From positions 1-41,698 of IMG/VR virus record IMGVR_UViG_3300047508_000156: a stretch of DNA of 41,698 nt. One strand, given 5' to 3'. The position numbers and the translations under genes are program-made. The DNA is from a virus. Position 1 is the stretch's first letter. Each line of letters opens with the position of its first letter. The notes beneath the pieces are model-generated. The model was given only the letters and a program-made list of their open reading frames with translations, was not told the origin of the DNA and did not search any database. This document shows, piece by piece, positions 1 to 41,698 of this stretch.

Positions 1-127
1 CGACGACCTTGATGAGGTCCGGCCGGTTGATCATGAACCAGTCGCTGTCGAGGATGTCGGGGAACACGCGGAGGCCCATGCCGTTCCATTTCGGCTTGGT
101 GACGTCCCCGGCCTGCATGTTCATCTC
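1..127. repeat. Left copy of exact 127-bp terminal direct repeat (circular join)
   Basis: These bases are identical to 41572-41698. The capsid reading frame continues through the join without a break, so the overlap most likely marks a circular or circularly permuted genome whose assembly ended with a k-mer-sized overlap. It lies inside the capsid gene, which is an unlikely place for a physical terminal repeat. The unique genome length is therefore 41,571 bp. Confidence 0.93.
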
Positions 128-1111
128 GCCGGGGAATTGGACCTTCTGCTGCAGCAGGGCGTAGAAGTTCTGCTGCTGGCGGACCCCCGTCCAGACTTCC
201 ATGCCGTCGACGGTGCCTCCGTTCTGGAGGATGCCGGCCTGGAGGCCGAGCGCCATGTCCAGCGAGAAGGTGGTAGTGGTGGTGTCGCGGGTGGAAACCT
301 GCCAGAACTCGTTGCCGCCGGTGCCGGGGTTGATGCCGCCGAACGTGCCGGTGCCGTAGATTTGCCGGAGCCCGTTGAGTTCCGGGTTGGCGGCGGTCGT
401 CGAGTTCGGGTTGCGGATGTACACGAAGTGCGTCCCTTGGACGCTTGACGCGAGCGTGATCGCGGACAGCGTGATGGTGGGGGCGGTCGGTGATGCGGTG
501 ACCGCGGTGATCTGGGTGAGGTCGGTGGTCAGGGCGTCGGTGTCGGCGGTGGTACCGATATCGACGTACTGGCCGGTCGTGACCCCGGCGGGCAGCCACC
601 CGCGCCGCAGAGCGCTGTACCCGTACAGGGCGCCCTCGGCCGCCTTGGCGACGAGCGGGACGGTGGTGGCGGCGGCGGCGGATCCCATGGCGGCGACGAT
701 GCCGTCGCCGTTGGTGACGATCTGCCGGCTGATCTGATGCCGGGTGTTTTCGACGGCGCCCTGGATCTCGAGGTCCTTGGCACTGACGACGGCCTGGGCG
801 TTGCTGCCGGTCTGCACGAGCGCGCTGGTTTCGAGTTCGATCTGGAACCAGCTGTACGGCATGGTGTAGACGGCCTGGTTGACGGGCTGCCCGGTCGCCG
901 GGTTCAGCGCGCCGCCGGCGGCACCGACGCTCGTGAACGAGCCGGCGCGTCCGGGAAGGATCGCGACCTGCGCCTGCGATCCGATCATGGTCCCGCGCAC
1001 TGTGTCCAGTGCCGAGAGGGGGCTGTTCTTGTCCTCGAACTGCTTCTGCAGCTCCTCGTCCGTCCACGCCTGCTTGAGCGCGCCGGAGATGGTGAGAGCA
1101 CTCGTGCTCAT
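1..1111 (-). CDS. Major capsid protein, N-terminal 370 codons (continues at 41571-41402)
   Basis: The minus frame opens with ATG at 1111 (N-terminus MSTSALTISGALKQAW), stays open to base 1 and continues in the same frame at 41571, ending at 41402. This gives a 426-aa protein. The start follows a GGGAGA ribosome site. Position directly after the scaffold gene, a size close to the P22 coat protein (about 430 aa), and an Ala/Gly/Thr-rich beta-type composition support major capsid protein, the shell subunit that co-assembles with scaffold on the portal. A perfect hairpin follows the gene. The assignment rests on order and size rather than on a diagnostic motif. Confidence 0.85.
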   Translation of the reverse strand, partial: MSTSALTISGALKQAWTDEELQKQFEDKNSPLSALDTVRGTMIGSQAQVAILPGRAGSFTSVGAAGGALNPATGQPVNQAVYTMPYSWFQIELETSALVQTGSNAQAVVSAKDLEIQGAVENTRHQISRQIVTNGDGIVAAMGSAAAATTVPLVAKAAEGALYGYSALRRGWLPAGVTTGQYVDIGTTADTDALTTDLTQITAVTASPTAPTITLSAITLASSVQGTHFVYIRNPNSTTAANPELNGLRQIYGTGTFGGINPGTGGNEFWQVSTRDTTTTTFSLDMALGLQAGILQNGGTVDGMEVWTGVRQQQNFYALLQQKVQFPGEMNMQAGDVTKPKWNGMGLRVFPDILDSDWFMINRPDLIKVV

Positions 1112-1152
1112 CTGGGGTTCTCCCTAGTTGTCGGCCCCTCCCGGCATTGCGG

Positions 1153-1869
1153 CTACTCCTGCTGCTCCTGAAGCGCGCGCAGGGCGCGGTTCATGCGGCT
1201 GTTGTGGCCGGTGCCGGGGTCGGGCACCTCGTTGGCTGGTTGCCCGCCGGGAGGGACGTACGGGGCGTTCTGCTTGGTCTTCGCCCATTGCTTCTGCCGT
1301 TCGAGCTCCCACGCCTGAAACTCCTTGTAGGCGGCTTCGACGTTGGGGAGCTCGTCGTGCGGGGAGCCCGGTGGTGCCGGGATCCCCGGGTTGGCGAGGG
1401 CTCGGGACAGGACCCATTGGCGGGTCGCGTCGTCGAGGTTCGTCATCCCGAGGCGTTCGACTTCGCTGTTGATGTGCCCGGTCAGGTACTCGAAGCCGGC
1501 TGCCTCCTTGGCGGCCTGCTCCTGCTTTTCCTTCCAGGCCACGATCTCGTCGAGTCGCGGGTCCTGGACGTACTGTTCCTCGTATGCGGGCTCGATGTCC
1601 TCGGGTTCGTCGGGGACGTCGAATCCCAGGCGTTGCAGGGCCTGTCGCTGAGTGTCCGTGTCCTCGGTGGTGAGAGCGAGTTGCGCCCACTCTTTCCACT
1701 GGGCGAGTTCTGCGCGTTCGGCTGTCGCCCTGTCGAATTCGGGGCGTAGGTCGTTGTAGCGCTTCTCGTACGGGTCGGCCGTGACCTGCTGTTCCTGGGT
1801 GCCGGGCGCCTCATTGGGGCCGGCAACCGCAGGCGTGTCCGGCGGTGCCGGGGCCTGCTGATCGCTCAT
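1153..1869 (-). CDS. Scaffolding protein candidate
   Basis: This 238-aa protein is acidic, rich in Gln, Glu and Ala, and predicted helical in its middle. It has a Pro/Ala/Gln-rich disordered N-terminus and a charged C-terminus ending RALQEQQE. These are usual traits of phage scaffolds, and it sits exactly between portal and major capsid genes, the scaffold position in P22-like and many actinophage head modules. Its ATG at 1869 overlaps the stop of the 33-aa gene upstream (ATGA), so translation is probably coupled. It would template procapsid assembly and then be removed. No protease gene is apparent nearby. Confidence 0.75.
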   Translation of the reverse strand: MSDQQAPAPPDTPAVAGPNEAPGTQEQQVTADPYEKRYNDLRPEFDRATAERAELAQWKEWAQLALTTEDTDTQRQALQRLGFDVPDEPEDIEPAYEEQYVQDPRLDEIVAWKEKQEQAAKEAAGFEYLTGHINSEVERLGMTNLDDATRQWVLSRALANPGIPAPPGSPHDELPNVEAAYKEFQAWELERQKQWAKTKQNAPYVPPGGQPANEVPDPGTGHNSRMNRALRALQEQQE

Positions 1870-1967
1870 TGAGCGGTCTCCTTCTGGTTGGGCCGGGTCC
1901 CCTGGGGGGAGTGTCCGGCGTTGTGGTCGGGTCCGCTGGGCGGAGTGTCCGACGGCTTGAAGTTCAT
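1866..1967 (-). CDS. 33-aa protein between portal and scaffold
   Basis: A tiny gene (MNFKPSDTPPSG at the start) whose ATG at 1967 overlaps the portal stop codon (ATGA) and whose own TGA overlaps the scaffold ATG (ATGA). The double overlap, typical of coupled translation in this genome, is the main reason to believe it is real. The peptide is polar, rich in Pro, Gly, Asn and Gln, has no hydrophobic stretch and is probably disordered. No function is recognisable. It may serve mainly to pass ribosomes from portal to scaffold. Confidence 0.55.
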   Translation of the reverse strand: MNFKPSDTPPSGPDHNAGHSPQGTRPNQKETAQ

Positions 1968-4078
1968 TGCGGGCTGCCCTTGTCGGTGGGGGCGGGCGGC
2001 TGATCCGCCGTGATGTTCGGCCCCGACGGCAACGCCGGCGGGCCCTGCGGGGCGGCGGCGTTCTGCATCCCGAGTCCTTGCGCCATCTGCATCTGCTTCG
2101 CGGCGTTCTCCGCGGCGTGCTTGGCCTCGAGGTCCCCGAGGGCCTGCCACATGAGGCGTCCTTGTTCCTGCGCCATCGGGTCCGAGCGCTCGTAGTCGTC
2201 GCTTTTGAGCCAGAGGGCGAGGTTCTCTTTCCAGACGGGGACGCTGTCCCATTCGTCGGGCATCCAGCCGGGGACCGGCACCTCGATGGTTTCGGGCTGC
2301 CCGGTCATGGGGTTGATCGCGGGCTGCCCGGTCATGGGGTCGATGGCCGGTACCTTCTGCGGCCGGGTCGGCATGTCCATGATGGTGCCGTCCTTGATGC
2401 GCTGGATGAGGCTGTTGATGCGGGCGACATCGAGGTCGTAGCCCTGCGTCAGCGCGTCGGCCTGGCCGCGTTCGATGGCGGCCATCGCCTGCTGGCCGGT
2501 GATCCATCCCATCTGCGCGTAGAACTGCACCTTGTTCATGACCGCGCTCTTGGACAGGTATTCGAGTGACCCGGGGAACACGCGGACGTTGGTCTGGCCC
2601 ATGAGCTGCGCGCCGCGGAAGTCCTCGATGGATTCCCAGCCCATCCGTCCCCGGATCTTCAGCATCCTGGGTTCGGTGTAGTAGCGGGCGACCAATACGA
2701 GGCAGTGGCGCATGAGCCGGCTGTGCCATTCGGCGAGGTCCCCGAGGAACGACTGCCAGCGGGCACGCGCCTGTTCGATCGCGGCACCGACGGTACGGGC
2801 TGCGACGTTGGGGTCGGCTTGGATGTCCTGGAACGCGGCGACGGACTGCATCTGTTCGAGGACGAGGTTGAAGATTTGCAGGAGCGCGTTGAGGATCTGC
2901 GCGCTCGGCGGGTCCTCCCATTCCGGTTTCTCGCCGTTGGGGGACCGTTTGTAGTAGCGGATGGCGCCGGGGACGTCGTCGGGCTTGTTGATGATGCTGC
3001 CGGTGGGGGCCATCATCTGCAGGTTCAGCCCGCGGTTCTTGTACTCGAGCATCTTGTTGATGCAGTCCTGGGCGGAGAGCTCGAAGTCCGCGATCTGCCA
3101 TGTGAGGCCGAGGTCGTCGTCGTCGTCGGGGTCGTGGCTGTAGACGAGGCGGTGCAGCAGGCATTCGTCGAGGATCTCGCCGTCGGCGTCCTTCAGTGGG
3201 TAGTCCTGCCAGAAGTACTCGCTGGTGGGGTCGATGAGCCGGTTGTCGACGATGATGCGCCGGTTGCTGGTGGTGACCCATCGGCCGCGCGGCCATTTCG
3301 GGCAGGGCCGTTCGTAGTAGTCGCAGACGATCGCCATGTTGGCGTCGGGCTTGACGTCGTTCGGGATGTCCGATGAGGATGCGTCGGGGGCGATGTTGCC
3401 GCCGGCGTACCCGGGGATGTTCTTGATCTGGTCTATCGGCAGTGCCTGCCAGGTGCACCAGTAGGGGCTGTAGTCGAAGTCGGTGCCGGGTTCCCAGCCG
3501 ACTTCGTTGCCGCCGAACACCTTGACCCGGATGTCGCCCTGGCCGATCCATTCCCCGTCGACGTTGGTGTACGGGCCGACGTTCGGCTCGAAGTACGGCA
3601 GCGCGTAGGCGGCTCCGCCCATGCCGATGGCGGTCTTGACGGTGTCGATGGTGGCTTTCCGGACCCGCCATTGGTCGTAGCCGAAGGTGGCGACTTTCTC
3701 GGCGAGCTTCGCGGCGCCGGCGTCCTCCGGGTCGGTGGTGGCCGGGTCAACCTCGTAGGAGGGGATGCGCTGCGTGGCCGCGGAGACCTTGTCTTCGATG
3801 ATGGGTCTGACGAAGTTGAACCGGCGGCGGATGCGGTGCGGCGGTTTGCCGCCGCCCCTGGGGTTGGTGGCGGTCGCCATCTGTTGCAGGTTGCCGTCGT
3901 AGTCGAGGTAGCTGAAGCTGTCGCCGCGCTCGAGCCGTGCGCAGAATCGGCGTTTGGCGGCGTCGCGTTTCATGTCGAGGTACGCGCGGCTGATGGCTTG
4001 TTCGATGCTGGGCGGCATCGTGATCTTGATGGCGCCGTCGGGGGCTTGGACGTCGCCGTAGCTGCCGGTGTCAGCCAC
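1964..4078 (-). CDS. Portal protein, P22-like size
   Basis: This 704-aa protein fits the family of long podovirus portals (P22 gp1 is about 725 aa). It has a helical N-terminal part with the phrase RFNFVRPIIEDKVSAATQRI near residues 86-105, a repeated MTGQPA/MTGQPE phrase near residues 575-590 before PVPGWMPDEW, and an Ala/Gln-rich helical C-terminus that would form the barrel. It would form the dodecameric DNA channel at one capsid vertex and the dock for the terminase. It lies between the terminase and scaffold genes. The start ATG overlaps the end of the 98-aa gene upstream by 8 bases. Confidence 0.88.
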   Translation of the reverse strand: MADTGSYGDVQAPDGAIKITMPPSIEQAISRAYLDMKRDAAKRRFCARLERGDSFSYLDYDGNLQQMATATNPRGGGKPPHRIRRRFNFVRPIIEDKVSAATQRIPSYEVDPATTDPEDAGAAKLAEKVATFGYDQWRVRKATIDTVKTAIGMGGAAYALPYFEPNVGPYTNVDGEWIGQGDIRVKVFGGNEVGWEPGTDFDYSPYWCTWQALPIDQIKNIPGYAGGNIAPDASSSDIPNDVKPDANMAIVCDYYERPCPKWPRGRWVTTSNRRIIVDNRLIDPTSEYFWQDYPLKDADGEILDECLLHRLVYSHDPDDDDDLGLTWQIADFELSAQDCINKMLEYKNRGLNLQMMAPTGSIINKPDDVPGAIRYYKRSPNGEKPEWEDPPSAQILNALLQIFNLVLEQMQSVAAFQDIQADPNVAARTVGAAIEQARARWQSFLGDLAEWHSRLMRHCLVLVARYYTEPRMLKIRGRMGWESIEDFRGAQLMGQTNVRVFPGSLEYLSKSAVMNKVQFYAQMGWITGQQAMAAIERGQADALTQGYDLDVARINSLIQRIKDGTIMDMPTRPQKVPAIDPMTGQPAINPMTGQPETIEVPVPGWMPDEWDSVPVWKENLALWLKSDDYERSDPMAQEQGRLMWQALGDLEAKHAAENAAKQMQMAQGLGMQNAAAPQGPPALPSGPNITADQPPAPTDKGSPQ

Positions 4079-4367
4079 GGGCCTGGGTCTCCTCGGCCAT
4101 CAGGCGTTCGGCGAGCTCGTCGACGGTTTCCTCTCGGGCCTGCCAGTAGGAGTCGTCGGCGTTCGGGCCGTCGCTCATGTCGATCGCCTGCGGCCCGGGT
4201 TCGGCTTCGTCGTTGAGGGCGCGGGTGACGATGACTTCGGGGGCTTGGATGCGAAGCAGGAGGTCGCGGCGTTCCGCTGCGACCTCCCGCCTTTCCTGCC
4301 GGCGGTCAACCTGCTGCCACGCCGCGAGGGCGATGAGCAGGGCGGAGATGACCGCCAGTTCGATCAC
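4071..4367 (-). CDS. Small membrane-anchored protein
   Basis: A 98-aa protein with one N-terminal hydrophobic segment (IELAVISALLIALAAW, residues 2-17), a charged Arg/Glu helix, and an acidic tail ending in a probable coiled coil. The GTG start at 4367 overlaps the upstream TGA (GTGA). The layout suggests a type I or signal-anchored membrane protein expressed with the head genes. The function is unknown. Its place between terminase and portal does not fit a virion membrane role, so an accessory function in the infected cell is equally possible. Confidence 0.7.
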   Translation of the reverse strand: MIELAVISALLIALAAWQQVDRRQERREVAAERRDLLLRIQAPEVIVTRALNDEAEPGPQAIDMSDGPNADDSYWQAREETVDELAERLMAEETQARG

Positions 4368-4828
4368 TCCTCCTCCGTGTCCTTCCGTGGCCGTCCGCCG
4401 CGGCGCCGCGCGAGTTCGGCTTCCATCTCGGCGAGCTTCTGGCCCTGGATGGCGAGCAGCGCCCGGAGTTCCGCGGATTCCTTGGCGGTCTCGAGGTTCT
4501 TGGTCTGCACGTCCCGGATCTGGGTCTGCTGGCTGATGGCGAGCAGCTCCAGCGGGTCCTGCCCTGAGACGGCGGCGTACTCGGGGCGCGGCATGTCACT
4601 GAAGATGACGGGCTTGCCGCAGTGTTCGCAGACGGCGTCGGTCTGGACGATCCCGATGGTTTCGCGTTCGATGGCGGTCTGCGGGACGCTGCCGTCACCG
4701 CCGTTGTCCTGGTAGCTGAACTGGACGGTTCGCCGGAGAACCTGGACGGCGCGTTGTTCGTAGCCGGCGCAGCGCGGGTCGATGCAGCTGACGTACCCGT
4801 CGACCCGGGTTTCGGTGACGGTCGGCAT
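4364..4828 (-). CDS. Zinc-ribbon and coiled-coil protein
   Basis: This 154-aa protein has cysteines spaced as a zinc site: a CIDPRC motif near residues 15-20 and CEHC near 67-70. A long helical region rich in Glu, Gln and Leu follows (about residues 95-140), and a basic RRRGGRPRK patch precedes an acidic end. It overlaps its neighbours at both ends (TGATG upstream, GTGA downstream). A zinc ribbon joined to a coiled coil suggests nucleic-acid or protein binding during packaging or head assembly. That is inference; I do not recognise the family. Confidence 0.7.
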   Translation of the reverse strand: MPTVTETRVDGYVSCIDPRCAGYEQRAVQVLRRTVQFSYQDNGGDGSVPQTAIERETIGIVQTDAVCEHCGKPVIFSDMPRPEYAAVSGQDPLELLAISQQTQIRDVQTKNLETAKESAELRALLAIQGQKLAEMEAELARRRGGRPRKDTEEE

Positions 4829-5265
4829 CAGGCGTTGTACGCGAGGCCGCTCACGAGGTCCGACTGGACGGCGGCCCCGAGCCCGGACAGGTTGTACGCG
4901 GTGCCGTCGAGGATCAGCACCAGCTGCCCGCTGCCCGAGACGACCTGGGCGGTCTCGACGGCGGTGCCGCCCAGCTGCAGCTCCTCGTCCTCGCGGGCCT
5001 GGTTGGCGTACACGTACCCCTTCTTCTCGCCGCCGTCGTCGTCCGCCTTGGTGCTGTGAACGGCCCCGATGAACACGCTGCGGTCGGCCTTCTGCGGCCA
5101 GTCGAGCGGGCGGGGGTCCCGGTAGGTGACCTTGTCGAGGGTTTCCTGCTGCGCCGGGGGGGCCTGCGATTCGGGGTACTGGGTGCCGTCGTCGGCGGTG
5201 GCGATGCCTTCACCCTCGGTGTTCTGTACGGAAGCCTTGGCGGCCCCGCTCTTGCTGTCAGCCAT
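4828..5265 (-). CDS. Hypothetical protein after large terminase
   Basis: A 145-aa protein with a disordered N-terminal third (rich in Ala, Ser, Gln and Pro) and a compact beta-like C-terminal part containing VVSGSGQLVLILDG. It begins 21 bases after the terminase stop and its TGA overlaps the next start. No catalytic motif or membrane segment is seen. It could be a minor capsid or decoration protein, given the flexible arm and small beta domain, but nothing in the sequence proves that. Confidence 0.65.
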   Translation of the reverse strand: MADSKSGAAKASVQNTEGEGIATADDGTQYPESQAPPAQQETLDKVTYRDPRPLDWPQKADRSVFIGAVHSTKADDDGGEKKGYVYANQAREDEELQLGGTAVETAQVVSGSGQLVLILDGTAYNLSGLGAAVQSDLVSGLAYNA

Positions 5266-5286
5266 GTCGGCCTCCTGTGGTTTGGG

Positions 5287-6969
5287 TCATTCCATGTCGC
5301 TTCCGCCGCCGCCCGTCCACGCCCCGACCGGCATCTCGATACGTGGCGCCCGGCCGTATTCGTATCCTTTGGGACGCTCCGGTTCCGGTTCGTCGGGTGT
5401 GTCGGTGAGGGAGACGGCTCCGGAGGCGAGGGCGTCCGAGCGGGCCTCCCAGGACAGCACCGCGGCGGCGGCCGCGTCGATCTTCATGGGGCTGCGGCTG
5501 CTGCTCTTGGACAGAACGTGCATCTGGCGTTCTTTGTCGTCGAGTGTGGTGACCATCCGTTTGCGGGCGTGCCGCAGATGCGTCATGAAGGTGGGGTTGC
5601 CGTCGAAGGTGACGTCGCCGGCGCTGATGGCTTCCTCGTAGCGGCGGGTCGCCCACGCCATCGGCTTGTCGCGGTTTGTGTGCCAGGTGACGAACCGTTT
5701 CTCCCCGAACCGGTTCTGCCAGGAGTCGACGAGGTGACGGATGTGCTGGTCGTCGCAGTAGGCGCGCCACACGACGAGCTTGTCGCCTTCGATGAGTTCG
5801 GTGACGGCACCGTCGATGCGGCTCATGTCATGCTCGTAATCCGGGGGGGCGTGGTCGGGGCGTTCCTCGATCGCGACGAGCCACTGGTAGCCGGTCTTGA
5901 CGTCGGTTCCGACGACGGCGAGGCTGTCGTCGTGGCGGGCTCCGTCCACACCCAGGCAGACTACTGACCCCTCACTCAGCTTGCGGGGTTTGATGAGTGC
6001 CCGCACCTGCTCGATATCGAACGCGGCGCCCTCCTGCGCGATCTTGCGGTTCATGAAGAACCGTTCCGCCTGCGCCGCGTCATGCTCGAGGAGGGCTTCG
6101 ACTTCGGCGTCGATGCGGTCCAGATCCACCCAGCCGCCCTTGGTGACGAGGCTGTCCCCGTACACCTTGCGCATCACCTTCCGGCGCTCTTGCTTGTTGC
6201 GGACGCTGCCGGGGCCGCCGTCGACGTCGTCGATGAGAACCCCGGGCTCGGACTGGGTGCGCTGAGCCACGGACTGCTCGACCGGGTCGAATGCGTTTGT
6301 GGTCTCCACGAACCGTCCGCCCACACCTGCAAGGTTCCGTCGCTGGTTATCCGCGAGCTGCAGCCCGTGGTTGCTTCGGTTCCAGGCGTGGGTTTCGTCC
6401 TGGACGGCGAACGTGATGCGCTGCCCCAGACGGCTCCTCGCGGACGCGGTGACCGGCTCGATCAGCCCGCCGCCGGGCAGGTTGATGCGGGTGAGGCCGG
6501 TGTCGGTGATGAACGCGGCCCCCAACGGTCCGAGCTCGATCATCGGCTGCAAAGCCCGCCACGTATTCGCGGTCTGATCCTCCGAGCCGGCGGTGACCTG
6601 GATGTGCGGTGTCGCCCACGGCCGCCCGACAGGCTCGCCCTTGGCATCCCAGCCGTCGAACCGGACGGGCCCCGCGGCCTCCGCGCAGCAGATCGCGGCA
6701 ATCAGCGGGCCCTTTCCCCACTTCTGGGGGCGCATGAGCTGGGCGCCGCGCGCCCAGTAGAACGACACCTTTTTGCCGCTCTCGAATCCGGGTTCGTCGC
6801 TGCGCAGCCGGTAGAAGTGCAGCAGGAACATGAGCTGCTCGTCGGTGAGGATGAACGGCTGGCCGCGGAGCTCACGGTCGGGGACGACGCAGTAGTCCTG
6901 GATCCACTGGCCGACGACCAATCCGAGGCTGGGGACTTCGTTGGGGACCTCGGGGCCACGCCACGGCAT
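5287..6969 (-). CDS. terL: Terminase large subunit (ATPase and nuclease)
   Basis: A 560-aa packaging motor of the actinophage type. A deviant Walker A (RPQKWGKGPL, residues 80-89) follows the adenine-binding region. FAVQDETHAW (187-196) carries the Walker B aspartate and catalytic glutamate. The C-terminal nuclease begins with LGVDGARHDD (339-348), whose Asp is the expected first metal ligand. The ATG at 6969 overlaps the preceding stop (TGATG). A longer upstream reading in the same frame is Arg-rich shadow sequence, so this start is preferred. The length matches usual large terminases. It cuts concatemers and drives DNA through the portal. Confidence 0.95.
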   Translation of the reverse strand: MPWRGPEVPNEVPSLGLVVGQWIQDYCVVPDRELRGQPFILTDEQLMFLLHFYRLRSDEPGFESGKKVSFYWARGAQLMRPQKWGKGPLIAAICCAEAAGPVRFDGWDAKGEPVGRPWATPHIQVTAGSEDQTANTWRALQPMIELGPLGAAFITDTGLTRINLPGGGLIEPVTASARSRLGQRITFAVQDETHAWNRSNHGLQLADNQRRNLAGVGGRFVETTNAFDPVEQSVAQRTQSEPGVLIDDVDGGPGSVRNKQERRKVMRKVYGDSLVTKGGWVDLDRIDAEVEALLEHDAAQAERFFMNRKIAQEGAAFDIEQVRALIKPRKLSEGSVVCLGVDGARHDDSLAVVGTDVKTGYQWLVAIEERPDHAPPDYEHDMSRIDGAVTELIEGDKLVVWRAYCDDQHIRHLVDSWQNRFGEKRFVTWHTNRDKPMAWATRRYEEAISAGDVTFDGNPTFMTHLRHARKRMVTTLDDKERQMHVLSKSSSRSPMKIDAAAAAVLSWEARSDALASGAVSLTDTPDEPEPERPKGYEYGRAPRIEMPVGAWTGGGGSDME

Positions 6970-7082
6970 CAGAGAGCGAACTCCTCCCGGTGCTTGTTCA
7001 GCTCGCGGGCCAACAGGACCCCGAGGAGCACCATGCCGGCGTACGCGACGGCGAGACCGCCGATCACGTACGCGACGGTCAC
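6969..7082 (-). CDS. 37-aa single-span membrane protein
   Basis: A GTG start at 7082 overlaps the upstream TGA (GTGA). The peptide is a short N-terminus, one hydrophobic helix (YVIGGLAVAYAGMVLLGVLL, residues 4-23), then a charged end (ARELNKHREEF). The stop overlaps the terminase start. Both overlaps and the clear transmembrane pattern make it convincing despite its size. The role is unknown. It is one of several tiny membrane proteins in this genome. Confidence 0.65.
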   Translation of the reverse strand: MTVAYVIGGLAVAYAGMVLLGVLLARELNKHREEFAL

Positions 7083-7336
7083 GCCGCCGCGTCGATCGAG
7101 TTGAAGTCCTCCAGCAGCTCCCCGCCACCATCCAACGGGTCGAACGCTGAGGCGAGGTCCGCCCGGTAGTACGGCTCGCGCATCACCCGAGCCCTGGCCT
7201 CCTCCGGGTCGCGGCCCTCGTTCAGCCGGTCGCGGAGCGCGTGAGCGACCCTCGCGACGTTGAAGCGTTCCTGGCGGTTCGCGAGCCGGCCGTTGGGGCT
7301 GCTCGTCCACTTCTGCTCGAATTCCGCTGCCGTCAT
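7079..7336 (-). CDS. 85-aa hypothetical protein
   Basis: A small helical protein starting MTAAEFEQKW with a basic centre (residues 15-50, including RQERFNVARVAHALRDRL) and an acidic, Gly-rich end. It starts from ATG with an AGGAGGAT site upstream and its stop overlaps the next GTG start. Its place between small and large terminase suggests a packaging accessory factor, but I see no recognisable fold or motif. Confidence 0.65.
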   Translation of the reverse strand: MTAAEFEQKWTSSPNGRLANRQERFNVARVAHALRDRLNEGRDPEEARARVMREPYYRADLASAFDPLDGGGELLEDFNSIDAAA

Positions 7337-7345
7337 CGGATCCTC

Positions 7346-7561
7346 CTACGTGAGTGCATTGAAGTTCGTCAGCTCACCCTTCGCGGTGAGCTTCGCGACA
7401 TGCACCGGATTGAACTTGCCCTGGATGATCGCGTTCGCGAGTGAGAAGCCTTCGGCCTGGTACTGCTTCACCCGGTACGCGGCCCCCGCCAGCTGGCCGC
7501 GGGTGAGCCCGTCGTTCGGGTACGTCGTGTTCAGATAGGCGAAGTACTGGTCGACGGTCAC
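7346..7561 (-). CDS. 71-aa hypothetical protein
   Basis: The GTG start at 7561 forms a GTGA overlap with the preceding stop. The protein (N-terminus VTVDQYFAYLNTTYPNDG) is soluble, with aromatic residues and two likely helices (residues 20-35 and 40-60). No motif is recognised. Translational coupling within the terminase cluster is the strongest evidence that it is real. Confidence 0.65.
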   Translation of the reverse strand: MTVDQYFAYLNTTYPNDGLTRGQLAGAAYRVKQYQAEGFSLANAIIQGKFNPVHVAKLTAKGELTNFNALT

Positions 7562-7734
7562 CGGTATGCACCCCAGTCCGGGACCCCACGGCCCTTGTTC
7601 GCCAAGAAGAACACTCGACCGTCCTGAACGAAGAACCATGTGCGGTTACGCATGAAGATGTGCGGCTTTGCCTGCCGCGGACGACGTACCTGGTCCAGGT
7701 GGACGATCTCGTATCCGTGGGCGGTGCCTCTCAC
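7558..7734 (-). CDS. 58-aa beta-type hypothetical protein
   Basis: The GTG start at 7734 overlaps the small terminase stop (GTGA). The peptide has alternating hydrophobic strands (WFFVQDGRVFFLAN, residues 33-46) around a Gly/Asp turn and basic surroundings (RRPRQAKPH). It could be a small beta-hairpin domain. A longer same-frame upstream reading is the shadow of the terminase gene and is rejected. Function unknown. Confidence 0.6.
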   Translation of the reverse strand: MRGTAHGYEIVHLDQVRRPRQAKPHIFMRNRTWFFVQDGRVFFLANKGRGVPDWGAYR

Positions 7735-8135
7735 TCCGGCCCCTTCTCCACGGCCCGCAGCTTCATCACGTTCGCCTTCGCCTCCGCCTTCTTGATCGTC
7801 TTCACCTCGTTCGGGGTCCGCCACCGCAGGTCCCGCTTCCCCTTCGGGTTCAACCCGAGATACGACATGCGGCGGTCGCGGTCGGCGAACGTCATCTCGG
7901 CGTAATCCCGGGCCAGCTCGTAGATCGCCTCGATGTCCTCCGGCCCGTACTGCGACGTCACCGGGGAATTGCGCCACCCGTTCCACATCCGTTCACGGAG
8001 CGTCATCTCCTCACGGTTGAACGGGCCAAGAACCGGTTCGGCGAGCGGCTCGAGGTCCACCCACTCGCCACGCGCGGGCTGCCCGTAACGACGGCGAAGC
8101 TCAGGAGGTTTCGGTGCGGGGCCCCTGCCGGCCAT
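7731..8135 (-). CDS. terS: Terminase small subunit
   Basis: A 134-aa protein beginning MAGRGPAPKPPELRRR, an N-terminus very typical of small terminases in actinobacterial phages. A basic stretch is followed by helical segments and a Lys/Ala-rich C-terminus. It lies just downstream of an HNH nuclease and a few small genes upstream of the large terminase. It would recognise the packaging start site and recruit the ATPase subunit. The 246-bp gap upstream may hold the recognition site. Confidence 0.85.
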   Translation of the reverse strand: MAGRGPAPKPPELRRRYGQPARGEWVDLEPLAEPVLGPFNREEMTLRERMWNGWRNSPVTSQYGPEDIEAIYELARDYAEMTFADRDRRMSYLGLNPKGKRDLRWRTPNEVKTIKKAEAKANVMKLRAVEKGPE

Positions 8136-8381
8136 CAGCAGCCGTTATCCCCCGACGCGCAACCCATTAGTTGCCAGACCCGGAGACAATCGGCCACCCC
8201 TCGCAGGCTCCTCACGCGTGGGCCGCGCGTCGGCGCCCACTCCCCTCCCCCTGTTGGGTGTGGGGTTGGGTTGCGGGTTGCGGTTGGGCATGGGGGTGTG
8301 GGGATATGGGTTGGCGATGAGTGGTGTGTGTGCGCGCAGCATGGCCACGGTCGGGGCATATCGGTGTGGGGTTTCGTGCAT
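8136..8381. other. Intergenic G/T-biased low-complexity tract between HNH and small terminase genes
   Basis: This 246-bp gap contains no convincing gene. On the plus strand, 8250-8310 is almost only G and T, with repeated GGTTG words at 8264, 8269, 8276 and 8282, then GGCAT at 8287. Short reading frames on the minus strand are rich in Pro, Asn, Thr and His and look like artefacts. Its place just before the small terminase makes it a candidate for a packaging (pac or cos) site or an untranslated leader. No sequence feature proves either. Confidence 0.5.
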
Positions 8382-8669
8382 TCAGCGCGCTCGTGCGTGT
8401 GGGTCTAGTTGGCAATGATGCCAGTTGCATAGGACCTGAGCGGTTCCATCGGGAAGATGGTGGACGTCCAGGAGCTCTGTGCTGCCGCAGAGCTCGCAGC
8501 TTGGGTGGTTCTGGATGGCGGCTCTGCGCCATCGGGCGTGTGCGGCTCGGTTGCCGTCGCGGTGTGCCCATCCGGGTGTGCGTTGGCCTGGCCGGCGGGT
8601 TCTGCCGTGGATGGGGCAGGGCTCGAGCTGGGGACACGAGGGTTCGGGGCACACGTGGATGCGCGCCAT
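8382..8669 (-). CDS. HNH endonuclease
   Basis: A 95-aa protein with an N-terminal zinc-type cluster (CPEPSCPQLEPCPIHGR, residues 6-22), then CELCGS, the HNH core VHHLPDG and the closing LCNWHH. This is the common actinophage HNH protein encoded just before the terminase genes, where it is thought to aid genome cutting during packaging. ATG at 8669 is chosen over the upstream TTG at 8720, which lies within repeat elements. No Shine-Dalgarno sequence is visible. A possible -10 (TACGAT) sits six bases upstream, so the message may be leaderless. Confidence 0.88.
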   Translation of the reverse strand: MARIHVCPEPSCPQLEPCPIHGRTRRPGQRTPGWAHRDGNRAAHARWRRAAIQNHPSCELCGSTELLDVHHLPDGTAQVLCNWHHCQLDPHARAR

Positions 8670-8684
8670 GGCTGAATCGTAGAA

Positions 8685-8754
8685 CGGTTGTCCAGATTCT
8701 TGCCGGTTGTCTCTTGACAACCGACATAGGACCGATTACACTGTCTGTAGACAG
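8685..8754 (+). promoter_or_regulatory. Early promoter with clustered operator-like repeats
   Basis: A consensus promoter is present: TTGACA at 8714-8719, a 17-bp spacer, and TACACT at 8737-8742. Around it lie three copies of the octamer CGGTTGTC: 8685-8692 and 8704-8711 in plus sense, and 8716-8723 in reverse. The last two form an 8-bp inverted repeat over the -35 box. A second palindrome, CTGTCT-GT-AGACAG (8741-8754), covers the predicted start of transcription. This is what a repressor-controlled early promoter looks like. It also lies between the divergent early (plus) and late (minus) genes, so it may control both. Confidence 0.75.
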
Positions 8755-8776
8755 TAACCCACCGAAAGGACGCAAG

Positions 8777-9208
8777 ATGAGCACCACCCGCACCACCCAC
8801 GAGCAAGAGGCTTTCGACCGCGGCGTGGAGGACGCCGTTGCGGCGGCTTCCTGGATCATCGACGGGAACACCCCGCAGGACGCTATCCGCCGCACGCTCG
8901 AGCTCATCGACGCTGGCGACGACATGAGCGATTACCAGCCGCGGCGCCCGGACCTCAGCGGCGAGTACGCGGATGACCTCACGCCGAACCGCCTGGCGGA
9001 TGACATCTTCGGACACGGCTGGTGCCCGGACTTCTATGCGCCGGAAGGTGAGGACCACGATCGCATGATGGCCCTGTGCGACGCGTATGAGGCCGGCGTT
9101 GATGAGACGTTCGATGTGGAGTGCGAGCGGATTCTCCGCGCGGCGCTCGAGCCTTGCCGGGATGGCTCGTGCGTCTCGTGCCGGGCCGGCGAGACCTACC
9201 ACCACTAG
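8777..9208 (+). CDS. Early 143-aa acidic protein, first gene of plus operon
   Basis: The ATG follows a GAAAGGACGC ribosome site, a motif shared by five other starts in this genome. The protein is very acidic (Asp/Glu-rich, with stretches such as DAGDDMSD) with a C-terminal cysteine pair (CRDGSCVSC) that could bind metal. Being first behind a strong early promoter, acidic and small fits a host-takeover or anti-defence protein (DNA mimics are often acidic), but that is inference. No family is recognised. Confidence 0.75.
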   Translation: MSTTRTTHEQEAFDRGVEDAVAAASWIIDGNTPQDAIRRTLELIDAGDDMSDYQPRRPDLSGEYADDLTPNRLADDIFGHGWCPDFYAPEGEDHDRMMALCDAYEAGVDETFDVECERILRAALEPCRDGSCVSCRAGETYHH

Positions 9209-9285
9209 TCGAAACGCGCCCGGTGGGCGCGTCCGCGGGGCTGGCATCCCTGCGCTGATGAGACTGCCGAACGAAAGGACGCACC

Positions 9286-9507
9286 ATGAGCACCACAAAG
9301 ACCATTGAGCACTACGAACGCCTTCGCTCAAGCGTGAACGGCAACCCGCGTTTCCGGTTCACGTTCACCGATGGCACGGTCCTGGACAGCATGAGCGATG
9401 CCGGATGGGCATATGCCGTGGGCAACCCGGAGATGCGCGAAGGCGCGACTGTCGCGCTGGAGCTCACCCGCGCCGGACGCATCCGCATCATGCGGGAGAC
9501 CTCGTGA
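9286..9507 (+). CDS. 73-aa early hypothetical protein
   Basis: It starts from ATG at 9286 after GAAAGGACGC. The N-terminal words MSTTKT resemble the MSTTRT of the preceding gene. The body (FRFTFTDGTVLDSM, residues 24-37) looks like a small beta domain. The stop overlaps the next start (GTGA). The 77-bp gap upstream shows no terminator. Function unknown. Confidence 0.65.
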   Translation: MSTTKTIEHYERLRSSVNGNPRFRFTFTDGTVLDSMSDAGWAYAVGNPEMREGATVALELTRAGRIRIMRETS

Positions 9508-9722
9508 CCGATCTCCGTTCCGCGGTGGCCGCCTCTGGCGGCCTCTGCACCATCTCCGACCTGGCCGGCCGGTGGGGGATCACGAAGCAGTGGGCGCGCG
9601 TCCTGGTGCGCCGTGACTGCTTTCCTGAGCCGATCTTGACTGAGGGCGGCCAGGAACTCTATCCGGCCGATGAGGCCGACGACGCTTACAACGTTCACAT
9701 CACTCGAAAGGACGCATCATGA
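9504..9722 (+). CDS. Helix-turn-helix DNA-binding protein
   Basis: A 72-aa protein starting at GTG 9504, overlapping the previous stop. TISDLAGRWGITKQWARVLV (about residues 16-35) reads as a helix-turn-helix of the MerR/AlpA/excisionase style, followed by a short beta wing (EPILTEGGQELYP). In phages such proteins are small regulators or excisionases. With no integrase present, regulation of early genes is more likely. Its C-terminus overlaps the next start by four bases. Confidence 0.72.
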   Translation: MTDLRSAVAASGGLCTISDLAGRWGITKQWARVLVRRDCFPEPILTEGGQELYPADEADDAYNVHITRKDAS

Positions 9723-10087
9723 ACACCACGACTGACTACGCAGACCGCATGTTCCGCGCCTATGTCGAGTGCGCACTGTGGGCTGACCTGCGCGACGAGA
9801 ACGGCGAGTCCATGGACGACCTCTACGGGCCGAACGATTTGGCCCCCGAGACGCTCGAGAGTATGCGCGCCGACGTCCTGGACTTCCTCGAGGGCGCCGG
9901 CACGGATCTGGACACGATGGACGCCGAACAGGCGGGCCACGACTTCTGGCTGACCCGCAACCGCCATGGCGCGGGATTCTGGGATCGCGGCCTGGGGGAG
10001 CTGGGGGAGCGTCTGACGGCTATGGCGCACCCGTATGGCGAGTCGTTCCTCTACGTCGGGGATGACGGCCTGGTCTACGTCAGCTAG
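9719..10087 (+). CDS. 122-aa acidic early protein
   Basis: ATG at 9719 with GAAAGGACGC upstream. The protein is acidic and helical in its first 80 residues, including MDDLYGPNDLAPETLESM. Its latter part (DFWLTRNRHGAGFWDRGLG, then a short strand FLYVGDDGLVYVS) resembles small actinophage proteins of unknown role. It ends just before a strong hairpin at 10104. No catalytic residues are evident. Confidence 0.7.
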   Translation: MNTTTDYADRMFRAYVECALWADLRDENGESMDDLYGPNDLAPETLESMRADVLDFLEGAGTDLDTMDAEQAGHDFWLTRNRHGAGFWDRGLGELGERLTAMAHPYGESFLYVGDDGLVYVS

Positions 10088-10103
10088 TCCCTGTCCATCA
10101 TTC

Positions 10104-10133
10104 GGTCCCCCAGAGCTCATGCCCTGGGGGACC
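10104..10133 (+). terminator. Perfect 10-bp hairpin after plus-strand early genes
   Basis: GGTCCCCCAG (10104-10113) pairs perfectly with CTGGGGGACC (10124-10133) around a 10-base loop. There is no T-run after it, so it is either an actinobacterial-style terminator, an attenuator, or an RNA-stability element, because a further small gene follows it at 10159. Confidence 0.65.
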
Positions 10134-10158
10134 ATTGCCACGAGAAAGGACGCGACCC

Positions 10159-10278
10159 GTGGCCGCAGAACCCTACGTGCTGCCCGTGTCGGGGGCGCAG
10201 CTCCTGGCCATCATCCACGCGCCGAATGCGGCGGGCCCTGGACCGAAGCAGCGCCCGGGTGGTAGATCGGGTGCCTGA
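10159..10278 (+). CDS. 39-aa early peptide
   Basis: A GTG start with the shared GAAAGGACGC site 5 bases upstream opens a 39-residue frame (N-terminus VAAEPYVLPVSG). The peptide is neutral to basic with a Pro/Gly/Arg-rich tail. The conserved ribosome site is the only strong evidence. It is followed by a convergent methyltransferase gene on the other strand. Confidence 0.45.
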   Translation: MAAEPYVLPVSGAQLLAIIHAPNAAGPGPKQRPGGRSGA

Positions 10279-10407
10279 AGCTCTCAATTCGTCTCAGAAC
10301 GGACGCTAGGGCCCTCTATGGGGTTGTTCGCGTCATCGCGACATTCCGAAGAGCCGTGGCCGGTGTCATCGTCTGAGCCGCGAACCTGCCCGGGGCACCG
10401 TCCGGCG

Positions 10408-11433
10408 TTATAGGGGACAGGGGAGCCAACCGTTTCGGCCCGCCATCGGCGGGCCGTTTCGCGTTCCCCATTCGATGAGTTGCCGGCCGATCCATTCGGC
10501 GATCTGGGGGACGAGGCTGTTGCCGAGGGCTCGCAGTCGGTCCACCCGAGCGGGAATCCCATTAGCCACTCGACCCACGTCGGGTTCAGCGAGCCACCAG
10601 CCTGTGTCGAGAGCGCCGTCCCGCCTTGCTCGTAGCTGCCCTTCCGATGCCCCGTGTCGTCCGTGCAGGGCGTCGTCCACAGACCGTCCTTCGTCAGCTT
10701 CGCTCGTTCGGCATTCGCCACCTGGGTCCGCAGGTTCTCCCCGCCGTCCCGCCCCGAGTTCCCCGGCCCGCCCGTTCCGTCGCTCTGGGTCGGGGTGGCC
10801 CACTTCATCACCTGCTCGACCAGGCCCGTCTGCTTCCCGTGGCCCGTCGCCGTTCGTCCATGATGCGCCGCCTCCGATGCTCGCGGGGTACGCCACGAGC
10901 CAGACCCGGTCCCGCCGGTGAGGGGCGCCAAAGGCCGACGCTGGTAGATGGTCCCATTCCGCATCGAACCCGCACGCGGCAAGGTCCGCAAGCACGACGT
11001 CGAGTCCTCGAGAAGTGAGAGCTGGGACGTTCTCAACGATGACGTAGCGGGGTCGTAGTTCCCCAATGAGCCTTGCGAACTCCCGCCAAAGACCCGAGCG
11101 TTCTCCGGCCAGTCCGGCCCCGCGGCCGGCGAGGCTGATGTCCTGGCACAGCTACGGGAAGCCTCCACAGAGCACGTCGACTCGCGGGACGTACTGAAGA
11201 CTTCCATCTAGCTCACCCCCTTCCGATCGGCACGAGACTTCTGCTTGCGGAGCGGCAGCGAGCGTCCGGACGTCGGGGTACACGGGCACCCCGGGCCAGT
11301 GCCGGGCAAGAACCCGCTGGCAGAAGGGGTCCTGCTCGCAGAACCACACAGTGCGCATACCGGCTCGCTCGAGGCCGAGGTCGAAGCCGCCAATGCCCGA
11401 AAAGAGCGATCCGACGGTGAGCTGCTCATTCAT
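10408..11433 (-). pseudogene. C5 cytosine DNA methyltransferase interrupted by in-frame amber at its catalytic motif
   Basis: The frame has motif I ([16 protein letters not shown], residues 10-25) and motif IV up to CGGFP (89-93). Then come TAG and CTG before CQDIS, whose Cys is the catalytic nucleophile. Relatives normally read GGFPCQDIS, so six extra bases (complement of 11149-11154) sit exactly inside the active-site motif. Reading then continues in the same frame through ENVPAL (motif VI), APHRRDRVWLVAYP (motif VIII) and RALGNSLVPQ (motif X) to TAA at 10408. The full frame is 342 codons. As written the gene gives a 93-aa fragment unless the amber is read through. TAG is a normal stop elsewhere in this genome. 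Confidence 0.85.
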
Positions 11434-11921
11434 GGTCTCCCTGCCTCGATGATGAACTTCTGGCCGTCGCAGAACCCGGCGAGCTGGCGTCCGAGGACGG
11501 AGCCGCCGGACCGGTTCTCCGAGCTGGGCACGTAGGTGACGCTGGAGCGACGCCCGTCCGAGTGCAGGCCGGCTTCCTCGGTGACGGCGGGCGGGTACTC
11601 GTCACGGTCGAATCCGGTGCGGGTGGGGATGCCTCGGAGGTCGTCGCGGCGGCGGCCGTCGGCGTTGTCGCGTTCGAGCGTGAGGGTCCGCGGCGCCGGG
11701 TCGATGGGGTTGGCGGCGAGTTCGCCGACGGCTCGGCCGTCTATGGCGTTACGTTCGTGGTCGATGAGGTGTTGGTGGCGGATGTCGTCGAGGTTGACGA
11801 CGACGGGCAGGGGGGCACGTTGGCAGGGGGGCGGGTTCTGGGCGTCGACGAGGGGGGCGAGCAGGATGGCGAGGCCGGCTGCTCCGAGGACGATGGTGAG
11901 GAAGGCGGCGATGAACCTCAT
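11430..11921 (-). CDS. Secreted NucA/NucB-like DNase
   Basis: A 163-aa protein with an N-terminal signal sequence or anchor ([20 protein letters not shown], residues 1-20, then LAPLVDA). The C-terminal half carries DRDEYPPA (105-112) and [10 protein letters not shown] (131-140), which match the conserved acidic and Asn/Arg motifs of the NucA/NucB deoxyribonuclease family. It would act outside the cytoplasm on DNA. Start and stop overlap both methyltransferase neighbours (ATGA), so it belongs to their operon. An exported DNase in a phage early operon is unusual. It may degrade extracellular or incoming DNA. Confidence 0.75.
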
Positions 11922-13273
11922 GTGGTTGTCTCCGCGGCCCCGTTGAGTAACGGCGCGTCGTCCCGGATTCTCCAGCGTGCCATGTCCGCGTACACCGGGT
12001 TGAGTTCGACACCGATGAACGACCGGTTGTGCCGCAGGGCGACCATGCCGGTTGTGCCGGCGCCGGCGAACGGGTCGAGCACAACGCCCGAGGCGCTGCC
12101 GTCACCGTGAGAGCAGGACGGCTCGAAGCCGATGGTGCGACGCTCGTAGGCGTGATTCGGCGTAAAGCCTCCGCGCTCCATACGTGCCGCCCGATCACCG
12201 TTCGGGCCTTCGGGAAAGACGACATGATCGGCGGCCATGGGGGTCGGCGGACGCTTGTTCGTATGTCCCACGTCGATCAGATCGCCCTTCTCGGTGACCC
12301 GCACCCACGGCGCACCGCATTCCCCGCACGCCCGCTCCGGCGCCCCGGCCAGGATGCACGGCTCGATCAGCTTCGGCGGGAACGTCGCGAAGTGCGCCCC
12401 GGCGTAGGGCTGGGTGGCGACGGTCCAGACGGAGCGTTTGTTGCGGCCCCCATCGACCACCGCGAACGTATTCAGACCAGAGTGGCCGTTCCCGACCTGC
12501 TCGTGATACAGCCCGCCACCGGGCGCCCCATAGCCACGGGTGGCATCCTCCCGGATTGCGTCGGCGTCGTAGAAGTACCGCGGCCCCTTCGACAACAGGA
12601 ACACGTACTCGTGCGCCTTCGTCGGCCGGTCCGTCACGCTCTCCGGCATCGGGTTCGGCTTCGACCAAATGATGTCGCTGCGGAGAAACCAGCCGTCAGC
12701 GCGGAGCGCGAACGCGACCATCCACGGGACCCCGAGCAGGTCTTTCGACTTGATCCCGGGCAGCTTGTGGCGATTCGCCTGCCCGGCCTGAGCGTGACCA
12801 GTGAGATCGCGCCCCCCGGTCTGCGCAGACTTGTCCTTGAACCCGCCGCCGTTGAACGATCCGACGGGCGGCCCGCTGTAGCTGTCACCGAGGTTCAGCC
12901 ACACGGTGCCGTCATCCCGAAGCACCCGCCGCACCTCACGGAACACGACGACCAGCGTGGCCACGAACTCGTCCGGGGTCGGCTCGAGGCCGATCTGACG
13001 GTCGACGCGACGGGCGCCGCACTTGCCGCACGTCTCGCGGAAGGGCGTCGTGCGCGCCAGTTCGTCCGTCATCGCTCGGCCGTTGCCGGGCGCCCCACGG
13101 TCCCAGTTCGACTGCTTGTGTCCGCACGCCGGGTCGCCGCCCTCCCACTCACCGGTCCCATAGTCCCGCAGCCCGAAGTACGGCGGTGACGTCACGCACG
13201 TATGCACGCTTTGCGCCGGCAGCGCTCGTAGGACGTCGCGGCAGTCGCCCTCGATGATCCGCCAGGTGCTCAT
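11918..13273 (-). CDS. Site-specific DNA methyltransferase (N4-cytosine or N6-adenine type)
   Basis: A 451-aa beta-class amino-methyltransferase: catalytic TSPPYFGLRDYG at residues 28-39 near the N-terminus and the SAM-binding VLDPFAGAGTTGMVAL near the C-terminus, followed by FIGVELNPVY. Two cysteine pairs (CGKCGARR and CGECGAPW) may form zinc ribbons inserted in the recognition region. It probably protects phage DNA from host restriction. It lies between two HTH genes and a DNase gene in one overlapping operon. Confidence 0.92.
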   Translation of the reverse strand: MSTWRIIEGDCRDVLRALPAQSVHTCVTSPPYFGLRDYGTGEWEGGDPACGHKQSNWDRGAPGNGRAMTDELARTTPFRETCGKCGARRVDRQIGLEPTPDEFVATLVVVFREVRRVLRDDGTVWLNLGDSYSGPPVGSFNGGGFKDKSAQTGGRDLTGHAQAGQANRHKLPGIKSKDLLGVPWMVAFALRADGWFLRSDIIWSKPNPMPESVTDRPTKAHEYVFLLSKGPRYFYDADAIREDATRGYGAPGGGLYHEQVGNGHSGLNTFAVVDGGRNKRSVWTVATQPYAGAHFATFPPKLIEPCILAGAPERACGECGAPWVRVTEKGDLIDVGHTNKRPPTPMAADHVVFPEGPNGDRAARMERGGFTPNHAYERRTIGFEPSCSHGDGSASGVVLDPFAGAGTTGMVALRHNRSFIGVELNPVYADMARWRIRDDAPLLNGAAETTT

Positions 13274-13398
13274 GGCTTTTCCTTGTCGAGGGCCTCGAGG
13301 GCGATGCGTCCCAGTCGGCCGCCGTCGTCGCTGTTGGCGATGAGTTGCAGGGCGAGGCGCCATGTGTCGAGGAGTTGCCGCATCTGCTCGGGGGTCAC
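13270..13398 (-). CDS. 42-aa hypothetical protein
   Basis: The GTG start at 13398 overlaps the stop of the HTH gene (GTGA) and its stop overlaps the methyltransferase start. It is a mostly helical peptide (VTPEQMRQLLDTWRLALQL at the start). A small helical partner or leader is possible. The function is not recognisable. Confidence 0.55.
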   Translation of the reverse strand: MTPEQMRQLLDTWRLALQLIANSDDGGRLGRIALEALDKEKP

Positions 13399-13805
13399 AG
13401 TTCCTCCTCGGGGAGCACGGCCCAGGGGGACACGCCGATCGCTTCCGCCATCTGCATGACGGTCTCGGCGTCGACCATCGTCCGCCGTGACCGTTGGCCG
13501 TGGCCGTTTATGTCGTCGAGGAGGCCGAGGGTGTGCTTGACGCGGGCTGCGTCCCCGTTGCCGCGGTGGTCCCACCATCCGAGCTGGCGGGCGACGTGCG
13601 CGGCGGTGAGCGGCGAGTTGAGGAACGCTTCGCGGAGGGGGGCGACGGGGACTTTGCCGGGGCGGCCGGGGGCGTAGCGCAGGACGGTCCATTGGCTGAT
13701 GCCGAGCATGACGGCGACGCGGCGGGCGCTGAGTCCGTCTTGGTGGCGGAGGGTGAGGATCTCGTGGATGACGGGGTCCGGGGTCTTGGTCTTCCAGCCG
13801 CTCAT
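13395..13805 (-). CDS. Helix-turn-helix regulator
   Basis: A 136-aa protein. GLSARRVAVMLGISQWTVLR (about residues 25-44) is a clear helix-turn-helix. A second region near the C-terminus (TVMQMAEAIGVSPWAVL) looks like an XRE-type helix pair. ATG at 13805, which overlaps the upstream stop (ATGA) and follows GGAAGAAG, is preferred over GTG 13817. It probably binds DNA to regulate this operon or a wider set of genes. Confidence 0.72.
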   Translation of the reverse strand: MSGWKTKTPDPVIHEILTLRHQDGLSARRVAVMLGISQWTVLRYAPGRPGKVPVAPLREAFLNSPLTAAHVARQLGWWDHRGNGDAARVKHTLGLLDDINGHGQRSRRTMVDAETVMQMAEAIGVSPWAVLPEEEL

Positions 13806-14146
13806 GGCTTCTTCCACGCCTGCAGGGGCCGGAACTCATCCGCCAGTAGGGGCAGCGGGATGTCGAGGGCGATGGCGAGCATGTCGGCCTGGTGCAAGCT
13901 GAGCATGTCGCGGCTGCCGTCGTAGGTGGCCATGACGACGTGGCGGCTCATGCCGGCGCGTTCCGCGAGCCTGCGGACGGCGTAGGTGTTCTCGTCGGTG
14001 CTGGTCCATAGCCAGTGGAACGGCTGGGCTCGTTTCCAGCTGACGTACGCCTTGACCCAGGTATGGATGGCTTTGGCGAACGGGGCGGCTGGGGTGTAGA
14101 GCTGTGGTTGCCGGGTGCCGTAGGGCGGGTCGAGGGTGAGGCTCAT
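13802..14146 (-). CDS. HTH (XRE-like) protein
   Basis: A 114-aa protein whose second half (YAVRRLAERAGMSRHVVMAT, then LSLHQADMLAIALDIPL) reads as an XRE-type helix-turn-helix with the usual last helices. The first half is aromatic-rich (HTWVKAYVSWKRAQPFHWLW). It is coupled to both neighbours by ATGA overlaps. Such proteins act as repressors or immunity-like switches. The absence of an integrase argues against classical lysogeny. Confidence 0.65.
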   Translation of the reverse strand: MSLTLDPPYGTRQPQLYTPAAPFAKAIHTWVKAYVSWKRAQPFHWLWTSTDENTYAVRRLAERAGMSRHVVMATYDGSRDMLSLHQADMLAIALDIPLPLLADEFRPLQAWKKP

Positions 14147-14325
14147 GGTCGTCTCATGCGCATCATCTGGCCGCCGACGACGAGTTTGGGTTCGGTGTCG
14201 GAGACGAGCAGCAGGACGGGTCCGTCGGGGGTGTCGAAGACGGCTCCGAGGCTTTCGGCTTTGAGTTCTTGGCAGAGGGTTTGGAGGCGTTCGACGGCTT
14301 CTGTCATGCCTGGTTCTGGGTCCAT
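14143..14325 (-). CDS. 60-aa first gene of methyltransferase operon
   Basis: It starts with ATG at 14325 after the conserved AAAGGACGC ribosome site. N-terminal helix (MTEAVERLQTLCQELKAESL) and a beta-hairpin (GAVFDTPDGPVLLLVSDTEPKLVVGG). A very similar pattern (helix plus two strands) occurs in small actinophage hypothetical proteins. Function unknown. The site architecture shows that this operon begins here. Confidence 0.65.
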   Translation of the reverse strand: MDPEPGMTEAVERLQTLCQELKAESLGAVFDTPDGPVLLLVSDTEPKLVVGGQMMRMRRP

Positions 14326-14359
14326 CCGGCGTCCTTTCTTGCTTCCCGGCGCTTGTATG

Positions 14360-14468
14360 CAAGGTAGGGAGGTAGGAAGGGGTAGCTACGCAAGTACGTG
14401 CGCGCGGGAGGGATGCGGTCTCTCTCTACGCGCGTTGTCTCCCTACACATCCCTACCCTCCTACCTTC
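14360..14468. repeat. Imperfect long inverted repeat at operon boundary
   Basis: The arm at 14360-14377 (CAAGGTAGGGAGGTAGGA) and the arm at 14451-14468 (CCCTACCCTCCTACCTTC) can pair over 18 positions with few mismatches. They enclose the leader region between the 274-aa gene and the 60-aa gene. The enclosed 73 bases carry a TCTCTCTAC tract. It could be a terminator for the upstream operon, an mRNA structure, or a protein-binding site. Confidence 0.45.
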
Positions 14469-15277
14469 TCGATGGTGCTCTGAAGCAGCTCCGGCTCCGG
14501 CCAGTCGGCCGGGATGACGTACAGCCGGGCCTCCACGTACGGGGACCCGGCGGCCGTCGCCTTGCGCTGGATCCGGGTCTGCTGCCAGCCGACCTCAGCG
14601 AGGCGCGAGTTCAGCGTCGGCCACGACAGTCCGCCCTTCACCTGGGAGCGGACGTGGTCGGCGTAGTCCTCGCGGCGGACGTAGCGGACGTTGTCGCGTT
14701 GGTCGACGACGATGAAGGTCTCGCGGGCGGTGCCGTGGCTGTTGGCTTCGTCGGCGGCGCGGGCCCGCTGCCAGCCGGCGAGGACCTTCCGCCACTCGGC
14801 TTCGTCGTCGGGGTTCGTGGAGATGGTCGGCCTCGAGTCCACGTAGCGCAGCCACCACGACACCGCCTCCTCGTGCGGGTCGACATCGGCCTTCAGGTCG
14901 GCGAGCTGCATGACCACCCAGGCGATGAGCATGGCGTCGTGGCCGGTGAACTTCCGCGGCCGGATCCCGCACTCGCTCATGAGGACCGCCTGCAGCCCGT
15001 TCGGCTTCTGCAAGGTGCTCTGGTGTGTCCAGCGGACTCGTTGCCCGGAGCGTCGGAGGAGGACTATGGCGGCGTCGAGATGCTTGCCGAATCGTTCCCC
15101 GGAGACGAACGGGTCGTTGGTGGGCCAGAGCTCGTTCAGCCACTTGCAGTAGTCGGCGGCGACGGCTCCTTCGTCGGGCACCCATTTCGGCATCTTGGGC
15201 GCGGTCTTCGTCTTGGTCGCGCCGTTGGGGTTGACGACCTCCTCGGCGATCTCTTTGAGTTCGTCGAAGTCACCCAT
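14453..15277 (-). CDS. 274-aa protein, possible replication function
   Basis: No firm family. The N-terminal 30 residues are a charged helix and linker. The middle is helical and Trp-rich (WVVMQLADLKADVDPHEEAV). The C-terminal region contains RYVRREDYADHVRSQVKGGL and SWPTLNSRLAEVGWQQTRIQ, which resembles a winged-helix module like those at the ends of phage primase/helicase proteins. It directly follows a zinc-ribbon gene, a pairing seen with primase-like zinc domains. A role in replication initiation is plausible but unproven. It is the last gene of the long minus early operon. Confidence 0.6.
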   Translation of the reverse strand: MGDFDELKEIAEEVVNPNGATKTKTAPKMPKWVPDEGAVAADYCKWLNELWPTNDPFVSGERFGKHLDAAIVLLRRSGQRVRWTHQSTLQKPNGLQAVLMSECGIRPRKFTGHDAMLIAWVVMQLADLKADVDPHEEAVSWWLRYVDSRPTISTNPDDEAEWRKVLAGWQRARAADEANSHGTARETFIVVDQRDNVRYVRREDYADHVRSQVKGGLSWPTLNSRLAEVGWQQTRIQRKATAAGSPYVEARLYVIPADWPEPELLQSTIEKVGG

Positions 15278-15479
15278 CGCTGCGCCCGCAGGCTGTGCAG
15301 CGGATGCGGACCTTCCTGCCGCGGGGTACGACGCAGACTGGTCGGTAGAGCCCGAGGTCGTCTCCGTCTTGGGCGTGGCAGTGGGGGCAGTCCATGACGA
15401 TCATCTCTATGGGGGTGTCGATGAGTGGTCTGAGGCCGACTTGTTCGTACTGGACTCGCAAGCGTTCGAGGACGGTCAT
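15270..15479 (-). CDS. Zinc-ribbon protein, primase-like
   Basis: A 69-aa protein with CPHC near residue 34 and CTAC near residue 62, separated by strands (YRPVCVVPRGRKVRIRCTAC). This is the layout of a zinc ribbon as found at the N-terminus of bacterial and phage primases. It overlaps both neighbouring genes. It may form a two-protein primase or replication factor with the 274-aa product. Other nucleic-acid-binding roles are possible. Confidence 0.65.
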   Translation of the reverse strand: MTVLERLRVQYEQVGLRPLIDTPIEMIVMDCPHCHAQDGDDLGLYRPVCVVPRGRKVRIRCTACGRSDG

Positions 15480-15919
15480 TGCAACCGCTGCCGATCCAGG
15501 TGGGCGAGGCGAGCGCAAGGCGTGCAACTGCAGTGCGAGTGCAGCGGCCGTCGCGTGAATTCATCTACGACCTGCTCATAGGACGAGACACCACGCATGG
15601 ACCGTTTGGTCTGTGCGATATACGCATATGCGGCAGTGCGTCCTCGTTCGTCGTAGATGGCTTCTGCTCGAGCGAGAAGGCGGGAGCCCGCGTAGCGCGG
15701 GGGCGGATACAGCACGTTCTCGTTGTGGTAGAGCATCCGCCGGATCTCGGCGACAGCTTCGACGGGCCATTCTTCGCGACCGTCCAGGAAGTCCTCGAAC
15801 GAGATTGCGCGCCGGTCCACCACGATGATCCGGTCGCCGGGGTGTTTGCGTCCGGGGGTCGTTTCGATAACGACCCCCGAAACTGAGCGACGTTCCAATG
15901 GCAGCGGTTCGTCGTTCAT
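15476..15919 (-). CDS. 147-aa hypothetical protein
   Basis: The ATG at 15919 overlaps the stop of the Dam gene (ATGA). The N-terminal half looks beta-rich (VVIETTPGRKHPGDRIIVVD). The middle has an acidic-aromatic helix, and the C-terminus has a cysteine group (HSHCSCTPC) that may bind metal. No known family is recognised. It sits with DNA-modification and nuclease genes. Confidence 0.65.
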   Translation of the reverse strand: MNDEPLPLERRSVSGVVIETTPGRKHPGDRIIVVDRRAISFEDFLDGREEWPVEAVAEIRRMLYHNENVLYPPPRYAGSRLLARAEAIYDERGRTAAYAYIAQTKRSMRGVSSYEQVVDEFTRRPLHSHCSCTPCARLAHLDRQRLQ

Positions 15920-16761
15920 CGTTCCCACCAGACGACGCCCGCCGGCCGTCCGAAGACGACGACAGCAGATGGGAACGGCGCTGAATTCTGTGAGGTGCCG
16001 AACTTCAGACGTCCGCGTAGGAACCGGATCTCGCCATGGCGGCAGTGGTCCCACCACCAGCCGGTGTCGACACGGGCGGGAATGAGGCAGACTACGGTCG
16101 CCCCGCCGTCGGCTGCCTCGTGCGCCTTCGCTATCCACCGGGAGATTTCATCCCCGTAGGGGGGGTTCATCCAGCAGGTTCCTGTCCATTCCTGCGTGAG
16201 CCCGTCGGTTTCGGGTGTGAAGTACTTCTCACATTTGGCCGATGAGTCCAGGGCGCAGACGTCGAGTGTGAAACTGAACTCGGTGTCGAGCTCGTCGAAC
16301 AGGGGTTGCGGGGTCTCCCACTCATCGGTCCCGCCAGCCTGGTTTGCCAACTGTCCGCGGGTACGGAGAAGGCCGGCACGGGTGGGCTGTGGCTCGTTCT
16401 CGACGTACTCGTTGAAGACCTCATCAGGGACAGCCGCGACTTGGCGAGCGCGGTGCTCAGCGTCGTAGTCCCGAGGACTTGCAACGTGCGAGTCCTCCGC
16501 ATGCTGGTTGCGCCCATGCTCGGCCGGCCCGAGCAGTTCGCCATACAGCCGCTCGCCCAAGAGACGAATGCGTCCCCACCGCTGCTCGCGTTCTGCGCCG
16601 AGCTTCGACAAGCGGATGGCCTGTTCGGCGAGTTTGATACGTCCCAGGAGCGCTTCGGCCTGTTCAGGTGTCTCAATGCTGTCGAGTGCGGCGAGGGCAT
16701 CCGCTTCCCACTGATCAGCCTCAACGAGCGTCGCGTCTGTACGTCTTGCGGGTAGGGTCAC
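15916..16761 (-). CDS. dam: Phage-type DNA N6-adenine methyltransferase (Dam family)
   Basis: A 281-aa protein. The N-terminal 140 residues are a helical Glu/Ala/Arg-rich extension. The C-terminal half is the phage Dam domain: DEWETPQPLFDELDTEF (146-162), then TLDVCALD, CWMNPPYGDEI with the catalytic NPPY at 199-202, and CLIPARVDTGWW. This is the typical DNA N-6-adenine-methyltransferase of phages. GTG at 16761, overlapping the nuclease stop (GTGA), fits the coupling pattern of this operon. It likely protects against restriction. Confidence 0.92.
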   Translation of the reverse strand: MTLPARRTDATLVEADQWEADALAALDSIETPEQAEALLGRIKLAEQAIRLSKLGAEREQRWGRIRLLGERLYGELLGPAEHGRNQHAEDSHVASPRDYDAEHRARQVAAVPDEVFNEYVENEPQPTRAGLLRTRGQLANQAGGTDEWETPQPLFDELDTEFSFTLDVCALDSSAKCEKYFTPETDGLTQEWTGTCWMNPPYGDEISRWIAKAHEAADGGATVVCLIPARVDTGWWWDHCRHGEIRFLRGRLKFGTSQNSAPFPSAVVVFGRPAGVVWWER

Positions 16762-17117
16762 AAAGTCTCCAGTTGAACTTGAGTGTTCCGCAGCGGAGGC
16801 CATTCCGATGCGGGGATCCGCTGCAAACCGCGCCTTGGTGGCCACCAGTACAGCCACGCCTCGCATCCGTGCTGTGCGGCAGTCTCAACCATGGCTTGAC
16901 GGTCAATGGGCAGAAAGTTCACCCATGGGGAGCGGGTCGTGGACTTGACCTCGATGAGCTGCATCTCCGGCCAGCCCGTGCGGTTGGTCACGGCGAGGAT
17001 GTCGCCGGCGCCGCCGATATGCCTGCGGGACGCGCACAGCCAGCCCTCCGTGGCCAGGAGGTCCATGACCTTCAGCTCCCGGGCGTTCCCGGCGCCGGGA
17101 GCGCGTTTGCGGCGCAT
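16758..17117 (-). CDS. PD-(D/E)xK nuclease, Holliday-junction-resolvase-like
   Basis: A 119-aa protein with the restriction-like nuclease layout: basic N-terminus, Glu14 in NARELKV, GAGDI (36-40) and IEVKST (55-60), giving the E...GxxD...ExK active site. Size and motif spacing fit archaeal-type Holliday junction resolvases and VRR-Nuc-like phage enzymes. It would cut branched DNA to prepare replicated genomes for packaging. Its neighbours are a DUF669-like protein upstream and Dam downstream, consistent with a replication and recombination cluster. Confidence 0.85.
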   Translation of the reverse strand: MRRKRAPGAGNARELKVMDLLATEGWLCASRRHIGGAGDILAVTNRTGWPEMQLIEVKSTTRSPWVNFLPIDRQAMVETAAQHGCEAWLYWWPPRRGLQRIPASEWPPLRNTQVQLETL

Positions 17118-17119
17118 CT

Positions 17120-17617
17120 CTACGGCTCGATGCGAGCCGCGGGCGTCACGCGGACGCGGGGTCTCCCTTGCTTCCACGTGAAGCAGCGCCTGAGTTCCAT
17201 GAGTGCGTCCCCTTCGGTGCGGTTGAGCAGGTCGACGGCGCGTTTGCCGTCGACCTTCGGCTCCTGTTCGATGAGCAGCCCCGCTGTGGCCCCTGCTCCC
17301 AGTAGGCCACGCTCGATCAAGTGTTCTACCACCGTTTCGAGCTCGGTGGCATCCCAGCTCCGGGTCCGTCCATGGTTGACGTCCACGTTGCGGGCACCGA
17401 CCACCCACGGGTCCGGGCTGTACTCCCCCATGGCGGCGTCGCGGCGGCGGACGAGCTCATCCTCCGCCATCCGCCGCCACTCCTGCATCTGCTTTTCCCG
17501 GGCTTCGAGTTCGGTGAAGATTTCGACGAGGAGGTCGTCCTTGACGTCTTCGACGGGGAACATGACGCCGGTTCTGGGGTCGACGACGGTCTGCTGCTCG
17601 TGCGGGACGAGCTTCAC
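17120..17617 (-). CDS. 165-aa conserved-type hypothetical protein
   Basis: GTG at 17617 follows GAGGAG and overlaps the upstream stop (GTGA). The N-terminal 75 residues contain FPVEDVKDDLLVEIFTELEA and a basic-acidic helix ending RRRDAAMGEY. The C-terminal half is mixed alpha/beta with a basic end (GRPRVRVTPAARIEP). It may be a partner of the recombination proteins around it. I do not recognise the family. Confidence 0.65.
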   Translation of the reverse strand: MKLVPHEQQTVVDPRTGVMFPVEDVKDDLLVEIFTELEAREKQMQEWRRMAEDELVRRRDAAMGEYSPDPWVVGARNVDVNHGRTRSWDATELETVVEHLIERGLLGAGATAGLLIEQEPKVDGKRAVDLLNRTEGDALMELRRCFTWKQGRPRVRVTPAARIEP

Positions 17618-17760
17618 GTCTCCTCTTTCAGGTCGACGGGGGGTCCCCAGGTGTCTCCGGGGTCGTCGCGGGTGGCGACCTCCATCCGGCCGTTGTCCCA
17701 GAGCCGGACGAAGACGGTGCGGTCCTGGTTGACCCAGAGGCGGTAGCCGTCATGGGTCAC
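17614..17760 (-). CDS. 48-aa hypothetical protein
   Basis: The GTG start at 17760 overlaps the upstream TGA and the gene's TGA overlaps the next GTG. The peptide (VTHDGYRLWVNQDRTVFVRL at its start) alternates hydrophobic and polar residues, suggesting a small beta-sheet. The two GTGA overlaps are the evidence that this short frame is translated. Confidence 0.6.
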   Translation of the reverse strand: MTHDGYRLWVNQDRTVFVRLWDNGRMEVATRDDPGDTWGPPVDLKEET

Positions 17761-17948
17761 GGTTCTCGCCTCAGTCCCTCGGCGAACCCGAGCACCTGGT
17801 TGGCGACCTCCATGCCGAGCCGGACGGTCTCCATGTCCGGCTCGGTGCTGGCCTCGTACGACATCCCCGGCACCGGATGGTGGGTCATGATGCCCACTTT
17901 CGGCAAGACAGAGCTCTTGTCGATGTTCACGGTGAGGTAGACCATCAT
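17757..17948 (-). CDS. 63-aa hypothetical protein
   Basis: ATG at 17948 overlaps the preceding stop (ATGA). The beta N-terminus (MMVYLTVNIDKSSVLPKVG) is followed by a C-terminal helix (ETVRLGMEVANQVLGFAEGL). Function unknown; coupled on both sides within the early operon. Confidence 0.62.
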   Translation of the reverse strand: MMVYLTVNIDKSSVLPKVGIMTHHPVPGMSYEASTEPDMETVRLGMEVANQVLGFAEGLRREP

Positions 17949-18172
17949 GCGGATCGGATCTTCCGCTGCGTCTCGGCTTTCAGGGTGTGCCGGCCGGTCC
18001 GCCAGTTGCGGGCCGGGACAGCGATGAGGGTGACGCCCTGGTCGAGCGTTTCGGAGGTCATGTCCTCCGCCACGCGGCGACAGGCGGTGGCCGCGTTCGG
18101 CGCCTCGATGCCGTCGCGCTCGACCATGTAGTTGCCGTCGCTCTCGTTGAGGACGATGTACATGGTCGCCAT
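17945..18172 (-). CDS. 75-aa hypothetical protein
   Basis: ATG at 18172 forms a TGATG overlap with the DUF669-like gene. The protein begins with a strand (MATMYIVLNESDGNYMVERD), then a helix (ATACRRVAEDM), a strand (VTLIAVPARNW) and a basic tail. It looks like a compact alpha/beta fold of unknown role, co-expressed with recombination genes. Confidence 0.65.
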   Translation of the reverse strand: MATMYIVLNESDGNYMVERDGIEAPNAATACRRVAEDMTSETLDQGVTLIAVPARNWRTGRHTLKAETQRKIRSA

Positions 18173-18660
18173 CAGAACGCGGGCTCGTCGCCGAACTTCT
18201 CCGCGGCCGACGCGAACGTCTTGGACTGCGACTCCGTGAACCCGTTCGCGTCCGACGGAATGTCGCGGTCCCCGCCGACCACCCGGGAGCCATGAACGTT
18301 CACGTTCATGTACCCGTCCTTGTAGGCGACGGTCACCTCAGCCGTGGTCCCGAGCTTCACGACCGCGTCGAGCTGGTCGTCGAGGTCGGAGATGTCGTCC
18401 ACCTGGGCCCAGTCGACGCCGTAGGCGGCGCAGGCGTTGCCGTTCATCTGCTTGATGCTGTCGGGCTGGAAGCCCATGAAGTGCTGGAACCGTTCGCCGG
18501 CGTGGTCGCCGTCGATGATCTGCAGGATGACCTTGGCCCACTGGCGGCCGTCCTTGCCTTCGAAGGCGGATGCCTCCTCGAGCCAGGTGTTGTATTTGCC
18601 GCGGGGCGGCTCGATGAGCTCGCTGTCCATGGCCTTCCTCATGCTGTCTCCGAACGACAT
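18172..18660 (-). CDS. DUF669-like phage protein, possible ssDNA-binding
   Basis: A 162-aa protein starting MSFGDSMRKAMDSE. PPRGKYNTWLEEASAFEGKD and WAKVILQIIDGDHAGERFQH (about residues 18-59) match the layout of DUF669-type phage proteins, which have an OB-like domain and are often found beside recombinases and nucleases. DISDLDDQLDAVVKLG precedes a last pair of strands. By position it could be the phage single-strand-binding protein. The family assignment is from memory of motifs and is not certain. Confidence 0.62.
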   Translation of the reverse strand: MSFGDSMRKAMDSELIEPPRGKYNTWLEEASAFEGKDGRQWAKVILQIIDGDHAGERFQHFMGFQPDSIKQMNGNACAAYGVDWAQVDDISDLDDQLDAVVKLGTTAEVTVAYKDGYMNVNVHGSRVVGGDRDIPSDANGFTESQSKTFASAAEKFGDEPAF

Positions 18661-19482
18661 CTACGCGTCCTCTGCTTCCTTCTTGTCGGTGGTGTCGACA
18701 GCGGCGCCGTCGACCTCGGTCTCGGTCTCGGTCTCCGTGATGATTTCCCCGGTCGCCTCGTCGACGGGTACGGCGGCGTCGGCGAGCAACTTCGCCAGCC
18801 GGGCGAGCGCGAACGGGAAGCCGCCGTCGCACAACTCGAAGATGTCCTGGCCGATCGTGTTCGCCCCTACGGCCGGGTCGTCCACGCCGGCGGCCATGAG
18901 GATCCGGGTGAGGTTCGTGGCGATGAGCGGGATCGCGTTGTCGCTCATGTGGGCGGCCCAGCCGGGAAGGGGGGCCGAGCCGGCCGGGCCACCCGGCCCG
19001 AGGCTACCCTCCGCTTCCTCGGCGCTGACGGTCCCGAACGCGACGAGATTGCTGACGGCGCGGTTCGTGGCGCGGGTGACCGCGGTGGCGGGGAGCGAGT
19101 GGTCCATCTTCTCGTCGCCCTTGCGGAACCGTTTCTCCCGCTGGGAGCATGCGCCGTCGCCTTCGGCGTGCCGGCCGGACGGGTGGATGGCCCGGACGAC
19201 GGCGCGGGCGACCATGACGGTGCCGTCATCTTCGGGCTCGTGGGTGACGTCCACGCTGACGATCTCCGTTGAGACGCCGTACGCTGCGGCGAGCTTCTGG
19301 AAGCCTGAGCGGGTGGTGAATTCGCGGTCGCCGACGCGCTGGACGTCGTCCTTGGTGAGGATGGCGCGGCAGGTCTCCTGGTAGGCGCGCATCACCTGGG
19401 CGGCCTCGGTGGGCGCCATGGGGAGGAGGGGCTGCGCCCGGATTTCGAGCGCGTGGCCGACGGGTTCGTCGGTCATGGTCAT
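18661..19482 (-). CDS. 273-aa phage protein, possible recombination/annealing factor
   Basis: The middle section is distinctive: TKDDVQRVGDREFTTRSGFQ and KLAAAYGVSTEIV (about residues 43-75), then HSLPATAVTRATNRAVSNLV near 128-147. These phrases recur in a conserved phage protein family encoded beside SSB-like genes and often listed as recombination-related. The C-terminus is acidic and repetitive (TETETETEV). It sits directly upstream of the DUF669-like gene. I infer a role in DNA recombination or annealing; no catalytic motif is visible. Confidence 0.6.
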   Translation of the reverse strand: MTMTDEPVGHALEIRAQPLLPMAPTEAAQVMRAYQETCRAILTKDDVQRVGDREFTTRSGFQKLAAAYGVSTEIVSVDVTHEPEDDGTVMVARAVVRAIHPSGRHAEGDGACSQREKRFRKGDEKMDHSLPATAVTRATNRAVSNLVAFGTVSAEEAEGSLGPGGPAGSAPLPGWAAHMSDNAIPLIATNLTRILMAAGVDDPAVGANTIGQDIFELCDGGFPFALARLAKLLADAAVPVDEATGEIITETETETEVDGAAVDTTDKKEAEDA

Positions 19483-19700
19483 GCGGTCTCCTTCTTCTCG
19501 GTTCGTTCGATGCGTTCTTCGGCTTCGTGGATGAAGCGGTGAATGGTGTCCGGGTGCCGGCGCAGGTCGGCGACGATGTCGGCCCGGTCCTGCTTCGTGA
19601 GCCCTGCGAGGCCGTGTCGGCGGCTGAGGGTCTCGAGGTACTCGACGGCGTGTTCAGGGGTCATGGGTGCCGTGCAGGCGGACGGGCGTGCACTTGTCAT
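19479..19700 (-). CDS. 73-aa helical protein
   Basis: A basic-acidic helical protein (TPEHAVEYLETLSRRHGL, then LRRHPDTIHRFIHEAEERIE). ATG at 19700 or ATG at 19664 could start it. Neither has a good ribosome site, and 19700 leaves the smaller gap to the gene upstream. The stop overlaps the 273-aa gene start (ATGA). Function unknown. Confidence 0.58.
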   Translation of the reverse strand: MTSARPSACTAPMTPEHAVEYLETLSRRHGLAGLTKQDRADIVADLRRHPDTIHRFIHEAEERIERTEKKETA

Positions 19701-19708
19701 AGTCGGCG

Positions 19709-19903
19709 TTATTGGGCATCGGCCATCGCCTTCCCGAGCCGCGTTCGCTCATCCTTCGACAACGTGACGCGCACGGTCATCGTCCACCCGGCGTGACTCT
19801 GCCAGTGCGAGCAACCGGGCCACACGGCCGGCCACCCACAGTGGCGGCACACGTCGATGACGTAGCCGACGGGCGGGTCTACAGAAGCCCCGTTCTCAGG
19901 CAT
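19709..19903 (-). CDS. 64-aa putative zinc-finger protein
   Basis: It contains CRHCGWPAVWPGCSHWQSH (residues 19-37), a cluster of Cys and His suitable for a zinc finger, then a helix (LSKDERTRLGKAMADA). It overlaps the end of the gene upstream by 8 bases. It is probably a small DNA- or protein-binding factor. Confidence 0.6.
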   Translation of the reverse strand: MPENGASVDPPVGYVIDVCRHCGWPAVWPGCSHWQSHAGWTMTVRVTLSKDERTRLGKAMADAQ

Positions 19904-20081
19904 CGCGCACCGGGATCTCTCGCGTCGTCAGGTCCATGCCGTTCGGATGCCGCCGCCACGCGCCGACACCCCATCGCGCAGAACGACGCCGCGACCATCC
20001 GCGTCCACGACTCGCGCGATAGACGCGCCACGCCACTTCCCAGCGCGAGATTCGGTTTCCAGAAGGCGCGTTATCAACCAT
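19896..20081 (-). CDS. 61-aa Arg/Trp-rich protein
   Basis: It starts with ATG at 20081, two bases after the RHH stop. The peptide is strongly basic (RVYRASRGRGWSRRRSARWG). It could be a nucleic-acid-binding peptide, but such composition also arises in spurious frames of GC-rich DNA. The tight spacing between two real genes favours a true gene. Confidence 0.48.
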   Translation of the reverse strand: MVDNAPSGNRISRWEVAWRVYRASRGRGWSRRRSARWGVGAWRRHPNGMDLTTREIPVRDA

Positions 20082-20082
20082 G

Positions 20083-20262
20083 TCAGGCGGCGGGCTGACG
20101 GTCTTCGTAGGCGGCGATGCGCTCGTCGATGAGCCGGCGGATCTCGCCGCCCATGGATCGGTGCTCGCGGGCGGCGATCTCTCGCAGCCGGTCGTGTTGC
20201 TCTCTCCGGATGCGGATGGTCGTGACGACCGACGGCTCCGGGATGTCTTCTTCAGCAGTCAC
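20083..20262 (-). CDS. Ribbon-helix-helix transcriptional regulator
   Basis: A 59-aa Arc/CopG-type protein: a beta-strand VVTTIRIRR (residues 12-20) followed by a helix (QHDRLREIAAREH), a turn with the usual Ser-Met-Gly, and a second helix (EIRRLIDERIAAYED). It starts with GTG at 20262 with no ribosome site. A promoter's -10 box (TAGTCT) ends six bases upstream, so its mRNA is probably leaderless. It heads the long early minus operon and lies beside a palindrome overlapping two divergent promoters, which suggests autoregulation. Confidence 0.82.
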   Translation of the reverse strand: MTAEEDIPEPSVVTTIRIRREQHDRLREIAAREHRSMGGEIRRLIDERIAAYEDRQPAA

Positions 20263-20268
20263 GAACGG

Positions 20269-20311
20269 AGACTACATTTTCTTGACTTGTGATGTCAAGC
20301 TGATGTAGCCT
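20269..20311. promoter_or_regulatory. Divergent overlapping promoters with shared palindrome
   Basis: Leftward: TTGACA at 20298-20293, 18-bp spacer, TAGTCT at 20274-20269. Rightward: TTGACT at 20282-20287, 18-bp spacer, TAGCCT at 20306-20311. The two -35 boxes lie in one inverted repeat, CTTGAC (20281-20286) and GTCAAG (20294-20299). A dimeric regulator bound here would block both promoters. The adjacent RHH protein is the obvious candidate. Confidence 0.75.
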
Positions 20312-20316
20312 GCGGT

Positions 20317-20389
20317 GTGGGCGGGCCGTGCACCATGCATCCCACGAAAGTCCATAGGGCGTGTGTGAACCCAGGTGCGGCCCGCCCAC
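20317..20389 (+). promoter_or_regulatory. Large 5'-UTR stem-loop of the 46-aa membrane-protein mRNA
   Basis: The predicted transcript start is about 20317. From there GTGGGCGGGCCG (20317-20328) pairs perfectly with CGGCCCGCCCAC (20378-20389). After a 2-base bulge, CACC (20331-20334) pairs with GGTG (20374-20377), which extends the stem to 16 bp around a 39-base loop. A stem at the very 5' end should protect the mRNA or hinder translation initiation. It could be a protein- or RNA-responsive leader. Confidence 0.65.
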
Positions 20390-20412
20390 CGATCTATCGC
20401 ATGGGAGGCTTC

Positions 20413-20553
20413 GTGACCTGGCTGCTGATTCTCGCCGCGTTCCTCGGCTGGCTGGCGTTCTCGACCCTGGTCGGGATGGTGTTGGGCCGTGTGTTGCGTG
20501 GTCGCCGGCGGGAGGATTCGCGTCCCGGCTACATCACGGACTGGACGATCTGA
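20413..20553 (+). CDS. 46-aa membrane protein
   Basis: GTG at 20413 follows GGGAGG with 4-base spacing, the best ribosome site in the region. An ATG at 20401 would add four residues. One hydrophobic segment (TWLLILAAFLGWLAFSTLVG, residues 2-21) precedes a basic tail (GRVLRGRRREDSR). This is a single-span inner-membrane protein, expressed early and coupled to the next gene by TGATG. Candidate roles are superinfection exclusion or membrane takeover (inference). Confidence 0.68.
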   Translation: MTWLLILAAFLGWLAFSTLVGMVLGRVLRGRRREDSRPGYITDWTI

Positions 20554-20903
20554 TGGAGGGTTCTGTTCAGGGCTCAACAAGCCACGAGGACATGGATGCG
20601 GTCTACGCGGAACGCAACGCGGTCGTGCTGGCGTTCGCTGCCGCGATGGAACAACTCGGCTACGACGTTGGCCAGATCGTGGACGAGCAGGAGCCCGACT
20701 GGCCGGTGCTCGTGATCGAGACTCCCCGCGGCCAAGTGTCGTGGCACATGCGCGCCGAGGAGATGCCGCCGGGCGTGCCTCGTCATCCGCACGACTGGGA
20801 TGGTCACACCACGGAGGAGAAGTACCGGCGGCTCGACCGTCTCGTAGCTGTGCAGTTCGCGCCTGATCGGGTCGCGATCAATGAGGACGGCTCTGATGTC
20901 TGA
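20553..20903 (+). CDS. 116-aa early hypothetical protein
   Basis: ATG at 20553 overlaps the preceding TGA. The protein has a helical N-terminus (AERNAVVLAFAAAMEQLGYD) and a strand-turn-strand region (PVLVIETPRGQVSWHMRAEE). It is acidic overall, with conserved-looking His/Trp residues (PHDWDGHTTEEKYRRLDRL). Small actinophage proteins of this style are common and uncharacterised. Confidence 0.7.
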   Translation: MEGSVQGSTSHEDMDAVYAERNAVVLAFAAAMEQLGYDVGQIVDEQEPDWPVLVIETPRGQVSWHMRAEEMPPGVPRHPHDWDGHTTEEKYRRLDRLVAVQFAPDRVAINEDGSDV

Positions 20904-21261
20904 GGGTGGGGAGGCCCGGAACCACGAGGCCGAGATCGAACAGCTACGTGCAGAGAACGAACGCCTCCGCGCCTTCGCGTTCGGAGACGCCCCCGACTGG
21001 AAGCGCGCGAACGCCACACTCAAACACCGGGTACGCGAACTAGAGGCAGAACTCAACGCCGTCAGGCGTTCCCCGCAGAGCGAGGACCACGAGGCGGGCA
21101 TCGAGGCGGCTCTACAGGCGTATTGGGAGAGCACGCGGGTAGCCGACGGATCGACAACGTTCCGCGATGACATGCGTGCTGCTATCGCCGCCTACCTCTC
21201 CCGCTGCCCGTCCCCGGAGAGCAACACAGAGGCCGGGCGTGACCCGGGCCGAACTGATTGA
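20896..21261 (+). CDS. Coiled-coil early protein
   Basis: A 121-aa protein. The first 60 residues form a strong coiled coil (EAEIEQLRAENERLRAF and LKHRVRELEAELNAVRR), then a helical domain (AALQAYWESTRV, MRAAIAAYLSRC). The start at 20896 overlaps the previous gene. An in-frame ATG at 20881 would add five residues. The sequence suggests a dimer-forming scaffold or adaptor. Function unknown. Confidence 0.7.
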   Translation: MSEGGEARNHEAEIEQLRAENERLRAFAFGDAPDWKRANATLKHRVRELEAELNAVRRSPQSEDHEAGIEAALQAYWESTRVADGSTTFRDDMRAAIAAYLSRCPSPESNTEAGRDPGRTD

Positions 21262-21409
21262 GCTCGCCGCACCCGCCTGCACCGTCTGCGAACAGCCGGT
21301 GCAACGCTGCGAGATGCGCTGGGAACACACACCCGAAGGCTGGATCATCGGCCCCGTGTTCCTCGTGTGTGCCGCCGGGCACCGCAGCCCCGTGAAGTTG
21401 CTGGACTAG
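21239..21409 (+). CDS. 56-aa putative zinc-binding protein
   Basis: GTG at 21239 overlaps the end of the coiled-coil gene. The peptide carries CTVCEQPVQRC (residues 15-25), then strands WIIGPVFLVCAAGH with a further Cys and His, giving a plausible zinc ribbon. It is the last gene of the short plus operon and ends one base before the convergent lysozyme-like gene. Confidence 0.65.
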   Translation: MTRAELIELAAPACTVCEQPVQRCEMRWEHTPEGWIIGPVFLVCAAGHRSPVKLLD

Positions 21410-21410
21410 G

Positions 21411-21716
21411 TCAGCACGGGTCGAACGGGCACCAGTCCCGGCACCCGAACCGTTGCAGGGCCCCCACCAGGATCCGCCACTGCTGCCCGTACGACGCGAA
21501 CAGGGGGTCCCGGGCGTACCGGTGGCCGCCGTGCCTTCGCCACGCCTCCGGGGACCATTGAGCGATGCCGTGGTACTGGCCGTTCACGGCCCTGGGGTTG
21601 CCGCGCGATTCGTAGTGGACGATGCAGCGCGCGAGCGAGGTGGTTGACGCTTCGGCGTCCACGGTGGCCGGCAGGGTGGCCGCGATGGTTGCGGCGAGCC
21701 CGAGCAGTTTGCGCAT
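21411..21716 (-). CDS. Secreted Rpf-like transglycosylase domain protein
   Basis: A 101-aa protein with a signal peptide (MRKLLGLAATIAATLPATVD) and a mature lysozyme-fold domain: ARCIVHYESRGNPRAVN carries the catalytic Glu (in HYES), followed by YHGIAQWSPEAWRRHGG and a Cys-rich end (CRDWCPFDPC). This matches the transglycosylase-like domain of resuscitation-promoting factors, an actinobacterial family that cleaves peptidoglycan. GGGAGGAGG is an ideal ribosome site. It lies apart from the late lysis genes and back-to-back with the RAMP-like gene, so it may act early on the cell wall. Confidence 0.78.
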   Translation of the reverse strand: MRKLLGLAATIAATLPATVDAEASTTSLARCIVHYESRGNPRAVNGQYHGIAQWSPEAWRRHGGHRYARDPLFASYGQQWRILVGALQRFGCRDWCPFDPC

Positions 21717-21774
21717 GGTGCGCCTCCTCCCGTCGGAAGCGCGGCAAGCTAGCAGGTCACTGGCATACGTAGCC

Positions 21775-21803
21775 TTGACAGCGATTATATTCGCTTGTAG
21801 TCT
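21775..21803 (+). promoter_or_regulatory. Strong promoter of the RAMP-like gene and pentamer arrays
   Basis: TTGACA (21775-21780), exactly 17 bases, then TAGTCT (21798-21803). The -10 is the same hexamer as in the RHH promoter. Transcription should start near 21810. No terminator is seen between here and 23112, so the protein gene and the arrays may share one transcript. The AT-rich spacer (GATTATATT) stands out in this GC-rich genome. Confidence 0.8.
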
Positions 21804-21814
21804 GCGCGATGCGT

Positions 21815-21839
21815 GGCTTGGCTTGGCACTCACAGTGCC
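21815..21839 (+). other. Mini-array and hairpin in the leader of the RAMP-like mRNA
   Basis: Right after the predicted transcript start come three in-phase pentamers GGCTT GGCTT GGCAC (21815-21829), the same unit as in the downstream arrays. They run into a perfect 6-bp hairpin: GGCACT (21825-21830), loop CAC, AGTGCC (21834-21839). If the protein binds GGCNN RNA, it could bind here and control its own mRNA. Confidence 0.55.
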
Positions 21840-21886
21840 CGGCCGGGACCGTCAACAACACACCCAACAACACAGGAGAGAGGAAT

Positions 21887-22597
21887 ATGACCCCCTCCCC
21901 AGTTCGGCGAGTCATTCCCGCCGGCTATCAGGTGCATGAGTTGCATCTCGTCGGATCCACGCCTTTGCTGATGTCTTCCGGCGAGGCCGACCGTGAGAGC
22001 GACACGTTCGTCGCGTACCGCATGCTCACCAAGAAGCGCGGCAAGTCGCTCGAGGACGAGTCTCGTCTCCGCGAGCTGGAGTGGTACACGCGGCTGTACT
22101 ACGACGAGCAGGTCGGCTGCTACATCCCGGGCAAGAACATCAAGGAGCTGCTGCGCTCGGCCGCCACGAAGCTGCGCAAGGGCGAGGACATCAAGCGCTC
22201 GCTCATCATCCCCGAGTACCGTATCCCGCTGATCTACGACGGTCCGCGCGAGCCCGCCGAGTTGTGGGCCAAGAAGTTCTCCTACGTCGCAATGGTCGCG
22301 AACGCGGGCGCCGGCTCCGGCCGTGTCGAACGCTGCCGCCCCTGCTTCGACAAGTGGGAGCTCAAGTGCGAGATCGCCTTCGACCCGGAGGACCTGAACC
22401 TCTCGGAGGTCGAGTTCGCCGTGGAGCGCGCGCAGAAGTACGGGCTGGGTGACTATCGTCCGGACTTCGGTTCGTTCGAGTCGTCCCTTTCGTTTCTGCG
22501 GAAGCAGCGGGAGGACGCGAACGCGGACGGTGCGAAGCCGCGCGATAAGCGTGCTGAGAAGGCGAACGGGACGCGCGCAGCAGCCCTGATCGGCTAG
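21887..22597 (+). CDS. RAMP/Cas7-like RNA-binding protein next to pentamer arrays
   Basis: A 236-aa protein from ATG 21887 with AGGAGAGAGG upstream. ELHLVGSTPLLMSSGE (residues 18-33) resembles the first RAMP strand and following turn. YIPGKNIKELLRSAATKL (79-96) resembles the Cas7/Csm3-type IPGSSLKGxLR element. SGRVERCRPCFDKWEL (144-159) precedes a strand. KYGLGDYRPDFGSFE (184-198) resembles the C-terminal Gly-rich RAMP loop (GxGxxRxxGxG-type). The last 35 residues are charged and disordered. No nuclease, helicase or Cas5/Cas10 partner is nearby. The RAMP reading is from motifs, not a database match. It probably binds the pentamer RNA encoded just downstream. Confidence 0.72.
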   Translation: MTPSPVRRVIPAGYQVHELHLVGSTPLLMSSGEADRESDTFVAYRMLTKKRGKSLEDESRLRELEWYTRLYYDEQVGCYIPGKNIKELLRSAATKLRKGEDIKRSLIIPEYRIPLIYDGPREPAELWAKKFSYVAMVANAGAGSGRVERCRPCFDKWELKCEIAFDPEDLNLSEVEFAVERAQKYGLGDYRPDFGSFESSLSFLRKQREDANADGAKPRDKRAEKANGTRAAALIG

Positions 22598-22605
22598 AAA
22601 AACTT

Positions 22606-22706
22606 GGCAAGGTAGACCACGGTTAGGCCCGGCCCGGCTCGGTTCGGCAGTATGGGGCCAGGCAGGATCTCGGTGTGGCCCGGCTCGGTTCGGCAAGGCA
22701 AGGCAT
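22606..22706 (+). repeat. Pentamer array 1 (20 units of GGCNN)
   Basis: Nine bases after the RAMP-like stop codon the sequence falls into 5-base units. Twelve of 20 begin with exact GGC. Five begin with GGT, and units at 22616, 22651 and 22666 deviate. There is one extra base (22671), after which the phase resumes. The block GGCCC GGCTC GGTTC GGCA occurs twice (22631-22649 and 22677-22695). It ends GGCAT, as array 2 does, directly before a hairpin module. Confidence 0.85.
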
Positions 22707-22760
22707 TACATGGAGCATTCATCCTCTGCGGGAGTGATGTCCCGTAGGGGACATTGTCGT
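22707..22760 (+). ncRNA. Hairpin module 1 (54 nt) between arrays 1 and 2
   Basis: The module begins TACATGGAGCAT, as module 2 does. The stem TCCTCTGCGGGA (22722-22733) pairs over all 12 positions with TCCCGTAGGGGA (22740-22751) if two G-U pairs are allowed, around the loop GTGATG. The G-U pairs exist only in plus-strand RNA, which supports transcription in the same direction as the protein gene. It ends CATTGTCGT before the next GGCAT unit. Confidence 0.75.
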
Positions 22761-22868
22761 GGCATGTTGTGGGCTAGGCCCGGCGCAGGCGGGGCTCGGC
22801 ATGGCGCAGCGCGGCCCGGCTTAGGTTGGGTTCGGCATGGCGCGGCGCGGCATGGCATGGCATGGCAT
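22761..22868 (+). repeat. Pentamer array 2 (21 units of GGCNN)
   Basis: Seventeen of 21 units begin with exact GGC. Three units have six bases (ending at 22771, 22787 and 22823). The last four units are identical (GGCAT at 22849-22868), and GGCGC and GGCAT are frequent elsewhere, so this array is less diverse than array 3. It ends at the TACATGGAGCAT of module 2. Confidence 0.85.
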
Positions 22869-22922
22869 TACATGGAGCATCCACCTTCCACGGGAGTGAC
22901 ATCCCGTGGAAGGCATCGTCGT
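22869..22922 (+). ncRNA. Hairpin module 2 (54 nt) between arrays 2 and 3
   Basis: Same length as module 1, with conserved ends (TACATGGAGCAT and CGTCGT). The stem CCTTCCACGGGA (22884-22895) and TCCCGTGGAAGG (22902-22913) is a perfect 12-bp inverted repeat with loop GTGACA. Compared with module 1, stem positions 1, 3 and 6 change on both sides and keep pairing, and positions 4 and 7 change between G-U and A-U pairs. Confidence 0.8.
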
Positions 22923-23112
22923 GGCGAGGTCGGGCAAGGCAGCACAGGACCAGGCGAGGCTTGGCGGGACAAGGCTCGGCGCGGCGGGGCGAAACGAGGC
23001 ACGGCGCGGCGAGGCGAGGTTGGGCCAGACGCGGCTAGGTTGGGCTTGAACGGGCTGGGCTTGGCGCGACGAGGCGAGGCCAGGCGGGGCTGGGCAAGAC
23101 AAGACTTGGCAT
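22923..23112 (+). repeat. Pentamer array 3 (38 units of GGCNN in unbroken phase)
   Basis: This is 190 bases without a single phase break. Position 1 is G in 36 of 38 units, position 2 is G or A in all (A in 9), and position 3 is C in 34. Twenty-six units are exact GGC. Positions 4-5 are diverse; the first nine dinucleotides are GA CG AA AG AG CA GA TT GG. Arrays 1-2 contain runs of identical units, whereas this one does not. It ends five bases before a convergent small membrane-protein gene, with no third hairpin module. Confidence 0.88.
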
Positions 23113-23116
23113 ACGT

Positions 23117-23209
23117 TCACCGGCGCGCGGCGACGATCACGGCGACCGCGATCACGAGCAGCACGACCACGCCGACCACGCCGGCGGCGATCAGGTCAGA
23201 GAACGACAA
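23117..23209 (-). CDS. 30-aa membrane peptide
   Basis: A TTG start immediately follows the stop of the collagen-like gene (TGATTG). The peptide (start MSFSDLIAAGVVGVVVLLVI) is one hydrophobic helix ending in AARR. Composition and position at the end of the lysis region suggest a small membrane accessory protein. The start codon is weak and lacks a ribosome site, so coupling to the gene upstream would be needed. Confidence 0.48.
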   Translation of the reverse strand: MSFSDLIAAGVVGVVVLLVIAVAVIVAARR

Positions 23210-23602
23210 TCAGTCGAGAATGCAGGCAAAAATCGACGTCTGGCCGCCCGGCGCATTCAAAACCAGCTTGCCGAACGTCGACCCCGGCGGGCACACCTGC
23301 GCACCCGGGGGGCCGGCGGGGCCCGCAGGACCGGCCGGCCCCTGGGCGCCGGTCTCACCCTTGGCGCCGGCGGGACCGGCCGGGCCCTGAGCACCGGGAG
23401 CACCCGGGGCGCCCTTCGATCCCTTCGATCCCTTCGAGCCCTTGGGACCGGGCGGCCCCTGCTCGCCGGTGCCGACATTCACCGTAACCGTTCGCGTCGG
23501 AGTCCCGCTTCCGCTCTGGGCGATGACGGCCGCGGCGCCCATGCCGCCGGCCGCCGCCATCGTCGAAGCCCCGACCACCGCGAGGATCGTGCTAGTTCGC
23601 AT
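23210..23602 (-). CDS. Collagen-like membrane or secreted protein 2
   Basis: A 130-aa protein with an N-terminal hydrophobic anchor ([20 protein letters not shown]), a linker, then about 18 Gly-X-Y triplets ([29 protein letters not shown] and similar, residues 53-107) and a short Cys-containing end (FACILD). It likely forms a trimeric collagen-like stalk on the membrane or cell surface. It overlaps the 78-aa gene by 11 bases. Phage collagen-like repeats are known mostly from tail fibres; a membrane anchor makes a structural tail role less likely. Confidence 0.78.
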
Positions 23603-23828
23603 AGCCGCGCTGCCCCGAGTGGACCTTCAGGTCATGGAGCTCCCGTGCCATCGCCTCAGCCTCCTGGCGTGTCTCCCGTAGCCGCTTCAGGCATTCCTCG
23701 TGCTCCTCGTCGCGGCTCTTGCGCAGCGCCATGATCGTCGAGGCTATACCCCCGACGGCGGACACGATGGCCGCGATGCCGAGGAGCGTGGGTGCAGTGT
23801 CGACCGCGAGGATGAGGACGTCGTCCAT
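23592..23828 (-). CDS. 78-aa membrane protein with cytoplasmic coiled coil
   Basis: A hydrophobic N-terminal segment ([20 protein letters not shown], residues 12-31) is followed by a long charged helix ([20 protein letters not shown] and on to LHDLK). The layout fits an i-spanin-like or holin-accessory protein. It lies between the two collagen-like genes. It might be part of the lysis system, but there is no outer membrane to fuse in an actinobacterial host unless it has a mycomembrane. Confidence 0.65.
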
Positions 23829-23831
23829 GTT

Positions 23832-24614
23832 CTACTGGCAGACATACCCGTTGGCGACGGCCGCGTCCGGGGTGCACGTGAACGCGACGCCGGGGACGAC
23901 ACCGTTCGGGAACGAGAACTGCGACGGTGCCGGACCGACCGGCCCTTGCGGACCTACCGCGCCGGGGGCACCGTCGGCGCCGGGAGGGCCGGCTGGGCCC
24001 TGCGGTCCCGTAACCCCGTCGGCGCCCGCAGCGCCCGCGGGTCCCGCAGCCCCTGTCGCGCCCTGCGGCCCCGGGACGGTGCTGTCCACGCCTGCTGGAC
24101 CAGCCGGTCCGACGGAACCGACGTCACCTTTCACGCCGCGTTCCCCGGGGGCGCCCACGTCACCCGTGTCCCCGGCCGGTCCGGGCGGCCCGACGCAGGT
24201 CGGCTCGAGGCTCGCCAGACACGGTGTCCCCGGATCACCCTGCGGCCCCCGAGGGCCACGGACCCCGGCGAGACCCGGCAGGCCGCGAGCGCCCGGGATG
24301 CCGGGCCGTCCCGGCTGCCCGGCCTGCCCGGTGATCCCGGGTTGCGGGACCGGCAATGTCAGGTTGAGGCAGCGGGCAGCGCGTTTCGGGCCGCGGCTGT
24401 TGAGCAGGCATTTCGTGACCTTGTTCGTCTGCAGCTGCGCGGCGGTTGATTGCTGCTTCGCTTGTCCGCTTTCCGTCTTCGCGGCCCCGGCCGTGTTCTT
24501 CGCGCGTTGTGTCGTGATCGATGTGACCGCGAGAGCGACGGCGACGAGCAGCGCGACACCGGCGATGACGAGCGGGAGGCCGCCCCGCCGGATGGACGCA
24601 AGGAATCGTTGCAT
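23832..24614 (-). CDS. Collagen-like membrane or secreted protein 1
   Basis: A 260-aa protein with an anchor ([20 protein letters not shown], residues 14-33), a Gln/Ala helical stalk with Cys ([17 protein letters not shown]), two blocks of Gly-X-Y triplets (residues 92-130 and 140-230) broken by [12 protein letters not shown], and a C-terminal head with paired cysteines ([16 protein letters not shown]). It is probably a trimer projecting from the cell membrane. It is coupled (TGATG) to the coiled-coil gene upstream. It could also be a virion fibre, but a clear membrane anchor is unusual for one. Confidence 0.8.
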
Positions 24615-25099
24615 CAGCCCAGGATCGCGTTCAGGATCGGTGCGACGATCGCTGCTATCGCGGCGATGCCGGCGGCCCCGAGGATGCCGTACAGGGTGCG
24701 GCGGGACACGACGTCCTGGGACTTCTCGACCCGGACGGTCTTCTGTTCCTCCTCGCGGCGGCGCTGCTCGGCCTCATGGTGTTTGCGCTGGGCGTCCGCG
24801 ACCTCGGTGATCTTGTCGGAGCAGCCTTTCAGTCCGTCCGTGACGACGAGGATCTGCTGGCTGACGCTGCGTCGTAGGTCATGGAGCTCGTCGTTGCGTT
24901 TCTTCTCGTCCTCCAGGCGCTGGGCGCGCATGTCGTCCCGGAGTTCCTTGAGGTCGTTCGCGAGGTCGTCGAGTCCCCATTGAAGTCGTCCCACGTCTCG
25001 TACCAACGGGGCGAGCGTGTCGATCTGGCGGCGATTGGAGTCGACGCGCTCCTCGAGCCGGGAGAGTCGCTGGAGTCCCTCTGGGGTGTCCGGTGTCAT
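24614..25099 (-). CDS. Coiled-coil protein with C-terminal membrane anchor
   Basis: A 161-aa protein with a long charged coiled coil ([20 protein letters not shown] to RRREEEQKT, residues 12-127) ending in one hydrophobic span ([20 protein letters not shown]). Tail-anchored helical proteins of this kind occur beside holins and may be spanin-like or holin regulators. ATG 25099 is chosen; a GTG at 25180 would add 27 residues. A 9-bp hairpin precedes the gene. Confidence 0.7.
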
Positions 25100-25188
25100 C
25101 ACCGTTCCACGCTCCCCACTGTAGGACCGTCGCTCATCGGCGGGGGTGGGGGTACGCGATTGCGCGGATTCCGGCTGCACGTTCGCGC

Positions 25189-25211
25189 TTTCCCGATCAG
25201 GTATCGGGAAA
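25189..25211. terminator. 9-bp perfect hairpin after the endolysin gene
   Basis: TTTCCCGAT (25189-25197) and ATCGGGAAA (25203-25211) form a perfect stem with a 5-base loop, 12 bases beyond the endolysin stop on the minus strand. It may partially terminate transcription and lower expression of the collagen-like genes. No T-run follows. Confidence 0.55.
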
Positions 25212-25222
25212 CTGCTGCATTT

Positions 25223-25729
25223 TCAGATGTATCGGCGGATGCTCTGAATGTCGGAGCGGTAGTTGTAGCGGACGTAGAACGGCCCGGCTTCCGAGCCGTG
25301 GCTGACGCAGTACGGGACGCCCTTCACGACGGCGACGACGATGGCGGTGTGCTTGCCCGTGGTTCCCGGATCGCCGTAGATGACGCAGTCGCCGCGCATC
25401 ACGTTCTCGAGATGCTGGACGGGCTTGCCGTGCCTGAGCATCGTGCCGGTGTACCCGGCCTTCCACGCTGCCCCGTTGACGGTGTCCCGCACGTTGAACG
25501 GCAGGAACAGCCCGTTCCACAGGCACCATGTTGCGTACGCGGAGCAGTCGGCGTACCGGGGGAACTGGCCCTTGCGGGCGTTGAGTTTCTGGTTGATGCC
25601 GTCCCAGCGCTGGGCGCCCTGGGTGTAATGGACGACGCCGGCGTTGCGCAAGCCGAGCATGGCGGCCTGCACGGCACGGTCACGGGCGACTACGCGGTGG
25701 CTCTTGGAGAGCCCGGAGACGGAAGCCAT
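25223..25729 (-). CDS. Endolysin, NlpC/P60- or CHAP-type cysteine peptidase
   Basis: A 168-aa enzyme. YADCSAYATWCLWNG (59-73) carries the probable nucleophile Cys62, and GKHTAIVVAVV (125-135) the catalytic His127. DCVIYGDPG (114-122) is the usual strand between them. No cell-wall-binding domain is present, unlike most Gram-positive phage lysins. It would cut peptide bonds of peptidoglycan. It lies just after the holin candidate with overlapping codons, which supports a lysis cassette. Confidence 0.85.
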   Translation of the reverse strand: MASVSGLSKSHRVVARDRAVQAAMLGLRNAGVVHYTQGAQRWDGINQKLNARKGQFPRYADCSAYATWCLWNGLFLPFNVRDTVNGAAWKAGYTGTMLRHGKPVQHLENVMRGDCVIYGDPGTTGKHTAIVVAVVKGVPYCVSHGSEAGPFYVRYNYRSDIQSIRRYI

Positions 25730-25899
25730 CAGTCCTCCTTCTCGTCGTCGGGCCGGTCGGTCTCGTCGGGTGGCGGGTCGACGGTTTCCTTGATGTCGTC
25801 GTCGGGCGTGAACGCTTCGGCGTGGTCGGCCTGGACCTCGTCGGTGTCCTCGTCGGTGTCGGCGATCTCGGCGCCGTCTTCGATGGGCAGTTCGGTCAT
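25729..25899 (-). CDS. 56-aa highly acidic peptide
   Basis: ATG 25899 follows the conserved AAAGGACGC site and overlaps the holin candidate stop (ATGA). Nearly half the residues are Asp or Glu (for example ADTDEDTDEVQADHAEAF). The peptide has no hydrophobic segment. Such acidic peptides can be DNA mimics or anti-holin-like regulators. There is no direct evidence for either. Confidence 0.62.
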   Translation of the reverse strand: MTELPIEDGAEIADTDEDTDEVQADHAEAFTPDDDIKETVDPPPDETDRPDDEKED

Positions 25900-26207
25900 G
25901 GTGCGTCCTTTGGGATGGGTAGCGGGGCGAACGTGGTGCCGGATGACACGGGGGTGACGACGGCCGGGACAAGTACCTGCCCGGGCGCCCCGACGTAGGC
26001 GCCGATGCCGGCGACGAGGGCGGAGGCGAACGCGGTGAGCGCCGTCGTCAGTTCCAGTCGGTCGAGTCGGCCGCTGATGCCCCATTCGACGGCGACGGCG
26101 AGGAGGCCGCCGAGGGTGGGGACGACGGCGGCGAGGATGGCTTTGGGGCTGATGGTGCCCCTGCTTGCCATCTGGGGGGCGTCGACGTGGACGACGGCTT
26201 CAGGCAC
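25896..26207 (-). CDS. Holin candidate
   Basis: A 103-aa protein starting at GTG 26207. It has two hydrophobic stretches, AILAAVVPTLGGLLAVAVEW (residues 23-42) and LTTALTAFASALVAGIGAYV (53-72), separated by a short charged turn (GISGRLDRLE). It has the size and topology of class II holins and of the actinophage family ending in GAPGQVLVP-type tails. It lies directly upstream of the endolysin gene. It would permeabilise the membrane at the end of infection. Confidence 0.75.
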   Translation of the reverse strand: MPEAVVHVDAPQMASRGTISPKAILAAVVPTLGGLLAVAVEWGISGRLDRLELTTALTAFASALVAGIGAYVGAPGQVLVPAVVTPVSSGTTFAPLPIPKDAP

Positions 26208-26294
26208 TCAGATGTTCCCGACGAGCGCGAGGATGATGATGACGGCGGCGACGGCGACGAGCGCGGCGCAGAGCATGATCTGGAACGGAGTCAT
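26208..26294 (-). CDS. 28-aa membrane peptide
   Basis: An ATG frame one base upstream of the holin candidate start (TGAGTG). The peptide is essentially one transmembrane helix (MLCAALVAVAAVIIILALVG). It could be a small holin or antiholin partner. The start has no strong ribosome site, but 26313 upstream is a gene end and the spacing is tight, so translation is plausible. Confidence 0.5.
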   Translation of the reverse strand: MTPFQIMLCAALVAVAAVIIILALVGNI

Positions 26295-26312
26295 GGTGAC
26301 GTTGTACCCCTT

Positions 26313-27365
26313 TCAGCCCTTGATGCCGTATAGCCGCTCGACTCTCGCGGCGTACTCGTTCATCTTGCCGGGGTCCCCGGACACGTCGATCGCCTCCCCG
26401 CGGTAGTGGTATGAGCCTTTGACGTGGACGGGCGCGACCCCGCCGAAGTGCGGGTTCTCCCCCACGTTGAGGCCCATCTCCTGGGCCATCCGGCCGAGCT
26501 GCACGATCGTCTGGGGGCCGGCGGCGACGTGGACGTGGTCGGCGTGGCCGTCCCATACGGAGGCGTAGAACTGGGAGCCGTCGACCTTGCGGCCGTTCTT
26601 GACGGCGTACCCGGGTCCGCCCTTGTGGATGAGCTCGAGCAGCGGGGAGTGCGATGTCCCGAACTTGGACGGGTCGTGCCCGGTGTTCGAGGATGCGGCG
26701 TCCGGGCTCGAGGAGCCGGGCAGCTTCACGGTCTGCGTGGCCGTGGTCGGCGCGACATCCTTGAGCTGGCGGGCCTGCAACGCGAAGTCGAGGACGTCGG
26801 AGTTCTTGTTGCCGAGGAACTGCTGCACGAGCAGGGCCCTGGCTTGGGAGTTGTCGACGCCGGGGGTCGTGGTAGTGGTGGTGCGGGTGGAGGCGGTCCC
26901 ACCGCCGGCGTTCGCTGCCGACGCACTCGTGTCTCCGCTGACTCTGCGAGCCACGCTCGGATCAATGGGCCCGAGCCTGCCTTCGCCCGAACGGTCGGTC
27001 AGGAACCGCGTGCCGTACCACGGCGTGAGCTTGTTGCCGGCGGACTTGTAGAGGAACCGGGCCATCGCCATGTTCTTGGCCGGGTCGTTCATGGCCTTGA
27101 TCCCGCCGAGCGTTTCCATGTACTTCCGTGCCGCCGAGCCCTTGCCCCATGCGTTCGGCGTCATCTGCAACAGGCCGTAACCGACCATGCCGTCCCCGGG
27201 GTCACGTTGCTGAACGTCGGCGTACAGGCCGGATTCGCCTCGGGCGATCTGAGCGATGGCGGTGCCGGGTAGACCGTACGCTTCAGCAAGCATCTTGACC
27301 TCGTTGAAGCTCAAGCGGTTCTTTGCGCTGCCGGAGTACGCGAATCCTGGTGCGGGACGGCCCAT
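26313..27365 (-). CDS. Virion-type muralytic protein with SLT and M15-like domains
   Basis: A 350-aa protein. Residues about 25-120 form a lytic transglycosylase domain: AQIARGESGLYADVQQRD with the catalytic Glu, then VGYGLLQMTPNAWGKGS. After a Thr/Ser-rich linker, residues about 225-345 contain WDGHADHVHVAAG and SYHYRGEAIDVSGDP, the His/Asp zinc ligands of M15-type D-Ala-D-Ala peptidases in a rearranged-looking order. It would open the cell wall for DNA entry, or assist lysis. It sits between ejection-protein and lysis genes. Confidence 0.82.
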   Translation of the reverse strand: MGRPAPGFAYSGSAKNRLSFNEVKMLAEAYGLPGTAIAQIARGESGLYADVQQRDPGDGMVGYGLLQMTPNAWGKGSAARKYMETLGGIKAMNDPAKNMAMARFLYKSAGNKLTPWYGTRFLTDRSGEGRLGPIDPSVARRVSGDTSASAANAGGGTASTRTTTTTTPGVDNSQARALLVQQFLGNKNSDVLDFALQARQLKDVAPTTATQTVKLPGSSSPDAASSNTGHDPSKFGTSHSPLLELIHKGGPGYAVKNGRKVDGSQFYASVWDGHADHVHVAAGPQTIVQLGRMAQEMGLNVGENPHFGGVAPVHVKGSYHYRGEAIDVSGDPGKMNEYAARVERLYGIKG

Positions 27366-27369
27366 AGCC

Positions 27370-27398
27370 TAGACATCCCTCGTATTCGGTTGTATGCT
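27370..27398 (+). promoter_or_regulatory. Plus-strand promoter for a leaderless gene inside the late region
   Basis: TAGACA (27370-27375), 17 bases, TATGCT (27393-27398). The predicted start of transcription falls on the ATG of the next gene at 27405, which has no ribosome site. Confidence 0.6.
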
Positions 27399-27404
27399 CA
27401 CGGT

Positions 27405-27641
27405 ATGGGGCAGATACTTCTCGGATACGGAATCATCATCGGCGGAGTCCTGCTCGGCGCGCTCATCCTCGGAATCGTGGCAGGCATCCTCACAGCCCTC
27501 TGCTACACCATCATCCTGGGCTGGCACGCAGCCGTCTGGGTTCTTCAGACACCATGGCGCCGGCGGGACCGCAGGCTGCTCGAGGAGCATCGCTGGCGGA
27601 CATGGCGGCCCACGCAGGATCTCCGAAGGCTGCCGCACTAG
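27405..27641 (+). CDS. 78-aa membrane protein, opposite strand to all nearby genes
   Basis: ATG 27405 opens a protein with a long hydrophobic N-terminal part (QILLGYGIIIGGVLLGALIL, then a second stretch IVAGILTALCYTIILGWHAAV), giving two likely spans, then a basic cytoplasmic tail (WRRRDRRLLEEHRWRTWR). It is the only plus-strand gene within the late block and converges on the 1,443-aa gene, overlapping it by 4 bases. Its own promoter implies expression independent of late transcription, for example in exclusion of other phages or early membrane change. Confidence 0.7.
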   Translation: MGQILLGYGIIIGGVLLGALILGIVAGILTALCYTIILGWHAAVWVLQTPWRRRDRRLLEEHRWRTWRPTQDLRRLPH

Positions 27642-30600
27642 CCCCCCAGCCCGATGTCGACCTTCGGGCCGGCGCTATCGCCGAGTCCGATGTCCACCTG
27701 CGGCCCGGCACCGCCACCCAGCCCGATATCGATACCGCTCCCCCCGCCGCCCCGCCGTTTGCGGGGATGCAGGATCTTGTTGATGGCGTTGATGCGCGCC
27801 CGCACCCGCGTGTACTCCGGGGTCGGATTGTCGGAGTGCACGCCCTGCAGGTTCAGGAGTTCCGACTGGTTGCTCAACCGGTCGAACTCCTTGGCCAGCT
27901 GGGCGCGGCCCGCCTGCGTCTTCGCTTTCTCGCCGAGCTTGTCCACGCGCACACCGGTGACGGGGCTGGCGACCCCGATGGCGGCCGGCAGCTTCTCCTG
28001 CCCGGGCCGGGACCCGGCCGCTGCCTGACTGGCCTGCTGGGCGGCGCCGGGGACGAGCCGGGTACCGTAGTCGACGCGGCCGTCCCACCACCAGATCATC
28101 TTGCCGGTGTCCTTGTCCGGCCCCTTCACGGCCCCGACCATGTGCTTGAAGTTGTCGGGCATCCGACCCACCCATTCGGGGGCGGGGACACGGCCGGCGG
28201 TGAACTGCGGCCGGATGTCACGGCGCGTGAACACGCTCTTGTTCGTGTGAAGCTCGAATGCCTGCTTGATCCCGAAGCCGGGGATCGGCAGCCCGTACGG
28301 GCCGACCATCCCGAACCCGAAGTGCCATGCCTCATCCAAGAACTTGCCGGGATTCGAGGGGTCCGGGAACTCGTTGAGCAACGTGACCGGAAGGGAAGCA
28401 CTGACCGCGTAGTTGCTGTTCCCGACCCGAATAACGACCGGCACCTGCCGCTTCACGGAGTCCGGCATCGCGTCCCGCAGCTTCTGCTCGGTGTCACCGC
28501 TGAACGCCTGCCCGGTCTCCTCACGGGCAGCCTCGAGGTTCGCGAACTTGCCGGGGCGCTGGATGGCGGTCTTCGCGGCGACGGGCAGCGACCGGGACGT
28601 CCACGTGTAGAACGGCATCGCGCGGCGCAGGACCTCACGCTCGAAGCTGGACATCTCCCCGTAGTCGATGTGGTACAGGCTCGCCATGTCCGCGGCCTCA
28701 GCGGGGGTCATGCCGCGGTCGAGGCCGTGCTTGAACGCCGCCCACCGCATCACGTTCTCGCGGCTGGTCATCCACACGTTGACGCGGTTGCCGACCCGGC
28801 CCCGGAACGGCCTGGTGACCGACCGGCCCCTAGCTTTGGCGTGGAGTTGGGCTTCGTGGCCGCTGCTGCCGATGATGTCCCGGGCGATACGGCCGGTGTC
28901 GGGGACCCCGTTGTCGACGCCGAGCTTGACGAAGTCGTCGAGCGCCATGTCTCTGCCGGCGACCTTGATCGTCGACGTGTTGTTCGGCTTGAGGACCGCC
29001 CGCTGGAAGCTGTTGAGCTCCGCCTTGGTGCGGGGGCGCAGGAACCGGTGGGACTCGGCGGCCCGCCTGGTCACCTTCAACGCGGACAGCACCTTGGGAA
29101 GCGAGCCGCCCATGCCGGGGAGGTAGTAGCCGGAGGCAATGTCCCCGATCATGTTGCGGATGTGGAACGCGAGGGTGGTGATGGCGCCGCGCTTCCACAG
29201 GTTCTGGGTGGCGTCCAGGCCTTGGATGATCTTCATGTTGTGCTTGGACGTGGTCCCGGCGAGACTCCCTTCGATGTTCTCGAAGAAGTTGGACGGCAGC
29301 GCCACGTACTGGCCGGCGGTCGGGTCCCTCAACGGCGGACGCGGCTGCCCGGGAACGACAGGCTTCGGCTTCTTCGGCGGGGCGGGCCGGGCGGGGACGA
29401 CGGTCTTGCCGGTTTCCTTGTGCAGCCCGTACTTGCCGCCCTTGAACCCGAGCCGGTACAGCTCCTCCCCCTGGTTCAGGGTGTCCCCGGGCTTGAGGTG
29501 CCGGCCGACTTGGGCGGCGATGCCTTGCGCGAACTCGGCGGGCTGGCTGGAGCGGGCGACCTCCCGGATGTAGTTCGGGATGACGACCGCCGCGTCGGTG
29601 GAGTACGGCGCCTTGCCGACCGCTTCGCGTTCCGGGTTGACGACGTTGAGGGGGCGGGTCTCGACCCGTCGTTTCCCGGCCCTGGTCTCCCGGGCGGTAC
29701 GCGCGACGGTGCCGCCGGTGACGCTCGCCTGCCCGGTGCCGGGGTCGCGGCCGGAGAGGCGGGCGAGGAGGCTGGTCTCGCCGTGCCGGATCTCCTGCTG
29801 GGTGATGTGCGGGTAGTAGCCGCGCGCCCTCTGAGCGGACTTCCTGGCGAGCAGGCTCTCAGCACGCCGCTTGACCAACGGCAGGTCGTGCTGGACGGCG
29901 TAGGCGTGAACGCGCCGGAGGTAGGCTTCGGGGGTTTCGTTGAGGCTGCGGGTCGGGATGTTCTGGGCGGCCTTCAGCTTCTGCGTGTTCAGGTGCGTGG
30001 TGGAGGCGTGCCGTTCGTAGCGGGTTGCGGCCTGCCCGGCGCGCAGCCCGGTCGGGGAGCCGACGGCCTCGGTGACGAGCGCTCGTTCCCGGGCGCCCTG
30101 TTCCTTCGTGACGGACCGTGAGATCGCTTTCTTCTGCGCGCGCTGCTCGGCGGCGACGCTGCGGTCGAGCTTGCCGAGGTCCCCCTTGGTGAGGTACTCG
30201 GCGGGATGCTGTTTCTGGATGGCGCCGGCCCGCAGGCCCTTGCGGTACTCGCCCTTCATCTGCGACCGGGCGAGATGCACGTTGTCCGCTATCGCTTTGC
30301 GGCGAGCGAACTCCTTCGGGTCGTCCTTGGCGAGCTTGTCCCGCGCCTTCTTCGTCGGCGCGATGATGTGCGACAGGTTCCCGCGCTCGATGGCGTCGAC
30401 CACGCGCGCCTTGTCCTCCGGCTTCAACCGGCGGACGAAGTCAGCCTCGATGAGATCGGCCCTGCCCGCAGCGACATCCACGCGAGCACGTCCGCTGCGA
30501 GCCAAGGACCGGCCGGCGATGGACTGCTCGTGCGTGGCGCCGGGCGCCCGGGTGCGCGGCGCGACCTCCCGGAGAACGTTGCGGGCGGCGGCCGGAACGT

Positions 30601-31969
30601 CGGTGGCGAGCTTGTCCCCGACAGCCTTGCGGGTCAACTTGCGTGTGCCGCGGGCGACGGCTGCGGTGCCGCGCCGAACCCCGGGGATTTCCTGTCCGGC
30701 GAAGTGGACGGTGACGCCGCGCCCGGTCGGGGATGCGGCCATCGCTTTGCGCCGGGGGCCGGCGGTGAACCGTTCGACGGCGGCGGCCTGGGCGTCCTGG
30801 ACGTGCTGTTCGGCGGCGGCCCGCCCCGCCTTGGCTGCCTGCTTCGGCTTCACGCCGGCACGGAGGGCTTTGTTGACGGCGTCGGCGGCCACCTTCTCCT
30901 GGGTCTTGCGGGCGGTCGCGGCGGCGGCGTCGACGGCGGCACGGACACCGGTCTTGCTCGCGACCCGGCGGGCCGCTTTGAGCCCGGCTGCTTCCGCCAC
31001 GCTGCCGGTCCCGCCGGTGACGTAGGTGGTTGGGCTGGCGAGAACGTCGAGGCCGAACCCGGCGGCCCCGGCGACCGCCTTGTTCTTGACCCCGACGTCC
31101 TTCAGTACGTCGGACCCGAGCGACCGGTCCTTCAGCTCGAGGCCGCGCTGGAAGGCGTGACGTTGCGCCTTCGCGGTCTTGCTCGTGGGGGACTGCACGG
31201 CGGTCTGGGATTTGATGAGTCCTTGGAGGCCGCCGCCGTGCTGGCGGATCCCTTCCCGGGTGGAGGCCATGACGCCGTGGAGGAGCCGGGTGGTCTGGTC
31301 GAGCGCTTTCAGCGCGGGCGCCTGGATGGCCGCCTGTTGCATCTGTCCGCTCTGGGAGCGCCCGGACAGCTGGTACTTGCGGTCGGCTTTGCCGGTGAAC
31401 GGGTCGACGGGGATGTGCCGGTCAGGGAGCCCGGGGCGCTTGACCTTGGCGTAGTAGTGGTTGTCGGCGCCGACGACGATCTCATGGCCGATGCGCTTCG
31501 CGGTGCGGGCGGCTGCCGTGTCGCTGGGGGCGGCCTTCGGCTCGAGCGTCGCCAGCGTGAGGTGCTTCGGCAGCGTCGGGGACAGCGGCTTCGGCAGCGG
31601 CGTCGGATGGTACGCGGGGCGCTGGCTGACGTCGAAGTTCCCGCCGGTCCTGGACGCCGCCCGCACATCACGGGCCCGCGCGGCAGCGGCGTCCCGGGCG
31701 GCTTGTCGTGCCACGTTCTGAGCGGCCTGCCGGACCGCTCGTTTCTGGGCGGGGGTGCGGACGGGCTTGCCGGCCCGGATGCCTTTCGGCGGGGTGGCGG
31801 CGAGCGGCCGTGCCTGTGTGGGGGGACGGGACGGTGCCGCGGCCTTGGGTGTCGGGAGCGGCCGGGCGGGCTTGGAGCCGAACGCCGCGTTCTGTCGTGC
31901 CGTGGATGATGGCGGCTGCGGTTTGCGCTTGCGGGAGCGGGTGGAGCGCGGCGGTTCGCTCGGGGGCAT
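27638..31969 (-). CDS. Giant internal virion (ejection) protein candidate, 1,443 aa
   Basis: It starts at ATG 31969 (TGATG overlap). The N-terminus is disordered and basic. Then come long Ala/Arg/Lys-rich helices, and a region resembling large polyvalent or internal virion proteins: FHIRNMIGDIASGYYLPGMG, RVNVWMTSRENVMRWAAFKH and RAMPFYTWTSRSLPVAAKTA. The C-terminus ends in three copies of a VDIGLGG-like repeat. Length and position fit the giant ejection proteins of podoviruses (T7 gp16 is about 1,300 aa). It has no recognisable catalytic domain; muralytic activity seems to be carried by the separate 350-aa protein. Confidence 0.72.
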   Translation of the reverse strand: MPPSEPPRSTRSRKRKPQPPSSTARQNAAFGSKPARPLPTPKAAAPSRPPTQARPLAATPPKGIRAGKPVRTPAQKRAVRQAAQNVARQAARDAAAARARDVRAASRTGGNFDVSQRPAYHPTPLPKPLSPTLPKHLTLATLEPKAAPSDTAAARTAKRIGHEIVVGADNHYYAKVKRPGLPDRHIPVDPFTGKADRKYQLSGRSQSGQMQQAAIQAPALKALDQTTRLLHGVMASTREGIRQHGGGLQGLIKSQTAVQSPTSKTAKAQRHAFQRGLELKDRSLGSDVLKDVGVKNKAVAGAAGFGLDVLASPTTYVTGGTGSVAEAAGLKAARRVASKTGVRAAVDAAAATARKTQEKVAADAVNKALRAGVKPKQAAKAGRAAAEQHVQDAQAAAVERFTAGPRRKAMAASPTGRGVTVHFAGQEIPGVRRGTAAVARGTRKLTRKAVGDKLATDVPAAARNVLREVAPRTRAPGATHEQSIAGRSLARSGRARVDVAAGRADLIEADFVRRLKPEDKARVVDAIERGNLSHIIAPTKKARDKLAKDDPKEFARRKAIADNVHLARSQMKGEYRKGLRAGAIQKQHPAEYLTKGDLGKLDRSVAAEQRAQKKAISRSVTKEQGARERALVTEAVGSPTGLRAGQAATRYERHASTTHLNTQKLKAAQNIPTRSLNETPEAYLRRVHAYAVQHDLPLVKRRAESLLARKSAQRARGYYPHITQQEIRHGETSLLARLSGRDPGTGQASVTGGTVARTARETRAGKRRVETRPLNVVNPEREAVGKAPYSTDAAVVIPNYIREVARSSQPAEFAQGIAAQVGRHLKPGDTLNQGEELYRLGFKGGKYGLHKETGKTVVPARPAPPKKPKPVVPGQPRPPLRDPTAGQYVALPSNFFENIEGSLAGTTSKHNMKIIQGLDATQNLWKRGAITTLAFHIRNMIGDIASGYYLPGMGGSLPKVLSALKVTRRAAESHRFLRPRTKAELNSFQRAVLKPNNTSTIKVAGRDMALDDFVKLGVDNGVPDTGRIARDIIGSSGHEAQLHAKARGRSVTRPFRGRVGNRVNVWMTSRENVMRWAAFKHGLDRGMTPAEAADMASLYHIDYGEMSSFEREVLRRAMPFYTWTSRSLPVAAKTAIQRPGKFANLEAAREETGQAFSGDTEQKLRDAMPDSVKRQVPVVIRVGNSNYAVSASLPVTLLNEFPDPSNPGKFLDEAWHFGFGMVGPYGLPIPGFGIKQAFELHTNKSVFTRRDIRPQFTAGRVPAPEWVGRMPDNFKHMVGAVKGPDKDTGKMIWWWDGRVDYGTRLVPGAAQQASQAAAGSRPGQEKLPAAIGVASPVTGVRVDKLGEKAKTQAGRAQLAKEFDRLSNQSELLNLQGVHSDNPTPEYTRVRARINAINKILHPRKRRGGGGSGIDIGLGGGAGPQVDIGLGDSAGPKVDIGLGG

Positions 31970-33507
31970 CAGGTCGGCCCGTTGTAGCCCGCGGCCCCGG
32001 TCGGTGTGCTCGGCGAGCTCGCGGCTGGGCGCATCTTGTAGCCGAGGGTGGCGACGCTGTACCCGGCCTTGTGGATGCGGGCCGCGGTGCCGGGGGTGAG
32101 TCCGCCGCGGGCCATCTCGAGACCGGCGCGGATCCACAGCGGCGCTGTCTTCGTCACGTTCTTACCGCCGTTACGCAACGCAGAGACGACCATGTCAGTA
32201 GTGACTCTTACCTGCTTCGGCTTGCCGTTGACGAGGACCGGGTTGCCGGCGGCGTCCTTGACCGTGATGACCTTGCCGACCTGCCCGAACGCGGTCTGCG
32301 CGTTCTGGATGGCGTCCCGGGCCGTGTTGTGCTGCGTGGTGGTCTGCAGGTCGACGCCGTACTTGTCGCGGAACGCCTTCGCGCTCGCGGTCTTCGGGTT
32401 CGCGGCAGCCCCGGACTTGGTGTTGTAGGCGTCGACGAGCTTGCCGGCTTCACCGGGGTGCGCGGCGACCCATGTCTTCGTCTTGCCGGCGAGCGGGCCG
32501 GACGTGATGACGTCGGATCCGGGGTTGGTGGTCGTCTTGTCGGACTTGGCGATGGCGGTGGCGCGCGCCTTCGGGCCGAGGAGCCGCCACTGGTGGACGC
32601 TGTAGCCGTACTTGGCGGCCTGCTTCGCTTCCTCGGTGGCCGCGGCCTTCCCGCCCGCCGTGGCTACCACAGTGGCCGGGTCGTTCGCCTTGATGTCCGC
32701 TGCGGCCTTCGCCGTGTTGAGGTTGAGTGCCCCCGCTGCGAGCTGGTTCTTGAACTCGTCCTGGCGGCGGGTGTCCCGGAACGTCTGGTTGTACGCGCCC
32801 TTCTCCGTCGCGAGGTCCGCCTGCTTCTGCTGGATGTCCTTCGTCTTCCCGCGCGCCTGCGCGAGCGCGGACAGTTTCTGGCCGGGGGCCACCACGTTCG
32901 CCTGTGTGTCCGCGTACGTGTTCGCTGCCTGCCCCTGGAGGGTGGCCTGGTTCTGGAAGGACCCCATGACGCCCTGCCGGGTCGCCATCGCCGCGTTCGC
33001 GAGTGCGGACAGGTCCCCGGCGGGGGCTACGCCCTGTGTCGCGGCGCCGGCGTTCGCCTGCTGCTGCATCTGGACGGCTGCTTGCTGCCCGAGGCCGGTG
33101 ATCCCTTGGGCGGTCTGCTGTAGGGCTTGTTGCGCCCCGGCCTGGTATGCCTGCACGTTCGTGGCGTGCTGCTGCAGGGCTTGGCGGTACTGGTCGTAGA
33201 AGCCGCTGGTGTCCTGCTCGGTCTGCCGGGACACCCCGAGCTGCTCGGCGAGCTTGCGGTCCTGCGGCCCGTACTTGACCGTGGTCGCTGCTTCCGCCTG
33301 GTGCGCGAGGTCACGTTCGGTGGTGGTGGAGCCGGGCGTGATCGGCGCGTTCAGCCGGGTGTTCAGGGCACGGGAGGCCGCCTGCGTCTTGGACAGGTAC
33401 TTCGGGTCGAGCTTGGAGCGAAGCCCGGGGTTCTTGAGGGCGCGGGCGAGGAACGCCTTGTCCGTAGCGGCCCGGGCGTTGATGCGCTTGGCGTCAGGTG
33501 CGGCCAC
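31969..33507 (-). CDS. Internal virion protein candidate, 512 aa
   Basis: Strongly helical and rich in Ala, Gln and Lys, with few aromatic residues. Examples are QQHATNVQAYQAGAQQALQQ and a following QAAVQMQQQANAG stretch in the middle. The C-terminus has hydrophobic helical stretches (APLWIRAGLEMARGGL). Such proteins between structural genes and a giant internal protein are typical ejection-core proteins. It overlaps the 59-aa gene by 14 bases. No enzyme motif is seen. Confidence 0.68.
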   Translation of the reverse strand: MAAPDAKRINARAATDKAFLARALKNPGLRSKLDPKYLSKTQAASRALNTRLNAPITPGSTTTERDLAHQAEAATTVKYGPQDRKLAEQLGVSRQTEQDTSGFYDQYRQALQQHATNVQAYQAGAQQALQQTAQGITGLGQQAAVQMQQQANAGAATQGVAPAGDLSALANAAMATRQGVMGSFQNQATLQGQAANTYADTQANVVAPGQKLSALAQARGKTKDIQQKQADLATEKGAYNQTFRDTRRQDEFKNQLAAGALNLNTAKAAADIKANDPATVVATAGGKAAATEEAKQAAKYGYSVHQWRLLGPKARATAIAKSDKTTTNPGSDVITSGPLAGKTKTWVAAHPGEAGKLVDAYNTKSGAAANPKTASAKAFRDKYGVDLQTTTQHNTARDAIQNAQTAFGQVGKVITVKDAAGNPVLVNGKPKQVRVTTDMVVSALRNGGKNVTKTAPLWIRAGLEMARGGLTPGTAARIHKAGYSVATLGYKMRPAASSPSTPTGAAGYNGPT

Positions 33508-33673
33508 GCTTCCTCCTGTTCATGAACTGGCGGACCATGGCGTCCTGGCTGCCGGGCTTGCGCTTCTTGTGGGGGGGCAGCTTGCCTTTGTTGTCGAAGC
33601 CGTGTTTCTTCACCCACGCATGGCCGAAACGCATGTTGAGGTAGCGGCGTTGGGCTTCGGACTGGGCGGGCAT
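33494..33673 (-). CDS. 59-aa strongly basic protein
   Basis: ATG 33673 opens a peptide with about one third Lys/Arg (for example KLPPHKKRKPGSQDAMVRQF) and an N-terminal helix (SEAQRRYLNMRFGHAWVKKH). The phrase SEAQRRYLN is common in small phage proteins of head and internal-core regions. It may condense or contact DNA in the virion. Confidence 0.65.
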   Translation of the reverse strand: MPAQSEAQRRYLNMRFGHAWVKKHGFDNKGKLPPHKKRKPGSQDAMVRQFMNRRKRGRT

Positions 33674-33683
33674 CGTCTGTCCC

Positions 33684-34622
33684 CTAGATCGGGATGGGGG
33701 CCAGTTTGCCGCTGGCCGTCGTGTAGTACCACTTGCCGTTCTTGTACGTGGCCTTCCGGCCGCCGTAGGTGCCCTTCTGCCACACCTCGAGCGCCGCGGA
33801 GGACGCAGGCTTCGCCGCCCCCGCCGCTGCTGCGGGCACGGGTGTTGCCGCTGCGGGCGTGGATGCTGCGGTCGCCGGGTCGTACAGCGGGTTGGTCTGG
33901 AAGCGTCCCACCCGGTCCCCGTACGCCTGCCCGGCCGCGGTCTCATAGCTGGTTCCGGCCGCCGTCTGGTCCTGCGTGTTGCGGGTGAGGAACCCCTGGA
34001 TGTTCTTCGTCAGCGCGTCCTCGGATTGCAGCTGGTTGCGGTTGATGAGGTCCTGGCTGTTCTGGTACGCCCCCGAGTAGAGCTGCCCGCCGGCGCCCAT
34101 GGACTGCCCGGTGCTCCGCCGGTTCGTGTCGTAGGTCTGCTTCATGACGGACGCTTTGGAGAACGGGTTGTTGGGGTCGAACGTGAGCGCCCCGTTCGGG
34201 CCTTCCTTGAAGCCGTAGTCCGTGAGGGTGCGGCCACGGTCGCCGATGAGTCCGGCGATCGTGTCGTCACGGGTCTTCTGCAGGCTGCCGATGACGCTGT
34301 CGTATGTGGCGTCGGGCGGCAGGTTCGCGGTGCTGTACTGGGGGGGCGCGGCCGTGTTCGCGGAGGGGGCAGACGCCCCAGCGACCGTCGTCCCGGCACC
34401 TCCGCCCGAAGGCTTGACGAGTACCTTCGTCCCGTCGGGACGAATGTGAAGTTCCTGACCGGATGCCCCGTAGTTCGGGATCTTCCAGAACCCGCGCGGA
34501 TCCCACATCTGTTGGCCGACGAACTGGTTACCGACCCGCCCTTGATACGCCTGCGGGTTGCTGACGGCAGGCCGGGTGATGGGCTGCTGAACCCTGCTCG
34601 TGACTTTCGGCTTGGTGGCCAT
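33684..34622 (-). CDS. 312-aa structural protein candidate
   Basis: The N-terminal 100 residues are Pro/Gly/Ser-rich and flexible. The middle is helical and Gln/Asn-rich (TGQSMGAGGQLYSGAYQNSQ, NRNQLQSEDALTKNIQGFLT). An Ala/Pro linker precedes a small C-terminal beta domain (KGTYGGRKATYKNGKWYYTT). The Gln/Ala-rich helices resemble the neighbouring 512-aa protein, so it may be another internal or ejection protein, or a needle-like tail part. Confidence 0.6.
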   Translation of the reverse strand: MATKPKVTSRVQQPITRPAVSNPQAYQGRVGNQFVGQQMWDPRGFWKIPNYGASGQELHIRPDGTKVLVKPSGGGAGTTVAGASAPSANTAAPPQYSTANLPPDATYDSVIGSLQKTRDDTIAGLIGDRGRTLTDYGFKEGPNGALTFDPNNPFSKASVMKQTYDTNRRSTGQSMGAGGQLYSGAYQNSQDLINRNQLQSEDALTKNIQGFLTRNTQDQTAAGTSYETAAGQAYGDRVGRFQTNPLYDPATAASTPAAATPVPAAAAGAAKPASSAALEVWQKGTYGGRKATYKNGKWYYTTASGKLAPIPI

Positions 34623-35728
34623 CAGCGGTTCATCGCCATCTGTTGCAGGAGGTGAAGGGAATGGACGTCATGGACGCCGCCGAGGTCCAGTGCGGTCGGG
34701 TGCGGCCATGTGATGAGCAGCTGTTCCATGGCTCGGCGGACACCCTGGTCGGTGATGCCGCCGAGCTCGACGGCGGGCGGCTGCGGGCCGGTCCACGCCT
34801 GGACGATGATTTCGACGGCGCGCTGGGTGTCGCGTTCGTGGATTTGCCCGAACTCGAACGCCGGGTACGGAAGCGTGGTAACGACGGTGCCGCTGCCGGC
34901 GGTCGCGGTCCCGAACACGCCGAGCACGAACGCGGCGGCCGCGGTGGCGTCGACGACTCCGGGGACGGTCGCGGTCCCGGTCGCCGTCAGGGTGATGGCG
35001 AGTGTGGCGGTTGCGTTGACGACACCGGGGACGGTTGCTGTGCCGGTGAACGTGACCGTCACGCCGACGACGCCGGTGGCGGTGACGACCGCGGGGACGG
35101 TCGCGGTCCCGGCCGTCGTGACGGTGATGGGGCTGGTGCCGGCGGCTTCGGTGCGGGCGGTCGCAGCACTCGCCGCAGCGATGAGGATGCTGGTCGTGCC
35201 GGCGGCGACGGTGGTCGTGGCCGCGGCCCCAACCCCACCGGTGAGGATGGCCGCGGTGCCTGTCGCCTCGAGGCGGGCGGTGGCGGCACCGGTCGCGATG
35301 ACGGTGACGGCGCTCGAGCCGGTCGCGAGAGTCCTGGCGGTCGCCGCCCCGGTACTGGTCGTGACGATCGTCGCGGTGCCGGTAGCGACGACGACGCCGG
35401 GGATGACGGCGGTCCCCGCCATGGTGGTCGTGACGGCGGCGGTCCCCGCGGCGGCGACACCGACCGTGGGGCTTCCGGTCGTGACCGTGACAACGACGGC
35501 GGTCCCGGTCGCGAGCGTGCGCGCGGTCGCAGCCGCGGTCGCAGTGGTCGCGAGGGCTGTGGTGCCGGTGGCCTGGGCGCTGGCGGTGACTCCGGCGGTC
35601 CCGGGCCATTGGCTGTTGAGGCTGGTGGTCCAGGTGTCCCATGTGCCCGCGGTCGGCCACACGCCGTTGAGGCCGGTGGGGGCGGCGAACAGGACGTTGC
35701 TGCTGCCGGTGGCGTCGACGGCGGCCAT
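34622..35728 (-). CDS. Ala/Thr/Val-rich repeat structural protein
   Basis: A 368-aa protein. The N-terminus contains GVWPTAGTWDTWTTSLNSQW, close to VWPTTGTWDEWTTSLGGSW in the 562-aa nozzle-like protein, which suggests a shared domain. Residues about 55-290 are a low-complexity array of about 20-24-residue units of the type TGTATVPGVV plus ATG, probably stacked beta-strands. The last 80 residues are a normal helical domain that repeats LGGI/LGGV motifs (AVELGGITDQGVRRAMEQLL, ALDLGGVHDVHSLHLLQQMA). Likely a tail fibre or elongated appendage. Confidence 0.65.
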   Translation of the reverse strand: MAAVDATGSSNVLFAAPTGLNGVWPTAGTWDTWTTSLNSQWPGTAGVTASAQATGTTALATTATAAATARTLATGTAVVVTVTTGSPTVGVAAAGTAAVTTTMAGTAVIPGVVVATGTATIVTTSTGAATARTLATGSSAVTVIATGAATARLEATGTAAILTGGVGAAATTTVAAGTTSILIAAASAATARTEAAGTSPITVTTAGTATVPAVVTATGVVGVTVTFTGTATVPGVVNATATLAITLTATGTATVPGVVDATAAAAFVLGVFGTATAGSGTVVTTLPYPAFEFGQIHERDTQRAVEIIVQAWTGPQPPAVELGGITDQGVRRAMEQLLITWPHPTALDLGGVHDVHSLHLLQQMAMNR

Positions 35729-35731
35729 GGG

Positions 35732-36139
35732 TTAGTCGGCGGTGATGACGAGCGCCCCGACCGCGAAGTTCACGGGGGTCTGAGTGACGGACACCACGAG
35801 CGACGGCAGCGTGCCGAAGGCTTGGATGTCCCCGGCGCCGCTGGCGCTCGTGACGAGCGCGAACCCGGTGAGGGTGCTGGTCCCGCCGGTGCACGCGGCG
35901 AACGTGATGGCGTTCACGTTCGCGATCTGGCCGGCGGACGCCGAGCCCCAGTCGGCTGCGGCGACGCTTTTGCGGGCGTATCCGGTGTACGCGGCTTCGG
36001 TGAGCGTGACGGCGGTGTCGGTCTCGAGGACCGCGGCGGTGGTGAGCGCCAGGAACAGCGGGGCGGTGACGGTGTAGGCGGTCTTGCCGACGAGCAGTTC
36101 GAGCACTTTGAGCTCGACTGCGTTGCTCATGCCGGGCAT
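35732..36139 (-). CDS. Small phage tail-fibre-family protein
   Basis: A 135-aa protein with the pattern VELKVLELLVGKTAYTVTAP, FLALTTAA, VTLTEAAYTGYARKSVAAAD W and a final FALVTS...LVVSVTQTPVNFAVGAL. This order (short helix, product values, GYAR, late beta-strands) is typical of a widespread family of 120-150-aa phage tail-fibre-type proteins. The start may also be the ATG at 36130. Coupled by TGATG upstream. Confidence 0.7.
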   Translation of the reverse strand: MPGMSNAVELKVLELLVGKTAYTVTAPLFLALTTAAVLETDTAVTLTEAAYTGYARKSVAAADWGSASAGQIANVNAITFAACTGGTSTLTGFALVTSASGAGDIQAFGTLPSLVVSVTQTPVNFAVGALVITAD

Positions 36140-36471
36140 CAGATGCCTTCCATCGCTTCGTGGTTGTCACGCCGGGCGGCTTCGGCGGTGAGGCGTTCGC
36201 GTTCCTGTTCGGGGGCTTCGTTGTCGGCCTGGTAGCGCGTCCAGGCGTGGTGGAGGTCCTGTTCGAACTGTTCGACGGGGTCGGGCGGGGGTTCGGGGAC
36301 GGCTTCTTCTACGGCAGGCTGCGTGTCGGCGGGGGGCCCGAGGATGGTGTCGCGGAGCTCTTCGATGACGGCGACTTCCCCGGCGGTGAGGGCGTCGTAC
36401 AGGACGTCTTCCTGCGGGGTGGATTCGCGTTCGGGCGGGGCGGGTTTTGCGGCGTCCGCGCGTTCGGTCAT
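36139..36471 (-). CDS. 110-aa acidic helical protein
   Basis: ATG 36471 follows AGGAGC. The protein is rich in Glu, Ala and Pro with helices (EDVLYDALTAGEVAVIEELR; EQFEQDLHHAWTRYQADNEA) and a charged end. It may be a tail chaperone or linker between structural proteins. No family is recognised. Confidence 0.6.
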   Translation of the reverse strand: MTERADAAKPAPPERESTPQEDVLYDALTAGEVAVIEELRDTILGPPADTQPAVEEAVPEPPPDPVEQFEQDLHHAWTRYQADNEAPEQERERLTAEAARRDNHEAMEGI

Positions 36472-36496
36472 CGGCTGCTCCTGTGCTCGGGCGCGG

Positions 36497-36784
36497 TCAT
36501 TGGACCCCCACGGCGGTGAAAGTGAAAGGCTGGTCCGACCCAGCCGCGGCCGTCGTTTGCGTGACCACGGTGAAGAAGTTCTCGCCATGAACGCCCGTAT
36601 TCACGAGGGTGGCGGAGTATCCGCCGTAGTACGACGCTGTTGCGGACACAAGGCGCATCCCCCGGATGGTGATGGCGTATAGCCCTGTCCCGGTCTTCTG
36701 CACCGTGAACCCATCCCCCGCTGCGATGCTGCCGTCGGCGTTGACGCGCCCGGCTATTACTTCCGGCGACCTTCTACGCCTCAT
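36497..36784 (-). CDS. 95-aa beta-rich fibre-tip-like protein
   Basis: It starts with a basic leader (MRRRRSPEVIAGRVNADGSI). The rest is beta-rich and Gly/Thr-rich (FTVQKTGTGLYAITIRGMRL; ENFFTVVTQTTAAAG). The GTGLYAITI phrase resembles small C-terminal fibre or head-fibre domains in many phages. A receptor-binding or fibre-tip role is likely but unproven. Confidence 0.62.
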   Translation of the reverse strand: MRRRRSPEVIAGRVNADGSIAAGDGFTVQKTGTGLYAITIRGMRLVSATASYYGGYSATLVNTGVHGENFFTVVTQTTAAAGSDQPFTFTAVGVQ

Positions 36785-36800
36785 GCCATCACCTCACAGG

Positions 36801-38531
36801 TCACGGTGCCACCAGCAGGTCGACGCTGTCGCTGCTCTCGATGGTGTCGAGGACGGCGAGCAGGTCGGTGCTCGTGACGGCTTCGACGTGGTCGGTGGCG
36901 TCCTTCGGGCTGGGCGCGAGCTGTTGGCTGCCGACGTTGTAGAGGGCGCGGACTTGTTCGCCGGTGAGCGCGACGGAGTGAACGAACGCCCCGTCGACCT
37001 GGCCGATGAGCGGCGCGGAACCGTTCGGGTTGGCGCCGACGCGGAAGGAGTTCGCACCGACCAGCGTCAGGGTGTTCATCACCGTGGAACCACCCACGAG
37101 TCGTCCGTCGACGTAGAGCTTGCGCTTCACGCCGTCCCCGGCGGCGTTGTCCTCCACGACACCGAGGTGATGCCATAGGCCGTCTGCTACCACCGGCCCG
37201 AGGATGCTGTCGGCGGCACTGACGGCGGCGATCTGGCCGGAGGCGTTCGTCGCCAGGCGTGCGTCTGCGGTCCCGTTGGTGCCCCAGCCCATGACACCGG
37301 AGGCGACGAGTGATGTCGTCTTGATCCACAGGCCGAAGCTGCGCGCCGTCAACGCGGCGGGCAGCCCGGCGTCCGTTGCGATGAGGCCGGCATTGCCAGA
37401 GACGAGCGTGTACGCCCCGTCTTTCGCGCCGTCGGCGCCGGCGACTGTGGTGAGCGCTCCCGACCCGGACGTGAGCGCGACCCCACCGGTGCCCTGGTCG
37501 GTGAGCGCCCCGGCGGTGAAGTTGTGCAGGCGGACCGGGGTGGTCGGGAAGTCGGTGGTGGCGAGCGGTCCGCCGCGGCGGCGGCGGCGGACGAGGATGC
37601 GGACGTCGCCGGGGGTGACGGTGAGAGTGTGCGGGATGCGGGCGGCGTACAGGTTGCGGATCTGGTCGTCTGAGAGGACGTCGGCGGTGACGAACGCCTC
37701 ATCGACGCGGCCGTAGAACGGTGCAACCGCAGCCGTCGCACCATCGGCGCCGTAGCCGCCGATGTCCAACGGGGCGGCGGACCCCTGATTCAGCGAGCCG
37801 GAAAAGGCGGCCTGTGCCTCAAGCGCGCCGTCGACGTAGAGCCGGTTCCGTGTCCCGTCGTGCGTCGCGACGACGAAATGCCAGCGGTCGTCAGCGATAT
37901 CGGAAGTGCCAACCGCCCCGGTTGTATTCGTGCCATCGGCGATACTGGTCTGCGCGACGTTGTTGGCCGAGACGTACAGCCCGTAGCAGAGGACCGCGAT
38001 CGTTCCGGCGGCCCCGACCTTTGTCACGGCCCACTGCGCAACGCCGCGCTTCGCCGTCCGGAACCAGCATCCCCACGACCCCGTCTTGATCCGGAATGGG
38101 TCGGCCGCCCCCGTGTCCGCGATGTAGAGCGCCTGCCCCGTCGACCCCGCGAACACGGCGGCAGTCGTCGCCGCCCCGTTGATCCCGACCCCGAACGGCA
38201 CAGACCCCTTGTTCGTCAGCGCCCGCCCGTTCCCGGACGCATCCGTCAGGTCGGAGAGGTTCCACAGCCCCAGCGGGACGGCGAGGCCCTGGGCGGTGAA
38301 GTCGGTGGCGGCGAGCGTGTGGCCGGCGCGGAGTTGCCCGGATACCCCGACCTCCCCGACTGTCACGTTGCCGGCCACGAACACGGGGGCTTTGAGTGCG
38401 GCGATGGGGTCGAGGACCCCGGAGTTGAGGAACGTCTTGAGGTCCCCGAACGGGCCACGGATGTCAACCATGGCGGCGGGCTGCCCGCCGATCAGGTTGT
38501 CCGGGTTCCCGCTTGTGTAGGCGAATGCCAC
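36801..38531 (-). CDS. Tail protein with two LamG/concanavalin-like domains
   Basis: A 576-aa protein starting at GTG 38531 behind AGGAGC. After an N-terminal attachment part (about 70 residues) come two jelly-roll domains. The first has WGCWFRTAKR, DDRWHFVVATHDGTRNRLYV and DGALEAQ. The second has SFGLWIKTTS, DGLWHHLGVVEDNAAGD and KLYVDGRLVGG. The first domain ends GRVDEAFVTADVLSDDQIRN and the second GQVDGAFVHSVALTGEQVRA, both typical LamG endings. It is probably a receptor-binding or adhesion protein that contacts surface glycans. Confidence 0.82.
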   Translation of the reverse strand: MAFAYTSGNPDNLIGGQPAAMVDIRGPFGDLKTFLNSGVLDPIAALKAPVFVAGNVTVGEVGVSGQLRAGHTLAATDFTAQGLAVPLGLWNLSDLTDASGNGRALTNKGSVPFGVGINGAATTAAVFAGSTGQALYIADTGAADPFRIKTGSWGCWFRTAKRGVAQWAVTKVGAAGTIAVLCYGLYVSANNVAQTSIADGTNTTGAVGTSDIADDRWHFVVATHDGTRNRLYVDGALEAQAAFSGSLNQGSAAPLDIGGYGADGATAAVAPFYGRVDEAFVTADVLSDDQIRNLYAARIPHTLTVTPGDVRILVRRRRRGGPLATTDFPTTPVRLHNFTAGALTDQGTGGVALTSGSGALTTVAGADGAKDGAYTLVSGNAGLIATDAGLPAALTARSFGLWIKTTSLVASGVMGWGTNGTADARLATNASGQIAAVSAADSILGPVVADGLWHHLGVVEDNAAGDGVKRKLYVDGRLVGGSTVMNTLTLVGANSFRVGANPNGSAPLIGQVDGAFVHSVALTGEQVRALYNVGSQQLAPSPKDATDHVEAVTSTDLLAVLDTIESSDSVDLLVAP

Positions 38532-38540
38532 TGGCCGCTC

Positions 38541-40229
38541 CTATCTGATGGACGCTTCGCGGGTCTCACGGATATGCCGGGACAGCCGGTTCACCGACCA
38601 TACCGGCGACAGGTCGGTGCTCTCGAACGACGTCGAGAACAGGGTGCCGCGAACCCCGAACCGGACGAGATCGTCGGCGGGCTGCCTCGAGCCCGGCCAC
38701 GACCCGCCGAGACTCGTGGTCCACTCGTCCCACGTCCCGGTGGTGGGCCACACGCCGCCGACCCCGAGGACGGCCTGGCCGTGGCCGCGTTCGACGAGCT
38801 CGAAGTCGACGCTGAAGCACACGTCGAGCGCCCCGGTCCCCCACAGCTTCGCTTCGCGTTGGGTGTGCTGGACGCTCATGTCGTCGTCCGTCCATCCGGA
38901 CCGCCATCGGCTGACGATCGGGTCGCCGCGGTCGGTCTCGACGCCGAGGACGAGCCGGCCGATGCGGGCCGGGTACGGTTTGGCGGTGGAGTAGGCGGCG
39001 TGCAGCTCCTCGATGTTCGCGACCCGGAATGTCGCGAGCGCACTGGCGGGCAGGTCGTACAGGGTCCACCAGTTGTAGTTGATGTCGTAGCTCAGCATCC
39101 GGTCGTTGACGGTTCTCAGTCCGGTCGGGACGGCGAGGTAGAACCGTTCCTTGTGCCAGTGCGCGCGGGCTTTGTCGAGGGCGGTGAGGTTGATCGGGTC
39201 GGACTGGAAGTACACGTCCGGGTCCTGCGTCCACATGGGCTTGACGACGTCGGACAGCAGCTTGGGCTCGCCGCCGGTGGTGACGTACACGCCGCGGCTG
39301 TTGACGAAGTACACGCCGTCGCGGCCGGCGACGAGTGTGTGGCGGGTCGCGAGCCCGGCCTGGTTGACGACTTCCCGGTAGTTGAAGACGGGGGTGCCGT
39401 CGGTGTTGGTGGATTCCCCCCAGAACACGAAGAACTTGGTCTCTTTGAAGATGAGCGTGAGTTCCCGCCAGGAGCAGGCTCCCATGATCTGTTCGCCGTC
39501 GCCGGGGGTGAGGTCCATGAAGTTGCGGCCCCGGTAGGCGGTGCCGACGCCGCCTATCTGTGCCCCGTCGGTCTCCCAGGTGTGCGGGTCCCCCTTGTTG
39601 GACCAGTACACCCTGGACGGCGTGGTCGGGGCCCCGCCGGGCCCGGCGGCCGGGTTGGTCCCGAACGCAGTGGCGACGAGCCGGTTGTTGGCGTTGTTCG
39701 CCGCGGTCTGGCCGGGCGCCTGGGCGGTCACGCACACGGCGCCCGCCCGGGGCATGGCGACGCCGGCGGTGCCGTTGACGGTGGCGATGACGGACCCGTC
39801 GGCCCAGCTGGCGCCGTCCCAGCGGCGGATGGTGTCGATGCCGTTCGCGGCGTACAGGTACTCGGTGAGCGGTGACCCGAACCGCGCGAACACGCAGGGT
39901 GAACCGGCGAGTCCGCTGATGCTGGAGACGGGTGTGCCGTCCGGGTTCAGCGCGATGAGGGTGCCGTCGTCGAGGGAGGCGACGAGATGCCGGAGCCCGA
40001 CGACGGTCTGGAACGGGCTCATGCTGTTCACGCGAGCGGACAGGTCGGACAGGGTGGTGTCGGTGAGTCCGTCGCGGGTGCGGACGGCACCGCGGTCGGT
40101 GAACGACACGTTGAGGAGGTCGATGGCCTCCTTGACGTTGACGGCGTCGGCTTTGTCGCGGAGGTTGAGGCCGCCGCTGAAGTCCTTGAACGACAGGGGC
40201 TGGTAGCCGTTCAGGAACGCGGTCGGCAT
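38541..40229 (-). CDS. Tail nozzle / stopper-like protein, 562 aa
   Basis: ATG 40229. The N-terminal FKDFSGGLNLRDKADAVNVK and VSFTDRGAVRTRDGL are typical of a podovirus and short-tail protein family that fills the place of P22 gp10 or T7 gp12. The rest is long beta-rich sequence (for example FYLAVPTGLRTVNDRMLSYD and YNWWTLYDLPASALATF), compatible with a propeller-like nozzle. WPTTGTWDEWTTSLGGSWPG near the end recurs in the 368-aa protein. It follows the connector gene by 2 bases. Confidence 0.75.
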   Translation of the reverse strand: MPTAFLNGYQPLSFKDFSGGLNLRDKADAVNVKEAIDLLNVSFTDRGAVRTRDGLTDTTLSDLSARVNSMSPFQTVVGLRHLVASLDDGTLIALNPDGTPVSSISGLAGSPCVFARFGSPLTEYLYAANGIDTIRRWDGASWADGSVIATVNGTAGVAMPRAGAVCVTAQAPGQTAANNANNRLVATAFGTNPAAGPGGAPTTPSRVYWSNKGDPHTWETDGAQIGGVGTAYRGRNFMDLTPGDGEQIMGACSWRELTLIFKETKFFVFWGESTNTDGTPVFNYREVVNQAGLATRHTLVAGRDGVYFVNSRGVYVTTGGEPKLLSDVVKPMWTQDPDVYFQSDPINLTALDKARAHWHKERFYLAVPTGLRTVNDRMLSYDINYNWWTLYDLPASALATFRVANIEELHAAYSTAKPYPARIGRLVLGVETDRGDPIVSRWRSGWTDDDMSVQHTQREAKLWGTGALDVCFSVDFELVERGHGQAVLGVGGVWPTTGTWDEWTTSLGGSWPGSRQPADDLVRFGVRGTLFSTSFESTDLSPVWSVNRLSRHIRETREASIR

Positions 40230-40231
40230 CG

Positions 40232-40825
40232 TCAATCGTCCAAGCTCCAACTGCGGGTGCCACGCTGCGGCGAGGTCTGCATGTCCCGGGTCTCGTAACG
40301 GGCGACGAGGTCGTCGAGGCGTTGCCGGGCGCGGGCGCGGATCTGGGCGGCGGCGGAGAAGTTGTCGGAGTCCTCGTAGGCGAGGGCGACGGCAAGGTCG
40401 AGCCACACCCGGTTGTAGCGGGCGGGGATGTCGGGGGTGTCGCCGGTGTCCGCGAGCGCCGTGTTGTCGCGTTCGTAGCGGACGGTGAGCGTGATGTCCC
40501 CGACCGGGACGGCAATGAGGGTGGGGGTGCCGTCGGTGTCGTCGATCCACCAGTTGGCGGGTGTACCGGTGCCGGCGGGGTCGAAGTCGTCGTAATCGCT
40601 GATGCCGGTTAGTTCGTTGCCGGCCTGGTCGGTGACTTTGAGGACGGTCTTGAGGTCCGTGACTTGGAGGGGGGCGGGGCCGGTGGCGGTCTTTCGCAGC
40701 CACGGCCATTCCCAGTAGTCCTCGAGTTCTTGGAGGGCGTCGTTGAGCATGAGGGTCTGGCGGCCGGCGCTCAGGTAGTCGAAGCCGCGTCCTCCGAGTT
40801 CGCTGCGGGCTTCACCGAGGTTCAC
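40232..40825 (-). CDS. Head-to-tail connector / adaptor protein
   Basis: A 197-aa protein. GTG 40825 overlaps the upstream stop (GTGA) behind AGGGAAGG, so it is preferred over GTG 40858. The N-terminal helix (GRQTLMLNDALQELEDYWEW), a beta middle, and a C-terminal helix pair (RYNRVWLDLAVALAYEDSDN, AAAQIRARARQRLDDLVARY) follow the layout of phage gp4/gp6-type adaptors. It would form the ring beneath the portal. Confidence 0.72.
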   Translation of the reverse strand: MNLGEARSELGGRGFDYLSAGRQTLMLNDALQELEDYWEWPWLRKTATGPAPLQVTDLKTVLKVTDQAGNELTGISDYDDFDPAGTGTPANWWIDDTDGTPTLIAVPVGDITLTVRYERDNTALADTGDTPDIPARYNRVWLDLAVALAYEDSDNFSAAAQIRARARQRLDDLVARYETRDMQTSPQRGTRSWSLDD

Positions 40826-41331
40826 TTCGGCCGCCTTCCCTGCGAGTTCTGCGTCCACGGAATCGTACGGTCCATGCTGATCTGTGCCCGTGTGGCGGAC
40901 TTCACGATCTCGGTGAGGCGTTCACGGCGGCTCTCGTTCGCGTCCTCGAGCTCTTTCTCCCCGGCCTCCCATTGCTCGCGTTCGTGTTCGGCGAGCCGGT
41001 CCCGGACTCTGCGTTCCCGCAGGTTGCCGCGGGCGAGGACGTCGAAGATGCGGCTGTCGGGTTCGGCGTACCGGTCGTTCTCGTGGACGCACATGACGGT
41101 CATGGGGGCGTCCTGGTTGCGGACGAGGATGTGGTAGAAGCCGGGCCGCAGCGGGAGGTCGGCGTCGACGGTGTCGTGGGCGCGGACCATGAACATGTCG
41201 GGGCTGATGAGCTGCAGCTTCTGGGTGTATTCGCGGGCGCGGGCGTCTTCGATGGTGACGCATCGGAGGATGCGCTGCTCGAAGCGGTCGCGTTCCTGCT
41301 TGGCGATGTGTGGGGGCAGGTAAAGGGTCAT
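40822..41331 (-). CDS. 169-aa protein between capsid and adaptor
   Basis: ATG 41331. The N-terminal half is compact (LRCVTIEDARAREYTQKLQL; LRPGFYHILVRNQDAPMTVM). The C-terminal half is a long charged helix (EREQWEAGEKELEDANESRR) and a basic end. It is the first gene after the capsid gene and hairpin. It could be a minor head or head-completion protein. Family not recognised. Confidence 0.62.
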   Translation of the reverse strand: MTLYLPPHIAKQERDRFEQRILRCVTIEDARAREYTQKLQLISPDMFMVRAHDTVDADLPLRPGFYHILVRNQDAPMTVMCVHENDRYAEPDSRIFDVLARGNLRERRVRDRLAEHEREQWEAGEKELEDANESRRERLTEIVKSATRAQISMDRTIPWTQNSQGRRPK

Positions 41332-41350
41332 GGTGGGTAGTCCCCTTGGG

Positions 41351-41383
41351 GCCCCCGGCCGGGAGCGGATTTTGGCCGGGGGC
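41351..41383. terminator. Perfect 10-bp GC hairpin after the capsid gene
   Basis: GCCCCCGGCC (41351-41360) and GGCCGGGGGC (41374-41383) pair fully around 13 bases. It lies between the capsid stop (41402) and the next start (41331) on the minus strand. A partial terminator here would explain how capsid is made in excess over downstream minor proteins. It could also protect the 3' end of the capsid mRNA. Confidence 0.7.
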
Positions 41384-41401
41384 TCCTCGGGGCGATGTGT
41401 C

Positions 41402-41698
41402 CTACGTGAGTGCGGTCGCGGCGGCGCCCGTGTTGCGGCGACGGGCCCCGATGTTGACCGGATATACCACTGCGTCCACGAAGCTCGTGAACCCCTGACG
41501 CCACGGCATCCCGGACTTGCCGTCGCCGTGACCGGCGATGTCGGATGCCCAGGTGGGCTTGTCGATGTTGCCGACGACCTTGATGAGGTCCGGCCGGTTG
41601 ATCATGAACCAGTCGCTGTCGAGGATGTCGGGGAACACGCGGAGGCCCATGCCGTTCCATTTCGGCTTGGTGACGTCCCCGGCCTGCATGTTCATCTC
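41402..41698 (-). CDS. Major capsid protein, C-terminal part (continues from 1111-1)
   Basis: The last 98 codons plus stop of the capsid gene, in frame with the part at 1-1111. Bases 41572-41698 repeat 1-127, so codons there are counted once in the full 426-aa protein. Characteristic phrases are MGLRVFPDILDSDWFMINRP and a C-terminal AVVYPVNIGARRRN. The end of the gene is followed by a hairpin at 41351-41383. Confidence 0.85.
   Translation of the reverse strand, partial: EMNMQAGDVTKPKWNGMGLRVFPDILDSDWFMINRPDLIKVVGNIDKPTWASDIAGHGDGKSGMPWRQGFTSFVDAVVYPVNIGARRRNTGAAATALT
41572..41698. repeat. Right copy of exact 127-bp terminal direct repeat
   Basis: Identical to bases 1-127. It joins the ends of the window into a circle of 41,571 bp within the capsid coding sequence. 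Confidence 0.93.

Follow-up and report, generated by a model that had tools for sequence, protein, structure and literature searches.

A probable divergent VIPR locus with a 38-unit pentamer tract in a novel phage genome

The locus described here is, with a probability of about 0.93, a divergent VIPR (Viral Interference Programmable Repeat) locus, in which a Vipr protein and vrRNA tracts would guide silencing at dsDNA. It lies in a phage record of 41,698 nt (IMGVR_UViG_3300047508_000156), and this whole stretch is referred to as the window. The anatomical parts of VIPR, namely a Vipr RAMP, adjacent GGY/NN tracts, and a structured 3' tail, are all present. Our own analysis covered the protein family and fold, the tract structure, the covariation of the tails, and the association of gene and array across phages. 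We infer the expression, activity, and targets of the locus by analogy; vrRNA expression, the 1-nt skip, dsDNA binding, and repression are all known from relatives (PMC13142463).

VIPR was reported in a 2026 preprint as the first RNA-guided system with non-contiguous reading of DNA and was proposed to be older than CRISPR (PMC13142463). It consists of a Vipr RAMP, vrRNAs of 9 to 16 repeats each in which GGY and NN alternate and which carry a structured tail, and usually a vap gene; this accessory gene is typical of VIPR, and its universality was not claimed. The system acts against competing phages and satellites by silencing, and that of the model phage of the preprint, SUSP1, is programmable through NN. 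The vrRNA dinucleotides read dsDNA with one base skipped per dinucleotide, and not zero or three as the first-pass annotation of the window had supposed (PMC13142463). That annotation had inferred the principle correctly from the sequence alone, but its claim of a new system fails, VIPR having already been described. Its guide RNA of GGC-NN units with the information in NN and the lack of a nuclease nearby agree with published VIPR, as would the probable silencing of rivals (PMC13142463).

The 236-aa protein, whose reading frame follows a good Shine-Dalgarno sequence (ggagagagga), showed no match in a Pfam search and fell in phrog_4652 (E = 1.3e-38). On its own it matched the solved SUSP1 Vipr (PDB 36pp) at E = 1.7e-19, and a profile of 25 homologues matched this chain at E = 3.2e-71. 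An AlphaFold model built from the 25 homologues showed a pLDDT of 84.7. In a fold search of the PDB with this model, Csm3 and type VII Cas7 chains were the top matches (Foldseek E about 1e-5), and the VIA comparison with Csm3/Cas7 chains gave Z scores as high as 11.5 across about 160 residues. Because such chains fill the top matches with Z scores of this size, the protein is a RAMP with a Csm3/Cas7 fold; the Cas7/RAMP-like nature proposed earlier was thus borne out by the 36pp match, the model, and the fold matches. The GLGDxRPxFG glycine loop and other invariant Vipr residues are retained. The Vipr-homologous part comprises residues ~15 to 199 and is followed by a basic C-terminal extension (~200 to 236), which is absent from most homologues. 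The protein is divergent, with a best identity of about 37 to 38% and a terminal branch of 2.75 changes per site, and no close relatives were found in the viral contigs or bacterial genomes searched.

The first GGC-NN pentamers begin less than 10 bases past the end of vipr, and three tracts follow, all on the plus strand (Table 1). Parsing by hand gave 77 units (20 + 19 + 38), and a strict in-register chain test kept 67, with 48 exact GGC and 57 GGY. Around the slips, tract 1 breaks into 12 + 7 strict units and tract 2 into 7 + 9, and tract 3 has 38. The arrays and their strand stand as first annotated, and the count differs from the 79 units with 55 exact GGC given then. The entropies of unit positions 1 to 5 were 0.37, 0.64, 0.72, 1.92, and 1.98 bits; GGY is nearly fixed and NN is close to the maximum. 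At the arrays, the highest GGY score over 10 units was 29/30, whereas 10 dinucleotide-model shuffles of the whole window never passed 24/30; scores of at least 27/30 occurred nowhere else in the window on either strand. Lag-5 autocorrelation was 0.50 in the array region versus 0.264 ± 0.024 elsewhere (maximum, 0.349). An Rfam scan of the array region returned nothing convincing. In tract 1, GGCCCGGCTCGGTTCGGCA is present twice (22631-22649 and 22677-22695), a repetition that points to recombination between guides or to their duplication.

A copy of a 57-nt conserved element, the vrRNA tail, comes after tract 1 and again after tract 2, and its final GGC opens the next tract. Between the two tail hairpins, three two-sided compensatory changes, two one-sided changes, and no disruptive change were found. 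No tail-like element or hairpin was found 3' of tract 3, where the flank folded no better than shuffled sequences (z = +0.6) and is met by a convergent small reading frame ending at 23119. All three arrays had been read as guides, but the tail-less tract 3 may not be an ordinary guide. Tract 3 may instead be a staggered array, as reported for some VIPR types (PMC13142463), or a decaying array.

Table 1. Features of the locus in window coordinates, and minihelix-tailed regions of related loci in coordinates of each locus
Feature	Position	Strand	Description
Possible promoter	21775-21803	+	TTGACA 21775-21780, 17-nt spacer, weak -10 TAGTCT 21798-21803
vipr gene	21887-22597	+	236-aa RAMP (Csm3/Cas7-like)
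vrRNA tract 1	22606-22706	+	20 units, one 1-nt slip; NN: AA AG AC TA CC CC TC TC AG GG CA AG CT (+1 nt) GT CC TC TC AA AA AT
vrRNA tail 1	22707-22763	+	Conserved repeat; 12-bp hairpin 22722-22733 / 22740-22751; z -2.9
vrRNA tract 2	22772-22868	+	19 units, two 1-nt slips; NN: TA CC GC (+1) GG TC AT GC GC CC TT (+1) TG TC AT GC GC AT AT AT AT
vrRNA tail 2	22869-22925	+	12-bp hairpin 22884-22895 / 22902-22913; z -4.2
Tract 3	22923-23112	+	38 GGY/NN units, single register, no tail hairpin after
Minihelix tails, L002	3576-3852
Minihelix tails, L003	1651-3148
Minihelix tails, L004	2735-4381
Minihelix tails, L018	2839-2884

The ends of the record share a 127-bp direct terminal repeat (1-127 / 41572-41698), which makes a complete circular assembly probable. 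Megablast found no related phage for it; it represents a novel phage of ~41.6 kb whose host is probably an actinobacterium. Upstream of vipr, a "strong promoter" had been annotated, which was not supported: the -35 TTGACA is perfect, but the -10 at a 17-nt spacing is weak and a consensus promoter scan of the locus reported none, so that the promoter is only half convincing. Divergent from vipr lies a minus-strand gene (21406-21747) with a signal-like N-terminus, whose product may be small, secreted, and similar to a lysozyme or transglycosylase; Pfam gave nothing for the minus-strand reading frame 21406-21714. Downstream of the arrays, two minus-strand genes (23210-24614) encode collagen-like Gly-X-Y repeat proteins, and three DNA methyltransferase genes lie on the minus strand at 10284-16866.

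Next, homologous loci in other phages were surveyed. By tblastn, homologues of the 236-aa protein were found in 129 phage records, including SUSP1 (locus L035); the flanks of five homologous loci were read, and about 45 loci were scanned for tracts. Most of these loci, which come from unrelated phages (Pseudomonas, Gordonia, Mycobacterium, and Felix O1-like phages), had GGCNN or GGTNN tracts beside the gene and invariably on its strand. The first-pass annotation thus passed its own check, the presence of pentamer arrays next to homologues. No opposite-strand tract was seen in the about 45 loci, and the GGY chain test found no tract in a minority of them (e.g., L031 and L033). Among the 113 tracts outside the window, the median length was 12 units and the longest had 24, so that tract 3 is longer than any of them. 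The second gene at homologous loci belongs to phrog_5926, which we equate with Vap1 on its position in the SUSP1 clade, a putative identity; a Vap1 profile had no match in the whole 41.7-kb record. No hammerhead was found among 19 homologous loci with Rfam at the gathering cut-off.

The tails of the actinophages Trine, MakoManhole, and LittleE and of one IMG/VR contig have the form of minihelices in which a T-stem with a canonical T-loop (TTCGANY) is stacked on an acceptor-like stem, 11 to 12 bp in all, joined by a 10- to 11-nt linker. A scan of the homologous loci with the minihelix motif gave 11 matches in 1.42 Mb of both-strand sequence, and every one of the 11 lay inside a VIPR array region, in the orientation of the array. 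Nine distinct copies showed 20 extra pair types and two-sided changes at 10 of 11 positions, pairing having been part of their selection; the location of the motif is for this reason stronger evidence than the covariation. In addition, ARAGORN called one actinophage tail a tRNA. The resemblance suggests that these tails are processed by tRNA maturation enzymes. The main text of the preprint makes no mention of tRNA-like tails (PMC13142463).

Compared with type II VIPR (Escherichia phage SUSP1 and a Pseudomonas fulva prophage; PMC13142463), the locus shares a phage-borne Vipr homologue, same-strand tandem GGY/NN tracts next to the gene, a structured 3' tail, and the lack of a nuclease. It differs in a protein only about 30% identical, the C-terminal extension, the lack of a Vap1 gene, another tail hairpin, one tail-less 38-unit tract, and register slips. 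GGCNN tracts and a 35 to 38% identical protein, annotated there as hypothetical, are shared with Gordonia phages Trine and MakoManhole and Mycobacterium phage LittleE, which also have a gene resembling Vap1 and tails that resemble a tRNA acceptor/T-arm, neither of which is present in the window. With the Csm3/Cas7 backbone subunits of class 1 CRISPR, the protein shares the RRM-based RAMP fold and a glycine-rich loop. Those subunits advance in 6-nt steps along a contiguous spacer, in contrast to the pentamer steps at the window, which also lacks CRISPR repeats and a cas gene cluster. A class 1 CRISPR-Cas system was ruled out: there is one RAMP gene, and pentamer tracts stand in place of repeats and spacers.

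Targets in viral contigs were sought with five guide stretches as exact NNxNNx patterns (1-nt skip) with no mismatch allowed. Units 7-15 and 29-37 of tract 3 and the end of tract 2 gave 0 matches each. Units 18-26 of tract 3 gave 1 match, in a terminase gene, without extension and at about chance level, and the end of tract 1 (8 units) gave 21 with inconsistent extension. Thus, the window guides matched nothing in viral contigs beyond chance by exact matching, and an exact pattern search with one LittleE guide also gave 0 matches. Self-targets in the window at skips of 0 to 3 were not clearly above shuffled controls, except for array-on-array matches at skip 3. The missing targets are not counted against function, because the scans admitted exact matches only. 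As a positive control for the 1-nt skip, LESphi2-type guides were searched against Pseudomonas genomes, where only a 2-mismatch chance match in a conserved transporter gene was found. Against D3, F10, phi297, F116, and LESphi2, one such guide matched 16/18 positions in F10 (shuffles, ≤15), which is too weak to claim. Because this control was uninformative, the 1-nt-skip code presumed for the locus is taken from the preprint (PMC13142463).

Several features sit uneasily with a working VIPR locus: no targets were found for the window guides, no Vap1 was found in the genome, the Vipr branch is long, tracts 1 and 2 contain 1-nt slips, and tract 3 is tail-less with 38 units against the published 9 to 16. 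The same slips, together with off-consensus units, the tail-less tract, the branch of 2.75, and the missing targets, would also fit a degenerating VIPR locus with slipped registers and lost tails, which is dead or in which only vrRNA1 and vrRNA2 work. We consider such degeneration unlikely, given that the frame of 236 codons is unbroken and its product keeps a confidently modelled fold and the invariant residues, the tail hairpin is maintained through compensatory changes, and the 38 units keep a single register that neutral decay would break.

It is far less probable that the pentamers, instead of being guides against other DNA, bind protein or RNA as an array through which the phage or vipr regulates itself. 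The position of the tracts directly 3' of the gene and the failure to find an outside target would suit such an array; against it, NN is near maximum entropy, the tracts differ between phages, the related SUSP1 system is programmable by NN (PMC13142463), and self-targets did not clearly exceed the shuffled controls. The tracts are also tandem and GC-rich, and open reading frames can be drawn through them, as expected of a satellite or coding repeat unconnected with the gene. This explanation was rejected as next to impossible because same-strand tracts also accompany the homologues of the gene that are found in Pseudomonas, Gordonia, Mycobacterium, and Enterobacteria phages; moreover, period 5 is unlike a codon repeat, and the structured tails covary.

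For the preferred reading as a divergent VIPR locus, the following mechanism is proposed. Vipr would be a single-RRM RAMP related to Csm3/Cas7, and the RNA of 22600-23112 would be co-transcribed with vipr. The precursor would give rise to vrRNAs, each a GGY/NN pentamer run followed by a hairpin tail. Vipr would coat the run with one subunit per pentamer, holding GGY and presenting NN, which would pair with dsDNA while one target base is skipped per dinucleotide. Bound sites would be silenced, probably in competing phages or prophages.

Since VIPR is already known, the locus adds a divergent member and not a new kind of system. A VIPR locus without Vap1 in an apparently complete genome may mark the minimal working set of one protein plus RNA, and the 38-unit tract could test the maximum length of a Vipr filament. 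We put forward, as a tentative and rather doubtful extension, a Vap-less lineage that uses the 38-unit tract as overlapping or exceptionally long guides, together with actinophage guide maturation by host RNase P or RNase Z recruited through the tRNA acceptor/T-arm-like tails. The tRNA-like tails of the actinophages suggest how guides leave the precursor, a step that the main text of the preprint leaves unexplained (PMC13142463).
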